NCBI GenBank assembly: GCA_030038995.1
Contig: JASHQS010000082.1
Coordinates: forward strand, 1-62,254
Reading direction: 5' to 3'
From: Xanthobacteraceae bacterium
Lineage (GTDB): Bacteria; Pseudomonadota; Alphaproteobacteria; Rhizobiales; Xanthobacteraceae
DNA length: 62,254 bases
A program made the position numbers and the translations under genes. Positions 1 through 62,254 of this stretch are shown here, piece by piece (position 1 is the first letter of the stretch; each line of letters opens with the position of its first letter). Below the pieces are notes generated by a model. The model was not told where the DNA came from and searched no databases. It saw only the letters and a program-made list of their open reading frames with translations.

Positions 1-49
1 AAAATCGGAATAGTTCGCGATCAGGGGCGCATTGCAAAGGAATGCACCA

Positions 50-259
50 ATGAAGTCTCTCACCAGCAAGTTGCTGTTGTCCGCCCTGGCCATCGGGCTC
101 GTCGCCACGCCGGCGTTGGCGCAGCGGCCGCACCGGTACGCGCCGCCGCAGCAGGCGAACGTCTATCCGGTGCCCACGTATCCCAACCCGGTTACCCGCA
201 GCGGCAGCGCTGCGTCGATCGAATCCGGCGCGGCGTTCAACCTCGACTACGGCTACTGA
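50..259 (+). CDS. Small secreted protein of unknown function
   Basis: This encodes a 69-residue protein of unknown function. Residues 1-24 form a typical Sec signal peptide: a basic N-terminus (MKSLTSK), a hydrophobic core and an ALA-Q cleavage site. The remaining ~45 residues are rich in Pro, Tyr, Gln and Ser with no recognised domain, so the mature product is probably a small periplasmic or exported peptide. I chose the ATG at 50 because AAAGG lies at 36-40 at ribosome-binding distance. An in-frame start at 32 would add six residues without a good ribosome site. A strong hairpin follows the gene. Confidence 0.6.
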   Translation: MKSLTSKLLLSALAIGLVATPALAQRPHRYAPPQQANVYPVPTYPNPVTRSGSAASIESGAAFNLDYGY

Positions 260-286
260 GCCATCGCGCCGTCAATTGCGTAGCGT

Positions 287-318
287 CGAAGGGCTCCGAA
301 CTGCTTCGGAGCCCTTCG
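287..318. terminator. Strong 14-bp hairpin between genes
   Basis: Perfect stem CGAAGGGCTCCGAA with loop CTGC and the matching arm. It lies 28 bases after the small secreted protein gene. No T-run follows, so it may be an RNA-stabilising or Rho-assisted end rather than a classical intrinsic terminator. Confidence 0.55.
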
Positions 319-420
319 CCTGTGCAAGCTGCCGGCGGCCGCCGCAGCGCGCGCGGTTTGCATTTGCCGGCCGGTTGGGTTGAACTGCATGCCCAATCGT
401 TTCAGTGCCGGGGAAAATCC

Positions 421-1602
421 ATGCTCAAAACCGTCGCCGCGTTCGACCGCATCGGCGAAGAGAACGCGTTCGCGGTGCTGGCGCGCGCCACGCAGCTCGC
501 CGCCGCCGGCCGCGACATCATCAATCTCGGCATCGGCCAGCCCGACTTCCGCACCCCCGACTTCATCGTCGAGGCCGCCGTGAAGGCGCTGCGCGACGGC
601 CATCACGGCTACACGCCGGCGGTCGGCATTCTGCCGCTGCGCGAGGCAGTCGCCGCCGATCTCGGCAAGCGCTTCCGCGTGCGCCTCTCGCCCGACGAAG
701 TCATGATCATGCCCGGCGGCAAGCCGACCATGTACATGGCGATCGTGATGTTCGGCGAGCCGGGCGCCGACATCCTCTATCCCGATCCCGGCTTTCCGAT
801 CTATCGCTCGATGATCGAATATACCGGCGCGCGGCCGATCCCGGTGCCGATCCGCGAGGAGAACGGCTTTGCCTTCTCGGCCGAGGAAACGCTGCGGCTG
901 ATCACCCCGCAGACGCGGCTGATCATCGTCAACTCGCCGGCCAATCCGACCGGCGGCGTCACGCCCAAGGCTGAAGTCGACAGGCTCGTCGCCGGACTGG
1001 AGCGCCATCCCGATGTCGCGATCATGTCCGACGAGATCTACGATCACATGCTCTATGACGGCGAGACCCATGTCTGCCTGCTGTCGTATCCGTCGATCCG
1101 CGACCGGCTCGTCCTGCTCAATGGTTGGTCGAAGACTTACGCCATGACCGGCTGGCGGCTCGGCTACGCGGTGTGGCCCGGCAAGCTCTACGATTATGCG
1201 CGCAAGCTCGCGGTCAACCTCTATTCCTGCGTCAACGCCGCCACGCAATATGCCGGCCTTGCCGCGCTCACCGGCCCGCAGGACGAATGCGCCAGGATGG
1301 TCGCCGAGTTCGACCGCCGGCGCAAAATCGTGGTTGCCGGCCTGAGCAAGCTGCCCGGCATGTCGTGCACCACGCCCAAGGGCGCGTTCTACGCCTTTCC
1401 CAACATCAAGCGCACCGGCTGGAAGTCCAAGCCGCTCGCCAATGCGCTCCTCGACGAATCCGGCGTCGCGCTGATCGGCGGCCCCGATTTCGGCGTTCTC
1501 GGCGAAGGGTTTTTGCGCGTGTCCTATGCCAACTCGACCGAAAATATTTTGCGGGCGCTCGACCGCATGGGCGAGTTTTTGGCGAGCCGCAAGGCGGCTT
1601 AG
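421..1602 (+). CDS. PLP-dependent aminotransferase, class I/II (fold type I)
   Basis: This is a 393-residue cytoplasmic aminotransferase of the aspartate aminotransferase superfamily, close to the usual family length. Visible landmarks are NSPANPTGG (171-179), the DEIY segment around 204-207 that binds the PLP pyridine and phenol groups, and the Schiff-base lysine in SKTYAMTGWRLGY (K238). The family transfers amino groups between amino acids and 2-oxo acids; the substrate cannot be told from sequence. The start at 421 is chosen because family homology begins at MLKTV; an upstream in-frame ATG at 322 adds 33 low-complexity residues. Confidence 0.88.
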   Translation: MLKTVAAFDRIGEENAFAVLARATQLAAAGRDIINLGIGQPDFRTPDFIVEAAVKALRDGHHGYTPAVGILPLREAVAADLGKRFRVRLSPDEVMIMPGGKPTMYMAIVMFGEPGADILYPDPGFPIYRSMIEYTGARPIPVPIREENGFAFSAEETLRLITPQTRLIIVNSPANPTGGVTPKAEVDRLVAGLERHPDVAIMSDEIYDHMLYDGETHVCLLSYPSIRDRLVLLNGWSKTYAMTGWRLGYAVWPGKLYDYARKLAVNLYSCVNAATQYAGLAALTGPQDECARMVAEFDRRRKIVVAGLSKLPGMSCTTPKGAFYAFPNIKRTGWKSKPLANALLDESGVALIGGPDFGVLGEGFLRVSYANSTENILRALDRMGEFLASRKAA

Positions 1603-1660
1603 ATTAACAACTCGACTGCGCCGTGCTATCTTTTCCATAGTGCTGCGAGGAAGCGCACTC

Positions 1661-2233
1661 ATGGACGACATCGCCAAGGCGCCTGGTTCAAATCAATTAG
1701 ATGCAAACGGTTTGCGTGGAATCATTGCTGCCACGACTGAAAGGCTACTTGTGGAATCGAACGCGCACTATATTAGCGCCGAAGCGTTGCATAGGCGGAA
1801 TATCAGTTTCACTGTAACGATTATAGCGATGACAACAATATTTTTATTCCTATCCAACATTTCACTATTTACAACAAGCATCTCTGAAGCGGTCAGGTTT
1901 GGAGTGGGGCTCGGAAGTACGCTAACGGTTGTGTTAGCCGCAATCCAATATGCTTTACGGGATCAAGAGAGTATCAATCAGCATAGACTGGCGGCCGTAA
2001 ATTTTTCTTCGATTCGACGTGAGCTGGAGCTGCTGCTAAAAATTTGCACCGATAGTGACCTCCTTAAAAAAACGGATGAAGTTGAACAGTTGCTTGCTCG
2101 CTACACAATAGTCTCGTCACACTCTCCGCTCATCTCGGGGAGACGCATCCAAAAGGCCATAAAGAGGGCAGAGATGCACAAAAAGGCTGGGCTGTTACCG
2201 GATGTCCTATTGACCCCAAATAGCGATCCATAA
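1661..2233 (+). CDS. SLATT-domain-like two-helix membrane protein
   Basis: This is a 190-residue protein with two predicted membrane helices (about 49-70 and 80-98), a long helical segment (about 107-150) and a C-terminal sP-type motif (HSPLISG, 154-160). That layout fits the SLATT family (SMODS and SLOG-associating two-TM effector domain), which is predicted to form membrane pores in nucleotide-signal-dependent immunity. No SLOG, SMODS or kinase partner is next to it. GAGG at 1647-1650 supports the start. The gene and its downstream flank are strikingly AT-rich, with ATA, TTA and AAA codons, unlike both neighbours, which suggests transfer. The family call is by pattern, not by a search. Confidence 0.68.
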   Translation: MDDIAKAPGSNQLDANGLRGIIAATTERLLVESNAHYISAEALHRRNISFTVTIIAMTTIFLFLSNISLFTTSISEAVRFGVGLGSTLTVVLAAIQYALRDQESINQHRLAAVNFSSIRRELELLLKICTDSDLLKKTDEVEQLLARYTIVSSHSPLISGRRIQKAIKRAEMHKKAGLLPDVLLTPNSDP

Positions 2234-2391
2234 GTCATAGGACTACGATGCCAAATAGAGTCCGCTTCGTTATCTATGACTGAACTCATCGGTATTCCAG
2301 AGTGCGCACAAAATCATTTGCGTCAATATCTTAACGCTTGGTTCCAGATGCGCATAAATTGAAGTACCGTACGACCGATAAAAGAAAATCG

Positions 2392-3624
2392 ATGTCCACT
2401 CAGCTCTCCGAAGAACAGCGCCTGATGCGGCAAAGCTGCCGCGATTTCGTCGATGAGGTGGTCATTCCGTTCATTCGCGGCCATTGGCAGCGCGAATGGC
2501 TGATGACGCCGGAGGACCGGCTGCCGCCGGGAATCCTCGAAGGTGCCGAGAAGGTCGGCATCCGCACGCTCGGCGTGCCCGAAGAATTTGGCGGAGTCGA
2601 ACTCGACCGCGGCAGCGAGGTGGCGACGTTCGCGCTGATCGCCGAAGAAATCGCGCGCGGCGATTCCGGGCTCGCCGACAAGCTGGTGCAGAACTGGAAA
2701 GTCGCCGTGCTGCTGCGCAACCTGGCGCCCCGCCACTTGCAGGAAAAATGGTTCGCGCGGCTCCTCGCCGATCCGCAGTTTCTCCTGGCGCATTGCCTGA
2801 CCGAGCCGCGCGGCGCCTCCGACCGGTGGCTCCCCTACAACGTGCCGGAAGCCGCAATGGCGACCCGCGCGGTGAAGAAGAACGGCGAATGGATCATCAA
2901 CGGCCGCAAGCAATTCATCTCCAACGGCTACGACGCCGGCCTGTTCGTGGTCTACGCCAACACCAATCCGCAAGTCGGCATGCTGGCCGGCACGTCGAGC
3001 TTTTTAGTGCCGCGCGACACGCCCGGGCTGACCGTTGCGCGCTGCAACGAGACCATCGGCTGCCGCTTCATGAACAACGGCGAACTGGTGTTCGAGGACA
3101 TGCGCGTGCCGGCCGATCATCTGTTGGTCGAGAGCGACGCGCTGGGCAAGGCCGCGGTCTATTTCCGGCCGGGAAAAATCATCCAGGCGGCTAAAAATCT
3201 CGGCGTCGGCGTGCGCGCCTTCGAGGTCACCGCGGAATACGTGCAGAATTACGCCCAGGGCGGGCGCATCCTGATCAAGCATCAGGCGGTGGCGTTGCGG
3301 CTTGCCGATATGGCGACGCGGATCGAGGCGGTGCGCGGGCTGCTCGAGCGCGCCGCGCGCGCCGTCGACGACAATGCGCCCGAGGCCGATACGCTGTGCA
3401 ACATGGCCAAGGTGTTCGCTTCGGAGGAAATCCTCAAAGTGGCGCAGCATGCGCTCGAACTGCACGGCGGCAACGGCGCCATGCTCGATTTCGGCGTCGA
3501 AAAGCTGTTCCGCGACGCCGCGATTTTTTTGCACATGGACGCGACTGTCGACATTTCGCGCTTCAAGATCGTCAAATCGCTGTTCCCGCACACGGCGGGA
3601 AAATATGCGGGGCCGGAGCAGTGA
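2392..3624 (+). CDS. Acyl-CoA dehydrogenase family protein
   Basis: This is a 410-residue flavoenzyme with the three-part acyl-CoA dehydrogenase fold: an N-terminal helical domain, a middle beta domain (LTEPRGASD and WIINGRKQFISNG around 145-180) and a C-terminal helical domain ending with ELHGGNGAMLDFGVEKLFRDA. Such enzymes oxidise acyl-CoA to enoyl-CoA with FAD and pass electrons to ETF. The substrate chain length is unclear. The gene stands alone between an AT-rich island and the convergent atpD. I took the ATG at 2392 because the ORF upstream of it is AT-rich and lacks family similarity. Confidence 0.87.
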   Translation: MSTQLSEEQRLMRQSCRDFVDEVVIPFIRGHWQREWLMTPEDRLPPGILEGAEKVGIRTLGVPEEFGGVELDRGSEVATFALIAEEIARGDSGLADKLVQNWKVAVLLRNLAPRHLQEKWFARLLADPQFLLAHCLTEPRGASDRWLPYNVPEAAMATRAVKKNGEWIINGRKQFISNGYDAGLFVVYANTNPQVGMLAGTSSFLVPRDTPGLTVARCNETIGCRFMNNGELVFEDMRVPADHLLVESDALGKAAVYFRPGKIIQAAKNLGVGVRAFEVTAEYVQNYAQGGRILIKHQAVALRLADMATRIEAVRGLLERAARAVDDNAPEADTLCNMAKVFASEEILKVAQHALELHGGNGAMLDFGVEKLFRDAAIFLHMDATVDISRFKIVKSLFPHTAGKYAGPEQ

Positions 3625-3745
3625 TACGATTTACGAGTGATATGATTTGCCTCGGATCGCAGCCCGCCGTTTAGCGCCGTTGCGATCGACGGCTTGCTCT
3701 GATCGGCAAAAATCAGCCGCTGCTGCGTGCTTCGGCCCGGCTGCA

Positions 3746-5188
<1,443 letters not shown>

Positions 5189-5394
5189 TCACGACGTCAC
5201 GACGCTTCGCTTTGGCGTCACGGCCCCTGATCGCCACGCTCTATCGTGATGAACGCCCCAAGCTGCAAATGGGACGAGCCCGTACTGCCTAACATGACAT
5301 GGGGAAAGGAGCTGTGCGCTGGCGCCGGGTAGCTAGCATTTCGCTGCTCCGTTGTCCACGGGTCGTAGCCCAAAGATCGGCTACGTTGCCGCGC

Positions 5395-6285
5395 TCACGC
5401 TGACTGCGTCAGCCGGAATCCGGCCACCACGATGGCGAGACCGGCGAGCTGCGCCAGGCTCGGCACTTCGCCAAGCGTCAGAAAGCCGATCAAGAGCGAG
5501 AACGGCGGCACCAGCGACGGATAGACCGCGGCACGGCCGGCGCCGAGCAGGATGACGGCGCGGGTGAACAAGTAGATCGCCGCGGGACCGGCAAACACGC
5601 CTTGCGCGATGGCCTGCAGCAGGTTTTCCCAAAATCCGGCGGCAACGAGATTGTCGTAGGTGAAGAACAGGATCGGCAGCCCGGCCAGCGACAAGACACT
5701 GGTGATCGCGGCGGCGCGCATCGGCGCAATTTGCCACAGCCGCAGCAGCATGCCGAAAACCGCAAACGTGCTTCCGGCGGCGACGAACAAAAGATCGCCC
5801 AACAGTCCCTGCCGACCCATCGTCCGCACCGCTTCGGTACCGATGACGGCAAGGCCCGCGACGATGATCGCGGCACCGGCGATCCGGCGCGGTGGCAAAG
5901 TCTCCTTGACGAAAAGCCGCGCCAGGACGAGCCCGCCGACCGCGGCGCAGGACGGTTGAATGATGCTGCCGTGGCCGAGCGGCACATAGACGTAACCGAC
6001 ATAGCTCCACAGCGCGAGCGGCAGCCCGCCGAAGGCCGTCAGCGCGATGCCGCGGCGCCAGCCAAGCCCGCCGAGATCGCCGAGGCCGTTTGCCGCGACG
6101 AGCGGCAAGAGCGCCACGCCGGGCCAGACGAAGCGGTGCAGCGCCAACACGAGCGGCGACATGCCGACCAGCACGCCGTGCCGCGCGGCGACGAACCCGA
6201 CGGCCCAGAACAGCGCCGAGCCGGCGCCGCACAGCATGCCTAACGCCGCGGTGCGCCGGTCGGTCAGCGGCGGAGAAAAGTTCAT
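5395..6285 (-). CDS. EamA/DMT-family transporter
   Basis: This is a 296-residue integral membrane protein with about ten hydrophobic helices in two EamA repeats, the usual size for drug/metabolite-transporter superfamily exporters. Glycine-rich helix ends such as AGSALFWAVGFVAARHG open the first repeat. Substrate unknown. The ATG at 6285 (MNFSPPLTD) is preferred; the open frame continues upstream to 6735 only as a shadow of modC. Confidence 0.85.
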   Translation of the reverse strand: MNFSPPLTDRRTAALGMLCGAGSALFWAVGFVAARHGVLVGMSPLVLALHRFVWPGVALLPLVAANGLGDLGGLGWRRGIALTAFGGLPLALWSYVGYVYVPLGHGSIIQPSCAAVGGLVLARLFVKETLPPRRIAGAAIIVAGLAVIGTEAVRTMGRQGLLGDLLFVAAGSTFAVFGMLLRLWQIAPMRAAAITSVLSLAGLPILFFTYDNLVAAGFWENLLQAIAQGVFAGPAAIYLFTRAVILLGAGRAAVYPSLVPPFSLLIGFLTLGEVPSLAQLAGLAIVVAGFRLTQSA

Positions 6286-6359
6286 CCCGCAGAATAATCC
6301 GCCGCCGCTGCGGCAGACAAACGGCGATTGTTTACGGCTGCTTTCGCCGCTGGCGAAGC

Positions 6360-7052
6360 TCAAGCAAGCGCATCGGCATCGGTTTCCTGCAGAAGCTCGA
6401 TGCCGCCGGCGGCGACGACGCGGCCGGATTTCAGGCAAACGACGTGGGTGGCGATGTGGCGCAGCTCCGCCGCCAGATGACTGACATAGACGATCGGCAC
6501 GCCGGCTTCGTCGCGCAGGCGCACCAGATAGGGCAAAATCTCGCGCTTGCGGGCGGCGTCCAATGCCGCGAGCGGCTCGTCGAGCAGCAAGAGGCGAGGG
6601 CGCATCAGCAAGGCGCGGCCGACGGCGACGCGCTGGCGCTCGCCGCCCGACAGCATGCGCGGCCGCCGCTCGAGGAGGCGGCCGATGTCGAGCAGCGTGA
6701 TGACGCGGTGCAGCGCGCCGGCGTCGCGCGGGCACCCGCTCATGCGCCGGCCATAGTCGAGGTTTTGCCGCACCGAAAGATGCGGAAACAGCCGGCCGTC
6801 CTGGAACACGTAGCCGATGTGCCGCCGATGCGGCGGCACGTCGATGCCAGCCGACGCATCGAACAGCACGGTGTCGTCGAGCGCGATGCGGCCGTGGTCC
6901 GGCCGCAGCAGGCCGGCGATCATATTGACCACCGAAGTCTTGCCGGCTCCGGACGGTCCGAACAAAGCGGTGGCGCCGCCGGTCGCTTGAAAGCGCACCG
7001 CAATCTTGAACGCGCCGAGCAGCTTTTCGACCTCGACGGCGAGCACGCTCAT
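6360..7052 (-). CDS. modC: Molybdate ABC transporter ATP-binding protein, short form
   Basis: This is a 230-residue ABC ATPase that powers molybdate import with ModB. It has Walker A GPSGAGKT (32-39), a YVFQDGRLFPH Q-loop (81-91), the signature LSGGERQ (134-140), Walker B LLLLDEP (154-160) and a switch histidine in VSHLAAE. It ends at about residue 230, whereas typical ModC proteins run to ~350 residues and carry a C-terminal TOBE/MOP oxyanion-sensing domain; that domain is absent here. The start overlaps the modB stop by four bases (ATGA), showing translational coupling. The specificity call comes from the modABC order. Confidence 0.88.
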   Translation of the reverse strand: MSVLAVEVEKLLGAFKIAVRFQATGGATALFGPSGAGKTSVVNMIAGLLRPDHGRIALDDTVLFDASAGIDVPPHRRHIGYVFQDGRLFPHLSVRQNLDYGRRMSGCPRDAGALHRVITLLDIGRLLERRPRMLSGGERQRVAVGRALLMRPRLLLLDEPLAALDAARKREILPYLVRLRDEAGVPIVYVSHLAAELRHIATHVVCLKSGRVVAAGGIELLQETDADALA

Positions 7053-7744
7053 TCCCCGTGCAAGCGGACGGCGGCGCGTCGCGCGAACCATTCGGAAGCC
7101 AAGAGCGCAGCGAATGACAGCGCGATTGCGACGACGACGAGCCGGCCGGCCGCCGCGTCGCCGCCCGGCACTTGGGTGAGCGTGTAGATCGCCGCCGAGA
7201 TCGTCTGGGTCTCGCCCGGAATGTTCGAGACGAAGGTGATGGTGGCGCCGAATTCGCCCAGCGCGCGGGCGAAGCACAGCAGCATGCCGGCGATCACGCC
7301 GGGCAGTGCCAGCGGCAACGTGACGGTGACAAAGACCAGGAAGCGATTGGCGCCGAGCGTCGCCGCGGCGTCTTCCAGGCGGCGGTCGATCGCTTCGATG
7401 GACAGCCGGATCGGGCGGATCATCAGCGGAAAGCCCATGATGCCGCAGGACAGCGCCGCGCCGGTCCAGCGGAATGAAAAGACGATGCCGAGGTACTCAT
7501 AGAGAAATGCGCCGATCGGTCCGCGCCGGCCGAACGAGATCAGCAGCAGATAGCCGGTCACGACCGGCGGCAGCACCAGCGGCAGGTGCACGACGCCGTC
7601 GAGCAGCGTCTTGCCCCAGAATTTGCGGCGCGCCAGCAACCAGCCGAGGGCGATGCCGAACGGTAGCGCGCAAGCGGTGGCGACGACCGAGACGCGCAGC
7701 GACAGCGCGACCGCCGTCCATTGGTCGGGCGCGAGGTCAAACAT
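7049..7744 (-). CDS. modB: Molybdate ABC transporter permease
   Basis: This is a 231-residue inner-membrane permease with about five helices. The EAA-loop region reads IEAIDRRLEDAAATLGANRF, and FARALGEFGATITFVSNIPGETQT is the diagnostic ModB stretch. It pairs with ModC to move molybdate delivered by ModA. It sits 9 bases after modA and overlaps modC by 4 bases, so the three genes form one operon on the minus strand. Confidence 0.93.
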   Translation of the reverse strand: MFDLAPDQWTAVALSLRVSVVATACALPFGIALGWLLARRKFWGKTLLDGVVHLPLVLPPVVTGYLLLISFGRRGPIGAFLYEYLGIVFSFRWTGAALSCGIMGFPLMIRPIRLSIEAIDRRLEDAAATLGANRFLVFVTVTLPLALPGVIAGMLLCFARALGEFGATITFVSNIPGETQTISAAIYTLTQVPGGDAAAGRLVVVAIALSFAALLASEWFARRAAVRLHGE

Positions 7745-7753
7745 CGCAGGCGT

Positions 7754-8545
7754 TCATGACGTCGGCTTCGCCAAAACTGCGAACCCGTAGCGCTCGAAAA
7801 TCGTTCGCGCCGCCGCCGAGCGCAGGAACGCCAGATACGCGGCCGTGCCGGGCTTGGCGTTCACCGTCGCCGCCACCGGATAGATGATCGGGGGGTGTGT
7901 ATTCTCGGGAAACGTGCCGACGATTTTGACGCCGGGCTCGACCTTGGCGTCGGTGGAATAAACGATGCCGAGGGGCGCCTCGCCGCGCGCCACCAGAATG
8001 AGCGCGGCGCGCACGTTCTGGGTCATCGCCATCTTCGGCTCGACCGACGTCCAGACGCCGAGTTGTTGCAGCGCCTCCTTGGCGTATATTCCGACGGGCA
8101 CGGCCTTCACGTCGCCGGTAGCGACGCGCCCGTCGCCGGCGAGCTTGGCGAGGTCGAATCCCGGTGCGATGATTACGTTGCCGATCTTGGAATCTTTTGG
8201 CGCGATCAGGACCAGCGTGTTGCCGAGCAGATTGACGCGGCTGTCGTTCTTGATGAGCTTTTTCTGCGCCGCATAGTCCATCCACTTCAGGTCGGCGGAC
8301 AGGAAGATGTCCGCCGGCGCGCCGGCGTCGATCTGCTTGATGAGCGCCGAGCTGGCGTCGTAGCTCGCCACCACCTTGACGCCGCTGGTTTTGCTGAACG
8401 CGGCGTCGACGTCGTCGAGAGCGTTCTTCATCGAGGCGGCGGCGAACACGGTAATGGAATGTTGTTGGGCGGCGGCGCAATGCCCGGTCAACGCAATTGC
8501 CAGCACGGCGGCGAAAGCCGCGGCGAGGCGCTTTTTCTGCACCAT
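7754..8545 (-). CDS. modA: Molybdate ABC transporter substrate-binding protein
   Basis: This is a 263-residue periplasmic protein with a signal peptide ending near CAAA-Q (about residue 26). It opens with the family pattern ITVFAAASMKNALDDVDAAF and has the AGAPADIFLSAD segment that lines the oxyanion pocket. It captures molybdate (or tungstate) for ModBC. The ATG at 8545 is preceded by a GGAGG ribosome site; the longer frame to 8794 has no support. First gene of the mod operon. I saw no convincing ModE box or molybdenum-cofactor riboswitch in the 248-base gap upstream. Confidence 0.93.
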   Translation of the reverse strand: MVQKKRLAAAFAAVLAIALTGHCAAAQQHSITVFAAASMKNALDDVDAAFSKTSGVKVVASYDASSALIKQIDAGAPADIFLSADLKWMDYAAQKKLIKNDSRVNLLGNTLVLIAPKDSKIGNVIIAPGFDLAKLAGDGRVATGDVKAVPVGIYAKEALQQLGVWTSVEPKMAMTQNVRAALILVARGEAPLGIVYSTDAKVEPGVKIVGTFPENTHPPIIYPVAATVNAKPGTAAYLAFLRSAAARTIFERYGFAVLAKPTS

Positions 8546-8793
8546 GACGGTCCTCCAACGCGGTCGCGCGGCGCGCTCCTGCGCGGATCCGGCCATTATT
8601 GTCGAGATCGATACGACCGCCTTGGGGACCGTCGTTCCGGGCGCTGACGGCGCGCGCCCAGCGCGCCGTTCGTCGTGCCGGAGCACTATGCGCCGGCGCG
8701 CGGACTGAAGACAAGTGGCGCGCTTGAGTTCCTCGCCAACGCCTGTGTTATGGTCATGGTGTTGTGGTGGCGGGGGCCAGCAGGGAGGCCGCA

Positions 8794-10425
8794 ATGACCG
8801 AGCCGACGGCGATCGAAGGCGAATACGATTACATCATCGTCGGCGCGGGCTCGGCCGGCTGCCTCCTGGCCAATCGGCTGTCGGCCGATGTGCAGAAACG
8901 CGTGCTGCTGCTCGAGGCCGGCGGCCGCGATAATTGGATCTGGTTCCACATTCCGGTCGGCTATCTGTTCGCCATCGGCAACCCGCGCTCGGACTGGTGC
9001 TTCAAGACCGAGCCGGAGGAGGGCCTCAACGGCCGCGTGCTCAATTATCCGCGCGGCAAGGCGATCGGCGGCTCGTCGGCGATCAACGCCATGATCTACA
9101 TGCGCGGCCAGGCCGCCGATTACGACCATTGGCGGCAGCTTGGACTGACCGGCTGGGGCTGGGACGACGTGCTGCCGTATTTCAAGAAGCACGAGAACCA
9201 TTTTCTCGGCGACAGCGACAAGTACGGCGTCGATGGTGAATTGCGCATCGAGCCGCCGCGCGTGCACTGGCAACTGCTCGAAGCGTTCCGCGCCGCCGCA
9301 GCACAAGCCGGCATCAAATCCATCACGGATTTCAACACCGGCGACAATGAAGGCTGCTGCGCCTTTCATGTGAACCAGAAGCGGGGCCGGCGCTGGTCGT
9401 CGGCGACGGCGTTTCTCAAGCCGGTGCTGCATCGGCCGAACCTGCGGCTCGAGACCGGCTGTTTGGCCGAAGCCGTTTTGTTCGACGGCCGGCGCGCGGC
9501 CGGCGTGCGCTGGCGGCAGGGCTTCGAGGCGCGCAGTGCGCGCTGCCGCGGCGAAGTGATTCTGGCCGCCGGCGCCATCGGTTCGCCGCAGCTTCTGTTG
9601 TTGTCCGGCGTCGGTCCGGCCGAGCATTTGCGCCAGCACGGCATTGCGGTGGTGCTCGACCGGCCTGGCGTCGGCGCCAATCTGCAGGACCATCTGCAAC
9701 TGCGGCTGATCTACAAAGTCGAGGGTATCAAGACGCTCAACGAGCGCTACCATGCGCCGCTCGGCTTTGTCGGCATGCTCGCCGAATACGCGCTGTTCCG
9801 CCGCGGCCCGTTGACCATGGCGCCGTCGCAGCTCGGCCTGTTCACCCGTTCCGATCCCGATCAGGAGCGCGCCAACCTGCAATATCACGTGCAGCCGCTG
9901 TCGCTCGATAAGTTCGGCGACCCGCTGCACAGGTTTCCGGCGTTCACGGCAAGCGTCGCCAACCTGCAGCCGTCGAGCCGCGGCCGGCTGCGGCTCGCCT
10001 CGCCGCAAGCGGCCGATCCGCCGGCGATCAAGCCCAATTACCTCTCGACCGACCAGGACCGCCGCATCGCGGCGAGCGCGATCCGCCTGACGCGGCGCAT
10101 CGTGCGGCAGCCGGCGCTCGCAGCTTACCATCCGGCCGAATATCTGCCGGGCCCGTCGGTGTCCGATACGGACGAGCAGGCCCTGATCAAGGCCGCGGGC
10201 GATACCGGCACCACGATCTTCCATCCGGTCGGCACCGCCAAGATGGGGCTGCCGAGCGATCCGCTGGCCGTAGTCGACGAGCGGCTCTCCGTCATCGGCC
10301 TCGAGCGGCTGCGCGTTGTCGACGCCTCGGCCATGCCGACCATCACCTCGGGCAACACCAACGCGCCGACCATGATGATCGCCGAAAAAGGCGCGGCGCT
10401 GATCCGCGCCGCCGGCGCCGCCTGA
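8794..10425 (+). CDS. GMC-family FAD oxidoreductase (choline dehydrogenase-like)
   Basis: This is a 543-residue flavoprotein of the glucose-methanol-choline family. It has the FAD Rossmann motif GAGSAG (17-22), GMC signature 1 in GKAIGGSSAINAMIYMRG, GMC signature 2 in GAIGSPQLLLLSGVGP, the active-site His in TTIFHPVGTAKMG and the partner Asn in TITSGNTNAPTMM near the C-terminus. These enzymes oxidise alcohols; the true substrate is unknown. GGGAGG at 8783-8788 fixes the ATG at 8794. It is divergent from modA and followed 15 bases later by a membrane protein gene. Confidence 0.92.
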   Translation: MTEPTAIEGEYDYIIVGAGSAGCLLANRLSADVQKRVLLLEAGGRDNWIWFHIPVGYLFAIGNPRSDWCFKTEPEEGLNGRVLNYPRGKAIGGSSAINAMIYMRGQAADYDHWRQLGLTGWGWDDVLPYFKKHENHFLGDSDKYGVDGELRIEPPRVHWQLLEAFRAAAAQAGIKSITDFNTGDNEGCCAFHVNQKRGRRWSSATAFLKPVLHRPNLRLETGCLAEAVLFDGRRAAGVRWRQGFEARSARCRGEVILAAGAIGSPQLLLLSGVGPAEHLRQHGIAVVLDRPGVGANLQDHLQLRLIYKVEGIKTLNERYHAPLGFVGMLAEYALFRRGPLTMAPSQLGLFTRSDPDQERANLQYHVQPLSLDKFGDPLHRFPAFTASVANLQPSSRGRLRLASPQAADPPAIKPNYLSTDQDRRIAASAIRLTRRIVRQPALAAYHPAEYLPGPSVSDTDEQALIKAAGDTGTTIFHPVGTAKMGLPSDPLAVVDERLSVIGLERLRVVDASAMPTITSGNTNAPTMMIAEKGAALIRAAGAA

Positions 10426-10440
10426 GCAAGTTTTCCGGCA

Positions 10441-11022
10441 ATGAAAGACGTTTTGCGCGCAGCGGCGATCCTGATCGATCCGGCCGGCACATGGCCGCGC
10501 GTCGCCAAGGAGCCCGCCGATCCGGTTTATCTGATGACCCGCACCGTGGCGCTGTTGGCGCTTATTCCGGCACTGTGCGGATGCATCGGCGCCTGCATCA
10601 TCGGCGTCATCGTTCCGGGAACGGGCGTGGTGCGGGCGTCGCTGTTCGACGGCATTTTCGGCGCCATCTTCTACTATCTGGAAAATTTCGCCGTGGTGCT
10701 CGTGCTCGGGCTCCTTGTTTATCTCGCCGCGCCGCCGTTCGGCGGGCGGCGGGATTTCGCCGCCGCGCTCGCGCTTGCCGTTTATTCGTACACGCCGGTG
10801 TGGCTCACCGGAATTTTTCTGCTGTTGCCGGGACTGCACTTTCTCATGCTCACCGGCCTTTACGGCGCTTACGTCTTGCTTGCCGGCCTGCCGCCGATGC
10901 TGCAGACGCCGCTGCCGCGCGCGCGCAGCTTCGCCGCGCTGATCGTTGCCTGCGCGGTGGTCCTCACGCTGCTCGCCCAATGGGCGCAGCACAGGGTGTT
11001 TGCCGGTCCGGCGGGGATGTAG
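10441..11022 (+). CDS. Yip1-family membrane protein
   Basis: This is a 193-residue membrane protein with four or five hydrophobic segments. The N-terminal pattern (ILIDPAGTWPRVAKEPADP) is typical of bacterial Yip1-domain proteins, whose role is not established. It starts 15 bases after the GMC oxidoreductase and is probably co-transcribed with it. Confidence 0.72.
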   Translation: MKDVLRAAAILIDPAGTWPRVAKEPADPVYLMTRTVALLALIPALCGCIGACIIGVIVPGTGVVRASLFDGIFGAIFYYLENFAVVLVLGLLVYLAAPPFGGRRDFAAALALAVYSYTPVWLTGIFLLLPGLHFLMLTGLYGAYVLLAGLPPMLQTPLPRARSFAALIVACAVVLTLLAQWAQHRVFAGPAGM

Positions 11023-11037
11023 ATAGCCATTTAATTC

Positions 11038-11159
11038 GTTTCCCGGGCGCAGCGCAGCACGAAGTGGTGCGCTGCAGACCCGGGACCTTCGCAAACTGAG
11101 ACTGTAACGATCCCGGATCAGCGGTGCACCGCTGCGCGCTGCACCGCATCCGGGAAACA
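11038..11159. repeat. Composite palindromic repeat, family A, copy 1 (core only)
   Basis: Two imperfect palindromes in tandem. The first runs from GTTTCCCGGGCGCAGCGCAG to GCTGCAGACCCGGGA, the second from TCCCGGATCAGCGGTGCACC to GCACCGCATCCGGGAAAC. The whole core is bounded by inverted GTTTCCCGG/CCGGGAAAC ends. It fills the gap between two convergent genes. Related copies lie at 12788, 17236 and 39185. Confidence 0.85.
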
Positions 11160-11169
11160 ACGTTTCAGC

Positions 11170-12135
11170 TCACGGCGCCTTGACGACGGCGCGGCATGCT
11201 GCCGGCAATCCTTTGAGCGTCATATACTTCGGATGCGCCGGCGCCGGCGCCGGTTTTGGGTGCAGCACCGATTCCTTGAACCAATAATCGAGCGCGTGGC
11301 CGCAGCCGTCGCCCGCCGGCACCGGCGGCTGCGGCTTGCATTGCGGGCTGTCGGCCGGGCAGGCGAGGCGGACGTGGAAGTGCTCGGCGTGGCCCCACCA
11401 CGGCCGCACCTTGGCGAGCCAGGCGCGGTCGGTTCCGGCCTCGCTGCACATTTCCTTCTTGATCGCGGCGTTGACGAAGATGCGGGCGACCTCCGGATCT
11501 TTGGCGGCGGCGCGCACCACCGCCATGTGCGCCGGCGTCCAGAGCTTGGGATCGACGTTGAGCCCGTCCGGTTCGACCATGTTGGCGGCGCCGTCCATTT
11601 CGCGCTCCTCGCGCGACAGCACGTGGTTGGGCATCGGCGTGAACCAGATGTCGACGTCGAGCCCGATCTGATGGCTGGCGTGGCCGGAAATCATCGGGCC
11701 GCCGCGCGGCTGCGCCATGTCGCCGATGAGAAGCCCGTTCCAGCCGGCCTTTTTGGCGTTGCTACCGAGCCGCTCAATGAACTTGATGAGTTCCGGATTG
11801 CCCCAGTTGCGGTTGCGCGAGAGCCGCATGACCTGCCAGGTCGGTCCGGTGATCGGCAGCGCCACCGCGCCGGCCATGCAGCCGTCCGCATAGGAGCCGA
11901 TCGCGCGCGCCGGTCCCGGCAGCGGCGTCAGCTTGCGGGCGAACAGTTCCTTCGCCGGCACGTTCGGTGCATCGGGATCTGGCAGCGGCGGCAGCGGCGT
12001 CGGATTGAGCGTGCCGGGCGGCGTCGTATCGATGGTGCTGGCGGCTCTTTTGACCTGCGATCCGGCGTCCTGCGCCAAAGCCGAGCCGGTTGCGAGCAAG
12101 GAAGCAATCAACAGCGGGCAGATCAGACGGGGCAT
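11170..12135 (-). CDS. mepA: Penicillin-insensitive murein DD-endopeptidase
   Basis: This is a 321-residue periplasmic zinc peptidase that cuts D-Ala-mDAP cross-links in peptidoglycan. It has a signal peptide (cleavage about ALA-Q at 21-22), the zinc motif SGHASHQIGLDVD (HxxxxxxxD) and the second metal motif WWGHAEHFHVRL (HxH), all characteristic of MepA (peptidase M74). Several cysteines typical of this disulfide-bonded family are present. It is divergent from the L,D-transpeptidase, another wall enzyme, across a 217-base gap. Confidence 0.94.
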   Translation of the reverse strand: MPRLICPLLIASLLATGSALAQDAGSQVKRAASTIDTTPPGTLNPTPLPPLPDPDAPNVPAKELFARKLTPLPGPARAIGSYADGCMAGAVALPITGPTWQVMRLSRNRNWGNPELIKFIERLGSNAKKAGWNGLLIGDMAQPRGGPMISGHASHQIGLDVDIWFTPMPNHVLSREEREMDGAANMVEPDGLNVDPKLWTPAHMAVVRAAAKDPEVARIFVNAAIKKEMCSEAGTDRAWLAKVRPWWGHAEHFHVRLACPADSPQCKPQPPVPAGDGCGHALDYWFKESVLHPKPAPAPAHPKYMTLKGLPAACRAVVKAP

Positions 12136-12352
12136 GGTGCTGTCTCAAATATCGGGCAGTTAACCGGACCGTTGCATCCTTAACCTGAACGCTTTGGCAG
12201 ATTCATGTCTGTCGCTGGCGCAGATTGCCGCATGCTCCTTGAGGACTATGGCGACTGCAGCCGGTTAACTCTCGCCGCGTTGTTTGCTTTACAAGCGTCG
12301 GTCCCCGGCGCAAACGAGAAGCGGACGGAGAGGCTTTCGAGGGTTTTTTGCG

Positions 12353-12775
12353 ATGCCTCGCTTGTTTTGCGCGGGCGCACTGGCCGCGTTCGTCTTTGTC
12401 TTCTCCGCGGCCGCCGACGCCAGCGTTCTCGTCCAAATCAACCGCTCGGCGCAGACCATGCAGGTCACCGTCGACGGCATGCCGCTCTACCGCTGGCGCG
12501 TCTCGACCGGACGCCCCGGCCTCGGCACGCCGGCCGGCACCTTCCACCCGCAGAGCCTGGCGCGGCACTGGTTCTCGCGCAAATACCACAATTCGCCGAT
12601 GCCGCATTCGATCTTCTTCCACGGCGGCATCGCCATTCACGGCACCTACGAGACGGCGTGGCTCGGCCGGGCGGTGTCGCATGGCTGCGTGCGGCTCTTT
12701 CCATCCAACGCCACCACGCTGTTCGATCTCGTGCAGCACGAAGGCATGAGCGCCACCACCATCGTGGTGCATTGA
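12353..12775 (+). CDS. L,D-transpeptidase (YkuD domain), short secreted
   Basis: This is a 140-residue enzyme with a signal peptide (about 1-23) followed directly by a YkuD domain. The catalytic signature is complete: HGTYE (96-100) and SHGCVRL (109-115) with Cys112 as nucleophile. Such proteins form 3-3 peptidoglycan cross-links or anchor proteins to the wall. I chose the ATG at 12353 because the signal peptide starts there; an in-frame TTG-type extension to 12284 adds only Arg-rich residues. Confidence 0.9.
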   Translation: MPRLFCAGALAAFVFVFSAAADASVLVQINRSAQTMQVTVDGMPLYRWRVSTGRPGLGTPAGTFHPQSLARHWFSRKYHNSPMPHSIFFHGGIAIHGTYETAWLGRAVSHGCVRLFPSNATTLFDLVQHEGMSATTIVVH

Positions 12776-12787
12776 AGTTTGGCTCCC

Positions 12788-12883
12788 GTTTCCCGGATGC
12801 GGTGCACCGCTTCGCGCTGCACCGCATCCGGGAAACAGAGGTCGATGTTAGCGCCTATGCGCGAAAGCGGGGACCCAGGATAG
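12788..12883. repeat. Composite palindromic repeat, family A, copy 2 (partial)
   Basis: Begins with a near-perfect palindrome of arms GTTTCCCGGATGCGGTGCA and its complement (12788-12836). It then carries the outer-arm sequence ATGTTAGCGCC...GCGAAAGCGGGGACCCA to 12883. Only one half of the full element is present. The rest of the 341-base gap up to 13116 shows no gene. Confidence 0.85.
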
Positions 12884-13116
12884 AAGCGCACGGAGCAAGC
12901 CGCCCCCGGATTCACGACGGCGTGCAAGTCATCAATTCGGCGCATGCGGAACCTCCGCTTCTGTCTCCGTGTAGGGAGCCTCGCGGCAGGTCCTCGGCTC
13001 GAAACGCAGCACGCAAAAATCCGACGGGCGGCGCAATGTCGCGGTGCTGTTCGATCCCAGTTGGAACCTGGGATTTCGACATTCGTTGCCAAAGAAAACG
13101 GGACAAGGAGTCCAGC

Positions 13117-13359
13117 ATGTCGTCCACGCTCAAATCGATCGCGGTGGCGGTCGCCCTGCTCATGAGTGGAGCTTCCATGGCCATGGCCCAGAATTATATG
13201 GCGAGCGGCGGGGCCGGGACTCACTCGACTGCGGTGAAGACCGGAACGGCGTCGAATACGCAAAAGGTCTTCGGGAACCAGAACGGTTATCAGCCGGGTT
13301 GCATACGCTTTCAGCAGGTCTGCTCGAATGCTCCGTATCCTCTGGCTCCTCGTCCCTAG
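13117..13359 (+). CDS. Small secreted protein of unknown function
   Basis: This is an 80-residue protein with a clear signal peptide (cleavage AMA-Q about residue 24) and a Gly/Thr/Asn-rich mature part. The mature part has two cysteines (62 and 69), which could form a disulfide in the periplasm. AAGGAG at 13105-13110 fixes the ATG at 13117. No domain recognised. The frame is open far upstream, but only as a shadow through the transpeptidase gene and a repeat. Confidence 0.7.
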   Translation: MSSTLKSIAVAVALLMSGASMAMAQNYMASGGAGTHSTAVKTGTASNTQKVFGNQNGYQPGCIRFQQVCSNAPYPLAPRP

Positions 13360-13486
13360 AGCGGGGTCGCGTCTGCGGCGCAACACCGCGCGGCAGAGTT
13401 TTGCGGCGGGGCGGCTATCAGAAGCCTTTGCAGCCGTTGTGAGCGCTCTTTTTCCTCACCCGCGAAGCAGGGGAGGATGAAGAAAA

Positions 13487-15181
13487 CTACGTCACCGCGA
13501 CCGGCGCCAGCGCTTCGATGTCGGTAACGACGTCGATCAGCGCCGGACGGCCGGCGGCGAGCGCCTGGGCGAGCGCCGCGGGAAAAGCGGAGGCGTGTTC
13601 AACGCGGATGCCGAGCGCGCCCATGTCTTCGGCGATGCGGGCGAAATTCACTTGACGAAAGGTCCACATTTCGCGGGCCTTTTCGGTCTGCCGGCCGCCA
13701 TAGGCCCGGTCGAAACCGCGCTTGGATTGATTGCCACCGCCATTGTTGTTGACCACGGTGACAGCGGCGATGTTCCAGCGCGCCGCGGTCTCGACCTCGG
13801 CGATGTGATACCAGAAACCGGCGTCGCCGGTGAACGTCACCACCGGCCGGTCCGGAGCGGCGCATTTGGCGCCGAGCCCCGCCGGGAACGCCCAGCCGAG
13901 ATGGCCGGCGCTGCGCATATAGCTCTGCCGCGGGCTTTTCAGGTCGTACATGCCGCCCATCCACATGCCGGCATGGCCGGTATCGACCACCACGATGGCG
14001 TCGTCGGGCATGTGCTGCGTCAACTCGTGGCACAGCCGCTCCGGCCGGATCGGCACCGCGCCGGATTCGAGCACCGCCTTGTATTTGCTGCGCCACTCGC
14101 CGCAAATCTTTTGCGCCGCCGTCACCCAGGCTTGGCGCCGCGCAGCGCTACTGCGGTCGGCGACTTTCAGCATTGCCCGGAGCGCCGCCTTGGCGTCGCC
14201 ATTGACCGCGGCTTCGAACGGATAATTGCGGCCGAGCGCCTCGGCGTCGATGTTGATCTGCACGTTCGGCGTGCCGATCTTCGGCACCGCCCAGAAATGC
14301 GTGGTCATGCCGCCGGTGTCGGTGCCGATGAAACAGACCAGATCCGCGGCATTGACGACCTTATTGGCGCTTTCGCGCGAATAGGTGCCGACCACGCCGA
14401 CCGACAGCGGATGGTTGCCGGCGATCGCGTCCTTGCCGTTGAGCGAGGTGGCGACCGGAATCTGCAGCGCCTCGGCGAGCGCCACGAGCTCGGCTTGCGC
14501 TTGTGAAGCCCGCACGCCGCCGCCGGCGACGATCACCGGCCGCGCCGCCTGTTCGAGACATTTGAGCGCGGCGCGCACGCTCGCCGCGTCGGGCTCCGGC
14601 CGGAACGGCGGTACGCGCGAAAACAGCGGCTCGGTGAGCGGCTCCATCTCGGCCTCTTCGGCGTCGATCTGGCCCTCGTTGCCGCGGAATTGCAGATGCA
14701 CCGGACCGGGCGTACCGCTCACCGCGACGCGGAAGGCTTGGCGCACCATGTCGGGAAAGCGGCTCACGTCGTCGACGGTGGCGTTGAACTTTGTCACCGG
14801 CTCGAACGCCGGCATGTCGTCGATTTCCTGATAGACCTTGCGGAATTTGGTCTTCGGCTCGCGGCCGCCGGTCATGGCGATCACCGGCGAGTGCGCGAGC
14901 CAGGCGTCGCGCAGGCCGGCGGCGAGGTTGAGCGCGCCGATCACCTGCGCCATGCAGATGCCGGGTTTGCCCGACGCGCGGGCGTAGCCGTCGGCCATGT
15001 AGGCGGCAGCCTTCTCGCCGTGCACGTGCAGGCGCTTGATGCCGGTGTCGCGGCGTTCCATCTCGGCAAAAGTGGTGCGCAGCACGGCAGGCACGTGAAA
15101 CACGTGGGTGACGCCGTAGCCCTTGAGCATGTCGGCGAGGCACTGCGCCCCGGTCATTCTGCGGTTGTGGCCGAGCTGCAT
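13487..15181 (-). CDS. Thiamine-pyrophosphate-dependent enzyme, acetolactate synthase-like
   Basis: This is a 564-residue enzyme with the three domains of the acetohydroxyacid synthase/benzoylformate decarboxylase family. The N-terminal Pyr domain has the cofactor-activating glutamate in HVHGEKAAAYMADGYAR (Glu56), followed by a central domain. The C-terminal PP domain has the GDAGFWYH...NNNGG TPP/Mg motif. It is not obviously biosynthetic IlvB: there is no ilvH nearby, and the active-site regions differ. Decarboxylation or carboligation of a 2-oxo acid is likely. The stop lies close to several short palindromic fragments. Confidence 0.87.
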   Translation of the reverse strand: MQLGHNRRMTGAQCLADMLKGYGVTHVFHVPAVLRTTFAEMERRDTGIKRLHVHGEKAAAYMADGYARASGKPGICMAQVIGALNLAAGLRDAWLAHSPVIAMTGGREPKTKFRKVYQEIDDMPAFEPVTKFNATVDDVSRFPDMVRQAFRVAVSGTPGPVHLQFRGNEGQIDAEEAEMEPLTEPLFSRVPPFRPEPDAASVRAALKCLEQAARPVIVAGGGVRASQAQAELVALAEALQIPVATSLNGKDAIAGNHPLSVGVVGTYSRESANKVVNAADLVCFIGTDTGGMTTHFWAVPKIGTPNVQINIDAEALGRNYPFEAAVNGDAKAALRAMLKVADRSSAARRQAWVTAAQKICGEWRSKYKAVLESGAVPIRPERLCHELTQHMPDDAIVVVDTGHAGMWMGGMYDLKSPRQSYMRSAGHLGWAFPAGLGAKCAAPDRPVVTFTGDAGFWYHIAEVETAARWNIAAVTVVNNNGGGNQSKRGFDRAYGGRQTEKAREMWTFRQVNFARIAEDMGALGIRVEHASAFPAALAQALAAGRPALIDVVTDIEALAPVAVT

Positions 15182-15187
15182 GGCGCC

Positions 15188-15559
15188 TCATTCCGTATCT
15201 TTCTGCAACCTGACTCTCACACGCGCGGGTTCAACGATCCATAGCTCACCACTGACAGGCCGGGTACCGGCGACCGCAAGGAAGTCATGCAACCGGTCAA
15301 GGAGCGCTTGCCGCGACCCCGATCCGCCCAGCTCCAAAATGACAATTCCGGCCGATTGTTGAGGAGGGAAACGCGGAACGTGACCAAAATCCCGATCGAG
15401 CGTAATCAGTGTCCGCATTTCGGCAATGCACCTTTGAAAAAGTCGGTCGTCGGGACAGCCGCTGAGCTGCTGATCGTGGACGGTACTGACGTCATGTCCG
15501 AACTCGCGCAAAAGGCTGGCGCCCAACCGGCCGATGTTTTCATCAAGCTTGATCCTCAC
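15188..15559 (-). CDS. DUF5615 PIN-like protein, putative toxin
   Basis: This is a 123-residue protein. The opening KLDENIG with Asp6, followed by LITLDRDFGHVPRF, is the usual DUF5615 (PIN-like, Mut7-C-related) pattern, with acidic residues suited to metal binding in a small RNase fold. The start overlaps the stop of the DUF433 gene by four bases (ATGA). This is the standard arrangement of these two families, which are predicted to work as a toxin-antitoxin pair. Toxicity is inferred from the family. Confidence 0.82.
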   Translation of the reverse strand: MRIKLDENIGRLGASLLREFGHDVSTVHDQQLSGCPDDRLFQRCIAEMRTLITLDRDFGHVPRFPPQQSAGIVILELGGSGSRQALLDRLHDFLAVAGTRPVSGELWIVEPARVRVRLQKDTE

Positions 15560-15798
15560 TCCGCCGGCTCCACGGGAACTGGGATAATTCGCTCGCGAGC
15601 TGCCGCAGCGCCGTAGGCGATTGCGGCCAAAACATCATTATGCGTCAAGCCCGGATAGTCAGCCAATAGCTCGGCCTCTGTCATGCCACTTGCGAGCAGG
15701 TCGAGAATAAGCGAAACCCAAATCCGCGTGCCTTTTATGCACGGTTTGCCACCGCAGATCGCGGGATCAATGCTGATGCGATCAAGAGGATTGCTCAT
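15556..15798 (-). CDS. DUF433 protein, putative antitoxin
   Basis: This is an 80-residue helix-turn-helix-like protein with the DUF433 landmarks DPAICGGKPCIKGTRI and LLASGMTEAELLADYPGLTHNDVLAAIAY. It is the predicted DNA-binding antitoxin partner of the downstream DUF5615 protein, with which it is translationally coupled (overlap at 15556-15559). It would be expected to autoregulate its promoter. Confidence 0.88.
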   Translation of the reverse strand: MSNPLDRISIDPAICGGKPCIKGTRIWVSLILDLLASGMTEAELLADYPGLTHNDVLAAIAYGAAAARERIIPVPVEPAE

Positions 15799-15824
15799 TC
15801 TCGCCTCTTCGATGACACCTGAAC

Positions 15825-16391
15825 TTAAGATTGGACCGGCGTCCGGTCAAAGAAGTCAGCGACGCTGAGGGCCAACCCGGGCGGATCGAGCGTGAGCGGA
15901 CCGGACGTGACGATGCGCGTGCCGATCACTTCGTCGCGGCCGCGCGTGTGATGGATAACGAGCCGCTTGTCGGAATCGATTATAACGTAATGCATGATGC
16001 TGGGAACGCGAAAATAACCCTGCAGCTTGTCGCGTGGATCGGTGGCGGCATTGCCCGGCGACAGCACCTCGACGACTAGGACCGGGTTCGGCAGTTCGAG
16101 CGCACCTCCGGAAATGGGATCGCCGCAATAGACCAACAGATCAGGCCGGTAGCTGTTGCGTGCGTTGACCCGCGCCACGGCGCTGTCAAGGACGAACCGG
16201 CACGGCACGCGCGCCTTGGCAACCGCCGCGTCGAACGCCCGCGCCGTTCGGTATTTGGTGTCGCCGTGGACGATGCGCTCCGGCGACATGGCCATGGGAA
16301 CGCCGTCGAACAATTCCCAGCGCTCGGGCTGTTGTTTCGCCCAAGGCAGAAATTCGTTCACCGTCATGCGTTCTTTGCGCGGTGCGGCCAT
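15825..16391 (-). CDS. Uma2-family (DUF820) PD-(D/E)XK nuclease-like protein
   Basis: This is a 188-residue protein with the Uma2 features: MTVNEFLPWAKQQPERWELFDG at the start, YRPDLLVYC (the PD of the nuclease core), LVVEVLSP (the ExK-like strand), and RDKLQGYFRVPSIMHYVIID. The restriction-like fold is known for the family; the biological role is not. Starts at 16409, 16391 and 16367 are all possible and none has a clear ribosome site. It lies just upstream of the DUF433/DUF5615 pair on the same strand. Confidence 0.82.
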   Translation of the reverse strand: MAAPRKERMTVNEFLPWAKQQPERWELFDGVPMAMSPERIVHGDTKYRTARAFDAAVAKARVPCRFVLDSAVARVNARNSYRPDLLVYCGDPISGGALELPNPVLVVEVLSPGNAATDPRDKLQGYFRVPSIMHYVIIDSDKRLVIHHTRGRDEVIGTRIVTSGPLTLDPPGLALSVADFFDRTPVQS

Positions 16392-16431
16392 GCGGCTAGG
16401 TTTTATCATAATGCGGCGTGTATAACCACGC

Positions 16432-17118
16432 TCAGTCGTTGAACACCGCGACGGCGCGGATCGGCGAGCCGGTGCCCTCGCGCCACTTCAGCGGCAGGCC
16501 GATGAACTGGAATTGGCCTTGGCCGAGCAGCGCTTCGAGATTGCACAGGCTCTCGATGTGGGTGATGTCGAGCTCGAGGCAGGCCTTGTGCACCAGCGAG
16601 TTGATGCGGCCCTCCGGGCCCGGCCGCATCGAGTCGATGCCGAAATGCACGACGCCCTGCCGCGCCAGCCATTCGGTTGAGGCGACGTTGACGCCGGGAT
16701 TGTCGGTCGCGTAGGCCGCGGTCGGAAAGGTGCGGGCATGATGGCCGGTGCAGAGCAGCACAGTGCCTTTTTTCGGGATCGGCACGCCGGCTTTGTCGAC
16801 CGCGGCCGCAAGATCGTCCGGCGTGATCTCGGCGCGCGGCGCGATGCGGCGCAGGTCGATGCAGATGCCCGGCACGATGCAGTTCTGCAGCGGATATTTG
16901 TCGATCGGCGTGCCGCTCCTGCCGAAATGCCGCGGCGCATCGATGTGGGTGCCGCCGTGATCCGGCATGGAGAAGAACATCACGCTGTTGCCGTGGACGT
17001 TGCCGGACTCGACGAACGCTTCCTCATGGGTCTTCCAGATGCCGTGAATGATCGGCGGCTGGCCCGGGTACGACGGCGTGCGATGGTACAGCTCCCGGCT
17101 CAAATCGACGATGCGCAT
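16432..17118 (-). CDS. Cyclase-family metal-dependent hydrolase (KynB-like)
   Basis: This is a 228-residue protein of the cyclase/kynurenine formamidase fold. The metal motif HGGTHIDAPRHF near residue 54 is complete, and the substrate-loop region GTVLLCTGHHARTF follows the family plan. Such enzymes hydrolyse amide or ester bonds with Zn or Mn. There is no tryptophan-catabolism gene nearby, so KynB itself is not claimed. AGGAG upstream supports the ATG at 17118. A second, longer cyclase-family gene occurs at 29180. Confidence 0.85.
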   Translation of the reverse strand: MRIVDLSRELYHRTPSYPGQPPIIHGIWKTHEEAFVESGNVHGNSVMFFSMPDHGGTHIDAPRHFGRSGTPIDKYPLQNCIVPGICIDLRRIAPRAEITPDDLAAAVDKAGVPIPKKGTVLLCTGHHARTFPTAAYATDNPGVNVASTEWLARQGVVHFGIDSMRPGPEGRINSLVHKACLELDITHIESLCNLEALLGQGQFQFIGLPLKWREGTGSPIRAVAVFND

Positions 17119-17235
17119 CGCGGTTTTCTCCTGGCGGCGGCGAATTTGCATACAGTAGCCGCACCATGCGATGACGACAATTCGTGTCCGGCGCGCCCGC
17201 ATCCGATAAAGAACGCTGAATCTGGCTGATGTATT

Positions 17236-17497
17236 CCGCTCATTCCCGCGCAAGCGGGAATCCAGAGGATTGCGCCAGAGCTGGGTCCCCGCTTTCGCGC
17301 ATGGGCGCTAACACAGGCCTGTTTCCTGGATGCGGTGCAGCGCGAAGCGGTGCACCGCTGATCCGGGATCGTCGCAGACTCCGCAACTTTGTTACGATCC
17401 CGGGTCTGCAGCGCACCACTTCGCTGCGCTTCGTGCTGCGCTGCGCCCGGGAAACGCAGCTATGTTAGCGCCTGAGCGCTTTCGCGGGGATGAGCGG
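17236..17497. repeat. Composite palindromic repeat, family A, copy 3 (full length)
   Basis: A nested element of about 262 bases. The outer arms are CCGCTCATTCCCGCGCAAGC and its inverted partner ending at 17497. Next come the inverted arms GGCGCTAACA (17304-17313) and TGTTAGCGCC (17463-17472). They enclose a core whose ATCCGGG half comes first and CCCGGGTCTGCAGCGC half second. It fills most of a 534-base gap with no gene. Confidence 0.9.
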
Positions 17498-17652
17498 AAT
17501 GTGTAACGAACGCCATGCGCTCAGTTGTCCCAGGTTTCGGTCCGTACACCGCCTTGCGCGCGCGAGGCAAAGCGGCTGAAATGCGCGCAATCGCTTCGGC
17601 GTTCGATCGCCGTCGAACCAGAAAAAACAAAGACGTGATCTGGGAGGACGTC

Positions 17653-18633
17653 ATGATATCTGCGCGCGCGCTCGCGGCGGCGATGTTTGCCGCATCTTTG
17701 CTGGCGACCGGTACCGCTTCGGCGCAAAACTATCCCACTCGGCCGGTCACCATGCTGGTGGCGTTTCCGCCGGGCGGCGCCGACGATGCCACGGCGCGCA
17801 TCCTGCAGGACCCTTTCCAAAAGGCGCTGGGTCAGCCGGTGGTCATCGAGAACATCGGCGGCGCCGGCGGCATGATCGCCGCTGCCAAGGCGGCGCGCGC
17901 CGAGCACGACGGCTACACCATCCTCTTGCACCAGGACGCGCTCGCCGCCGGCATGGCGCTTTATCCGAACCTCAGCTTCGACGCCGAGAAGGATTTCGTG
18001 CCGATCGGTCTCGTCAACATCACCGCGAACACGCTGTCCGGCCGGCCGACGCTGCCGGCTGACAATTTTGCCGAATTGCTGCGTTGGATGAAAACGCCCG
18101 GCCGGATCGTGAAGGTCGGTCATCCCGGCGTCGGCTCATTCGGTCACTTGGTCGAGGTGCTGGTGTTCCAGGAGCTCGGGGTGAAGGTCACTCAGGTTCC
18201 CTATCGCGGCGCCGGTCCGGCGCTGGTTGATTTGCTGGCAGGACAAGTGGACCTCGGCCCGATCTCGGGCGTGGTCGCGGCGCCTTTGGTCAAAAGCGGC
18301 AAGCTCAAAGCCTACATGGTCATCGGCGCGAAGCGATTCGCCGGCTTGCCCGATGTGCCAAGCACGCACGAGCTCGGCTACAAAAAGCTCGACGTCGATT
18401 TCTGGCACATGCTGTTGGCGCCAGCCGGCACGCCGCGCCCGATCGTCGACAAGCTCAACGCCGCGCTACGCACCGCGCTCGCCGATCCCAAGGTGCGCAA
18501 GACCTACGCCGACGGCGGCATGGACGAATATCCGGACAGCGAGGAAACGCCCGAAGCCGCCGCGGCGCTGCTCAAGAGCCAGATCAAGCTCTGGGGCGAC
18601 GTAGTGCGGCAGAACCACATCGCCGCGCAATAG
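17653..18633 (+). CDS. TctC/Bug-family tripartite tricarboxylate transporter substrate-binding protein
   Basis: This is a 326-residue periplasmic binding protein. It has a signal peptide (cleavage ASA-Q about residue 25), then the family opening NYPTRPVTMLVAFPPGGADD, the VIENIGGAGGMIAAA loop and VPYRGAGPALVDLLAGQVD. Bug proteins bind small carboxylates or other acids. No tctA or tctB membrane partner is adjacent, which is common for orphan Bug genes. GGGAGG at 17642-17647 fixes the start. Confidence 0.92.
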   Translation: MISARALAAAMFAASLLATGTASAQNYPTRPVTMLVAFPPGGADDATARILQDPFQKALGQPVVIENIGGAGGMIAAAKAARAEHDGYTILLHQDALAAGMALYPNLSFDAEKDFVPIGLVNITANTLSGRPTLPADNFAELLRWMKTPGRIVKVGHPGVGSFGHLVEVLVFQELGVKVTQVPYRGAGPALVDLLAGQVDLGPISGVVAAPLVKSGKLKAYMVIGAKRFAGLPDVPSTHELGYKKLDVDFWHMLLAPAGTPRPIVDKLNAALRTALADPKVRKTYADGGMDEYPDSEETPEAAAALLKSQIKLWGDVVRQNHIAAQ

Positions 18634-18739
18634 ACTCACGCACCGAAACAAGCACGGTCACCGGCGATCGACGGTCCGGACCGACCCATTATCAGTTTGG
18701 CTGCAAGCCGGCGCGGATGTGCCCAAGCACAAACCGGAG

Positions 18740-18745
18740 TATAAT
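18740..18745 (+). promoter_or_regulatory. Candidate -10 box upstream of the MoxR operon
   Basis: A perfect TATAAT in otherwise GC-rich DNA, about 50 bases before the first gene of the six-gene operon. No good -35 hexamer is visible at 16-18 bases, so this is a weak call. Confidence 0.3.
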
Positions 18746-18797
18746 ATAAAGAGCGATCGGGAATCGCGATCCGCGGGAGCGGGTGCTTGAGGGGGCG

Positions 18798-19535
18798 ATG
18801 CGGCTCGACGAAGCAACCGGTTGTGCGGCGGCCCGGCGCAGCCGAGCAAAACGTGCGTCGATCGCTTCGCTCCTGACCGCAGCCGTGCTCTGCTGTACGA
18901 GCGCACAGGCTGCGCCGAAGTCGCAGGGAGCGGTCGAGGACGCCGGCTGGCCGGCGCCAACGATGTCCGCGCCGAAGGTCCGCAACATCGCCGAACAGGC
19001 CGTCCGCCGCCTCGACCTGCAGACCGAGCTCGCGCGCGAGCCCGAGCCGTTTGGTTGGCAAGTTCAGTTGCCGCCGGAAGTTTTGTGGCTCGTCGTCATC
19101 GTTGGCGTTGCCGTGCTGCTCTACGCGTTCCGCGACATGATTCCCGCACTGCGGGTCGGCCGCGCCGGCGCCTGGACAGCCGAAGAAACCGGCGGCGCCG
19201 AACCGCGGATTCTGGAGCCCGCCATCGCGCTCGGCGCCGCCGACGTCCTTGCCGCGCAGGGCCGCTTTGCCGAAGCCATGCACGTGCTGCTGCTGCAGGC
19301 GTTGGCGGTCATTCGCCGGCGGCTCGACGAGCCGTTCGCCGATTCCATGACCAGCCGCGAAATTCTGCGCAGCAGACGCTTGCCCGACGGCCTGCGCGCG
19401 CCGCTGCGCGAGGTCGTCGGCCGCGTCGAGTGGAGCTATTTCGGCGAGCATCCCGCTGCGCGCGACGATTATGCGGCCTGCCGCGCGAGCTTCGCCACGC
19501 TCGCCGAGGCGTTGCACGGGGGCGCGGCCGCATGA
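18798..19535 (+). CDS. DUF4129-domain membrane protein of the MoxR operon
   Basis: This is a 245-residue protein with an N-terminal hydrophobic signal/anchor (about 22-40), one internal membrane helix around 95-110 (VLWLVVIVGVAVLLYAF) and a cytoplasmic C-terminal helical domain. The pattern ALGAADVLAAQGRFAEAMHVLLLQAL and FAT LAEAL-type ending fit DUF4129. Function unknown; the domain is regularly found in MoxR-DUF58 operons. A GTG at 18783 is an alternative start. The stop overlaps the next start by four bases. Confidence 0.75.
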   Translation: MRLDEATGCAAARRSRAKRASIASLLTAAVLCCTSAQAAPKSQGAVEDAGWPAPTMSAPKVRNIAEQAVRRLDLQTELAREPEPFGWQVQLPPEVLWLVVIVGVAVLLYAFRDMIPALRVGRAGAWTAEETGGAEPRILEPAIALGAADVLAAQGRFAEAMHVLLLQALAVIRRRLDEPFADSMTSREILRSRRLPDGLRAPLREVVGRVEWSYFGEHPAARDDYAACRASFATLAEALHGGAAA

Positions 19536-20767
19536 CCCACGATTCGTTCTTTTCGCCGCGGCTGCTCGTCGGCTGGATCGTCGCCGCGATCATAACGTTC
19601 GCCGTTTCGCTGTATTTGATGGGCAGCCGCGACCTCGGCGCCGATGCGACGGGACCCAGCAGCTTTTCGCGCTCGGCCATCGGCTACGCCGGCCTCGCCG
19701 CGGTGCTGCAGCGGTTGGGCATCGACGTGGTCAGGAGCCGCGCCGATTCGCTCGGCAAGCTGACGCGCAACAGTGTGCTGGTGATTGCCGAGCCGCGCGC
19801 CGGCGCCAGGACCGAACGCATTATGCGCACGCTGCTCGATGCCGACACCATCCTTCTGGTGCTGCCGAAATGGACCGGACGGCCGAGCCGGCAAAAACCG
19901 GGCTGGCTCGGCGCGGCGGCGTTGCTGCCGCCGCCGGAGATCGCCTGGGCGCTGCATCTGGTGGCGCCGCAAGCCGACGTGCTGCAGGTCGAGAAGGCGG
20001 CGTGGCAGACGAATACGTTCGCCATCGCGCCCACCCTCGATGCGCCGATCGATCTGATCCGGGCCGCCGGCCTGCGGCCGCTGATCGGAAGCGGGGATGC
20101 GATGCTGCTCGGCGAACTGACCGAGGGCAACCGGACGGTCTTTATCCTGTCCGATCCCGATGTCGTGTCCAATCACGGCTTGCCGCGCGCCGGCAACGCG
20201 GCGCTGGCGGCGGCCATGATCGAGCGGCTGCGCCATGGCGTGGGCCGCGTCGTGTTCGACGAGACGATCCACGGCTTTGTCGGCGTGCCGGCCAACCCGC
20301 TCGCGCTGCTGTTCCGCTTTCCTTTCGTCATCGCAACGCTGCTCGGTGCCATGACGGCGGTGCTGTTGTTGTGGGCGAGCCTCGGACGCTTCGGCGCGCC
20401 GCAGCCGGCGCCGCCGCCGCTCGGCGCCGGGCGCCAGACTCTGCTGCAGAACATCGCCAAGCTGGTCGAGTTCACCGGTCATCAGGAGGTGATGGTCAGG
20501 CGCTACGTGCTGGAAACCGTTCGCGACGCCGGCCGCCAGCTACATGCGCCGCGCGGGCTGTCGAGCGCCGCACTGATCGGCTGGCTGCAGCGCGTCGGCG
20601 CCGCCCGCGGCGTCGACATCGACTGTGCCGCGCTGATCGGCGAAGCCGAACGCCTCGCCGCCGGCCGCCGCCGCAGCGCCGCCGGCCTGGTGCGCTTGGC
20701 GCGGGACATTTATCGCTGGAGGGGGGAAATCGTCGATGGACGTTCAGGACATCCGCGCGGTCGCTGA
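19532..20767 (+). CDS. DUF4350-domain membrane protein of the MoxR operon
   Basis: This is a 411-residue protein with a membrane helix near the N-terminus (12-30). A DUF4350-type periplasmic alpha/beta domain follows ([24 protein letters not shown] to [10 protein letters not shown]), then a second helix (about 265-290) and a C-terminal cytoplasmic helical region. The N-terminal domain resembles glutamine-amidotransferase-like folds without catalytic residues. Its end overlaps moxR by 32 bases, showing tight coupling. Function in the complex is unknown. Confidence 0.82.
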
Positions 20768-21692
20768 AGGGATTCGCGGCGAGGTCCGCAAGGCGGTCGT
20801 CGGCCAGGACGACGTCATGGCGCTGATGCTGACCAGCCTGCTGGTCGGCGGCCACATCCTGCTCGAAGGCGTGCCCGGAACGGCCAAGACCCTGATTACG
20901 CGTGCGTTCGCGGCGGCGCTCAGTCTGCAGTTCGGCCGCATCCAATTCACGCCCGACCTGATGCCGGGCGACGTCCTCGGCACCAACTTGTTCAATTTCC
21001 AGACCAACAGCTTCATTCTGACCAAGGGTCCGATCTTCACTCAGCTTTTGCTCGCCGACGAGATCAATCGGACACCGCCGAAGACGCAAGCCGCGCTGCT
21101 GCAGGCCATGAACGAGCGGATCGTCACCATCGACGGCAAGGACTATCCGCTCGGCGACGACTTCATGGTCGTGGCGACGCAGAATCCGATCGAGCAGCAG
21201 GGCACCTATCCGTTGCCGGAAGCGCAGCTCGACCGCTTTCTGTTCAAGATCATCATCGATCACCCGAGCCGCGACGAGGAACGCGAGATCGTGCGGCGGC
21301 ACGGCCACCGCTCGGCGATGCCGCGCCTGCAGGAGTTTGACATCAGGCCGGTAGCCGACGGCGCCTTGCTCGGCGCCGCGCGCGAGGCGGTGAGCGGCAT
21401 TCGCCTTACCGATCCGTTGATCGATTACATCGTGGATGTGATCCGCGCCACCCGCGCCCACTCCTCGCTCGAAGTCGGCGCCTCGACCCGCGCCGCCAAC
21501 ATGCTGGCGGCTGCGGCGCGCGCTTTTGCGGTGCTGCAGGGCCGCGACTTCGTCATTCCGGACGACATCAAGGCGCTGGCTCTGCCGGTGCTGCGGCACC
21601 GGCTGACGATTTCGCCCAGCGCCGAGATCGAGGGGCTGACCGCCGATCGCATCCTGCGCGAAGTGCTCGACCAGACCCCGGCGCCGCGATGA
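20736..21692 (+). CDS. MoxR-family AAA+ ATPase
   Basis: This is a 318-residue AAA+ ATPase with Walker A GVPGTAKT (45-52), Walker B LLLADEIN (104-111), sensor 1 in [25 protein letters not shown] and the MoxR lid domain. MoxR proteins act as chaperone-like motors that work with a vWA/DUF58 partner, here the next gene, to activate or insert metal or cofactor into a client, or to help envelope integrity. The client is not evident. Overlaps both neighbours. Confidence 0.95.
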
Positions 21693-23002
21693 TCCGGCCG
21701 ACGCTGGCGGCGGTGCTTCTGTTCGGCGGCGGTATTCCGCTGGCGCTGTTCATCGTCATCGCCGAGCCGAACCTGTGGGTGCTGTCGTTCGACTATGGGC
21801 TCCTGGTCCTCATTGTCGGCGTGAGCGATTTCGCCTTGGCGTGTCCGCCGCGCTCGCTCGGCATCAAGGTCGTGGTGCCCGACCGGCTCTACATCGGCGA
21901 GCGCGGCGCGGCCGAGATCACGCTGGCTGCCGGCGGCTTCCGCCGCGCGGTGCGCTTCGCTGCGATCGCCGAGCAGCGCGGCGATCTCGATCCGGCCGAG
22001 GTCGTTGCCGGCGAGATCGCCCCCGGCGCCGAGACGCGTGTTGCCTTGCCGGTCGTGCCGCGCCGGCGCGGGCGCGTCTTCGTCGATCGGATTTGGCTGC
22101 GCTGGCGCAGCCCGCTCGCGCTCGTCGAGTTCGTGCGCCGAGTTCCCGTCGAGCGCGCCATCGACGTGCTACCCAACGTACGCGGCGTCCACGGCACCGC
22201 CTTGCAGTTTTTCGTGCAGGAAGCGATCTACGGCATCAAGACGCAACTGCAGAAGGGCGAAGGCGCCGAGTTCGAGGCGCTGCGCGAATATGCGCCGGGG
22301 CTGGATAGCCGCTTCATCGACTGGAAGCATTCGGCGCGCCACCGCAAGCTGGTCTGCAAGGAATTTCGTACCGAACGCAATCACCAAGTCGTCATGGCGT
22401 TGGACACCGGCTATCTCATGCTCGAACCGGTCGACGGCATCACCCGCCTCGATCATGCAATCAACGCCGCCCTGGTGCTGGGCTGGGTGTCGCTGCAGGG
22501 CGGCGATCTGGTGGGCCTCTATGGTTTCGACGCCCGCGTCCGCCAATACCTGGCGCCGGTGCGCGGCACCTCGGGCTTCGCCCGGCTGCAGCACACCGCC
22601 GCCGAGCTCGACTATCATCATCAGGAAACCAATTTTACCGTCGGGCTTGCCGAGCTCAACGCCCGGCTCAAGCGCCGCGCCCTGGTGGTCGTGTTCACCG
22701 ATTTCGTCGATACCATCACCGCCGAGCTGATGATCGAGAGCATGCAACGCGTCGCCAATCGGCACTTGATCGTGTTCGTCACCCAGCGCGGCTCATTTTT
22801 GCAGCGCGCAGTCGAGGCGGCGCCGGAGCGCTTCGCCAACGTGGCGCAGGCCGTCATCGCCCACGACTTCCTGCGCGAACGCAGCATCGTGTTCGAACGA
22901 TTGGAGCGACTCGGCGTGCATTGCCTCGATGTGCCGAGCCGCGGCTTGCCGGTGGCGCTCATCAACCGCTATCTCCTGATCAAGCAGCGCGGGCTGATAT
23001 GA
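21689..23002 (+). CDS. DUF58 (vWA-like) protein, MoxR partner
   Basis: This is a 437-residue protein with two N-terminal membrane helices (about 5-50), a beta-rich middle and the DUF58 core [33 protein letters not shown] degenerate von Willebrand A-like fold follows ([19 protein letters not shown]). It is the expected adaptor between the MoxR ATPase and its client at the membrane. The ATGA overlaps with moxR upstream and the SpoIIM-like gene downstream show coupled translation. Confidence 0.92.
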
Positions 23003-24072
23003 GCGAAATCGCCGCCGTGACCGAGCAGGCGCGGATCGCCGCCCGGATGGCGGCGCCGGGCGCCGCCAAGCCGGAGCTGGTGCTCAAGAGCAGCGAGTTT
23101 CGCAAAGGCCGCGAAGCGGGCTGGCGCGAGCTCGAACGCCTCGTGCAGCGGGTGGAACGGCGCGGCGTGCGGTCGCTCTCGCTCGACGATCTGCAGCAAT
23201 TGCCGATCCTCTATCGTGCGGCATTGTCGTCGCTGTCGGTGGCGCGCAGCATCGCTCTCGATCGTAATCTTCTGCTCTATCTCGAGAATCTCGCGCTGCG
23301 CGCCTATTTCGCGGTCTACGCTACGCGAGCGAACCCGGTCGAGGGCTTGCGCGATTTCTTTGTACGCGACCTGCCCGAGGCGGTCCGCGCCGCGCGCTGG
23401 CACATCCTCATCGCCGCAACGGCGCTCATGGTCGGCATCGCTGCCGGCTTTATTTTGACGGTGCACGACGAGGCCTGGTTTTCCTCGTTGATGCCCGCGG
23501 ATTTGGCGGCCGGGCGGGGGCCGGCATCGACCGCGGCGGAGCTGCGTGCCAGGGAACTGTTCGCGCCGTGGCCGGGCGCGGCCGCAGCGTTCGGCGTTTT
23601 CGCCAATGTGTTGTTCAGCCACAATACGCTCATCGGACTGATGTGCTTCGGCCTCGGGCTCGCCGCCGGCATTCCGACGCTGATGCTCACCGTTTATCAG
23701 GGCTTGTCGCTGGGCGCATTCATCGCGTTGCATTTCGATCGCAGCCTGACGATCGCGTGCCTGGGCTGGTTGTCGATTCATGGCACGACCGAACTCGGCG
23801 CGCTCATCCTGCTCGCGGCGGGCGGCTTGGTGATCGCCGACAAGATCCTGTTCCCCGGCCGATATGCGCGTCTGCAGAATCTTGCCTTGCACGGCCGCCA
23901 AGCGGCGCAGATGGCCGTCGGGGCAATCCTGATGCTGTTCGTGGCCGGGATTCTCGAAGGCGGCGTCCGCCAACTGGTGGCGAGCACGCCTGCGCGCTTT
24001 GCCGTTGGGCTCGGCATGGCGGCGTTGTGGCTCGTCTATTTCAGCTGCTGCGGCCGGAGCGTGCGGCAATGA
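22999..24072 (+). CDS. Stage II sporulation protein M-like membrane protein
   Basis: This is a 357-residue integral membrane protein of the SpoIIM/DUF95 family. A soluble helical N-terminus of ~150 residues is followed by five or six membrane helices. The typical segments FGVFANVLFSHNTLIGLMCFGLGLAAGIPT and HGTTELGALILLAAGGL are present. In non-sporulating bacteria this family recurs beside MoxR/DUF58/RDD genes; its role is unknown. Coupled to both neighbours by four-base overlaps. Confidence 0.88.
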   Translation: MSEIAAVTEQARIAARMAAPGAAKPELVLKSSEFRKGREAGWRELERLVQRVERRGVRSLSLDDLQQLPILYRAALSSLSVARSIALDRNLLLYLENLALRAYFAVYATRANPVEGLRDFFVRDLPEAVRAARWHILIAATALMVGIAAGFILTVHDEAWFSSLMPADLAAGRGPASTAAELRARELFAPWPGAAAAFGVFANVLFSHNTLIGLMCFGLGLAAGIPTLMLTVYQGLSLGAFIALHFDRSLTIACLGWLSIHGTTELGALILLAAGGLVIADKILFPGRYARLQNLALHGRQAAQMAVGAILMLFVAGILEGGVRQLVASTPARFAVGLGMAALWLVYFSCCGRSVRQ

Positions 24073-25022
24073 ACGCGGCGCGGGATTTTTCCGGACGAAA
24101 TTCTCCGGCCCGCGCGCCGGCGGCCGGATCCGCGCAGGCCGCGCGAGTGTTCGAAGAGTCTCGCCGGCAGAAGCGCGAGATCATCACCCCCGAGGGGGTG
24201 CCGATCAGCGTCGAGATCGCCGATTACGGCGAACGCCTCACCGCGTTCGCCATCGATTTTGCGATCTGGACGCTGCTGACGCTCGCGATCTACCTGCCGA
24301 TCTTTGCGTTGATCGGCGCCATGCGCGGCAACCTGGTCGCCATTGCCATAGCGCTGTTTCTCGGCTTTCTCGTCCGCAACCTCTATTTCATCTATTTCGA
24401 GCTGGCGTGGCAGGGCGCCACCCCGGGCAAGCGCGTCGTCGGGCTGCGCGTGATCGATCGCCGCGGCGGGCCGCTGACGGCATCCGCCGTGATCGCGCGC
24501 AATCTCACGCGGGAGATCGAAATGTTCATTCCGCTGGGAATCCTGCTGGAGGGCGGGCGCTCATCGGGCGGAGCGATCGACTGGAGCCAACTTTCGCTCG
24601 GGGTCTGGCTGTTGTTCTTTGCCGCGCTGCCGGCGATCAACCGCGGCCGCATGCGCGGCGGCGACTTGATCGCCGGCACCATGGTCATCGCGCTGCCGCA
24701 TCTGGCGCTGTCGAGCGATCTGGTCGAGCGGGCGATGCAGTTCGCTTTTACCGCGCCGCAGCTGCAGGCTTACGGCGCGTTCGAACTGCAGGTTCTGGAA
24801 GAACTGCTGCGGCGTCCGCACAATGCGGAGACCGTGCGGGTGCTCGATGAGGTCTGCGACAAGATCTGCCGCAAGATCGGCTGGAGCGAACCGGTCTCGC
24901 GCCGCGACGTGACGACGTTCCTGCGCGACTTCTATACCGCCGAGCGCGCCTATCTGGAGCGCGAACAGCTCTTCGGCAAGACCAAGCCCGACAAATACAC
25001 GCAGCCGGCCGGCACCGCGTGA
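24069..25022 (+). CDS. RDD-family membrane protein
   Basis: This is a 317-residue protein with an RDD domain: the arginine and aspartates in RLTAFAIDFAIW, helices at about 65-115, and GATPGKRVVGLRVID. A long C-terminal cytoplasmic extension of ~100 helical residues follows, beyond the usual RDD size. Last gene of the six-gene operon. RDD proteins include Na+/H+ antiporter-like members, but here the role is probably as a partner of the MoxR complex. Confidence 0.88.
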   Translation: MNAARDFSGRNSPARAPAAGSAQAARVFEESRRQKREIITPEGVPISVEIADYGERLTAFAIDFAIWTLLTLAIYLPIFALIGAMRGNLVAIAIALFLGFLVRNLYFIYFELAWQGATPGKRVVGLRVIDRRGGPLTASAVIARNLTREIEMFIPLGILLEGGRSSGGAIDWSQLSLGVWLLFFAALPAINRGRMRGGDLIAGTMVIALPHLALSSDLVERAMQFAFTAPQLQAYGAFELQVLEELLRRPHNAETVRVLDEVCDKICRKIGWSEPVSRRDVTTFLRDFYTAERAYLEREQLFGKTKPDKYTQPAGTA

Positions 25023-25044
25023 CACAAAGCATTGGGCCTTGCGC

Positions 25045-25794
25045 TCAGTCGAATACCGACGCGATCTGGTCGGTATCGACGCCTTCCTTGGCGACGCGCA
25101 GATCGTGATAGGCCACCACCACCATGATGGCGTTGAAAGCGCCGGCCAGCGCGTTCCAGATCAGATCGAGTAACAGCGAGAATCCAACGCCGCCGATTCG
25201 AGAGCCGACCAGGGTCGCCAAGTTGCTTCCAATCGCGACGATGATGGCGACCAGAAACCACAGGCCGAAGATTTTCCAGCGCTGGCCTTTGCTCAGCTCC
25301 CGGCTGCGCCGCAGGCTTTGCATTGGGCCCAACCGCTCGACGACGCACGCCGGCATGGCAACGAACAGCATCGTCATCACGATGAAAGCGGGTATCACAA
25401 GGAGGAACGCGGCGAGCACGGTGAAAAGCCCCACCAGGATCGCAACGCCCATGACCGCAAGAAGCCGGCTCAGGCCGACCCGGGCCGATGCCATTATGTT
25501 GACCGGCCGGCCGCGCATATCCTCGAAGGCGCCGAACAGAACGATGGCTTCGCTCAGCGCATACAGCACCATCCAGAGCAGCAAAATCAGGAAGACCAGT
25601 AAGGCAGCGCGGCCGGGCGCCATGCGTTGGCCCCGCTCTCCCAAGATCAGGAGAAAGGGCAGATAGGCGATCGCCGTCACCACGCAAAACGGCAACAGAT
25701 TGCGCGACAGCACCGAGAAGGTTCGAGAAAGGACGCGGCCGACGCGAAATTCGCCTGCGGCATAACGAGATGCAGGCAAGGACGCCTCAGTCAT
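25045..25794 (-). CDS. Multi-pass membrane protein convergent with the MoxR operon
   Basis: This is a 249-residue protein with about six hydrophobic helices and the short motif GPMQSLRRSRELSKGQRWKIF on a cytoplasmic loop. This layout resembles the membrane domain found beside glycerophosphodiester phosphodiesterases. The same kind of protein occurs near MoxR/RDD/SpoIIM clusters in other bacteria, so a functional link is possible. It converges on the operon with only 22 bases between stops. The ATG at 25794 gives MTEASLPASRY. Confidence 0.7.
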   Translation of the reverse strand: MTEASLPASRYAAGEFRVGRVLSRTFSVLSRNLLPFCVVTAIAYLPFLLILGERGQRMAPGRAALLVFLILLLWMVLYALSEAIVLFGAFEDMRGRPVNIMASARVGLSRLLAVMGVAILVGLFTVLAAFLLVIPAFIVMTMLFVAMPACVVERLGPMQSLRRSRELSKGQRWKIFGLWFLVAIIVAIGSNLATLVGSRIGGVGFSLLLDLIWNALAGAFNAIMVVVAYHDLRVAKEGVDTDQIASVFD

Positions 25795-26038
25795 GTCTGC
25801 CCCCGTCGGCCAAGGCCGCTTTCCGCCGCATGAAAGCTTATCACGGTACAACCGAAGATCAAGCAGCCGTCCGCATGCGTGCATATGATACCGATCACGC
25901 TTGCGGTATTGCAGCGATCAAGGCCGTCATCGCGCTCACTCGTAGGCGCGTGATTCGGGCAAACTCCGACCCGGCATTCCGCCGCCATGCAATTCGCGCT
26001 AGGCTCGCGCGCATGCGCAGCGCACAGGGAGCGCAACA

Positions 26039-27235
26039 GTGAAAGTCGCGATTGTCAATCTCGGCCGGATCGTTTCCGGCGACTGGCGCGCGCCATTCGT
26101 TGAGGGCGACACTCTCGTCAGCGACGGCGAGCGCATCGCCCACGTCGGCACCGCCGCGGCCGCCGCGGTCGAGAGCGCCGACGTGGTGATCGACGCCGGC
26201 GGCATGACGGCGATTCCCGGCCTCATCGATTCACACGTCCACGTCACCTTCGGCGATTACACGCCGCGGCAGCGCACGGTCGGCTATCTGGAAAGTTATC
26301 TGCACGGCGGCACCACGACCGCGATTTCCGCTTCCGAGGTGCACGTGCCCGGCCGGCCGAGCGATCGCGAGGGCGTCAAGGCCTTGGCGCTGGCGGCGCA
26401 GCGCTGCTTCGCCACGTGGCGGCCGGGCGGCATGCGCGTCCTCGCCGGCTCGGTGATCCTCGAGCCGGGACTCAAGGCTGCCGATTTCGCCGAGCTTGCG
26501 GTCAACGGCGTGCGGCTCGCCAAGGCCGGTTTCGGCGCGGTGAAGACGCCGTACGATTACGTGCCGCTCGTGCGCGACGCCAACGCGGCGGGCCTTATCA
26601 CCACCTGCCATACCGGCGGCGCCTCGATCCCGGGCTCGGCCGCCATCACCGGCGATCATCTGCTCGCCATGCGCCCGCACGTCTCGTTCCACATCAACGG
26701 CGGGCCGACCGCGATGCCGGACCGCGATTTCGAGCGCGTCATCACCGAAAGCGAAATCGCCTTGCAGGTCTGCACCGCCGGCAATCTGCGCACCACGCTC
26801 CTTTGCGCGCGGCTTGCCGACGAGCACGGCGCCTTCGACCGCTTCCTCATCGCCACCGATACGCCGACCGGCACCGGCGTCATGCCGCTCGGCATGCTCT
26901 ACACCATCGCCCATTGCGCCAGCCTCACCGACATGCCGGCAGAAAAATTCGTCTGCGCCGCGACCGGCAACAACGCCCGCGTCTACGATCTCGATTCCGG
27001 ACTCATCGCCCCCGGCCGCGCCGCCGATATCGTGCTCATCGACGCGCCGGGCGGCGGCACCCAGGACACCGCGCTCGCCGCCATCAAGCACGGCGACATC
27101 GCCGCGATCGGCGCCGTCATCACCGCCGGCGTGCCGCGCTTTGTCGGCAGAAGCCGCAACACGCCGCCGACCACGCGCAAGGCGCGGGTCGTGCGCTCCT
27201 CGGTGATGCAGGATTTTGCCGTGCCGATGCATTAG
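26039..27235 (+). CDS. Amidohydrolase-superfamily protein, enamidase-like
   Basis: This is a 398-residue enzyme with the amidohydrolase barrel. It has the metal motif HVH (66 and 68 within GLIDSHVHVTFGD), a likely metal-bridging lysine in GAVKTPYDYV, TCHTGGASIPGS with a further metal-ligand histidine, and the C-terminal AATGNNARVYDLDSGLIAPGRAADIVLID segment. The pattern recalls enamidase of nicotinate fermentation, but no nicotinate genes are near and the substrate is open. The start is a GTG at 26039 preceded by AGGGAG at 26025-26030. Confidence 0.8.
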   Translation: MKVAIVNLGRIVSGDWRAPFVEGDTLVSDGERIAHVGTAAAAAVESADVVIDAGGMTAIPGLIDSHVHVTFGDYTPRQRTVGYLESYLHGGTTTAISASEVHVPGRPSDREGVKALALAAQRCFATWRPGGMRVLAGSVILEPGLKAADFAELAVNGVRLAKAGFGAVKTPYDYVPLVRDANAAGLITTCHTGGASIPGSAAITGDHLLAMRPHVSFHINGGPTAMPDRDFERVITESEIALQVCTAGNLRTTLLCARLADEHGAFDRFLIATDTPTGTGVMPLGMLYTIAHCASLTDMPAEKFVCAATGNNARVYDLDSGLIAPGRAADIVLIDAPGGGTQDTALAAIKHGDIAAIGAVITAGVPRFVGRSRNTPPTTRKARVVRSSVMQDFAVPMH

Positions 27236-27252
27236 GGCGGCACCCTGAGCGT

Positions 27253-27666
27253 TCACTCCGGCTTGAAATTCATCGCCACGCCGTTGATGCAGTAGCGCAA
27301 GTGCGTCGGCGGCGGGCCGTCTTCGAAGACGTGGCCGAGATGGCTGCCGCAGCGGCTGCAATGCACCTCGGTGCGCACCATGAAATGGCTGCGGTCGGTC
27401 GAGGTCTCCACTGATCCCGGCTCCGGATCGTTGAAGCTCGGCCAGCCGGTGCCGCTCTCGAACTTTCGCTTCGACTTAAACAGCGGCTGGCTGCAGCCGG
27501 CGCAATAGAACGTGCCGGCGCGTTTCTCGTAATTGAGCGCGCAGCTCCCTGGCGGCTCGGTGCCGTGCTCGCGCATGATGCGGTACTGCTCGGGCGAGAG
27601 AATCTTGTGCCACTCCGCGTCGGTGTGGCTGACCGGATATTGCTTGGTGTCGGTGTGGGTGTCCAT
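27253..27666 (-). CDS. msrB: Peptide-methionine (R)-S-oxide reductase
   Basis: This is a 137-residue cytoplasmic repair enzyme that reduces methionine-R-sulfoxide. It has the zinc cysteines in CAGC (55, 58) and CSRCG (103, 106), the SGTGWPSF signature (71-78) and the catalytic cysteine in RYCINGVAM (Cys126). Cys42 could serve as a resolving residue. The ATG at 27666 is the natural start; upstream frame to 27729 lacks homology. Confidence 0.96.
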   Translation of the reverse strand: MDTHTDTKQYPVSHTDAEWHKILSPEQYRIMREHGTEPPGSCALNYEKRAGTFYCAGCSQPLFKSKRKFESGTGWPSFNDPEPGSVETSTDRSHFMVRTEVHCSRCGSHLGHVFEDGPPPTHLRYCINGVAMNFKPE

Positions 27667-27832
27667 GGCGGTTCTGCCTCGATCGCAATGACGATGCAAC
27701 AAATGTAATCGATGAAACACAAAGCGCAATCAGGGCGCTCGAACGGTTCCTGAAGACCATCTGCCGTTTCATGGCGGCAATCATGCGGAAATCGGGTGGT
27801 GCGCTGTGGCGTGGCGGCATACGTTGCGTTGC

Positions 27833-29032
27833 ATGCCAAAGGCCAAGCTATCGCCGGCGCACGCCAATATCGCGCTCGCCCTCGTCGCCTTCGAACTCGG
27901 CGTGATGTTCGTCGGCGCGATTTTGCCGACGCCGCTCTATCCGCTGTTCCGCCAGGCGTTCGGCTTTTCCGGTGTGACGCTGACGCTGATCTACGCGACC
28001 TACGTGCTGGGCAACGTGGTGGCGCTGTTGTTCTTCGGCCGCTTGGCCGACCAGATCGGCCGGCGCAAGGCGAGCCTGCCGGCGATCGCCGTCGGCAGCG
28101 GCGGCGCGCTGGCGTTTGCGTTCGCAACGGGCGCGCTGTGGCTGTTCGTGGCCCGTGGGCTGAGCGGCTTTTGCACCGGCCTAGCTGCTGGCGCGGCGAC
28201 CGCCTGGATCGCCGAGCTTTATGCCGGCAACGGCGCCGGCGCGCCGGCGCGGATCGCAGCGGCGGCGAACTTTTTCGGCTGCGCCGCCGGACCTCTGCTC
28301 GGCGGCCTGTTGGCGCAATTCGCCTTCTGGCCGCTGCGCCTGCCGTTTTACGTTTTTCTTGTGCTACTCGGCGCCAGCGCCATTGGCATTTGTTTCGCGC
28401 CCGAGACGGTCGCCGATCCGGTTCGCCTATCCGAGGCGTCGTTCAAGCCGCGCGTCGGCATTCCACCGCCGATCCGGCTGCAATTTCTCTCGCCCGCGGT
28501 GACCGGCTTCGCCACGTTCTCGCTGATCGGCTTTTACAGCGCGCTCATTCCGAACCTGCTCGGCGAAAGTCTGCATCTGAGCGCGCCGGCGATCTCGGGC
28601 ATCGTGGTATGCGCGCTGTTCGGCGTCGCCGCGCTGACGATCCTGTCCGCCGGCCGCCTGCCCAGCCAGGCCACCATGCTGACCGCGCTGGTGCTGCTGC
28701 CGCCGAGCGTCTGGCTTCTGGTCGGCGCCGAGCTGGCGCGCTCGCTGCCGCTCCTGCTCGGTGCTGCGGCGCTTGGCGGCATCGCCGGCGGCCTCGGCTA
28801 TCGTGGCAGTCTCGAAATCGTCAACCGCATCGCGCCCGCCGACCGGCGCAGCGAGACGGTGTCGAGTTATCTGATCGCGCTGTTCGCCGGCAATTCGGTG
28901 CCGGTGATCGGCATCGGCTTGCTCTCGGCGCATCTCGGCCCGCTCGACGCGCACATCATCTTTGCCGCAGTGATCACCGCACTCGCCGCCATAGCGTTCT
29001 GGACCGGCGTCAGGTTTGCGCCGAAGCATTGA
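27833..29032 (+). CDS. MFS transporter
   Basis: This is a 399-residue permease with twelve hydrophobic helices. The loop 2-3 signature GRLADQIGRRKASLP is a clear major-facilitator motif A. No ligand can be assigned. The ATG at 27833 (MPKAKLSPAHAN) is preferred; an in-frame GTG at 27806 would add nine residues. It ends just before a family B palindromic repeat that separates it from a convergent cyclase-family gene. Confidence 0.88.
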   Translation: MPKAKLSPAHANIALALVAFELGVMFVGAILPTPLYPLFRQAFGFSGVTLTLIYATYVLGNVVALLFFGRLADQIGRRKASLPAIAVGSGGALAFAFATGALWLFVARGLSGFCTGLAAGAATAWIAELYAGNGAGAPARIAAAANFFGCAAGPLLGGLLAQFAFWPLRLPFYVFLVLLGASAIGICFAPETVADPVRLSEASFKPRVGIPPPIRLQFLSPAVTGFATFSLIGFYSALIPNLLGESLHLSAPAISGIVVCALFGVAALTILSAGRLPSQATMLTALVLLPPSVWLLVGAELARSLPLLLGAAALGGIAGGLGYRGSLEIVNRIAPADRRSETVSSYLIALFAGNSVPVIGIGLLSAHLGPLDAHIIFAAVITALAAIAFWTGVRFAPKH

Positions 29033-29038
29033 GAAGGC

Positions 29039-29176
29039 CGTCATTCCGGCCGAGCGAAGCGAGTGCCGGAATCCATAATCACAGTCGCTTTGATATCGCG
29101 ACCGCCGTGCAAATTCTGAAAGTGCCGTAGTTATGGATTCCGGGCCCGCGGGCTTCGCCCGCGTCCCGGAATGACG
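29039..29176. repeat. Composite palindromic repeat, family B, copy 1
   Basis: The outer inverted arms are CGTCATTCCGG and CCGGAATGACG. Inner inverted arms GGAATCCATAA and TTATGGATTCC flank a ~50-base centre. It sits between two convergent genes and overlaps neither. The second copy lies at 61765-61901, with the same arms and a different centre. Confidence 0.9.
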
Positions 29177-29179
29177 ATC

Positions 29180-30151
29180 TTATTTGATCGCCAGCGGATT
29201 TGTGGGCGAGCCGACCGCGCCGGTGATCGGGATGGCGGGCGCGACGAACATAAACTCGTAAACGCCGTCGGCGGCGCAATCCTCGGCGAGGTCTTTGAGA
29301 TAAAAGATCTCGCCCATGGTCATGCCCATGATCGGGATGGTGATCCAGTGCCAGGGCTGGTTGATGCCGCCCTCGGTGTTGTTGGGCCGCACCTCGCAGC
29401 CCCAGGTATCCGACGCGAGCGCCGCCAGCTCGGTGCCGGCGACGAATTCCAAGGTCTCGAAGGCGAAGCCCGGCGCGTCGCCGCCCGGATAGCCGTCCCA
29501 GCTGCCAGCCTTGAGGCAGCGCTCCATCTGGCCGGTGCGCACGACGATGTAATCGCCGCGCTTGAACTCCACGTTCTGCTTTTTTGCCGTGAGATCGAGG
29601 TCGTCGCAGGTGATGCCGTAGCCGTCGTCCAAAAATTCCTTGCCCAGCGCGCGCGCCACGTCGAGAAACACGCCGCGGCCGACCATCTTGTTCTTGGTCT
29701 TCTCGATGCCGCACTTCTGCGCGCCGAACGACGACACTTCGCGGCAATCGTAGCCGTTCCACATGTTGTTCTCGTAGAACACGTGGCCGAGCCCGTCCCA
29801 TTGCGTGCCGCATTGCAGCGGGATCACCACCATGTCGTCGGCGGCGCGGATGCCGCGCTTGTCGAGCACGCCCGAATAGGCGTCGGTGCCGGTGCGCAGC
29901 ATGGTGTGCAGCGGGTTGATGCGGCCAAGCGCAGGGTAATTGGTCTTGCCGCCCTGCGGGCCGCTATTGTCGAAATTGAGCGCCAGCGAGATCACCTTGC
30001 CTTTTTTGACCAGCCGCGCCGCGGCGACGATGTCCTCGGCGCTGGTGTAATTGAGCGTGCCGATCTCGTCGTCCGGCCCCCATTTGCCCCAGTTCTTGTA
30101 TTTCTCCGCCGCGGCGCGCAGGTCGTCGCGCGTGATCTTTTTCGCTGTCAT
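29180..30151 (-). CDS. Cyclase-family hydrolase, long form
   Basis: This is a 323-residue protein of the cyclase/kynurenine-formamidase superfamily in its longer version. The family start WGKWGPDDEIGTLNY and the region QCGTQWDGLGHVFYENNMWNGYD are typical. The strict HxGTHxDxPxH motif is replaced by CGTQWDGLGHV, as in the long subgroup. TGQMERCL and WHWITIPIMGMTMGEIF are further landmarks. Substrate unknown. It is divergent from the tartrate-dehydratase-like gene with 83 bases between starts, suggesting shared control. Confidence 0.85.
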   Translation of the reverse strand: MTAKKITRDDLRAAAEKYKNWGKWGPDDEIGTLNYTSAEDIVAAARLVKKGKVISLALNFDNSGPQGGKTNYPALGRINPLHTMLRTGTDAYSGVLDKRGIRAADDMVVIPLQCGTQWDGLGHVFYENNMWNGYDCREVSSFGAQKCGIEKTKNKMVGRGVFLDVARALGKEFLDDGYGITCDDLDLTAKKQNVEFKRGDYIVVRTGQMERCLKAGSWDGYPGGDAPGFAFETLEFVAGTELAALASDTWGCEVRPNNTEGGINQPWHWITIPIMGMTMGEIFYLKDLAEDCAADGVYEFMFVAPAIPITGAVGSPTNPLAIK

Positions 30152-30234
30152 CGTATAAGCCCCTTGCGCTTGTTGCGGTTTACTCCGCCGCGTCGAGCGG
30201 CAATGATAGCAAAGGGTCGGTGGGAGGACAGCCC

Positions 30235-31404
30235 ATGCGCATCGTCGATATCCGCGAAACCGCAATCCCGCTGAAATCATCGCTCGCCAATTCGAGCATC
30301 GATTTCTCCGAGATGACGACGTCGGTGGTCGCGCTGATCACCGATGTGCCGCGCGATGGCAAACCAGTGATCGGCTTCGCCTTCAACTCGACCGGCCGCT
30401 ACGCCTGCGGCGCGTCGATGCGGGCGCGCTTCATCCCGCGCATCCTGCGCGCCGCGCCCAAGTCGCTGCTCGATGAGAGCGGCGATAATTTTGATCCGGG
30501 AAAAATCCTTGCCGCGATGCTGCGGAACGAGAAATCCGGCGGCCATAGCGAGCGCTCGATCGGCATCGGCACCATCGAGATCGCGGTCTGGGACGCCGTC
30601 GCCAAGATCGCCGCAAAACCGCTGCATCGGCTCCTGGCCGAGCGCTACAATGGCGGCCGGATCGCTGACAAGGTTTTCTGCTATGTCGGCGCCGGCTGGT
30701 ACGCGCCGGGCAAGACCACCAAGGATTTGCAGGACGAGATGCGCCGCCACCTCGATGCCGGCTGCACGATGGTGAAGATGAAAGTGGGCGGCATGAGGCT
30801 CGCCGACGATCTCGCCCGCGTCGAGGCGGTGCGCTCGATCCTGCCGAACGGCGCGCTGCTTGCGGTCGACGCCAATTCGAAGTTCGGCCGCGACGAAGCG
30901 CTCGCTTACGCGCGCGGGCTTGCGCCCTATGGCCTGCGCTGGTTCGAGGAGCCGTGCGATCCGCTCGACTTTGCGCTGCTTGCCGAGATCGCCGCGGTCT
31001 ACGAGGCGCCGCTCGCCACCGGCGAGAATTTGTTTTCGACGCAGGACGTGGAAAACCTGGTGCGCTTCGGCGGCCTCAAACCTGGGCGTAACGACGTGAT
31101 CCAGGTCGATCCGCCGCAGGCCTACGGCATCGTGCAATATGCGCGCACGCTGGACATGCTGGCACGCCACGGTTGGCCGCGCCGCTTGTTGTTTCCGCAC
31201 GGCGGCAACCAGATGTCGCTTGCGATCGCCGCCGGCTTCGGGCTCGGCGGCGCCGAATCCTATCCGGGCGTGTTCGGCGAGTTCGGCGGCTTCGCCGACG
31301 ACGCCGAGCTCGCTGGCGGCTATCTGAAACTCTCCGACCGGCCCGGCATCGGCTTCGAAGGCCAGTCGCGGCTCTACCGCATCATGCGCGAGCTCGGGGC
31401 GTGA
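30235..31404 (+). CDS. Enolase-superfamily dehydratase, D(-)-tartrate dehydratase-like
   Basis: This is a 389-residue enzyme of the mandelate racemase group. The KMK motif has Lys181/Lys183, with metal ligands at Asp212 (VDANSK), Glu238 (FEEP) and Glu264 (ATGEN) and a catalytic histidine at His322 (FPHGGNQMS). Length, ligand spacing and the Lys/His pair match the D(-)-tartrate dehydratase (TarD) described from Bradyrhizobium, so dehydration of tartrate or a related acid sugar is likely. GGGAGGA at 30222-30228 fixes the start. Confidence 0.85.
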   Translation: MRIVDIRETAIPLKSSLANSSIDFSEMTTSVVALITDVPRDGKPVIGFAFNSTGRYACGASMRARFIPRILRAAPKSLLDESGDNFDPGKILAAMLRNEKSGGHSERSIGIGTIEIAVWDAVAKIAAKPLHRLLAERYNGGRIADKVFCYVGAGWYAPGKTTKDLQDEMRRHLDAGCTMVKMKVGGMRLADDLARVEAVRSILPNGALLAVDANSKFGRDEALAYARGLAPYGLRWFEEPCDPLDFALLAEIAAVYEAPLATGENLFSTQDVENLVRFGGLKPGRNDVIQVDPPQAYGIVQYARTLDMLARHGWPRRLLFPHGGNQMSLAIAAGFGLGGAESYPGVFGEFGGFADDAELAGGYLKLSDRPGIGFEGQSRLYRIMRELGA

Positions 31405-31718
31405 GAGTGGCGAAGGCGCCCTCACGTGAATTTCGCTCATTCCCGCGAAAGCGGCTGGATGTCTTTTTACTAAGCGATTGACATTGCTATCAATTTCTAC
31501 ATCATGATTCATGCACAGCCCCTACTCAGATCGTGCCAGATCAAGGGCTTAGCGCAAACAGAGTTACGCGCTTGCCTTGGCAGATTTCGGTTTCACCGCC
31601 ACGGTTGATGGCATAAAGTGCGGCTGGAAAAATGACCGCGAGCGCAGGGAGGTGAGCACCAGACAATCAGCGCTGACAGCATTGAGACTGAGAAAGTAAT
31701 CCTATCGGGAGGGAATCC
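31405..31718. other. Intergenic region upstream of the ebo-like cluster
   Basis: 314 bases without a gene. A fragment of the family A outer arm (CATTCCCGCG) lies at 31438-31448. A TTGACA hexamer at 31478-31483 in an AT-rich stretch could be a -35 box, with CATGAT at 31503-31508 a poor -10. Strong ribosome site GGGAGG just before 31719. This is the likely promoter region of the six genes that follow. Confidence 0.4.
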
Positions 31719-33137
31719 ATGCGAGTTATTACTGGCATCGCCGCCGCGGCGGTGATCTGCTTTGCCGCATCCGCGGCCGGCGCGCAAACCGTTCCCACAC
31801 AGCGGAATCAGGTTGCCTATCCGGGCGGTCACTTGCCCGGCAATCCCAAAGTTGCGCTGGTGAAGATCGCCGACGGATTGCACGATCCGGTCGGTGTCGC
31901 CTCGGCGTTCGACGGCACCGGCCGCATCTTCGTCTGCGAGCGCGTCGGCCGAGTGCGCATCGTCACCAAAGACGGCAAGCTACTGGATAAGCCGTTCCTC
32001 GATTTGACCAAGATCAATCCACTCGGCAACGATGTGCAGACCGGTTTCGTCGAGCAGGGTCTATGGTCGATCGCGTTCGATCCGGACTTTAAGAAGAACG
32101 GTTACTTCTACGTCCATTATTCTTCACTGCCGTTCAATGGCGCCGGCGTTATCTTGCGCGTCACCGTCGATCCGAAGAATCCGGACGTGGTCTCTACCGA
32201 ACAGGTTGTGAAGACCGCTAAGGTCGTGATGCTCATCCCGCAGCCCTACTACAATCACAACGGTGGCATGATCCAATTCGGTCCCGACGGCTATCTCTAT
32301 ATCAGCCGCGGCGACGGCGGCTGGGAAGGCGATCCGCTCAATGCTGGGCAGGACATCCATGTCTGGTGGGGCAAGCTTCTGCGCATCAACGTGCATGTGC
32401 CGGACGACAGCATTCCGTACCTTGTGCCGGCCGACAATCCGTTCAACGCCGCCCAGGCGAACCGGCTCATGTTCCTGTTCGGCGTGACCGAAGAGGCATT
32501 CTCGAAAATCAAGATCGGCGCCAAGCCGGAAATTTGGGCGTACGGTTTGCGCAATCCCTACCAGTTCCACTTCGACAAGAAGAGCGGCGATCTTTTCATC
32601 GCCGACGTTGGTCAGAACAGTTGGGAGAACGTGTTCTGGCAACCGCATACAAGTAAGGGCGGCGAGAACTACGGCTGGTCGCTGAATGCGGGAGCGCACT
32701 GCTTCCCGATTACCGGCCCCAACACGACCTGTCCCCAAGTCGGCGTTCTGCCGGTCGCCAATTACCCGCATGAACAGCCCTATCCCGGCGCTCCAAAGGA
32801 GAAGACCGGCTTCGGCTGTGCGGTGATTGGACTTGGCGTTGCCAACTACGCCGGTTTGAATGGCGCTTATCTTGCCGGCGACTGGTGCACCGGTCGGCTC
32901 TGGGGCATCGGTTGGGACAAGGGCGCCAAGAAATGGGTGCTGCAGGAGCTCGAGCAAACTCAGCTCCAGTTCACGTCCGGGAACATCATGGAAGATGGGA
33001 CCGTCGTGGCGACCAACTGCTACTGCTTCTACACCGCCGACCAAGGTCCGTTGGCCAACCCGGTCGGCGCGCTGTGGCGCGTGGTGGAAGCCGACAAGGT
33101 GCCTCCGGGCGCCGAAGTGGCGAAGACACTGAAGTAG
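31719..33137 (+). CDS. Secreted PQQ-dependent sugar dehydrogenase-like beta-propeller
   Basis: This is a 472-residue periplasmic protein with a signal peptide (about 1-22, AGA-Q). It has the glucose/sorbosone dehydrogenase (GSDH) six-bladed propeller pattern: LHDPVGVASAFDGTGRIFVCERVGRVRI, GLWSIAFDPDFKKNGYFYVHYS, NHNGGMIQFGPDGYLYISRGDGG and WAYGLRNPYQFHFD. Soluble members oxidise sugars or aldehydes with PQQ and calcium. PQQ use is inferred from family; no pqq gene is nearby. It heads the cluster and is followed by a cytochrome c that could accept its electrons. Confidence 0.85.
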   Translation: MRVITGIAAAAVICFAASAAGAQTVPTQRNQVAYPGGHLPGNPKVALVKIADGLHDPVGVASAFDGTGRIFVCERVGRVRIVTKDGKLLDKPFLDLTKINPLGNDVQTGFVEQGLWSIAFDPDFKKNGYFYVHYSSLPFNGAGVILRVTVDPKNPDVVSTEQVVKTAKVVMLIPQPYYNHNGGMIQFGPDGYLYISRGDGGWEGDPLNAGQDIHVWWGKLLRINVHVPDDSIPYLVPADNPFNAAQANRLMFLFGVTEEAFSKIKIGAKPEIWAYGLRNPYQFHFDKKSGDLFIADVGQNSWENVFWQPHTSKGGENYGWSLNAGAHCFPITGPNTTCPQVGVLPVANYPHEQPYPGAPKEKTGFGCAVIGLGVANYAGLNGAYLAGDWCTGRLWGIGWDKGAKKWVLQELEQTQLQFTSGNIMEDGTVVATNCYCFYTADQGPLANPVGALWRVVEADKVPPGAEVAKTLK

Positions 33138-33264
33138 TTGCGATCGCCGCATTGGCGCATCGCCTTTCGTAACCCGCGGGTGCATCGGTCAAGTGCTGCG
33201 CCCGCGGCAACCACATCCAGCTCAACGGTATTGGCTCCGTGCGGGCCGCCGAGCCAGAAAAGTT

Positions 33265-33759
33265 ATGAAATCCATGAGCATACTTGGCCGTTTGCTTCGG
33301 TCGCCGATGGCGCATGGCTGTTTTCGTTCGCCGTCGATCTTGGCGACTATGATTTTACTTATCGCTGCCGCGGAGGCTGCGGGCGTGCCGCAATTCACCA
33401 GTCCGCTCGACAACAGTCCGCTCGAAATCAAGCTTCTGCCGGGCGAAAAAATCACCGAAGGCGTGCAGGAATTCTACGACACCGGTGAAGACCCCTATAA
33501 AGGCGACGCCCAGGCGGTCGCGCAGGGCAAGGAACTTTATGAGACCTATTGCCAAGCCTGCCACATGCCCGATGGTAGTGGCCGCATCGGCCCGAGCCTG
33601 ATCGGCGACAGCCATCATTACCCGCGGTTCACCACCGACAAGGGCATGTTCGAGATCATCTATGGCGGCGGTACGGGGGCCATGCAACCCTTCGGCAAGC
33701 GCCTGACGCAGGACCAGATCCTCCACGTCATGGCCTATGTGCGCTCGCTGAAGAAATAG
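33265..33759 (+). CDS. Periplasmic cytochrome c, MoxG/XoxG-like
   Basis: This is a 164-residue single-heme cytochrome. After an N-terminal hydrophobic signal (about 24-39) comes a segment (TSPLDNSPLEIKLLPGEKIT) typical of cytochrome cL. The heme site is CQACH (96-100), and a GAMQPFGKRL segment supplies the probable axial Met. Cytochrome cL proteins take electrons from PQQ-dependent alcohol dehydrogenases. No mxaF/xoxF is in the window; the PQQ-type dehydrogenase 127 bases upstream is the obvious partner. Start 33265 or 33274 are both possible. Confidence 0.87.
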   Translation: MKSMSILGRLLRSPMAHGCFRSPSILATMILLIAAAEAAGVPQFTSPLDNSPLEIKLLPGEKITEGVQEFYDTGEDPYKGDAQAVAQGKELYETYCQACHMPDGSGRIGPSLIGDSHHYPRFTTDKGMFEIIYGGGTGAMQPFGKRLTQDQILHVMAYVRSLKK

Positions 33760-33780
33760 GACGGTCTGGTTCGAACCCTC

Positions 33781-35187
33781 ATGCACCCGACGATCGTCAT
33801 CAACGTCGTGGGACTGACGCCGCGGATGATCGGTTCCGACACGCCGGCCCTGCAACGGCTGGCGGCAACCGGCTCTGTACGGCAGCTCGCGACCGTCGTT
33901 CCGGCGGTGACCTGCCCGGTCCAGACAACTTACCTGACCGGGCTGCTGCCGCGCGAGCATGGCATCGTCGCCAACGGCTGGTACTTCCGCGATCTCTCCG
34001 AGGTGATGTTCTGGCGCCAGTCGAATCGGTTGGTCGCGGGCGAGCGCGTCTGGGAGGCGGCGCGGCGGCGCGATGCCTCCTTCACCTGTGCGAATATGTT
34101 CTGGTGGTACAATATGTACGCGGCGGCGGATATCGGCGTGACGCCGCGTCCGATGTACCCCGCCGATGGCCGCAAGATTCCCGATTGCTACACGGCGCCG
34201 GGTGAATTGCGCGACGAGCTCACCGCGCGCTTCGGCCGCTTTCCGCTGTTCAGCTTCTGGGGGCCGGCGACCAGCATCGTGGCCAGCGAGTGGATCGCGC
34301 GCAGCGCGCTTTACGTTCGCCGCGAGCGCAAGCCCACGCTTACGCTCATCTACTTACCGCATCTCGACTACGTGCTCCAGCGTCTCGGCCCCACCGCTCC
34401 GCAAATCGTGCGCGATTTGCGCGAGGTGGACGGGCTCTGCGGCGAGATTATCGAAGACGCGGAGCGCGACGGCGCGCGCATCATCGTGCTGTCCGAATAT
34501 GGCATCACGCCGGTGAGCAATCCGGTCGACATCAACCGCGCGCTTCGCCGCGCCGGTCTCGTTGTGGTGCGCGAGGAGCTCCAGCGTGAGCAACTCGACC
34601 CCGGCGCTTCTACGGCCTTTGCCGTCGCCGACCATCAGATCGCGCATATCTACGTGGCCGCCAAAGACCGCGTTGCGGAAGTCAAGGCGCTGGTCGCGGC
34701 ACTTCCCGGCGTCGAGCGCGTGCTCGACGATGTGACCAAGCCGGAATTCGGCCTCGATCACGTGCGCTCGGGCGAGCTTGTGGCGCTCGCGCGCGCGAAC
34801 AGCTGGTTCACTTATTATTATTGGCTTGACGACGCAAAAGCCCCCGACTACGCGTGCACCGTCGATATCCACCGCAAACCCGGCTACGACCCGGTGGAAC
34901 TTTTTCTTGACCCTGCCATCCGCTTTCCCAAGCTCAGCATCGGCTGGCGTCTGGCGAAGCGAGCGCTCGGATTGCGCACACTGATGGACGTGATCCCGCT
35001 CGACGCGAGCCTGGTGAAAGGCTCGCATGGGCGACCGACCGACGATGCAGCGGACGGGCCGGTACTCATCAGTTCCGACGCCACTTTGCTTCCGCCGGGA
35101 CCGCTCGCGGCGACCGAGGTCAAGACGCTGATCCTGGCTCATCTCTTTGACGAGCCGTCGTTGCTTGGCAATTTAGCACGAGGATGA
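33781..35187 (+). CDS. eboF: Alkaline phosphatase/nucleotide pyrophosphatase-fold protein, EboF-like
   Basis: This is a 468-residue protein resembling the type I phosphodiesterase/nucleotide pyrophosphatase family. PAVTCPVQTTYLTGLLPREHG (41-61) matches the nucleophile region, with Thr44 the likely nucleophile. Several expected metal ligands look changed: VVGLTPRM stands where an Asp-Gly pair is usual, and LSEYGITP where SDHG is usual. DYVLQRLGP has Gln where His is usual. In ebo clusters this family member is called EboF; it may be a divergent or non-hydrolytic member. It starts 21 bases after the cytochrome. Confidence 0.78.
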   Translation: MHPTIVINVVGLTPRMIGSDTPALQRLAATGSVRQLATVVPAVTCPVQTTYLTGLLPREHGIVANGWYFRDLSEVMFWRQSNRLVAGERVWEAARRRDASFTCANMFWWYNMYAAADIGVTPRPMYPADGRKIPDCYTAPGELRDELTARFGRFPLFSFWGPATSIVASEWIARSALYVRRERKPTLTLIYLPHLDYVLQRLGPTAPQIVRDLREVDGLCGEIIEDAERDGARIIVLSEYGITPVSNPVDINRALRRAGLVVVREELQREQLDPGASTAFAVADHQIAHIYVAAKDRVAEVKALVAALPGVERVLDDVTKPEFGLDHVRSGELVALARANSWFTYYYWLDDAKAPDYACTVDIHRKPGYDPVELFLDPAIRFPKLSIGWRLAKRALGLRTLMDVIPLDASLVKGSHGRPTDDAADGPVLISSDATLLPPGPLAATEVKTLILAHLFDEPSLLGNLARG

Positions 35188-35242
35188 TAGACTCGTGATG
35201 CATACAAATAGAACAAAAAGTAGCGTGCCCAGGAGGCGTCTA

Positions 35243-36184
35243 ATGCCTCTGCCGTTCGCCTTCCACGAGTTTGTTGGAAGAGCTGCGATGGGTCGGTCGG
35301 CAAACGGCCGCATGAGTTGGTCTGCGGCGCTGCGATTAGGGCGAATATCCAACCTTCCTACTGTATGGACGAACGTGCTTGCCGGTATCGTGCTCTCGGG
35401 CGCGGTGGTCACGGTATGGCCGGCCATGCTCCTTCTTGCTTCGTTGTCGCTCTTCTACACTGCCGGCATGTTCCTCAATGACGCATTCGATCGTGAATTT
35501 GACCGGCGCAATCGGCCGGATCGTCCGATCCCGGCGGGCGACGTGACGGCGACGACTGTCTTTGCTTACGGTTTTGGCCTTCTTGCCTCCGGCTTCGTCC
35601 TTCTCCTTGTCGTCGGCTACGGCGTGCCTGCAGGCACTGGCTGGCGGGCGCCGGCGGCTGGCGCTTTGTTGGCGGCGGTGATCGTGCTCTATGACAGCTG
35701 GCACAAAGCAAATCCCGTGGGCCCGTTCCTGATGGGGCTTTGCCGCCTCATGGTCTATCTGATCGCCGGCCTCGCGGTCGCGGGGACGCTGCCCGAGCGC
35801 CTGCTGCTCGCCGCCATCGTCTCCCTTTGCTATCTCATCGGCCTCACTTATGTCGCCAAGCAGGAGAGCTTGCGGCGCCTCGTGAATCTCTGGCCGCTTC
35901 TCTTTCTCGCCGCACCCTTCGCCTACGGTCTGCCATTCGCAACCGCGGGCGGCGCCGCGCTTGCTCTCTATGTTCTTTTGCTGGCAACCGTCATCTTCGC
36001 TCTGTTCCTTATATTTCGCCCGGGCGCTTGCGACATTCCGCATGCTATGATATTCCTGATAGCCGGCATCAGCTTGCTCGATGGGCTGTTCATGGCGGGA
36101 CAAGGCCTCGCGCTGCTTGCATCCGTCGCTGTTGCCGCTTTTCTGCTCACGCTTTTCTTCCAGCGCTTTATCACGGGGACGTGA
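35243..36184 (+). CDS. eboC: UbiA-superfamily prenyltransferase, EboC-like
   Basis: This is a 313-residue membrane enzyme with eight or nine helices. The prenyl-diphosphate/Mg motif is intact: NDAFDREFDRRNRPDRP (79-95, NDxxDxxxD). The second aspartate-rich loop is weaker (LYDSWHK). UbiA enzymes attach prenyl chains to acceptors inside the membrane; EboC of ebo clusters belongs here and its substrate is not known. AGGAGG at 35231-35236 selects the ATG at 35243 over the GTG at 35195. One base separates the stop from the next gene. Confidence 0.85.
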   Translation: MPLPFAFHEFVGRAAMGRSANGRMSWSAALRLGRISNLPTVWTNVLAGIVLSGAVVTVWPAMLLLASLSLFYTAGMFLNDAFDREFDRRNRPDRPIPAGDVTATTVFAYGFGLLASGFVLLLVVGYGVPAGTGWRAPAAGALLAAVIVLYDSWHKANPVGPFLMGLCRLMVYLIAGLAVAGTLPERLLLAAIVSLCYLIGLTYVAKQESLRRLVNLWPLLFLAAPFAYGLPFATAGGAALALYVLLLATVIFALFLIFRPGACDIPHAMIFLIAGISLLDGLFMAGQGLALLASVAVAAFLLTLFFQRFITGT

Positions 36185-36185
36185 G

Positions 36186-37061
36186 ATGCCAACGCCCGCA
36201 CAGTTGCTGCAAGGCTGGCTGCGCCGGCAATTACCTGGCGATGCGGCCGGCTGGCTGGAGGCACAAGCGGCGGCGGTCGGCGGCGCCGAAACCGATCGTG
36301 CACTGTTCCTGGCGATCAGCCTTGTGCATCGCCGCATCGGCAAGGCGGATCTCGCTCTCTCTGCGGCGGACATTGCAGCGGCGGAAGCGACGCGGCCGGG
36401 TTGGCGCCCAGCCGGCTGGAGTCTGGACCAAGCCGCCCGCATCTTTCTCCTGCTCGCCGCTGGCGGATCGCCTACGCGTTTTGCCGAGCGGCTTGAGCAG
36501 ATGTTTGCGACGGCGGACGTCGGCGAGCTGATAGCGTTCTATCGTGGACTGCCGCTCTATCCCGAGCAGCCGCGTTACGTCCAGCGCGCTGGAGAGGGGC
36601 TGCGCACCAACATGAAGGCGGTGTTCGAGGCGGTGGCGCATAACAATCCGTATCCCGCCGAGCAATTCGACGAGCACCGCTGGAATCAGATGGTGGTGAA
36701 GGCGTTATTTATCGGCAGCACGCTGTATCCCATCGAAGGCCTGGAGCGGCGCTGGAATCCGGACCTTACCCACATGCTCTGCGACTACGCGCATGAGCGC
36801 TGGGCGGCCGGCAGAACGGTCAGCTATGAGCTTTGGCGCGGTGTGGGACCTCACGCCGACAAGGCCGCCGTCGACGATCTCGCCCGCGTGCTTGACAATG
36901 GCGGACCGGTCGAGCGCCAGGCTGCGGCGCTGGCGCTTCGGGAAAGTCCGCATCGCGACGCCGCGAGCATTCTCGGCCGCGATCCAGATCTTGCCGCCGC
37001 TGTTCACGGCGGCAGGATCAGTTGGGACGCACTTGCGGCCAAGCATTCCGCGCCGACCTGA
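36186..37061 (+). CDS. eboA: EboA-domain protein
   Basis: This is a 291-residue, mostly helical soluble protein without signal peptide. The stretch RWNQMVVKALFIGSTLYPIEGL followed by DLTHMLCDYAHERWAAGRTVS and LWRGVGPH is the recognisable EboA signature; HEAT-like repeats fill the C-terminus. Biochemical function is unknown. It starts one base after eboC, so the two are almost certainly translated together. Confidence 0.85.
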   Translation: MPTPAQLLQGWLRRQLPGDAAGWLEAQAAAVGGAETDRALFLAISLVHRRIGKADLALSAADIAAAEATRPGWRPAGWSLDQAARIFLLLAAGGSPTRFAERLEQMFATADVGELIAFYRGLPLYPEQPRYVQRAGEGLRTNMKAVFEAVAHNNPYPAEQFDEHRWNQMVVKALFIGSTLYPIEGLERRWNPDLTHMLCDYAHERWAAGRTVSYELWRGVGPHADKAAVDDLARVLDNGGPVERQAAALALRESPHRDAASILGRDPDLAAAVHGGRISWDALAAKHSAPT

Positions 37062-37089
37062 AATGTAGACAAAGATGAAGGAGCGTCAC

Positions 37090-38007
37090 ATGACGTATAT
37101 CGATCCCCACATCCACATGCTGGCGCGCACCACCGCTGATTATGAGGCGATGGCCGCAGCGGGCGTTGTCGCCATCATCGAGCCGGCTTTCTGGATCGGC
37201 CAGCCGCGCACCTCCGTTGGAAGCTATATCGACTATCTATCGACCCTGGTCGGCTGGGAGCGATTCCGCGCCGCGCAATTCGGTATCCGCCACTATTGTT
37301 CCATCGGCCTCAACAGCAAGGAGGCGAATAACGAGCGCCTCGCCGAGGAAGTCATGCAGATTCTGCCGCGCTTTCTGCTCAAGGAGGGCGTGGTCGCGGT
37401 TGGCGAGATCGGCTACGACGAGCAAACGCCGGCCGAAGATAAGTATTTCCGCGCTCAGCTCGAGCTCGCCAAGGAGCTCAATATGCTGGTGCAGATACAC
37501 ACCCCGCACCGTGACAAGAAGCGCGGCACGTCGCGCTCAATGGACGTCTGCATCGAGCACAAGCTGGCGCCGGATCGAGTAGTCGTCGACCACAACAACG
37601 AAGAGACGGCACAGGAGGTCCTGGATCGCGGCTTCTGGGCCGGGTTTACGATCTACCCGGGCACCAAGATGGGCAATGAGCGGATGGTGGAGATTGTGCG
37701 CCGCTATGGTTCCGAGCACATCTTCATCAACTCGAGCGCCGATTGGGGCGTGTCCGATCCGCTCGCTGTGCCGAAAACTGCGCAGCTTATGCGCGAGCGC
37801 GGCATTGCCGAGGAACATATCCGGAGGGTGACCTACGAGAACGCGCTGAAGGCTTTTACGGCCGGCGGCCAGATGGCGGAAAGCGATTGGCTTTCGCCGC
37901 CGGCGATCGATCAGCGCACGTTGTTCGAGGGAAACTCGGTGTTGCGCGGCGGCCAGGAGCCGCGGATCGAGGGAAAGCGCACCAAGGAGCGCATGTTGAT
38001 CGAATAG
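37090..38007 (+). CDS. eboB: TatD-family metal-dependent hydrolase, EboB-like
   Basis: This is a 305-residue TIM-barrel hydrolase with a full set of TatD metal ligands: His7 and His9 (DPHIHM), Glu106 (VGEIGYD), His137 (QIHTPH), His168 (VVVDHNNEE) and Asp218 (SSADWG). In ebo clusters this protein is EboB. It may hydrolyse a phosphoester or amide in the pathway. AAGGAG at 37078-37083 selects the ATG at 37090 over one at 37075. It ends the cluster, 59 bases from a convergent GAF gene. Confidence 0.87.
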   Translation: MTYIDPHIHMLARTTADYEAMAAAGVVAIIEPAFWIGQPRTSVGSYIDYLSTLVGWERFRAAQFGIRHYCSIGLNSKEANNERLAEEVMQILPRFLLKEGVVAVGEIGYDEQTPAEDKYFRAQLELAKELNMLVQIHTPHRDKKRGTSRSMDVCIEHKLAPDRVVVDHNNEETAQEVLDRGFWAGFTIYPGTKMGNERMVEIVRRYGSEHIFINSSADWGVSDPLAVPKTAQLMRERGIAEEHIRRVTYENALKAFTAGGQMAESDWLSPPAIDQRTLFEGNSVLRGGQEPRIEGKRTKERMLIE

Positions 38008-38066
38008 CTTTTTCGGTGGAACATGATCTTTACAGAAAACCGGCTTCCACTTTTCCGGATCAGGCT

Positions 38067-38504
38067 CTAGCGTGCGGCGAGGGCGCGACCGGCCGCAATC
38101 AGCGCGGTCTTCTCCGCGTCGCTGAAATTGCGCTCGCCGCGATTGGCGATGCCGAGCGCGCCTATTACGCGCGCGCCATCGAACACCGGAACCACGATCG
38201 CTCCCTCCATGCCGGTCGCCTTGGCGCCGGGACGCACGTCGCCGCTGCTGTCGGTCTGGATGTTGCAGGCATCGACCGGCTGCGCGCGCTCGACGGCAAG
38301 GCCGGCCATGCCCTTGCCGACTGGAATTTTCTGGATGATCGCGAGCACGGGCGGTGGAAAGTGCCCGCTCAGCGCCTTGAGATGCAGGAGGCCGTCTTCC
38401 TCCAAGAGATGCAGCGTGCCGGTGTCGGCGCCAAAGCCGCGCACGATGCAGCCGAGTGCCTCGGAAATCTCCTTCGCCGAGCGAATTTCCGCGATGATGT
38501 CCAT
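38067..38504 (-). CDS. GAF-domain protein
   Basis: This is a 145-residue stand-alone GAF domain: EISEALGCIVRGFGADTGTLHLLE, then VGKGMAGLAVERAQPV and GAIVVPVFDGARVIGALGIANRGERNFSDAEK. GAF domains sense small ligands or redox state; no output domain is attached. The ATG at 38504 is preferred. It converges on the ebo-like cluster. Confidence 0.87.
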   Translation of the reverse strand: MDIIAEIRSAKEISEALGCIVRGFGADTGTLHLLEEDGLLHLKALSGHFPPPVLAIIQKIPVGKGMAGLAVERAQPVDACNIQTDSSGDVRPGAKATGMEGAIVVPVFDGARVIGALGIANRGERNFSDAEKTALIAAGRALAAR

Positions 38505-39184
38505 TGTTCCCGCCTTAACGCCACACTGAGAGCATCTTAGCCCAAATGGAGTGACCAGACTACCTACGCTTCGTGAATTTCGCCCCATGCGAGCACCGTA
38601 CGCGAAGCTAAGTCATGGGGCGTCGAAGCAATATGACGTCGCCGAGACAAAGACGCGATGCGCGCGCCCTACAACGCCCGCAACGTCTCATCGGCAGCGG
38701 CCAGGGCGGCCGAGACCTTCGACGCAACGCTCTCAGCCGATTCATCACCGGCACCGGTTAGTCGGCTGGGTAGAAGCTCTGCCAGCAAGCTTCGTTCTTA
38801 CGAACACTCCTACTAAGCGCCACAGCGGCGCACGCCATGCGGCTTCCATCCCGCGCGCAAGGGTAAGGCGGCGCTGCGCGACAACTTTGTCTTGTTCGAT
38901 CGGGGGTGCGAGGGCTCTGCCCTGGCACCCCCAGCAAGAACAAAATCGGTCTCCCCCAATCTTCGCTCCCCCCGCGAAGGCGGAGGTTGCTGCCAGATTG
39001 GGCGGAAAGAGATCCTCTCCGATTTTGTTCTTGCTCCCCCTCGCCCAGTCTCGCCGACGGGCGGGGGTCCATGCGCGGACTTTGCGCAGAACCCAATTCC
39101 CCTTGAAATCGCACAAGTCGCCTGCACCACGCCTACACAGTCGATTTTTTTATTTTTATCTATGAAAAACAATATGTTATCTAC
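38505..39184. other. Gene-free stretch with repeat fragments
   Basis: No credible gene. A 39-codon minus-strand remnant (38669-38788, ending in LAAADETLRAL) looks like the tail of a lost gene, but its family was not recognised. Long frames on both strands here are low-complexity shadows rich in Arg, Pro and Ser. A nested hairpin at 38933-39035 is listed separately. Confidence 0.5.
38933..39035. repeat. Nested long hairpin with 17-bp perfect outer arms
   Basis: The outer arms AGCAAGAACAAAATCGG (38933-38949) and CCGATTTTGTTCTTGCT (39019-39035) are perfectly complementary. Inside them, TCTCCCCCAATCT pairs imperfectly with AGATTGGGCGGAAAGAGA. The arms are AT-rich relative to the surrounding DNA. 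No coding content. Confidence 0.75.
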
Positions 39185-39433
39185 GCATCATTCCCGCGCA
39201 AGCGGGAATCCAGAACTGGGTCCCCACTTTCGCGCATAGGCGCTAACATAGCTGCGTTTCCCGGGCGCAGCGCAGCACGAAGCGCAGCGAAGTGGTGCGC
39301 TGCAGACCCGGGATCGTAACAAGTTGCGGAGTCTGGGACGGTCCCGGATCAGCGGCGCACCGCTTCGCGCTGCACCGCATCCGGGAAACAGAGGCCTATG
39401 TTAGCGCCTATGCGCTTTCGCGGGGACGAGCGG
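39185..39433. repeat. Composite palindromic repeat, family A, copy 4 (full length)
   Basis: Same outer arms as copy 3 (CATTCCCGCGCAAGCGGGAA on the left, GCTTTCGCGGGGACGAGCGG on the right). Inverted arms GGCGCTAACA (39239-39248) and TGTTAGCGCC (39399-39408) enclose the core. The core is in the reverse orientation to copy 3: the CCCGGGCGCAGCGC half comes first and the CGCATCCGGGAAAC half second. It ends 16 bases from the murA stop and may end its transcript. Confidence 0.9.
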
Positions 39434-39449
39434 GCTCTGTAATCTTTTG

Positions 39450-40739
<1,290 letters not shown>

Positions 40740-40767
40740 TGTCACCCCTTGTAACGTGCGTGACCGG

Positions 40768-40980
40768 CTACTCGTTGCTTCGATTGCGGCGAAAGTCGGG
40801 ACTTTTCGCTTCCGGGCGGCCGCCGGCGCCGTTCGCGTCCGGGGCCGCGCTTTCATCGGGCGTTGCCGCGGCGGCGCGCGCGCGCGCCTGCGCCTTGCGG
40901 CGCTTCAAATTTTCGCGCAGCGCCGCCGACAACCGTTCGCTGCGCGCCGCCCATTTTGCCGCTTTGCCACCTTTGCGCAT
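40768..40980 (-). CDS. Small basic conserved protein upstream of murA
   Basis: This is a 70-residue protein. A basic helical N-terminal half ([24 protein letters not shown]) is followed by a Pro/Ala/Asp-rich tail. It is probably co-transcribed with murA, which starts 28 bases downstream. Small proteins of this kind are common before murA in related bacteria as far as I recall. Function unknown. The ATG at 40980 is taken; a TTG at 40986 is possible. Confidence 0.68.
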
Positions 40981-41048
40981 GAACAAGATTCAAGCACGTT
41001 CGGCGCGCCGCGGCCATGCCGTCCCGCCGCGATGGGCTCGCACGCGGA

Positions 41049-41076
41049 TTGGCAAGCTTAAAGCCTGTGCTATACC
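41049..41076 (+). promoter_or_regulatory. Candidate sigma-70 promoter of the class III aminotransferase
   Basis: TTGGCA (41049-41054), a 16-base spacer and TATACC (41071-41076), placed in the divergent gap before the ATG at 41096. The resulting leader would be about 13 bases and contain the AAGGGA ribosome site. Confidence 0.45.
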
Positions 41077-41095
41077 GCGCGCGAAGGGAACCGCC

Positions 41096-42481
41096 ATGGC
41101 GCTGAGCAACCTTGCGACCCGCGACGTCGAGACTTTGGTCCATCCCTACATCAATCTCGCGGCGTTCCGCGCGAGCGGTCCGCTGGTCATCGAGCGCGGC
41201 GAGGGCGTCACCGTCTACGACAGCGACGGCAAGCCCTACATCGAGGGCATGGCCGGGCTGTGGTGCACGGCGCTCGGCTACGGCAACGAGGAACTGGTCG
41301 AGGCCGCGACGGCGCAATTGCGCAAATTGCCGTTCGCCCATCTGTTCACCGGCAAGAGCCACGATCCGGCGATCGAGCTTGCAGAAAAGCTCAAGGAGAT
41401 CGCGCCGGTGCCGATCTCGAAGGTCTTCTTCTGCAATTCCGGATCGGAAGCAAACGACACCCAGGTCAAGCTCGTCTGGTATCTCAACAATGCGCTCGGC
41501 CGCCCGCGCAAGAAGAAGATCGTGAGCCGGATCAAGGCCTATCACGGCGTGACCCTGGTCGCCGCTTCGCTCACCGGGCTCCCCGGCAATCACCGCGACT
41601 TCGACCTGCCGCTGCCGGGTTTTTTGCACGCCGGCTGCCCGCATCATTACCGCTTCGCCCGCGACGGCGAGAGCGAGGAGGAATTCGCCACGCGGCTTGC
41701 CGACGAGCTCGACGCGCTGATCGTCGAGGAGGGACCGGATACGGTGGCGGCCTTCATCGCCGAGCCGGTGCTGGGCGCCGGCGGCGTGATCGTGCCGCCA
41801 AAAACCTATTTCGAGAAGATCATGCCGGTGTGCGCCAAGCACGACGTGTTCATGATCGACGACGAGGTGATCTGCGGCTTCGGCCGGCTCGGCACCATGT
41901 TCGGCTGCCAAAAACTCGGCTACCGGCCGCAGGCGATCTCGATCGCCAAGGCGATGTCGTCGGCCTATCTGCCGATCGGCGGCGTCATGATCCCGGAACT
42001 CATGTACCAGGCGCTGCTCGCCGAGAGCGAAAAGATCGGCGTGTTCGGCCACGGCTTTACCTATGGCGGCCATCCGGTGTCGGCCGCGGTGGCGCTCAAG
42101 GCCATCGAGATCTATGGGCGCGACCGCGTCGTCGAACAGGCCGCCGCGCGCGGCGTGCAATTCCAGGCGCGGCTCGCCGCACTCAACGCGCATCCCTTGG
42201 TCGGCGACGCGCGGGGCCTCGGGCTCATTGGCGGCGTCGAGCTCGTCGCCGACAAGAAGACCAAGCGCGCGTTCGCGCCGAAACATGCGGTCGCGGCGCG
42301 GGCGGTGGCGTTCGCCGAGGCGGAAGGTTTGATCGTGCGCTCGGTGACGGGCGACGTCATCACGCTGTCGCCGCCGCTCATCATCAGCGCCGCCGAAGTC
42401 GATGCCTTGTTCGACCGCCTCACCCGCGCCCTCGACCAGACGTTGGATTGGGTGACGCGAGAGCGCCTCGCGCAGGGGTGA
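41096..42481 (+). CDS. Class III (omega) aminotransferase
   Basis: This is a 461-residue PLP enzyme: SGSEAND (115-121), KAYHGVTL (148-154), the DDEVICGFGR cofactor-binding segment (255-264) and the Schiff-base lysine in ISIAKAMSSAYLPIGG (Lys285). Members move amino groups from diamines, beta-alanine, GABA or aromatic amines to pyruvate or 2-oxoglutarate. No pathway context narrows the choice. Likely transcribed from the promoter at 41049. Confidence 0.9.
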   Translation: MALSNLATRDVETLVHPYINLAAFRASGPLVIERGEGVTVYDSDGKPYIEGMAGLWCTALGYGNEELVEAATAQLRKLPFAHLFTGKSHDPAIELAEKLKEIAPVPISKVFFCNSGSEANDTQVKLVWYLNNALGRPRKKKIVSRIKAYHGVTLVAASLTGLPGNHRDFDLPLPGFLHAGCPHHYRFARDGESEEEFATRLADELDALIVEEGPDTVAAFIAEPVLGAGGVIVPPKTYFEKIMPVCAKHDVFMIDDEVICGFGRLGTMFGCQKLGYRPQAISIAKAMSSAYLPIGGVMIPELMYQALLAESEKIGVFGHGFTYGGHPVSAAVALKAIEIYGRDRVVEQAAARGVQFQARLAALNAHPLVGDARGLGLIGGVELVADKKTKRAFAPKHAVAARAVAFAEAEGLIVRSVTGDVITLSPPLIISAAEVDALFDRLTRALDQTLDWVTRERLAQG

Positions 42482-42526
42482 TTGCGACATCCTCCGGCCT
42501 CGGGTTCTTGGGATGCGCTCTTTATT

Positions 42527-42559
42527 CTCACCCGCGACCGCGCCGCGGTCGCGGGTGAG
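42527..42559. repeat. 33-base near-perfect palindrome
   Basis: Arms CTCACCCGCGACCGCG and CGCGGTCGCGGGTGAG are perfectly complementary around a single C. It lies 45 bases after the aminotransferase stop. A similar CTCACCCGCGA fragment preceded by GCGCTCTTT occurs at 13444-13467, so this is part of a dispersed element. It could act as a Rho-independent-like end but lacks a T-run. Confidence 0.7.
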
Positions 42560-42724
42560 AAGGTATGAGTTCTCGTTCTCGCGATGCGGTTTTTCGCATC
42601 CGAGGTTTGCGGCACGGCACGGAAAAAAGATGCCGAGCGAGATCGCGTCACGCCGAACTTCTTTTATGGCCGGCCCGGTAGAACCGGCTTCGGCTCGATT
42701 ACGCTTGGCGCAAGTATGTAGTAA

Positions 42725-42813
42725 GTAGCCCGGATTGAACGAAGTGAAATCCGGGAGCGGCGTTGCAGGCTTCACTGTCGGCCCCGGGTTTCGCTGCGCT
42801 CAACCCGGGCTAC
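42725..42813. repeat. Composite palindromic repeat, family E
   Basis: The inverted ends are GTAGCCCGG and CCGGGCTAC. The inside holds two short palindromes (GGATTnnACGAAnTGAAATCC type and GGGTTTCGCTGCGCTCAACCC). Its right edge runs into a perfect 14-base tandem duplication (CTACGAAGAAAAAA, 42810-42837). Confidence 0.85.
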
Positions 42814-43288
42814 GAAGAAAAAACTACGAAGAAAAAACAAATAAAACAAGGCAGGCGGAACGCCGGCAGACGCCTTCCCACCAATCCGCACCATACGGGT
42901 GCGGCTCGCGCCAGCGGGGCGCGCGCGCCTACCGGCGTTCCACCGCGGCTCTCGGGGCAGCGAACCAACGCCGCCGCTCGGCTCCAGACACGCTTCCTGG
43001 GACGTGGCTGAAAGACGGGCGTGACCCGTCCCCGCCTGTCCCAGTCCAGCGATGTGATCGCAGGCCGGTCGTAATATGACAAGCTCCGCGAGGAGCCCCG
43101 ACGAGGAATCGACCAGCCGAATTCCGCATGAAGCAAGCGTAGCGTGGGGCAAAGGCGCAAAGCGTCGCCCACGTCTTGAATTTCCGGACCGCGTGGGCTT
43201 CGCCGCGCTCAGCCCATCCCGGGCGCGCTTGAAAATTCGTCTTTCATTTCCTACATATTTTTTGTCCTCCGGCACATTAGGGATATCT
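42814..43288. other. Gene-free stretch, probable dispersed repeat
   Basis: 475 bases with no credible gene. Minus-strand frames read as Arg/Pro/Ala-rich shadows of the kind seen for dispersed repeats in this bacterial group. The last ~50 bases become AT-rich and lead into the ribosome site of the small gene at 43289. Confidence 0.45.
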
Positions 43289-43468
43289 ATGGCCGATACG
43301 AGAGCGCGTGCTGTTGCGGAAACTGCATTTGATCGCACGCGGAAGCGAGAAGCCCAGATCAGTGAAGCGTTGAAGCAGGAAGCGGCGCGCCACGACGCGG
43401 CAGTCAAGAATATGCATCGCTTGCGGACGCTGCGTCTGGAGCGAGATGCAAAATCGAATAACAAGTAG
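43289..43468 (+). CDS. Small highly charged helical protein
   Basis: This is a 59-residue protein made almost entirely of charged helix (RTRKREAQISEALKQEAARHD, then RLRTLRLERDAK), with no cysteines or membrane segment. A short amphipathic, possibly nucleic-acid-binding product. An AGGG ribosome site about six bases before the ATG supports the start. Function unknown. Confidence 0.55.
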   Translation: MADTRARAVAETAFDRTRKREAQISEALKQEAARHDAAVKNMHRLRTLRLERDAKSNNK

Positions 43469-43482
43469 CGCGCACGGCGCGC

Positions 43483-43587
43483 CGCGGCGTGCCCGTCAGC
43501 CTGTCGGTGACGCCGGCGTCGACCATGCTGCGCGCCGGCGAGCGCAAGAAGGTCATCCGCTACCGTGAACCGGCCGAGGGCGCCTGA
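43483..43587 (+). pseudogene. Possible gene remnant (3' end only)
   Basis: A 34-codon stretch ending in MLRAGERKKVIRYREPAEGA and a stop. It has protein-like composition but no start or upstream body, just after the small gene's stop. It could be the tail of a deleted gene; the family was not recognised. Confidence 0.25.
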
Positions 43588-43719
43588 TGACGGCGGCGGC
43601 GGTGCGCACGCGCGAGCGCCGCGCGCGTCTTAACCGCGTCTTAACCTTCTCCGATCCTGGATCGGCTATCGCCGGCGCGCTGTGATAACGATGCGCTGAT
43701 CGCGCGCCCACGCAAATCC

Positions 43720-44676
43720 ATGAAGCCCATGCTTCCCGACGATCCGGCGCCGCGCCGCGCTGCGGCTCCGCAACGCGCCGAAGCGCCGTCAGCCTTCACG
43801 ACCAGGCGCCTGACACGACGGCGCGTTGTGTTTGGCGGCACCGCGTTTTTCGGCGTCTCGACCGCCAGCACCGCGGTGTATGCCGGGGCGGTCGAGCCGC
43901 AGGGGCTCACCGTCACCCGCTACGCGCCGGCGCCGCGCGGCTGGCCTGCGGCGCGCCGGCTCTCCATCACGGTGATCGCCGACCTGCATGCCGGCGGGCC
44001 CGACATGCTGTTGATGCACGTGCGCCAGGTGGTGGACACGGCCAACGCGCTGCGATCGGACCTCATCGTGCTCCTCGGCGACTATGTCGCCTGGTACGAC
44101 TTTCCGACCGAGCGCCTGGCGCCCGAATTGTGGTCGGCGGAGCTTGCGCGGCTCGCGGCGCCGCTCGGCGTCTGGGCCATCCTCGGCAACCACGATTGGT
44201 GGCACCATGTCGGCGTGGTACGCCGCGCGCTTGCCGACGCCCATATTCCGCTGCTCGAGAACAACGCGGTGCGGCTCGGCGCGGCGGGCCGAAAATTCTG
44301 GCTTGCCGGCATCGGCGATCAGCTCGCCTATCCGCTCGGCCACGGCCGCTTTCGCGGCGTCGACGATTTGCCCGGCACGCTTGCGCAAATCCGCACCGCC
44401 GATCCGGTCGTGCTCCTGGTGCACGAGCCGGATATTTTTCCGCGCGTGCCGGCGCGCGTCGCGCTCACGCTCGCCGGCCACACCCACGGCGGACAGATCC
44501 GGCTGCCGCTCGTTTGGCCGCTGTTCGTGCCGTCGAAATTCGGCGCGCGCTATGCCTACGGCCACGTCGTCGAAGGCGGCCGGCACATCATCGTGTCCGG
44601 CGGGCTCGGCACCAGCATCATCCCGGCCCGGCTCGGCGTGCCGCCGGAGATCGTGCAGGTGCGGCTGGGAGCGTGA
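43720..44676 (+). CDS. Metallophosphoesterase, membrane-anchored or exported
   Basis: This is a 318-residue calcineurin-like phosphoesterase with all metal motifs: DLH (88-90), GDYV (120-123), GNHDW (156-160) and GHTHGGQ near residue 250. The N-terminus has TRRLTRRRVVFGGTAFFGVS, a twin-arginine-like run before a hydrophobic segment, suggesting Tat export or a membrane anchor. The pattern fits the YkuE/UDP-2,3-diacylglucosamine-type subgroup; the substrate is unknown. Start 43720 or 43729. Confidence 0.87.
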   Translation: MKPMLPDDPAPRRAAAPQRAEAPSAFTTRRLTRRRVVFGGTAFFGVSTASTAVYAGAVEPQGLTVTRYAPAPRGWPAARRLSITVIADLHAGGPDMLLMHVRQVVDTANALRSDLIVLLGDYVAWYDFPTERLAPELWSAELARLAAPLGVWAILGNHDWWHHVGVVRRALADAHIPLLENNAVRLGAAGRKFWLAGIGDQLAYPLGHGRFRGVDDLPGTLAQIRTADPVVLLVHEPDIFPRVPARVALTLAGHTHGGQIRLPLVWPLFVPSKFGARYAYGHVVEGGRHIIVSGGLGTSIIPARLGVPPEIVQVRLGA

Positions 44677-44847
44677 TAGCGGGCCGTCATGTCGGCGGAC
44701 GGTGGTCTGCGGCGGATTGATCCGCGTTTGATTTCTTGTCGATCAGAGAAAGCCGTTGCGATCGACGGCGTAGCGCGATCGCCTGCAACTCGCCTGCGCG
44801 GTTCGTCTTAATCCTACTGCGTCAGAAAGCCCGGCGCGCGTTATAGC

Positions 44848-44979
44848 GCCCTCTCCCCTTGCGGGAGAGGGCAACTCGGCGGTTCAACAACAAAAGCGGG
44901 TGAGGGTCGCGGCCGCAACCCCTCACCGAGCCGAGTTTGTTGCGCGGCTTGCGTCGCCCTCTCCCGCAAGGGGAGAGGG
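44848..44979. repeat. Composite palindromic repeat, family D
   Basis: Two inverted copies of the palindromic unit GCCCTCTCCCC...GGGAGAGGGC (44848-44872 and 44955-44979) flank an 82-base centre. The centre has its own inverted GGGTGAGGG/CCCCTCACC and AACTCGGC/GCCGAGTT pairs. It lies in a 439-base gene-free gap. Confidence 0.88.
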
Positions 44980-45039
44980 CAGGCCCATGAGCGCCGCGTT
45001 TCCGGCAGTATCTCGACGGGCACTCCGGACTTTTGACGC

Positions 45040-45079
45040 AGTAAAATTAAACGCAAACGGCGCCGACAAAGCGGCGCCG
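45040..45079 (-). terminator. Intrinsic terminator of the L,D-transpeptidase gene
   Basis: On the minus strand, an 8-bp GC stem (CGGCGCCG, loop of six, CGGCGCCG; 45058-45079) is followed by TTTGCGTTTAATTTTA. It lies 37 bases after the stop at 45116. Confidence 0.6.
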
Positions 45080-45115
45080 CAACTGCGATCTGCGGAAGGC
45101 CCAAACCGTGGCGGC

Positions 45116-45790
45116 TCAGTACGAGTTGTCCACGACGCTCGGCACGGACGCCATGTGGGGGGCAAACGGCTCCGTGCCATTATGCGGCGCCAGCACCACC
45201 ACGATGGTGCCGAGTTTGACCCGGTTATAGAGGTCGATCACGTCCTCGTTGGTCATGCGGATGCAGCCGGACGAGATGGCCTGGCCGATATATTCCGGCT
45301 GATTGGTGCCGTGGATGCGATAGAGCGTGTCCTTGCCGCCGGAATACAGATAGAGGCCGCGGGCGCCCAGCGGGTTGTGCGGGCCGCCGGTGACGAAAGC
45401 CGGGAACGGCCCGAGCCGTTGCTGCTCGCCGGCGGTCGGCACCCAGGCCGGCCACTCTTCCATGCGGCCGATCTTGGCGATGCCGCTCCAGGCCTGCGCC
45501 TCCTCGCCGACGGCGATGCCGTAGCGGATCGCCTTGTTGTTCGGCAGCACGTAATAGAGGAACTTGTTGTCGGAATCGATCAGGATCGTGCCGGGCGCTT
45601 CCTTGCGGTCGTAACTGACGATGTGGCGTTTGAACTCCTCGGGGATCGCGGCCTGCGCGTAGGGCAGGTTCGACATCAATTGCTTGTCGCGTGCGGTCCA
45701 GCCGGCCTCGCTCGTCGGCGCCAGCGTGTCCTCCATGCAGCCGCCCAGCATCAGGCCAACAATGACGAAGATAATCGCGCGCATGCCCAT
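45116..45790 (-). CDS. L,D-transpeptidase (YkuD) lipoprotein
   Basis: This is a 224-residue wall enzyme with a lipoprotein signal: hydrophobic run then LMLGGC with Cys18 as the lipidated residue. The YkuD domain shows YGIAVGEEAQAWSG, GPHNPLGARGLYLYSG, then the catalytic HGTNQPEYIGQAISSGCIRM with the nucleophilic cysteine in SSGCIRM. Likely forms 3-3 cross-links or attaches outer-membrane lipoproteins to peptidoglycan. Alternative starts at 45784 and a GTG at 45808. It ends in a good terminator. Confidence 0.92.
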   Translation of the reverse strand: MGMRAIIFVIVGLMLGGCMEDTLAPTSEAGWTARDKQLMSNLPYAQAAIPEEFKRHIVSYDRKEAPGTILIDSDNKFLYYVLPNNKAIRYGIAVGEEAQAWSGIAKIGRMEEWPAWVPTAGEQQRLGPFPAFVTGGPHNPLGARGLYLYSGGKDTLYRIHGTNQPEYIGQAISSGCIRMTNEDVIDLYNRVKLGTIVVVLAPHNGTEPFAPHMASVPSVVDNSY

Positions 45791-46175
45791 GGGATACCGC
45801 CGTTCCACCCGCTACGCCAAAGGTCCGATTCAGCGATATCTAGCGAAATCGCCGCCGCCTTGCCAGCCGTGATCGGTCTGAACGGTTACGGTCCGGCCGG
45901 AGTGTTGCAGGAATGCCGCACTTTGCTCCGATTCCATTGGATAACTGGGCGAAATGCCGGCACCAACCCACAGACTTCCGTGACGGTGGCAGGGTCGCAC
46001 AGAGCGATTAAGCGAGGGTTTACTACGACCGGTCATGAGGCGTTTACCATCCCCCCGGCATTGCTTCGCGGCGGAACCGGAAATGTCACCGCGGCGGTCG
46101 ATTTGCCGCGTTTTTCCGCCGCACTCGCCGACTAGCTATCGGGTATCACCCACGGCAACGGGACGGGTTCGAAAA
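45791..46175. other. Gene-free stretch
   Basis: 385 bases between divergent genes. No gene, repeat or clear promoter was recognised. An open frame from 46035 reads into the next gene but has no family-like content before 46176. Confidence 0.4.
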
Positions 46176-46415
46176 ATGCGAGACGCTGCTGCCGAAACGG
46201 CCACGAAGGCCGCGCAACAAATCCAAAAAACCGCTGCTGCGAAGGCGAAGGCGAAGGACACCGCGCTTGACCGCCGCTATGGCGCCATCGGCATTTCCGC
46301 CGTTGCCGCCGCGGCGCGCTATCAGGGCGACGTCGGAAGTCAGAAATCGGAAATCAGAAATCAGAAGTCCGAAACCGCGGGTTCCCTATTCAGATTTCCG
46401 AGTTCAGATTTCTGA
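46176..46415 (+). CDS. Small Ala/Lys-rich protein with a repeat-derived C-terminus
   Basis: This is a 79-residue protein. Residues 1-30 are an Ala/Lys/Thr-rich helix (AAQQIQKTAAAKAKAKDTAL), then RRYGAIGISAVAAAARYQGD, which looks conserved. From about residue 53 the sequence is SQKSEIRNQKSE, encoded by the dispersed repeat at 46332-46442. The native C-terminus was therefore probably replaced when the repeat arrived. It overlaps the convergent SPW gene by 26 bases. Confidence 0.5.
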   Translation: MRDAAAETATKAAQQIQKTAAAKAKAKDTALDRRYGAIGISAVAAAARYQGDVGSQKSEIRNQKSETAGSLFRFPSSDF

Positions 46416-46442
46416 CTTCAGATTTCCGACTTCCGACTTCTG
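46332..46442. repeat. Inverted clusters of a ~7-base degenerate repeat
   Basis: The left cluster (46332-46370) holds tandem units like AGAAATC and GGAAGTC. The right cluster (46390-46442) holds their complements (GATTTCC, GACTTCC, GATTTCT). The two form an imperfect inverted repeat around a ~20-base centre. It is translated on both strands into the C-termini of two convergent genes. Confidence 0.85.
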
Positions 46443-46773
46443 CCTCGCGCGCTAGGAACGCCTCGAATGCGGCCAATACCGCCACCACGACGCCGATCGC
46501 GACGTCGATCGTAATGGCTTGGCTGTCCTGGAAGCCGAGCAGCCAAGGCGCTACGATCAGCGCCAGACCGGCGAGCAGATTGAGCCATTCCTCCCAGACC
46601 GCAAACGCGGCGAGCGCCGCAATCGACAGCACAGCGATGATGAGGCCGACGATCGAGGCGGTCTGCCATGGCGCGCCGCCGGACAGGCCGAACAGCCAGG
46701 GCGAGAAGAACAGCACCACGGCGAGCGACAGGTTGACGACATCGCAGAGCCGCAGGCTCGACCACTCTTCCAT
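46390..46773 (-). CDS. SPW-repeat membrane protein with a repeat-derived C-terminus
   Basis: This is a 127-residue membrane protein with four hydrophobic helices in two SPW-type halves: LFFSPWLFGLSG (about 21-32) and LIVAPWLLGFQD (about 72-83). Function of the family is unknown. The last ~17 residues (EVGSRKSEVRNLNSEI) come from the dispersed repeat and mirror the tail of the opposite-strand gene. The fourth helix is complete, so the protein may still fold. Confidence 0.8.
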   Translation of the reverse strand: MEEWSSLRLCDVVNLSLAVVLFFSPWLFGLSGGAPWQTASIVGLIIAVLSIAALAAFAVWEEWLNLLAGLALIVAPWLLGFQDSQAITIDVAIGVVVAVLAAFEAFLAREAEVGSRKSEVRNLNSEI

Positions 46774-46932
46774 GACATCCTCCCGGACCGAGACGGCTGG
46801 CGCGGTCTGGGCACGGCTTTCCAGACGCGGTCATCGCATAAGCGCGCCTCGTCACTGGCAGAACCGGAACCGACGGCTTTGGTTCCGCGGGCCCATGGCT
46901 TTTGCCGCCAGCCCAGCGCCGGCGCGTTCGCT

Positions 46933-47628
46933 GTGAGCAGCGCGGCCGAGCCGAGCGGCGCCTTCTCGGCCGCCGAGATCGAGGACGGTCGCCGCCTGTT
47001 TGCCGGGCATTGGCGGTTTGTCGCCGCGGCGGGGGCACTGGCTGCGCTGCCGCCCGTGGCCGGGCCGGAAATCGCCTTTGCCGGCCGCTCCAATGTCGGC
47101 AAATCGAGCTTGATCAACGCCCTCACCGGCCGGCGGGCGCTGGCCCGCATCTCGGCGAGCCCAGGGCGGACCCAGGAGCTGATTTTCTTCGCCGGTACCG
47201 AGGCCGGGCGCGACCGCCTCGTGATCGTCGACATGCCCGGCTACGGCTATGCGGCAGCGCCTAGGAGCAAGATCAACGCCTGGACGACGCTCATCCACGA
47301 TTACGTGCGCGGCCGCGCCACGCTCGCGCGCGTCTATCTGCTCATCGATGCGCGGCGCGGTCTTATGCCGGCCGACGCGCAGATCCTCGCCGCGCTCGAC
47401 GCGGCGGCAGTGAGCTATCAGGTCGTCCTCACCAAGTGCGACGCCGTTGCCGCCGCCGCGCTCGACGACCGCTTGGCGTCGCTGCACGAGGCGCTGGCGC
47501 GGCGGCCCGCGGCCTACCCCATGGTGCTCGCCACATCCGCCGCAACGGGAGCCGGCATTGCCGAACTGGGCGCGGCGATCCATCGGTTGCTGCGGGAGCG
47601 CCGGGAGGCGCAAAAACCGATAAGGTAG
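46933..47628 (+). CDS. engB: Ribosome biogenesis GTP-binding protein
   Basis: This is a 231-residue GTPase (YihA/YsxC/EngB) needed for large ribosomal subunit maturation. It has G1 GRSNVGKS (51-58), G2 at SPGRTQE, G3 DMPGYGYA and G4 TKCD. The start is a GTG at 46933; no strong ribosome site is visible, and in-frame sequence further upstream lacks homology. In related genomes engB follows yidC and precedes argB; here yidC is absent and an inserted convergent gene lies before argB. A strong terminator follows. Confidence 0.95.
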   Translation: MSSAAEPSGAFSAAEIEDGRRLFAGHWRFVAAAGALAALPPVAGPEIAFAGRSNVGKSSLINALTGRRALARISASPGRTQELIFFAGTEAGRDRLVIVDMPGYGYAAAPRSKINAWTTLIHDYVRGRATLARVYLLIDARRGLMPADAQILAALDAAAVSYQVVLTKCDAVAAAALDDRLASLHEALARRPAAYPMVLATSAATGAGIAELGAAIHRLLRERREAQKPIR

Positions 47629-47668
47629 AGTCAGTTTTTGCTGCGAAACGGCGGCCACGCAAAGCTGC

Positions 47669-47710
47669 GGCCGGCTGCGGGGGAAGCCCGCAGCCGGCCC
47701 GTTGTTTTTT
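47669..47710 (+). terminator. Intrinsic terminator after engB
   Basis: A 13-bp stem GGCCGGCTGCGGG (47669-47681), loop GGAAG and the complementary arm (47687-47699), followed by CGTTGTTTTTT. Textbook structure 40 bases after the engB stop. Confidence 0.88.
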
Positions 47711-47740
47711 GCTTCGGACTCGAAGCGTGCGTTGGACAGT

Positions 47741-48424
47741 TCAGCCGATCGGCCGCGTCTGCACCGTGGTCGTCGTGCGCATGAAGCCGACCATGGTGCC
47801 GCTGAGCGTGCTGCCGGTCAGCAGGATGGCAGCGCCAGCCACCAAGAGGCCGATCAGGGTCAACGGCACGGTGAAGATGCCGCAGACCGCGAGGATGCCG
47901 AGCACGATGACGGCGAGGCCGCCGGCGCCCTGCATGACCGCGGAGCCGGCCGCGACCTCAGCGGCGATCGCGCGCAGTATCGGGGGGCGCCCCTGGAACT
48001 GCATCGCCATCGACCGCGACGTCAACAAGTGCCAGACAGACGAGCTGCTGATGGCAAGCGCGGCGCCGAACGCGATCACCGCAATCGACGTCAGCATCGC
48101 GGCATGCACGCCGAGCAAGGCCAGCACGCCGAGCACGATGCCGGCAACGCCGACCAGGAACAAGGCGGAGACGCCGCCGCCGCTCGCCGCCGAACTTCCT
48201 TCAGCGCTCATGTCGGTTGCGAACTCGCTGAGCATGGCGCCGCCCTGGATCAGCAACGCGGCACCGAAAACGATCGTCGCTATCGACACCAGCACCTCGG
48301 GATGAACTCCCGACAGGCCGATGATCGCCAATACGATCGCGGCAATACCGCCAAGTGCATCGACAAAGCCGCCATAGGTCGCGGCCTCGCCCGATGCCGT
48401 CGCAGAAGAATAGGTCATTGACAT
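47741..48424 (-). CDS. HdeD/DUF308-like membrane protein
   Basis: This is a 227-residue protein with six hydrophobic helices in paired repeats (GGIAAIVLAIIGLSGVHPEVL; GVAGIVLGVLALLGVHAAML; GGLAVIVLGILAVCGIFTVPL). This is the arrangement of the HdeD/DUF308 family, linked to acid or envelope stress. GGAGG lies before the ATG at 48424. The frame stays open through argB to 49543, but only as its antisense shadow. It sits between engB and argB on the opposite strand. Confidence 0.75.
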   Translation of the reverse strand: MSMTYSSATASGEAATYGGFVDALGGIAAIVLAIIGLSGVHPEVLVSIATIVFGAALLIQGGAMLSEFATDMSAEGSSAASGGGVSALFLVGVAGIVLGVLALLGVHAAMLTSIAVIAFGAALAISSSSVWHLLTSRSMAMQFQGRPPILRAIAAEVAAGSAVMQGAGGLAVIVLGILAVCGIFTVPLTLIGLLVAGAAILLTGSTLSGTMVGFMRTTTTVQTRPIG

Positions 48425-48664
48425 GTCTAACCTCCATAATCGGTACGTACGGAGGGCCGCGTGTATTGTTTGGGAGAAGCTGACGAACTGGAACCGTCTC
48501 GCGAGGCTTGTCGGTTCCGTGATCGCTCTTGCACGCCGCTCGTACGCGCCTTCTGTTCGGATAACGTGCCGGGCGTTGCGGCGTTCCCGCGGCATCGTCG
48601 CCGCAAAGGCCTTTCCCGGCGGCCCGGCGGCGGCTAAATAGCCATTTCGCCCAAGGAGTTCCCC

Positions 48665-49549
48665 ATGGTGGTGACGCCGTTCCAGCAGGCCCGCATCCTG
48701 GCCGAGGCGCTGCCCTATATGCAGCGCTATGACGGCGCCACCATCGTCGTCAAATACGGCGGCCACGCCATGTGCGAGGAGCAGTTGGCCCGCGATTTCG
48801 CCCGCGACATCGTGCTGCTCGGGCAGACCGCGATCGACCCCGTCGTGGTGCACGGCGGTGGGCCGCAAATCGAGGCCATGCTCAAGAAGGTCGGCGTGCA
48901 ATCGCAATTCGCCGGAGGCTTGCGCATCACCGACGCCAGGACGCTGGAAATCGTCGAGATGGTGCTGGCCGGCTCCATCAACAAGCAGATGGTCGGCTAC
49001 ATCAACGGGGCCGGCGGCAAGGCCGTGGGCCTGTGCGGCAAGGACGGCAACATGGTGATCGCGCGCAAGCTGACGCGCAGCGTGATCGATCCCGGATCGA
49101 ACATCGAACGAGTGGTCGATCTCGGCTTTGTCGGCGAGCCGGACAAGATCGACATCACCGTGTTGACGCAAATCCTCGGCCGCGGTCTGATCCCGGTGCT
49201 GGCGCCGGTCGCCGCTTCGGCCGACGGCGGCACCTTCAACGTCAACGCCGATACGTTTGCCGGCGCCATCGCCGGCGCGCTCAAGGCCAAGCGTTTCCTG
49301 TTGCTGACCGACGTTGCCGGGGTGCTCGACAAGTCGAAGAAGCTGATCAAGCAGCTGTCGGTCGAGGACGCGCGGCGGCTCATCGCCGACGGCACCATCG
49401 CCGGCGGCATGATTCCGAAAGTCGAGACCTGCATCGATGCGCTGGAAAGCGGCGTCGAGGCCGTGGTCATCCTCGACGGCAAGGTGCCGCACGCGGTGCT
49501 GCTCGAATTGTTCACCGAGCTCGGCGCCGGGACGCTCATTCACAATTGA
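48665..49549 (+). CDS. argB: Acetylglutamate kinase
   Basis: This is a 294-residue amino-acid kinase for the second step of arginine synthesis (N-acetylglutamate to its 5-phosphate). Characteristic segments are [46 protein letters not shown] and a glycine-rich ATP region. The extended N-terminal helix ([19 protein letters not shown]) is that of the hexameric, arginine-sensitive type. AAGGAG precedes the ATG. Confidence 0.97.
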
Positions 49550-49563
49550 ACCCGATCGACGTC

Positions 49564-50436
49564 ATGGAACCGAGCGGCCGTCGCGGGCGGCTTTACGCCT
49601 TGTGGCCGGGCCTTGTCGCGGCGACCTCGTTCGGGGTGTCCGATACGCTGGTCAAGCTCGTCCTTGCCGCCGGCATCGACGTGCTGAGCTTGGCGCTGCT
49701 TCGCGGCGTGGTCGGCGTCGCGATCTTGTTCATGTATCTGCGGCTCGGCGCCCCGGCGGCGCCGGCCGGCGCGCGCGAGCGCGCCTTTGCGCTGGCGCTT
49801 GGCGTGCTGTTCGCCGCGATCGTCTACGGCCTGTTCGAGGCGATCGACCGCATCACCGTGCCGGTCGCGGTCCTGACCTATTTCATTTATCCGCTCTTGA
49901 CCGGGATCGGCGGCGCCCTGTTCGGCGTGGAGCGGCTCGGCTGGCAGGGCGCCGCCGCGGCCGTCGCCGCCTTCTGCGGCCTGGCGCTGATGATCGGGGC
50001 CTATCCGCATCAGCTTTCGCTGATCGGATTGGGCTTTGCCGCCGGAGCCGCTTTGTGCCGCGCCGCGTTCCTCTTGATCGCGCGAAGCGAACTGCAGCAT
50101 CTCGATCCGCGGCTGACGACCTGGTACTCGCTGATTTCCTCGACCGCGATTTTCGCCATCGCGGCGGCGGCGACGCTGAATTGGCACGCGGCGCACGATC
50201 CGGGCGGCTGGCTCCTTGCCATCGCGCTCGGCATCGCCACGGCGGTTGCGATCCTGACCTTGTACATGTCGACGATCCGGATCGGCCCGTTCCGCAGCGC
50301 GCTGGTCATGAATCTCGAGCCGCTGCTGGCGACCGCGCTGAGTGCGCCGCTGCTCGGCCAGATGATCACGCCCGTTCAGGCGGTCGGCGCCGCCATCATG
50401 CTGGCCGCCTTGGCCGCGTTTCAGTCCTGGCGCTGA
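49564..50436 (+). CDS. EamA/DMT-family transporter
   Basis: This is a 290-residue permease with ten helices in two EamA repeats (GLVAATSFGVSDTLVKLVL; LPEP-type ending NLEPLLATALSAPLLGQMITPVQAVGAAIM). It begins 14 bases after argB and may be co-transcribed with it. Substrate unknown; amino acid or metabolite export is the family norm. Confidence 0.87.
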   Translation: MEPSGRRGRLYALWPGLVAATSFGVSDTLVKLVLAAGIDVLSLALLRGVVGVAILFMYLRLGAPAAPAGARERAFALALGVLFAAIVYGLFEAIDRITVPVAVLTYFIYPLLTGIGGALFGVERLGWQGAAAAVAAFCGLALMIGAYPHQLSLIGLGFAAGAALCRAAFLLIARSELQHLDPRLTTWYSLISSTAIFAIAAAATLNWHAAHDPGGWLLAIALGIATAVAILTLYMSTIRIGPFRSALVMNLEPLLATALSAPLLGQMITPVQAVGAAIMLAALAAFQSWR

Positions 50437-50474
50437 CGGTGTAGCCTCGGCCGCCTACGTTGCGGAGGAAAGCC

Positions 50475-50528
50475 ATGAGCAGGGCGAGCGGCAACATCGA
50501 GCGGCTCATGCCGCGGCTGAGTGCCTGA
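50475..50528 (+). CDS. 17-codon upstream ORF with a strong ribosome site
   Basis: ATG at 50475 is preceded by GGAGGA (50464-50469) and the frame ends at 50528, 20 bases before the DUF1194 gene. The peptide (MSRASGNIERLMPRLSA) has no family. It could be a leader peptide, a small protein or chance. Confidence 0.3.
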   Translation: MSRASGNIERLMPRLSA

Positions 50529-50548
50529 CGCCAAAGCGAGGAGCAGCC

Positions 50549-51310
50549 ATGAGCGCGCGTAGAGCAGGGAAGCGCCGTTGGCGATGGTGCGCCGTTCCGG
50601 GCGCGTTCATCGTTCTGCTCGCAGCCAGCGTCGCCGGCGCGCAGAACCGACTTGCGGCGCCAAAGCCCGCGGCGCCCGACGTCGCGGTCGCGCTCGTGCT
50701 CGCCGTCGACACCTCGGGCAGCGTCAGCATGGGGCGCTTCGAATTGCAGAAAGAGGGCTACGCGGCGGCGTTCCGCAATCGGCAAGTGCTCAACGCCATC
50801 CGCTCGCTCGCCACCCGGTCGATCGCCGTCACCATGATGCAATGGACCGGGCCGTTTCTGCATGTCGTGGTCGCCGACTGGGCGCTGATCAAGGACGAAA
50901 CGAGCGCCGATGCATTCGCGGCGGCGGTCGAGGCGGCGCCGCGCCGCCTGTTCGGCGGCGGCACCTCGATCAGCGGCGCCATCGATTTTTCGCGGCTGCT
51001 GTTGGCGCAGAGCCCGTTTCGCCCGCTCCGGCGCATCATCGACGTTTCCGGCGACGGTTCCAACAACAGCGGCCGCGACGTCGCGGCGGCGCGCGATGAG
51101 GCGGTGCGCGACGGCATCGCCATCAACGGCTTGCCGATCCTCGCCGTGGAACCCGGCCTCGACATTTATTACCGCGACCATGTGATCGGCGGCCCCGGCG
51201 CCTTCATGATTCCGGCGAAGGATTACGACTCTTTCGCCGACGCCGTGCTCAGGAAGCTGATCAACGAGATCGCCGCGGCCGCGCCGGCGCGCGACGCCGC
51301 CCGGCTTTAG
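50549..51310 (+). CDS. DUF1194 von Willebrand A-like secreted protein
   Basis: This is a 253-residue protein with a signal peptide (Arg-rich start, cleavage VAGA-Q about residue 31). A vWA-like domain follows with MIDAS residues DTSGSVS (54-60), a GGGTSISGAIDF loop and IIDVSGDGSNNSG, the hallmark of DUF1194. Metal-dependent binding of a partner in the periplasm is likely; the ligand is unknown. AGGAG lies before the ATG. Confidence 0.9.
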   Translation: MSARRAGKRRWRWCAVPGAFIVLLAASVAGAQNRLAAPKPAAPDVAVALVLAVDTSGSVSMGRFELQKEGYAAAFRNRQVLNAIRSLATRSIAVTMMQWTGPFLHVVVADWALIKDETSADAFAAAVEAAPRRLFGGGTSISGAIDFSRLLLAQSPFRPLRRIIDVSGDGSNNSGRDVAAARDEAVRDGIAINGLPILAVEPGLDIYYRDHVIGGPGAFMIPAKDYDSFADAVLRKLINEIAAAAPARDAARL

Positions 51311-51415
51311 GATTTCGAACAACGCCCGGCCAGGTGTCACAAACTCGGCATAGTTTATGCCGAGACTCCGCGCCTCGGCGGGGGGTTCCCAAATCGTCCG
51401 TGGCGAGGTTCCGTT

Positions 51416-51649
51416 ATGCACGGCTTTTCCGCCAACGCCTTCGATCCCAAGACGCTGGTCGTGCTGGAGACGGCGTTCGACGAAGCATGGCTTACGCTCA
51501 AAGCGATCGGCAACAATTCGATCAAGCCCGACGAACTCGCGCGCTCCATGCTGCGGCTCGCCATGGAAGGCGAGCGTGATCCGGTGCGCCTGCACGACGG
51601 CGCGCTGCAGCGCCTCGTTCCGGCGACGGCCTGGCGCGAGGCAGGCTGA
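51416..51649 (+). CDS. Small soluble conserved-looking protein
   Basis: This is a 77-residue protein with a helical core (LVVLETAFDEAWLTLKAIGNN, then PDELARSMLRLAMEGERDP). No signal or membrane segment. Similar short proteins are common in Bradyrhizobium relatives as far as I recall; function unknown. The upstream gap at 51311-51415 shows nothing else. Confidence 0.62.
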   Translation: MHGFSANAFDPKTLVVLETAFDEAWLTLKAIGNNSIKPDELARSMLRLAMEGERDPVRLHDGALQRLVPATAWREAG

Positions 51650-51833
51650 AGGGGACGGCTTCCAATCGGCGTGTAGCGCAAGGCGTTGCTTCGCTCGCAA
51701 TGACGATCGAGTGCGCTGTGCCGACCTGAAATCATCTTGCTCCAACGCGTGTCCGGATTTGCGTTCGCGATCTGCCGTGCATCAACGGCGTTTTCAGAGT
51801 CGCCGACGAGCATCTGCATCGGTAAGTCATCGG

Positions 51834-51941
51834 TCACGAATGCGCGGCGAGCAGCGCGATGCCGAACACCAAGGCGGCGGCCATCGAGCCGAGAAAGATC
51901 GCCACGAAATACGGCAGCGTCTTTCGCAATTTCGTGCGCAT
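51834..51941 (-). CDS. 35-residue single-helix membrane protein
   Basis: A short frame with basic N-terminus MRTKLRKTL followed by one 20-plus-residue hydrophobic helix (FVAIFLGSMAAALVFGIAL) and a stop. A GGGGGA sequence lies at ribosome-binding distance on the minus strand. The basic-then-hydrophobic layout is that of small regulatory or accessory membrane proteins. It is divergent from the 5'-nucleotidase gene. Confidence 0.5.
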   Translation of the reverse strand: MRTKLRKTLPYFVAIFLGSMAAALVFGIALLAAHS

Positions 51942-52036
51942 CGATGGTTTTCCCCCGGCTCAAGGCCGTTGCAACTGATTCGCCAGCGTTTAAAAGCGTC
52001 CTCGCTGTGAAAAGTGGCAATAACGAGTCGCCGTCC

Positions 52037-52750
52037 ATGAGCGCGCCCGCCGGCCGCGGCTTTGCCGGGATCGACACCTGGGTGTTCGATCTCGACAATA
52101 CGCTTTATCCGCACCACCTCAATTTGTGGCAGCAGGTCGACGCCCGCATCCGCGACTATATCGTCGATTTCCTGCACGTCAGCCACGACGAGGCGTTCCG
52201 GCTGCAGAAGGATTATTACCGCCGCTACGGCACCACCATGCGCGGCCTGATGGAGGAGCACGGGCTCGAGCCCGACGCGTTTCTCGACATCGTGCACCGC
52301 ATCGACTATTCGCCGCTGACGCCGAACCCGGCGCTCGGCGCGGCGATCGCGGCGCTGCCTGGCCGCAAGCTGATCCTGACCAACGGCACGCGCGCCCACG
52401 CCGACGCGGTGATGAACCGGCTCGGCATCGCCGCGCATCTCGACGGCGTGTTCGACATCCGCGCCGCCGCGCTCGAGCCGAAACCGCGGCCGCAGGCCTA
52501 TCAGCGCTTTCTGCTCCGCCACAGCGTCGATCCGCAACGCGCCGCGATCTTCGAGGACCTCGCCCGCAATCTCGAAGTGCCGCACGCGCTCGGCATGACC
52601 ACCGTGCTGGTCGTGCCGCAGGGCGGCGGCGTCGTGCTGCGCGAGGAATGGGAGCTCGCCGGCCGCGACGCCCCGCACGTCGATCACGTCACCGACGATC
52701 TGGCGGGCTTTTTGCGGCGGGTCGGCGCGGCGCCCGGGCGTGGCGTTTGA
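52037..52750 (+). CDS. HAD-family pyrimidine 5'-nucleotidase
   Basis: This is a 237-residue HAD hydrolase. Motif I is DLDNTLYP (18-25, nucleophile Asp18), motif II LTNGT, and motif III/IV KPRP and FEDLARN. The cap region (RIRDYIVDFLHVSHDEAF) matches the bacterial pyrimidine 5'-nucleotidase/SDT1 group, which dephosphorylates nucleoside monophosphates. The position downstream of argB is the usual one in this order. Confidence 0.9.
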   Translation: MSAPAGRGFAGIDTWVFDLDNTLYPHHLNLWQQVDARIRDYIVDFLHVSHDEAFRLQKDYYRRYGTTMRGLMEEHGLEPDAFLDIVHRIDYSPLTPNPALGAAIAALPGRKLILTNGTRAHADAVMNRLGIAAHLDGVFDIRAAALEPKPRPQAYQRFLLRHSVDPQRAAIFEDLARNLEVPHALGMTTVLVVPQGGGVVLREEWELAGRDAPHVDHVTDDLAGFLRRVGAAPGRGV

Positions 52751-52794
52751 CACTGATCCGTCATGCGGAGCCGCACGACGGTGACCGGAAGGGT

Positions 52795-53222
52795 TCAACG
52801 AGCCGCGGGCTCGAACGGATTTATCAGATCGAGTTCAAGTCCGGTAAAGTCTACGACATCGCGCGTGGCGAGCGCCATGCGATGGCTGATCGCAATCGCC
52901 GCAATGAGAGCGTCCATCGTCGCTATCGGCCGGCCGATGCCGTTGCGCCGCACCAGAATGCGACCGAATTCGTAGGCGCTCGCGCGATCAAGTGGAAGAA
53001 CGCGATTATCGAACAGCTCGGTTTCCACATTTGACAGTAGCGCTTCAAGCGCCGCCTTTCGCGCGCCGGGAGTCAACCGTTCGATACATAGCGCAACTCA
53101 GCCAGGACTGGCGCGCAAAGAAACAGGTCCGTCGGTGCCTGCGCATCGAGCCAGGCTCGCACGGTGGCGCTCGGCGCTTTGCGAAACGCCTCCGAAATGA
53201 TGTTCGTATCGAGGACGATCAT
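52795..53222 (-). pseudogene. fitB: PIN-domain toxin (FitB/VapC type), frameshifted
   Basis: Read in two frames this is a full ~140-residue PIN RNase toxin. MIVLDTNIISEAF to LAELRY (53222 to about 53088) is in one frame. LTPGARKAALEAL through NRVLPLDRASAYEFGRILV, TMDALIAAIA and ATRDVVDFTGLELDLINPFE lies in the next. The break falls at TATGTATC (53083-53090 on the plus strand). One extra G (TATGGTATC) would restore YGIERLTPGAR, as in intact homologues. The acidic residues Asp5, Glu and Asp are all present across the two parts. A sequencing error is possible. Confidence 0.85.
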
Positions 53223-53464
53223 GCAAATTCGGCGGGTTCGGGCGTGTCTCTCGGCGCTTTGAACACGAGATCGTCCCCACGCCATTCATCCGGCAACATC
53301 GAAAACAGTTGCGTCCCTAGTCCGACCTCCCGCGGCTGAGCCGTCATCCCCCTTCGAATGAGGGCTTTCGCCTCATCCGACAGGCTGCGTCGGTGTGTGC
53401 GCGCGCGTTCCGCTAGCTGACGCTTAAGCGTGGGATCGATGCCGCGCACCAGAAGGTTGGCCAT
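53219..53464 (-). CDS. fitA: FitA/VapB-type antitoxin
   Basis: This is an 81-residue antitoxin with a ribbon-helix-helix N-terminus (MANLLVRGIDPTLKRQLAERARTH RRSLSDEAKALIRRG) and a C-terminal tail rich in acidic and hydrophobic residues that would wrap the toxin. The stop overlaps the toxin start (ATGA, 53219-53222). It appears intact although its toxin is frameshifted. Confidence 0.87.
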   Translation of the reverse strand: MANLLVRGIDPTLKRQLAERARTHRRSLSDEAKALIRRGMTAQPREVGLGTQLFSMLPDEWRGDDLVFKAPRDTPEPAEFA

Positions 53465-53876
53465 TTTTCACCCCATACACCCTAATGATCCATGATTTGG
53501 CGATCTGCAGGTTTGGTGCACGCGTCGGGCTCGCTGATTTGGGCGTACGTTTGATATCAAGATATCAAGAGGCGCATTCGCTGTCGATAAAGAATAATTT
53601 ATACGTATTTCAATGACTTATGAGAAGTTAAACCAGTTAGCGGATTTTTTGGGATACGGAATTTTGGGATACGGAATGTCGGGCAACGCGAACGGCGCGC
53701 GGACCAAGCGCAAGGAGTATTCGCTGCGAGCGACCCGATCCGAAAGCGACTGCTCTTTCTTGTTGGAATTGTGATTGCGATTTCGCCCCCTGTGCTCGGT
53801 ACGAAAGCCCTCCTCGGCGCAATGTTGAAATTTCGTCGTCACTCGTTTGAGGAGTGCAACGACCTTCTGCACAGGA
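53465..53876. other. AT-rich gene-free stretch with short tandem repeats
   Basis: 412 bases without a credible gene. GATATCAA is duplicated in tandem (53553-53568), and TTTTGGGATACGGAAT occurs twice with a 15-base period (53647-53677). Base composition is clearly lower in GC than the flanks. In relatives fmt usually follows def; it is not here. Confidence 0.5.
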
Positions 53877-54395
53877 TCAGCTTCCCGCGGACTGCTTTGC
53901 CGCCTTGGCGAACTTTTTGACGATGCGGTCGCGCTTGAGCTTGGAGATGTAGTCGATGAACAACACGCCGTTGATGTGGTCGATCTCGTGCTGCAGGCAG
54001 GTGGCAAACAGGCCCGTGGCTTCGATCTCGTGCTCCTTGCCGTCGAGGTCGAGATATTTGACCTTGACCCTGGCGGGTCGCTCGACCTCCTCGTAAAACT
54101 CCGGGATCGACAGGCAGCCTTCCTCGTATTTCGCGGTCTCCGCCGACGCCCAGGTGAGCTCCGGATTGATGAAGACCTGCGGCGCGTGCTGTTCGTCCTT
54201 CTTCGACAGGTCCATGGTCATGACGCGCTTGGCGACGCCGATCTGGATCGCCGCGAGCCCGATGCCGGGCGCCTGGTACATGGTCTCGAACAGATCATCG
54301 ACCAGCTTGCGGATGCCGGCGTCGATGCGCTTGACCGGCTCGGATCTGAGCCGCAACCGCTTGTCGGGCAATTTTATGATTTCGCACACTGCCAT
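53877..54395 (-). CDS. def: Peptide deformylase
   Basis: This is a 172-residue iron/zinc enzyme that removes the formyl group from nascent proteins. All three motifs are complete: GIGLAA (44-49), EGCLS (92-96) and QHEIDH (135-140). The ATG at 54395 starts the family pattern [15 protein letters not shown]. Divergent from rmuC across 139 bases, as in related genomes. Confidence 0.97.
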
Positions 54396-54534
54396 GGCGG
54401 CGATGTAAGCGGTGCGTAAACCGCGGTCAATGCGGCGGCCCCCGGTTGCGCCGCGCCGCCCGACCGGATATGACCGTTCGCTGTTCGTTCCGGCCGCGGC
54501 GAATCGCGTGGACTTGCCCCGAAGACCGTGCCCC

Positions 54535-55650
54535 ATGACCGACCTGCTGCCGACTATTGCGCTCTTCGCCCTCATCGCCGCCTGCATCGTGCTTGCGGCG
54601 ATCGCGCTGGTGCTGTGGCGCGGCCGCGCCGCCGCCGAGCCGCATGCGGCGCTGATCGCCGAACTCGCGCGCGTGCAGACCGACACTGCGGCGCGGCTCG
54701 AGGCGCTGATGGGGCATTTCACCTCGAGCCAGTCGCAGTTGCAGCGCTCGGTCAACGAGCGGCTCGACGCGGTGACGCACCGGCTCGGCGAGTCGATGCA
54801 GCACACGACGCAGCAAACCGCCGAGAACCTGCAGAAGCTCAACGAGCGGCTCGCCGTCATCGACAGCGCGCAGCAGAACATCACCCAGCTCGCGAGCCAG
54901 GTCACCTCGCTGCAAAGCATCCTGGCCAACAAGCAGTCGCGCGGCGCCTTCGGCCAGGGCCGCATGGAGATCATCGTCGGTGACGGACTGCCGAAAGGCA
55001 GCTACGCCTTCGAATACACGCTGCCCAACAAGACGCGTCCGGACTGCGTGATTTTTCTGCCCGACAATCGCCCGCTTGTGATCGATGCGAAATTTCCGCT
55101 GGAGGCGATTACCGCCTGTCGCGACGCTAGAAGCGAAGATGAGCGCAAGCTTGCCGCCGCCCGCTTGCGTCAGGACGTGACCAAGCACATCAACGACGTC
55201 GCGAAATACTTGGTACCAGGCGAAACGCAGGAGCTGGCGTTCATGTTCGTGCCGTCGGAGTCGATCTATGCCGAGCTGCACGAGGATTTTGACGATCTGG
55301 TGCAGAAGGCGTTCCGCGCCCGGGTCGTGATCGTATCACCGTCGCTGTTGATGCTGGCAATTCAGCTGGTTCGGCAGAACCAGCGCGACTCCAGGATGCG
55401 CGAGGCGGCCGATCAGATTCGTGACGAAGTCGGACGCTTGGTTAAGGACGTCGGCCTGTTGGGCGAGCGCATCCGCAAGCTGCAAGCCCATTTCAACCAG
55501 TCCAACGAGGACATCAGGCAGTCGGTCATCTCGATCGAAAAGATCGAGGGCCGCGGCGAGCGCATCGCCCAGGTCGAGTTCGGCGGCGACGCCGCGGACG
55601 ACCCGCAGGCGCTGTCGGCTCCGGTGCGCAAGCTGCAGGCCGGGGAGTGA
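54535..55650 (+). CDS. rmuC: DNA recombination protein RmuC
   Basis: This is a 371-residue protein with an N-terminal membrane helix (8-27), a coiled coil (about 38-145) and a PD-(D/E)XK-like nuclease domain ([40 protein letters not shown]). RmuC limits rearrangements at inverted repeats. This may matter in a segment so rich in palindromes. Confidence 0.95.
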
Positions 55651-55653
55651 CGC

Positions 55654-57021
55654 GTGGCCGTCGTACCGGAGGCCGGCGCCGGCGGCCCCGCCGCGCCCGT
55701 GCGCCGCTCGTGGGCGGCGACGCTGTCGGTTTATCTCAAGCGGCGCGTCCTGATCATCCTGTTCCTCGGCTTTTCCTCCGGCCTGCCGCTGGCGCTGTCG
55801 GGCTCGACGCTGTTGGTGTGGATGACCGAGGCCAAGGTCAATCTCGGCACAATCGGCCTGTTGGCCCTGGTCGGCACCCCCTACACGGTCAAATTCCTGT
55901 GGGCGCCGATCGTCGATGCGCTCGACGTGCCGGTGCTGTCGCGGCGCTTCGGCCGACGCCGCGGCTGGCTCTTGGCCGCGCAGTTGCTATTGATCGCGGC
56001 GATCCTTTATCTGGGCGCCTGCGATCCGGCGCAATCCGCGTTCGCGGTGGCGTTGGGCGCGCTCCTGGTCGCCGCCGCGTCGGCGACCCAGGACATCGTC
56101 ATCGACGCCTTTCGCGTCGAAAGCCTGGAGGAGAGCGAGCAGGCCGCCGGCATGGCGTCCTACGTGGCGGCGTACCGGATCGGCATGCTCGCCTCGACCG
56201 CCGGCGCGCTGTTTCTCGTGAGCGCCTTGGAACATTCCGGCCTCACCGAGCACGCGGCCTGGAGCGCCGGCTATGCGATCATGGCGGCGCTCGTCCTGGT
56301 CGGCATCGCCACGACGCTGACGGCGGCCGAGCCGGCGCAATCGCGACAGGCTGACGCGGTCCATGCCCGCGAGCACACGCTCGCCCGCGTCATCGAGGCG
56401 GCAGTCGGCGCCTTCGCCGAGTTTGCCTCGCGCGACATGGCGTTCGTGGCGCTCGCCTTCGTGGTGCTCTACAAATTCACCGATGCGCTGTCGGGAACGC
56501 TGACCGCGCCGTTCGTGATCGATCTCGGCTTTTCGCGCAACGAATACGCCGCGATCATCAAGGGGCTGGGGCTCGCCGCGACGCTGATTGGCGGTTTTGC
56601 CGGCGGCTTTTTGGCGCGCGCCTGCCCATTGCCGCAAAGCCTTCTCGTCGGCGGCGTCCTGCAATCGCTGGCCAATCTGGCGTTCTCCTGGCAGGCGATG
56701 GTCGGCCTGAGCACCGCATGGCTGAGCTTTGCCATCGTGGTCGAAAACTTCACCAGCGCCATCGGCACCGTCATCTTCGTCGCCTACCTGTCGGCGCTTT
56801 GCCGCAATCCGTTGCACACCGCGACCCAGTTTGCGCTCCTCACCGCGCTTGCCGCCTTCGGCCGCACTTATCTGTCGTCGGGAGCCGGCTTTCTCGCCGC
56901 CGCGACCGGCTGGGCCTGGTTTTTCGCGATCTGCGCGCTCGCCGGCCTGCCGGCGCTGGTCCTGCTTGCCTGGCTGCAGCAATCCCGGCATTTCGATGCG
57001 CTTGCCGCGGCGAAGCCGTGA
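55654..57021 (+). CDS. AmpG-like muropeptide MFS permease
   Basis: This is a 455-residue permease with 12 or more helices. FLGFSSGLPLALSGSTLLVWM, VGTPYTVKFLWAPIVDAL and ATQDIVIDAFRVE are the AmpG signature segments. It would import anhydro-muropeptides from wall recycling. The start is a GTG at 55654, three bases after the rmuC stop. Confidence 0.9.
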   Translation: MAVVPEAGAGGPAAPVRRSWAATLSVYLKRRVLIILFLGFSSGLPLALSGSTLLVWMTEAKVNLGTIGLLALVGTPYTVKFLWAPIVDALDVPVLSRRFGRRRGWLLAAQLLLIAAILYLGACDPAQSAFAVALGALLVAAASATQDIVIDAFRVESLEESEQAAGMASYVAAYRIGMLASTAGALFLVSALEHSGLTEHAAWSAGYAIMAALVLVGIATTLTAAEPAQSRQADAVHAREHTLARVIEAAVGAFAEFASRDMAFVALAFVVLYKFTDALSGTLTAPFVIDLGFSRNEYAAIIKGLGLAATLIGGFAGGFLARACPLPQSLLVGGVLQSLANLAFSWQAMVGLSTAWLSFAIVVENFTSAIGTVIFVAYLSALCRNPLHTATQFALLTALAAFGRTYLSSGAGFLAAATGWAWFFAICALAGLPALVLLAWLQQSRHFDALAAAKP

Positions 57022-57244
57022 TTTGCCGGCGCCGCATGCGGCGCGCGCGGCCGCGATGTTCGGCGCGTTATTGTGCCGAATCCGCGGGTCTTTGCCCGGC
57101 TTGCAGGCGGAGTTCGACGGCGCGGCGCTCGGCGGCGAACCAAATCGCCGCGCCACCCTAAAAAAAGTCCTTTTGTAAGGATCGGATCGCTATATTCCCC
57201 GTTCACCATAGGCCGCCGCCCCCTCCAACCTGTTCCGCTGCCCG

Positions 57245-60238
57245 ATGGACCCGATCCTCGTGAAGATTTTTGCGACCGCGCTGGCGCTCAGCGAGGTCAT
57301 GACCCAGCCGCAGGCGGTGAAGACGCACTTCGATCCGGTCGCCGATCAGGCCGCGGTGGTGCAAATTCTGCGCGACGGCTGCACCCATATGCGCCATGCC
57401 TTCGACATCGAATCGATCAACCTCGACGAACTGATCACCACCGCGCTCGACGATCCCAAGGCGGCCGGCGCCAACGCGCAAGTCTTTCACGGCATCAACT
57501 TTGCCGATCTCAACACCGCCTATCACCAGTTCTGCAAGAACGAGCCGATCGACAAGCCGGTCGTCGATCTCGGCCAGGTTATCCAATTCTTCAACGACGC
57601 GGCGACCGACCTGCCCGACCCGGCGCAGCTCAAGGGCAAAAAGCTGCCGCAGATGAGCTTGGTGCTCGACGGCGCGGGCCACCGCTTCGCCGACGTGTTC
57701 CAGCCCGGCAACCGGCGCGTCTGGGTGCCGCTGTCCGACGTGCCCGACGTGGTGCAGAAGGCGTTCATCGCCGCCGAGGACCAGCACTTCTATCAGCATC
57801 ACGGCGTCGACGAGCACGGCATCATTCGCGCCTTCATCGGCAATCTCGCCAATCCGGGACGGCCGCAGGGCGGCTCGACGATCACCCAGCAGGTGGTAAA
57901 AAACCTTTTGGTCGGCGATGACGTGACCTACCAGCGCAAGATCCGCGAGATGATCGTGGCGTCGCGGCTGGAAAACACCATGAGCAAGAATGACATCCTG
58001 CAGCTCTATCTCAACACCGCCTATCTCGGCCGCGGCTCGTGGGGCATCGAGATGGCGACGCGCAGCTATTTCGGCAAGTCGGCGAAGGATTTGACGCTTG
58101 CCGAAGGGGCGATGCTGGCCGGCCTGCTCAAGGGGCCGAGCTATTACAACCCCGACCGCCATCCCGGCCGCGCCAGGGCGCGCCTCACCTACGTGCTCGA
58201 CCGCATGAAGGACGACGGCTACATCACCGCCGAGCAAAAGGATCAGGCGCTCGCCGCGCCGCCAAAGCCGGTCGCCTTCGAGTCGCTGCACCGCGACAGC
58301 GGCTTTCAGTTCGTCGACTATGTCGGCCGCGAAGCGAAGAAGGACGGTGTCGACAGCCTGACTGCCGATTCCTACACGGTGCATTCGACCATCGACGCCG
58401 AGCTGCAGCGCCAGACCGAAGCCGCCCTGCAGGAGGGCTTGGCCAAGTACGAAATCTCGATGGGCCGCATGCATTTCCGCGGCCCCGAAGCCAATATCGC
58501 CGACGCAATTCAGAAGCTTAACGGCAAAGACAACAAGGACAGCAGCAAGCCGACCTGGCAGCAGGCGCTGCTTGCCGTGCACCTGCCGCTCTACGATGTG
58601 CATTGGACGCCGGCCGTGGTGCTGAGCAAGGGCGGCCGGCGCGGCAATGGCGCCATCGAGGTCGGCCTGCCCGACGGCCGCATCGCGCCGCTGACCACCT
58701 ACACGGCGCAAATCCACCGCGCGCTGAGCCTCTACGACGTGATCTATGTCAATGTGATCGAGGGCAAAGCGCGGACTTTCCGGACAAGGAAGGGCGAAAA
58801 CGAGACATCAAATGCGCTGCCGTCCGCCCGCGCCGAAATCCGCGTGCGCCCGACCGTGCAGGGCGCGGCGCTGGTTCTGCAAAACAAGACCGGCCGCATT
58901 CTGGCGATGACCGGAAGCTTTTCGTATCCGCTGAGCCAGCTCAACCGCACCTGGCAGACCGAGCGCCAGCCCGGATCGGCGATCAAGCCGGTCACGTATC
59001 TCACCGCGCTGCAGAAAGGACTGCAGCCCAACACGCTCATCGCCAACGATCCGATTACGTTGCCGCCGATCGGCGCCGACAACGGCGCCACCCAGAACGG
59101 CTGGGAGCGGGAGGAGGATTATTGGTCGCCGCGCAACGACACCTATAGTTCGGGCGGCGTCTACACCTTGCGGCGCGGCCTCGAGCATTCGGTGAACCTC
59201 GTCACCGCGCACCTGCTCGACGGCGGCATCGATGCCGATCCGGAAAAGAGTCTGGACGACATCTGCGCCACCGCGGTGGCGGCGAAAATCTATCCGGACT
59301 GCATCCGTTATTATCCGTTCATCCTCGGCGCCCAGCCGGTGCGCATGATCGACCTCGCCGCGTTCTATGCGGCGATCGCCAATGAAGGCATGCGGCCGCA
59401 GCCGCACGCGATCGATTCCATCGAGAGTAACGGGCACGTCGTGTACGAATATCCGAAGGCGCCGCTGTTTCCGATGATCGGCGCCGCCGACCGCGCCAGC
59501 TTCTATCAGCTCAAGACCATCCTGCAGGGCGTGGTGGCGCGCGGCACCGCGCGGGCGATCGCGTCGCTGTCGCCGTATGTCGCCGGCAAGACCGGCACCA
59601 CCGAGGATGCGGTCGACGGCTGGTTCATCGGCTTCACCAACGACGTGACGGTCGCGGTGTGGGTCGGCTACGACAACGGCAACGGCAAAAAGCGCTCGCT
59701 CGGCGGGGTCGACGGCGCCAGGGTGGCGCTGCCGATCTTCCAGCCGATCATCGACGACGTATGGGCCGACAATATCGCGCCCAAGGCGCCGCTCGCCGGA
59801 CCCTCGCCGGAGGCGGCGCGGCAACTGGTCGATCTGCCGATCGATTATTACAGCGGTACGCCCGAGCGCGGCGGCGGGCGCGGCGCATTCATCGAGCATT
59901 TCCGGCTTGGACCCGACGGCCGGGTCGCCGACACGCAGTACAGCATGCTGTCGCACGAGGAGGCCGACCTGCGGCGCGAGGAGGACAGCGGCGAAGGGCC
60001 GACCGGCGAGTACGGCTATTCGTACGGCTATGGCGGCCGTTCCTATTATCCGAACGGCGGCTGGCAGGTGGCCCCGCCGCAGCCGCCGGCGCCGCAGCCG
60101 TTCGCCCGCGGCTTATTTGGCAATTGGGGCAATCCGTACTATCAAGCCCGGCCGCCGCAGCAACAGCAGCCGCAGCAGGCCCCGCCGCCGTCGGCGCGCG
60201 GCTTCTCTACGCCGTGGAGCAACCCCGCCTACCAATGA
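57245..60238 (+). CDS. Class A penicillin-binding protein (transglycosylase/transpeptidase)
   Basis: This is a 997-residue bifunctional wall synthase. After a short hydrophobic N-terminus and an unusual ~135-residue lead domain comes the GT51 glycosyltransferase (AAEDQHFYQHHGVDEHG, Glu178; GGSTITQQ, 209-216). The transpeptidase domain has S578-A-I-K581, SVN near 649 and KTGTT from Lys782. The tail (about 920-997) is rich in Tyr, Gly, Pro and Gln. The long N-terminal addition is typical of this family in Hyphomicrobiales. It lies downstream of the AmpG-like gene. Confidence 0.95.
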   Translation: MDPILVKIFATALALSEVMTQPQAVKTHFDPVADQAAVVQILRDGCTHMRHAFDIESINLDELITTALDDPKAAGANAQVFHGINFADLNTAYHQFCKNEPIDKPVVDLGQVIQFFNDAATDLPDPAQLKGKKLPQMSLVLDGAGHRFADVFQPGNRRVWVPLSDVPDVVQKAFIAAEDQHFYQHHGVDEHGIIRAFIGNLANPGRPQGGSTITQQVVKNLLVGDDVTYQRKIREMIVASRLENTMSKNDILQLYLNTAYLGRGSWGIEMATRSYFGKSAKDLTLAEGAMLAGLLKGPSYYNPDRHPGRARARLTYVLDRMKDDGYITAEQKDQALAAPPKPVAFESLHRDSGFQFVDYVGREAKKDGVDSLTADSYTVHSTIDAELQRQTEAALQEGLAKYEISMGRMHFRGPEANIADAIQKLNGKDNKDSSKPTWQQALLAVHLPLYDVHWTPAVVLSKGGRRGNGAIEVGLPDGRIAPLTTYTAQIHRALSLYDVIYVNVIEGKARTFRTRKGENETSNALPSARAEIRVRPTVQGAALVLQNKTGRILAMTGSFSYPLSQLNRTWQTERQPGSAIKPVTYLTALQKGLQPNTLIANDPITLPPIGADNGATQNGWEREEDYWSPRNDTYSSGGVYTLRRGLEHSVNLVTAHLLDGGIDADPEKSLDDICATAVAAKIYPDCIRYYPFILGAQPVRMIDLAAFYAAIANEGMRPQPHAIDSIESNGHVVYEYPKAPLFPMIGAADRASFYQLKTILQGVVARGTARAIASLSPYVAGKTGTTEDAVDGWFIGFTNDVTVAVWVGYDNGNGKKRSLGGVDGARVALPIFQPIIDDVWADNIAPKAPLAGPSPEAARQLVDLPIDYYSGTPERGGGRGAFIEHFRLGPDGRVADTQYSMLSHEEADLRREEDSGEGPTGEYGYSYGYGGRSYYPNGGWQVAPPQPPAPQPFARGLFGNWGNPYYQARPPQQQQPQQAPPPSARGFSTPWSNPAYQ

Positions 60239-61317
60239 TGATCAGGCACGTCGCCGTCCTGTGTGCGCTGCTCGGCTTGTGCTCTGCCGCCGGCGCTGCG
60301 CCGTTCCAGATCGAGGACGTGGCCTCGGCGCGTAACGTCGCCGTGGCGCAGATCAAACCGTCGACCATCGCGTTCAGCGACAAGCCGGACGCTGCCGCGG
60401 CCGCCGACCTCGACCTCGTCCCGTTTGCCGATTGGGCGGTCAAACATCCCACCGAGAAAAAGTTTCTGGCGCTGTTTCCGTCCTACACCGAGCCGACCGT
60501 CACCAAGGCGGACGGCGGCAATAGCGAAGCCGGCAAGACCGACGGCGGCGACAGCGGCGGCGGGCCGAAGCCGGTCGTTCAGAAGCTCTACATGTACGTG
60601 GCGCAGGCGCGGTTCGTGCTCGATCGCGCGCCTGGCAGCCTCGATCTGACCGATGACGTGACCGTCGGGTTTTTGCAGCGCATCGATCCGGCGATCAAGC
60701 ATAAACAGATCACGGCCGCGGACGTGGTGCCGTTCACCGGCGAGGCGGGCACCGGCAATCGGAATCCGGACCGCCAATGGTGCACCGGGCGGACCGCCTC
60801 GATCTGCATCCAGTCGACCTACAAGCTCGAGGGCAAGATCCCGCTCGGCATCATGCTGGTCAACAAGCTGCGCGAGAGCGCCAAGAAGATTGCCGACCAC
60901 ATCGACTTTCAGAGCGAATTCTCCGCGCTCGCGCCCGGCGAGATCGACGACGCCGGGTTGCGGCAATTGACGAGGCTCGACGCGCCGGTTGCCGGCGTGC
61001 TCGAGCAGGATATTTTCTACGTCAACCAGATCATGAAATTCGGCAAATTCCTCGCCGTGTTCCAGAACCACCCGAGCGATCCCGGCAAGACCGTCGTCAC
61101 CGCATTCATGACCTTGGCGATCGACGCCAGCGTGTTCGACAAGAAGAAGGACTTCGAAAAAGTCCCGGTGCTGCGCAACCTGGTGCCGGCCGAGGTGCTG
61201 ATGGGCCGCTCGTCGTTCAATTCCGGCAGTTCGATCAGCGCCGGGCTGCCGCAATACGCGCGCAACGAGATCAAGACCGTCGCCGGCATGCTGGCCGACG
61301 GGGTGGCGGCGAAGTAG
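60235..61317 (+). CDS. Secreted protein coupled to the penicillin-binding protein
   Basis: This is a 360-residue periplasmic protein with a signal peptide (cleavage AGA-A about residue 21). A Gly/Asp-rich linker (KADGGNSEAGKTDGGDSGGG) follows, then a large domain with WCTGRTASICIQSTYKLEGKIPLGI, not assigned to a known family. The start overlaps the PBP stop (ATGA), so the two are co-translated. A partner or regulator of wall synthesis is a reasonable guess. Confidence 0.78.
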   Translation: MMIRHVAVLCALLGLCSAAGAAPFQIEDVASARNVAVAQIKPSTIAFSDKPDAAAAADLDLVPFADWAVKHPTEKKFLALFPSYTEPTVTKADGGNSEAGKTDGGDSGGGPKPVVQKLYMYVAQARFVLDRAPGSLDLTDDVTVGFLQRIDPAIKHKQITAADVVPFTGEAGTGNRNPDRQWCTGRTASICIQSTYKLEGKIPLGIMLVNKLRESAKKIADHIDFQSEFSALAPGEIDDAGLRQLTRLDAPVAGVLEQDIFYVNQIMKFGKFLAVFQNHPSDPGKTVVTAFMTLAIDASVFDKKKDFEKVPVLRNLVPAEVLMGRSSFNSGSSISAGLPQYARNEIKTVAGMLADGVAAK

Positions 61318-61376
61318 CGCAGTTCTTGCCCGCAAGTATAGTCTAGAGCAGATCTCGCTCATGTAGCGCCACTTCC

Positions 61377-61454
61377 CGTCATGCGCGGGCTTGACCCGCG
61401 CATCCATGCGGCCCCGACGCAGCATGGATTGCCGGGTCAAGCCCGGCAATGACG
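61377..61454. repeat. Palindromic repeat, family C
   Basis: The ends are CGTCAT and ATGACG. GGGCTTGACCC on the left pairs imperfectly with GGGTCAAGCCC on the right, and CATCCATGC pairs with GCATGGATTG. 78 bases. The design (GGCTTGACCCG ... CGGGTCAAGCC) is the well-known dispersed palindrome of Rhizobiales. Confidence 0.85.
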
Positions 61455-61492
61455 AACCGAGGAGTCGCGATTCGATCGGAGCGGAACATGCT

Positions 61493-61760
61493 CTAGCTGC
61501 CGCTCGCGCCCGGCAGCGGCACGAATAGCTGTTCGGGCGGGATCGGCTTGGCAATAAAGTGCTGCTCGATCATGTAGCGGACCAGCTTCGAGCGTCGGCC
61601 GGTTCGGCTCCTCGCCGCCGACCATGCGGTCGAAAATCTGCCGGCCCGACGGCAACACGATGACGTTGAGCGCGATGCCTTCCGGCTCGACCTCGCCCGA
61701 GCGCAAGGCTTCGATGCGGTCGTATTTGCAGCTCGCGTAGGTCAGCTCGAGGCGGGGTAT
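61493..61760 (-). pseudogene. Decayed decarboxylase/substrate-binding-like gene
   Basis: The upstream half reads LELTYASCKYDRIEALRSGE then VEPEGIALNVIVLPSGRQIFDRMVGGE, as at the start of 4,5-dihydroxyphthalate decarboxylase-like proteins. After a frame change the downstream half reads LVRYMIEQHFIAKPIPPEQL then FVPLPGASGS and a stop, resembling the same family's C-terminus. The middle ~200 codons are missing and the start is cut off next to the family B repeat at 61765. Confidence 0.65.
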
Positions 61761-61764
61761 AGGT

Positions 61765-61901
61765 CGTCATTCCGGGGCGCGCGCAGCGCGAACCCGGAAT
61801 CCATAACCACGAATCGTGAAGGTCAATACTCCGGCGTCGGTTCTGCAAGGATTGTGATTATGGATTCCGGGTTCACGCCTTCGGCGCGCCCCGGAATGAC
61901 G
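61765..61901. repeat. Composite palindromic repeat, family B, copy 2
   Basis: Same arms as the copy at 29039 (CGTCATTCCGG/CCGGAATGACG and GGAATCCATAA/TTATGGATTCC) with a different centre. It abuts the broken 5' end of the decarboxylase-like remnant. Confidence 0.9.
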
Positions 61902-61975
61902 ACGGGAGCCCGCCCGATTGATCAACGCGCCCGCCTTCGGCATGGTGCGGCCGCCGCGGCAGCGATCAGGCCCAG

Positions 61976-62254
61976 ATGCACGAGACCGATTTTCTCCACG
62001 AACATGCGATGACGGACGCCGAGCACGCCGCCATTGCGCAGAGCATCTGGGCGCAGGAGAACGTCGAGTTCAAGACCGTCGGCATCGATATCGGCAGCTC
62101 GACCTCGCATCTTTTGTTCGCCAAGGTCGCCCTGCAACGCCAGTCGCAGGGGCTGTCGAGCCGCTTCGTCGTGATCGGCCGCGAGATCGTGTGGCGCTCG
62201 CCGATCCTGCTCACGCCGTTCTTGCCGGACGGCAGCATCGACGCGTACGCGCTC
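61976..62254 (+). CDS. eutA: Ethanolamine ammonia-lyase reactivating factor EutA, 5' part
   Basis: The window ends inside this gene; 93 codons are seen. After an acidic, His-rich start (MHETDFLHEHAMTDAEHAA) comes VGIDIGSSTSHLLFAKV, an ASKHA-type phosphate-binding loop, and VVIGREIVWRSPILLTPFLP then DGSID, characteristic of EutA. EutA exchanges damaged cobalamin in ethanolamine ammonia-lyase using ATP. The ATG at 61976 is the best start; ribosome site is weak. Confidence 0.8.
   Translation, partial: MHETDFLHEHAMTDAEHAAIAQSIWAQENVEFKTVGIDIGSSTSHLLFAKVALQRQSQGLSSRFVVIGREIVWRSPILLTPFLPDGSIDAYAL

Follow-up and report, generated by a model that had tools for sequence, protein, structure and literature searches.

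The ebo gene cluster is widespread, occurring over many phyla and in an algal plastid, and the one direct genetic study of it reportedly points to traffic into the periplasm. We analyzed a stretch of 62,254 nucleotides from a Xanthobacteraceae bacterium (the window) in which ebo-type genes follow genes for a secreted dehydrogenase and a cytochrome. The reading that we favor, with a probability of roughly 0.58, is a D/E-less ebo-type core (EboF, EboC, EboA, and EboB) working with its own periplasmic oxidation pair. Six co-directional genes in the order GSDH, cytochrome, EboF, EboC, EboA, EboB had been predicted here, and all six ORFs were found in place on the + strand, in an island of ~7 kb (gene coordinates are those of the best start choice for each ORF).

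31558..38638, no strand: island conserved by blastn, comprising all six genes, the convergent GAF gene, and ~160 bases 5′ of the first gene
31719..33137, + strand: secreted GSDH-type (sGDH/Asd-like) dehydrogenase, 472 aa (PF07995, 99.9 bits over residues 55-322; cut-off, 25)
33265..33759, + strand: c-type cytochrome, cytochrome cL (MoxG)-like, 164 aa, CQACH (TIGR03872 and PDB matches)
33781..35187, + strand: EboF-like type I phosphodiesterase/nucleotide pyrophosphatase, 468 aa (PF01663, Phosphodiest, 213.2 bits; cut-off, 23)
35243..36184, + strand: EboC-like UbiA-superfamily membrane prenyltransferase, 313 aa (PF01040, UbiA, 55.7 bits; cut-off, 34.2; also NF035940; ORF opens at 35195)
36186..37061, + strand: EboA, 291 aa (NF035938 and NF035937; ORF opens at 36081)
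37090..38007, + strand: EboB-like TatD-family metal-dependent hydrolase, 305 aa (PF01026, TatD, 67 bits; cut-off, 27; ORF opens at 37075)
38067..38588, − strand: GAF-domain protein, convergent (PF13185, 45.8 bits)

With the best starts, the last five genes are spaced by 21, 55, 1, and 28 bases, exactly as claimed beforehand. The gap between the dehydrogenase and cytochrome genes is 127 bases, and none of the listed promoter-like or terminator sites falls within it; the cytochrome could alternatively begin at a GTG at 33193, which would lengthen it. By blastn, the island matched locus L022 at 97.7% over 7085 bases and locus L096 at 81.6% over 6934 bases (31647-38516). Beyond the island, only short matches to these two loci were found at an E value of ≤1e-10, L022 reaching only ~0.5 kb past the GAF side. 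A neighborhood survey for the same six-gene order found it in two other members of the genus (G009 and G019) besides the source genome (G000). All seven island genes are open in the three genomes, and between G000 and G019 the per-gene dN/dS was 0.07-0.22 at a dS of 0.46-0.73; all island genes are under purifying selection. Because the order recurs in G009 and G019 and dN/dS is low for each gene, the cluster is not a product of chance. The GAF gene (dN/dS of 0.17 versus G019) adjoins EboB in L022 and L024 too and travels with the island.

The Ebo proteins and the absence of EboD and EboE

Profile searches upheld the family assignments of the six proteins in part: PF07995, PF01663, PF01040, PF01026, and NF035938 (EboA_domain; 169.8 bits, cut-off of 50) matched above their cut-offs, but NF035937 (EboA_family; 260.9 bits, cut-off of 320), NF035940 (for EboC; 106 bits, equivalog cut-off of 250), and TIGR03872 (cytochrome_MoxG; 114.1-114.6 bits, cut-off of 147.8) scored below theirs. 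Compared with their counterparts at EboA loci beyond the genus, EboB is 55-76%, EboF 53-71%, and EboC 27-55% identical. EboC retains the Asp-rich UbiA motif NDxxDxxxD, also seen in 12 other correctly framed alignment rows (the L029 row was in the wrong frame and was left out; its 24% identity was an artifact, the true value for this EboC being 50%). D5, H7, H9, E106, H137, H168, and D218 of EboB are invariant in all 14 aligned sequences. AlphaFold2 run on the single EboA sequence gave a mean pLDDT of 51.2 and was confident only in the C-terminal helices. Scanning the genome contigs with the window EboA returned one locus, a near-copy.

Like the ebo operon of the ABCDEF type (Yurchenko et al. 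2016, PMC5133447), the window has EboA with EboB, EboC, and EboF clustered beside it, co-directional and with conserved motifs; unlike that operon, it lacks EboD and EboE and has the dehydrogenase and cytochrome genes in front and the GAF gene behind. A search of the rest of the genome, a 90.66% complete draft, gave no EboE match and, on another contig, a sole DHQ-synthase match at AroB level. In the other drafts compared (~90% complete, except for G002 at 65%), EboD matches were at AroB level only in G009 and G019 and were absent from G002, and EboE had no match in G009 or G002. Lacking EboD and EboE, the cluster is unable on its own to produce the cyclitol that the published hypothesis invokes. 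One orphan EboE copy is present in G019, in an unrelated setting on contig C60; we rejected it as part of an ebo system because 80-86% identical copies occur in four EboA-less members of the genus (G001, G004, G008, and G013), three of them with the same Gfo/Idh neighbor.

The EboD and EboE functions might instead be supplied from elsewhere, for example, through an inositol-type cyclitol, in which case the product would match that of complete ebo operons. All five Streptomyces ebo clusters that we opened contain an inositol-3-phosphate synthase and, in a gene table that is incomplete, no annotated DHQ synthase; moreover, an EboE-like gene lies away from ebo in five members of the genus, with a Gfo/Idh dehydrogenase gene adjoining it in four. 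However, neither that gene nor its Gfo/Idh neighbor was found in G000 or G009, and we regard such a supply as a tentative possibility, one that is compatible with the core-plus-pair reading.

The dehydrogenase and its cytochrome

The dehydrogenase begins with a hydrophobic stretch (residues 1-23 by a simple hydropathy scan), which we take as an export signal. The cytochrome has a heme site (CQACH, of the CxxCH type) and a hydrophobic segment, as expected of an exported heme protein, and its best PDB matches are 7c90 and cytochrome c-L chains. His180, Arg278, and Asn279 of the dehydrogenase are invariant in 12 aligned ebo-linked copies, all of which keep counterparts, placed via the alignment, of the catalytic sGDH residues His144 and Arg228-Asn229 (roles in part from PMC6881789). 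The C-terminal PQQ-binding Arg406 and Arg408 of sGDH, however, lack a counterpart in all 12 copies, so that the earlier designation of the enzyme as PQQ-type is tentative. By profile, the nearest solved chain is that of HHIP, which is not known to be an enzyme; the solved relatives include sugar dehydrogenases. AlphaFold2 run on the single sequence gave a mean pLDDT of 39.4. Contig C22 of the source genome encodes PqqB (380 bits), PqqC (372.8 bits), and PqqE (538.4 bits), all above cut-offs, and PqqD was matched in this genome by Pfam and not by NCBIfam; the organism is predicted to make PQQ, which may be the cofactor of the putative dehydrogenase. The GSDH tree put the window copy on a long branch (1.04) and did not resolve its position among the ebo-linked GSDHs, so that it may be a different gene from the GSDH of other ebo clusters.

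Recurrence of the pair at ebo clusters

Each of the 13 ebo-linked GSDH genes has a same-strand CxxCH cytochrome gene behind it, compared with 0 of 29 GSDH loci elsewhere, 23 of which are distinct, and the cytochromes beside the ebo-linked copies fall into three distinct groups (cL-like, small, and SoxX-like). A GSDH gene lies ≤10 kb from EboA in 10 of the 11 alphaproteobacterial EboA genomes outside the genus; none lies within 10 kb of EboA in five alphaproteobacterial plasmid ebo clusters or at L034, L037, and L038. Among 20 genomes of the genus, 4 have EboA, and GSDH is found in exactly G000, G009, and G019 (3/4 EboA-positive and 0/16 EboA-negative genomes); G002, which carries a different ebo cluster and is 65% complete as a draft, gave no GSDH match. 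In the class sample, with the source genome excluded, strong GSDH relatives occurred in 9/10 EboA-positive versus 5/374 other genomes, with the limit for "strong" chosen after the list was seen and at most four candidates scored per genome. The GSDH and ebo-core trees conflict in the placement of G399 versus G227/G321, and therefore the pair and the core have re-associated and were not merely inherited together. Among the best 30 of 160 records in a plasmid search for GSDH, those of Nonomuraea and Embleya were also EboA records, the genes being megabases apart. On one plasmid of Salipiger (sp. CCB-MM3), a PF01011 (PQQ) dehydrogenase gene begins 0.5 kb past eboB.

The redox link is thus no local oddity but recurs in distant relatives. 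As the original prediction needed, the EboA profile did not fail, the UbiA and TatD proteins did not fall outside ebo clades, and the pair does occur near ebo genes elsewhere, as a recurrent partner; of the interpretation as a whole, the ebo-derived cluster without EboD and EboE and the redox pair stood. The literature searched describes none of these associations, and we found no published name for the kind of cluster represented by L026-L033, L035, and L036. These alphaproteobacterial clusters likewise have a secreted GSDH and then a c-type cytochrome near ebo but differ from the window in having EboD and EboE within the cluster or elsewhere on its contig, a GSDH 35-38% identical to that of the window, and a cytochrome that is not cL-like. 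One of them (L027, in G127) runs GSDH-cytochrome-hydrolase-F-D-E-C-A, and the window is colinear with it minus D, E, and the hydrolase-like gene; the order is therefore rearranged relative to ABCDEF, as had been predicted, but not relative to this cluster.

An ordinary periplasmic sugar dehydrogenase and cytochrome, serving respiration and sharing no pathway with ebo, would be in keeping with the sugar dehydrogenases among the solved relatives, the occurrence of some GSDH relative in 122/385 class-sample genomes, the 127 bases that part GSDH from the other five genes, and the existence of GSDH-less ebo clusters. It would not readily account for a cytochrome neighbor specific to ebo-linked copies (13/13 versus 0/23 distinct loci), the distribution of GSDH in the genus, the existence of three groups of cytochromes, the re-association seen among clusters, or the lack of a listed promoter-like site in the gap, and we consider it unlikely. 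That the genes are remnants of a once-complete operon that lost EboD and EboE, as the searches for these two and a lone EboA-like gene in G009 (L023), suggestive of such decay in the genus, might imply, is highly improbable given seven open, constrained genes in three genomes and the conserved motifs kept by EboB and EboC.

Proposed working and related systems

In the core-plus-pair reading, EboC at the inner membrane would prenylate or otherwise anchor an acceptor molecule that EboF, EboB, and EboA would prepare or handle. The resulting molecule would be displayed at the periplasmic face, and there the secreted dehydrogenase would oxidize it, or a substrate delivered by it, and pass electrons to the neighboring cytochrome and on to a terminal oxidase. 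Most likely, an ebo-made or ebo-delivered compound is oxidized in the periplasm, with electrons leaving via cytochrome c; we infer a single pathway for ebo and the pair, the direction of transport, prenylation, and the identity of the compound. Prenylation fits the Asp-rich motif of EboC and the presence, at six further alphaproteobacterial ebo clusters, of genes for isopentenyl-diphosphate isomerases belonging to two unrelated types. Counting against this reading are the loss of Arg406/Arg408, HHIP as the closest chain, the long GSDH branch, ebo clusters without GSDH, the lack of EboD and EboE, and the 127-base gap.

An enzyme that repeatedly accompanies ebo, with its electron acceptor encoded alongside, offers a handle on ebo, in that the GSDH substrate should be the ebo product or cargo, and the same kind of pairing in distant relatives gives a hint of the role of ebo clusters. 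The four-gene version points to a possible minimal machine of Ebo proteins and is small enough for attempted reconstitution in a laboratory host. A broader and more doubtful view is that ebo clusters generally feed an oxidation taking place beyond the inner membrane, every lineage coupling the core to an extracytoplasmic propeller of its own, that F-C-A-B suffice without D/E, and that the cyclitol branch is tailoring and not core. The lineage partners would be propellers of the ScyE type in both cyanobacteria and Streptomyces, GSDH with any of the three cytochromes in Alphaproteobacteria, and the PQQ dehydrogenase in Salipiger.

In Nostoc, the scytonemin monomer stays cytoplasmic in all ebo mutants studied, and its oxidation is proposed to be carried out by ScyE in the periplasm (Klicki et al. 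2018, PMC6282210). The proposed working resembles that ebo/scy system in having an ebo-dependent step and then periplasmic oxidation, but no scy genes were seen beside the window island. Four of the five Streptomyces ebo clusters opened start with a ScyD/ScyE-family (propeller) gene; hhalign of GSDH against the one Streptomyces family member compared gave a probability of 5, showing no detectable relation, and a shared origin of GSDH and ScyE is therefore not claimed. The EDB cluster of Pseudomonas fluorescens NZI7, linked to nematode-repelling indoles (PMC6282210, PMC9655573), also has ebo homologues, and some of its neighbor proteins have signal peptides; by its published description, it is set apart from the window by a full ebo set. 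Finally, cytochrome cL (MoxG) of methanol dehydrogenase is the type nearest to the window cytochrome, which nevertheless falls below the MoxG cut-off and is partnered with GSDH instead of methanol dehydrogenase.

A conserved ebo island lacking eboD and eboE

The window is contig C303 of the G000 draft genome (4.6 Mb, 316 contigs, 90.66% complete). ORF reading placed all six predicted co-directional genes on the plus strand:

31719-38007, + strand, six ebo-island genes, in order:
Gene 1, GSDH family (profile match)
Gene 2, CxxCH cytochrome, closest to cytochrome cL (MoxG), scoring below the MoxG model cut-off
Gene 3, EboF-like type I phosphodiesterase (profile match)
Gene 4, EboC-like UbiA protein, scoring below the EboC cut-off
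Gene 5, EboA, scoring above the domain cut-off and below the family cut-off
Gene 6, EboB-like TatD-type hydrolase (profile match)

With starts chosen by plausible ribosome sites, the spacing predicted for genes 2 to 6 was reproduced (21, 55, 1, and 28 bases), and the GSDH-to-cytochrome gap was 127 bases. In alignments, the window EboC retained the Asp-rich UbiA motif and EboB retained seven Asp/His/Glu positions, which we take to be metal ligands.

DNA comparison with the islands of two genus members showed similarity from 31558 to 38638 (G009, locus L022) and from 31647 to 38516 (G019, locus L096); beyond these edges, only short matches to either locus were found at E <= 1e-10, with L022 extending ~0.5 kb past the GAF side. 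The island thus takes in the convergent GAF-domain gene and ~160 bases 5' of the first gene. Its surroundings differ among genomes, as expected for a transferred or moved block, and its G+C content is 61.9% versus 65% in the flanks. The seven island genes showed dN/dS of 0.07 to 0.22 against G019 (dS 0.46 to 0.73), and a near-copy occurs in a Xanthobacteraceae MAG (JASHPU010000034.1), on which basis the window is assigned to the Alphaproteobacteria. The cluster is real, conserved, and under selection. A short repeat lies just outside it (38860-39094) and is found inverted on the opposite side in L022 (3615-3837).

EboA was found in 4 of 20 genus genomes and GSDH in 3, with both present in G000, G009, and G019. 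The fourth, G002 (65% complete), carries a different ebo cluster on a 7.5-kb contig, with EboB-EboF divergent from EboC-EboA, and no GSDH match was found in that incomplete genome. G009 also has a second, lone EboA-like gene (L023:12353-12865) whose neighbors match those of the G002 cluster (L025); it is possibly an ebo cluster remnant.

The absence of EboD and EboE noted in the original prediction held across the G000 draft. EboD searches gave at most AroB-level matches in G000, G009, and G019 and none in G002; the same search scored 621 to 654 bits in the ebo clusters of G037, G127, and G273. Genome searches found no EboE in G000, G009, or G002. The sole G019 EboE lies on a different contig from the island, beside a Gfo/Idh dehydrogenase gene and a hydroxyisobutyrate-dehydrogenase-like gene (L097:8266-11492). 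This trio is also grouped in G001, G004, and G013, and in G008 the Gfo/Idh gene is ~5.6 kb from the other two; across the orphan EboE-like loci (L097 and L111-L114), a neighbor is hydroxyisobutyrate-dehydrogenase-like, with Gfo/Idh in most. Because this gene set recurs in four genomes in which EboA was not found (G001, G004, G008, and G013), we call the G019 EboE an orphan.

Outside the genus, G127 gave the shortest path from the window in a four-protein tree (0.70), with the fork open. Its cluster, on one strand until the contig ends, reads GSDH, small cytochrome, 3-keto-disaccharide-hydrolase-like gene (PF06439), F, D, E, C, A. The window has the same order minus D, E, and the hydrolase, and EboB follows A. 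Yurchenko et al. (PMC5133447) propose an isoprenoid-cyclitol as the ebo product and report eboD missing from a few genomes; a D/E-less ebo cluster carrying a periplasmic redox pair is a new form.

GSDH and cytochrome as recurrent ebo partners

EboA matches came from three samples, each including G000 (41 relatives, 385 genomes of the class, and 398 of the phylum), and 17 EboA loci were read for up to ~10 kb per side where contigs allowed. GSDH lay near EboA in 10 of 11 alphaproteobacterial genomes outside the genus; none was seen within ~10 kb in the remaining one (G324, 1.6 Mb, order A-B-C-D-E-F), in the two genomes of other classes (G586 and G535), or, by the same search, at five alphaproteobacterial plasmid clusters (two Salipiger, Roseivivax, Ketogulonicigenium, and Azospirillum). 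A same-strand CxxCH cytochrome gene followed GSDH in 13/13 ebo-linked cases, including the window and its two kin, and in 0/29 other GSDH loci (23 distinct; EboA status was checked in their genomes except G804, G806, G823, and G875). In the class sample, excluding G000, strong relatives of the window GSDH occurred in 9/10 EboA-positive genomes versus 5/374 others (Fisher p = 4e-14), "strong" being a best E <= 1.8e-27, a limit set post hoc from the list, with at most four candidates scored per genome. This survey was capable of overturning the predicted periplasmic oxidation of a product or precursor and instead strengthened it.

This pairing was not reported in the literature searched. Klicki et al. 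(PMC6282210) describe scytonemin monomer remaining cytoplasmic in the ebo mutants studied and a sorbosone dehydrogenase serving as periplasm marker; this was the only paper in the literature searched that joined ebo, UbiA, and sorbosone dehydrogenase. The word "cytochrome" is absent from the main text of both ebo papers (PMC5133447 and PMC6282210). With most subscription journals outside the search, no paper in the ranked list combined PQQ-dependent enzymes, ebo, and EboA, and none of the best 12 of 264 matches joined EboE with a cytochrome or quinoprotein.

Cofactor and history of the pair

Positions matching the catalytic His144, Arg228, and Asn229 of soluble PQQ glucose dehydrogenase (sGDH) were retained in all 12 ebo-linked GSDH copies aligned; these copies have Glu at sGDH Gln76 and do not retain Arg406/Arg408. 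The closest chain by profile was HHIP, and because the Arg-Asn pair is replaced there by His-Asp, the ebo-linked copies look more enzyme-like than HHIP. They are likely redox enzymes, and PQQ is a plausible cofactor. G000 has pqqB, pqqC, and pqqE above cut-offs and a PqqD match. A fungal relative (AA12) is described (PMC6881789) as having partly different PQQ-binding residues, with two arginines common to the bacterial enzymes.

The ebo-linked cytochromes fell into three groups: cL-like and small cytochromes share 21 to 28% identity, and the SoxX-like pair matched neither at E < 0.03. In the GSDH tree, eight of the non-genus copies linked to ebo (15 rows when duplicates are counted) formed one group (94/98), G234/G327 fell in a separate group, and the window copy sat on a long branch without a resolved place. 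Copies from G399, G227, and G321 clustered (100/100); the four-protein ebo tree placed G399 with G234/G327 (100/100) and G227/G321 with Azospirillum (95/91). Because the two trees place these three genomes differently, there seems to have been at least one re-association between core and pair. The window pair may be either a diverged copy or a separate recruitment, with the differing cytochrome leaning toward recruitment.

Other partners of ebo clusters

Alphaproteobacterial ebo clusters have recruited IPP isomerases of two unrelated types, each with one member identified by profile and the others by similarity:

L026:8169-8753, L028:11401-11946, L036:10535-11119, type 1 IPP isomerase
L031:14027-15094, L032:4546-5637, L033:14526-15644, type 2 IPP isomerase

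Their presence fits a need for a prenyl donor. Ubi-297, of the EboC type, is described as farnesylating quinolines in vitro (PMC9235831).

Among the plasmid clusters, in one of the two from Salipiger eboB is followed closely by a gene for a 114-aa protein that matched no family and then by one for a 715-aa PF01011 dehydrogenase. The membrane PQQ family gave this dehydrogenase its nearest match, at 527.5 bits against a cut-off of 832.65. EboB matches occurred in 27 Streptomyces records, and five of these plasmid clusters were opened. Four start with a ScyD/ScyE-family gene, ahead of inositol-3-phosphate synthase, SCO3242-type prenyltransferase, EboA, EboB, EboE, and EboF genes (L125:2880-11454, L126, L127, and L128); the fifth had no annotated ScyE within 8 kb. 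The inositol-3-phosphate synthase, together with the lack of an annotated EboD-type gene in those four stretches, suggests that the EboD product is a cyclitol for which another enzyme can be the source. By annotation, the Mycetohabitans and Aureibacter plasmid clusters had no ScyE- or PQQ-type enzyme; the Photobacterium record carries no annotation. In Gloeothece, Mycetohabitans, and Aureibacter, which belong to three phyla, the ebo genes adjoin genes for a hypothetical protein and a ferritin-like protein (L074:14981-18262, L121:2474-5556, and L123:6806-9866). On the Ketogulonicigenium vulgare plasmid (L072:16804-19554), genes for cytochrome c and for a DUF7133 (PVC-type) protein lie ~5 kb past eboB, behind transporter genes.
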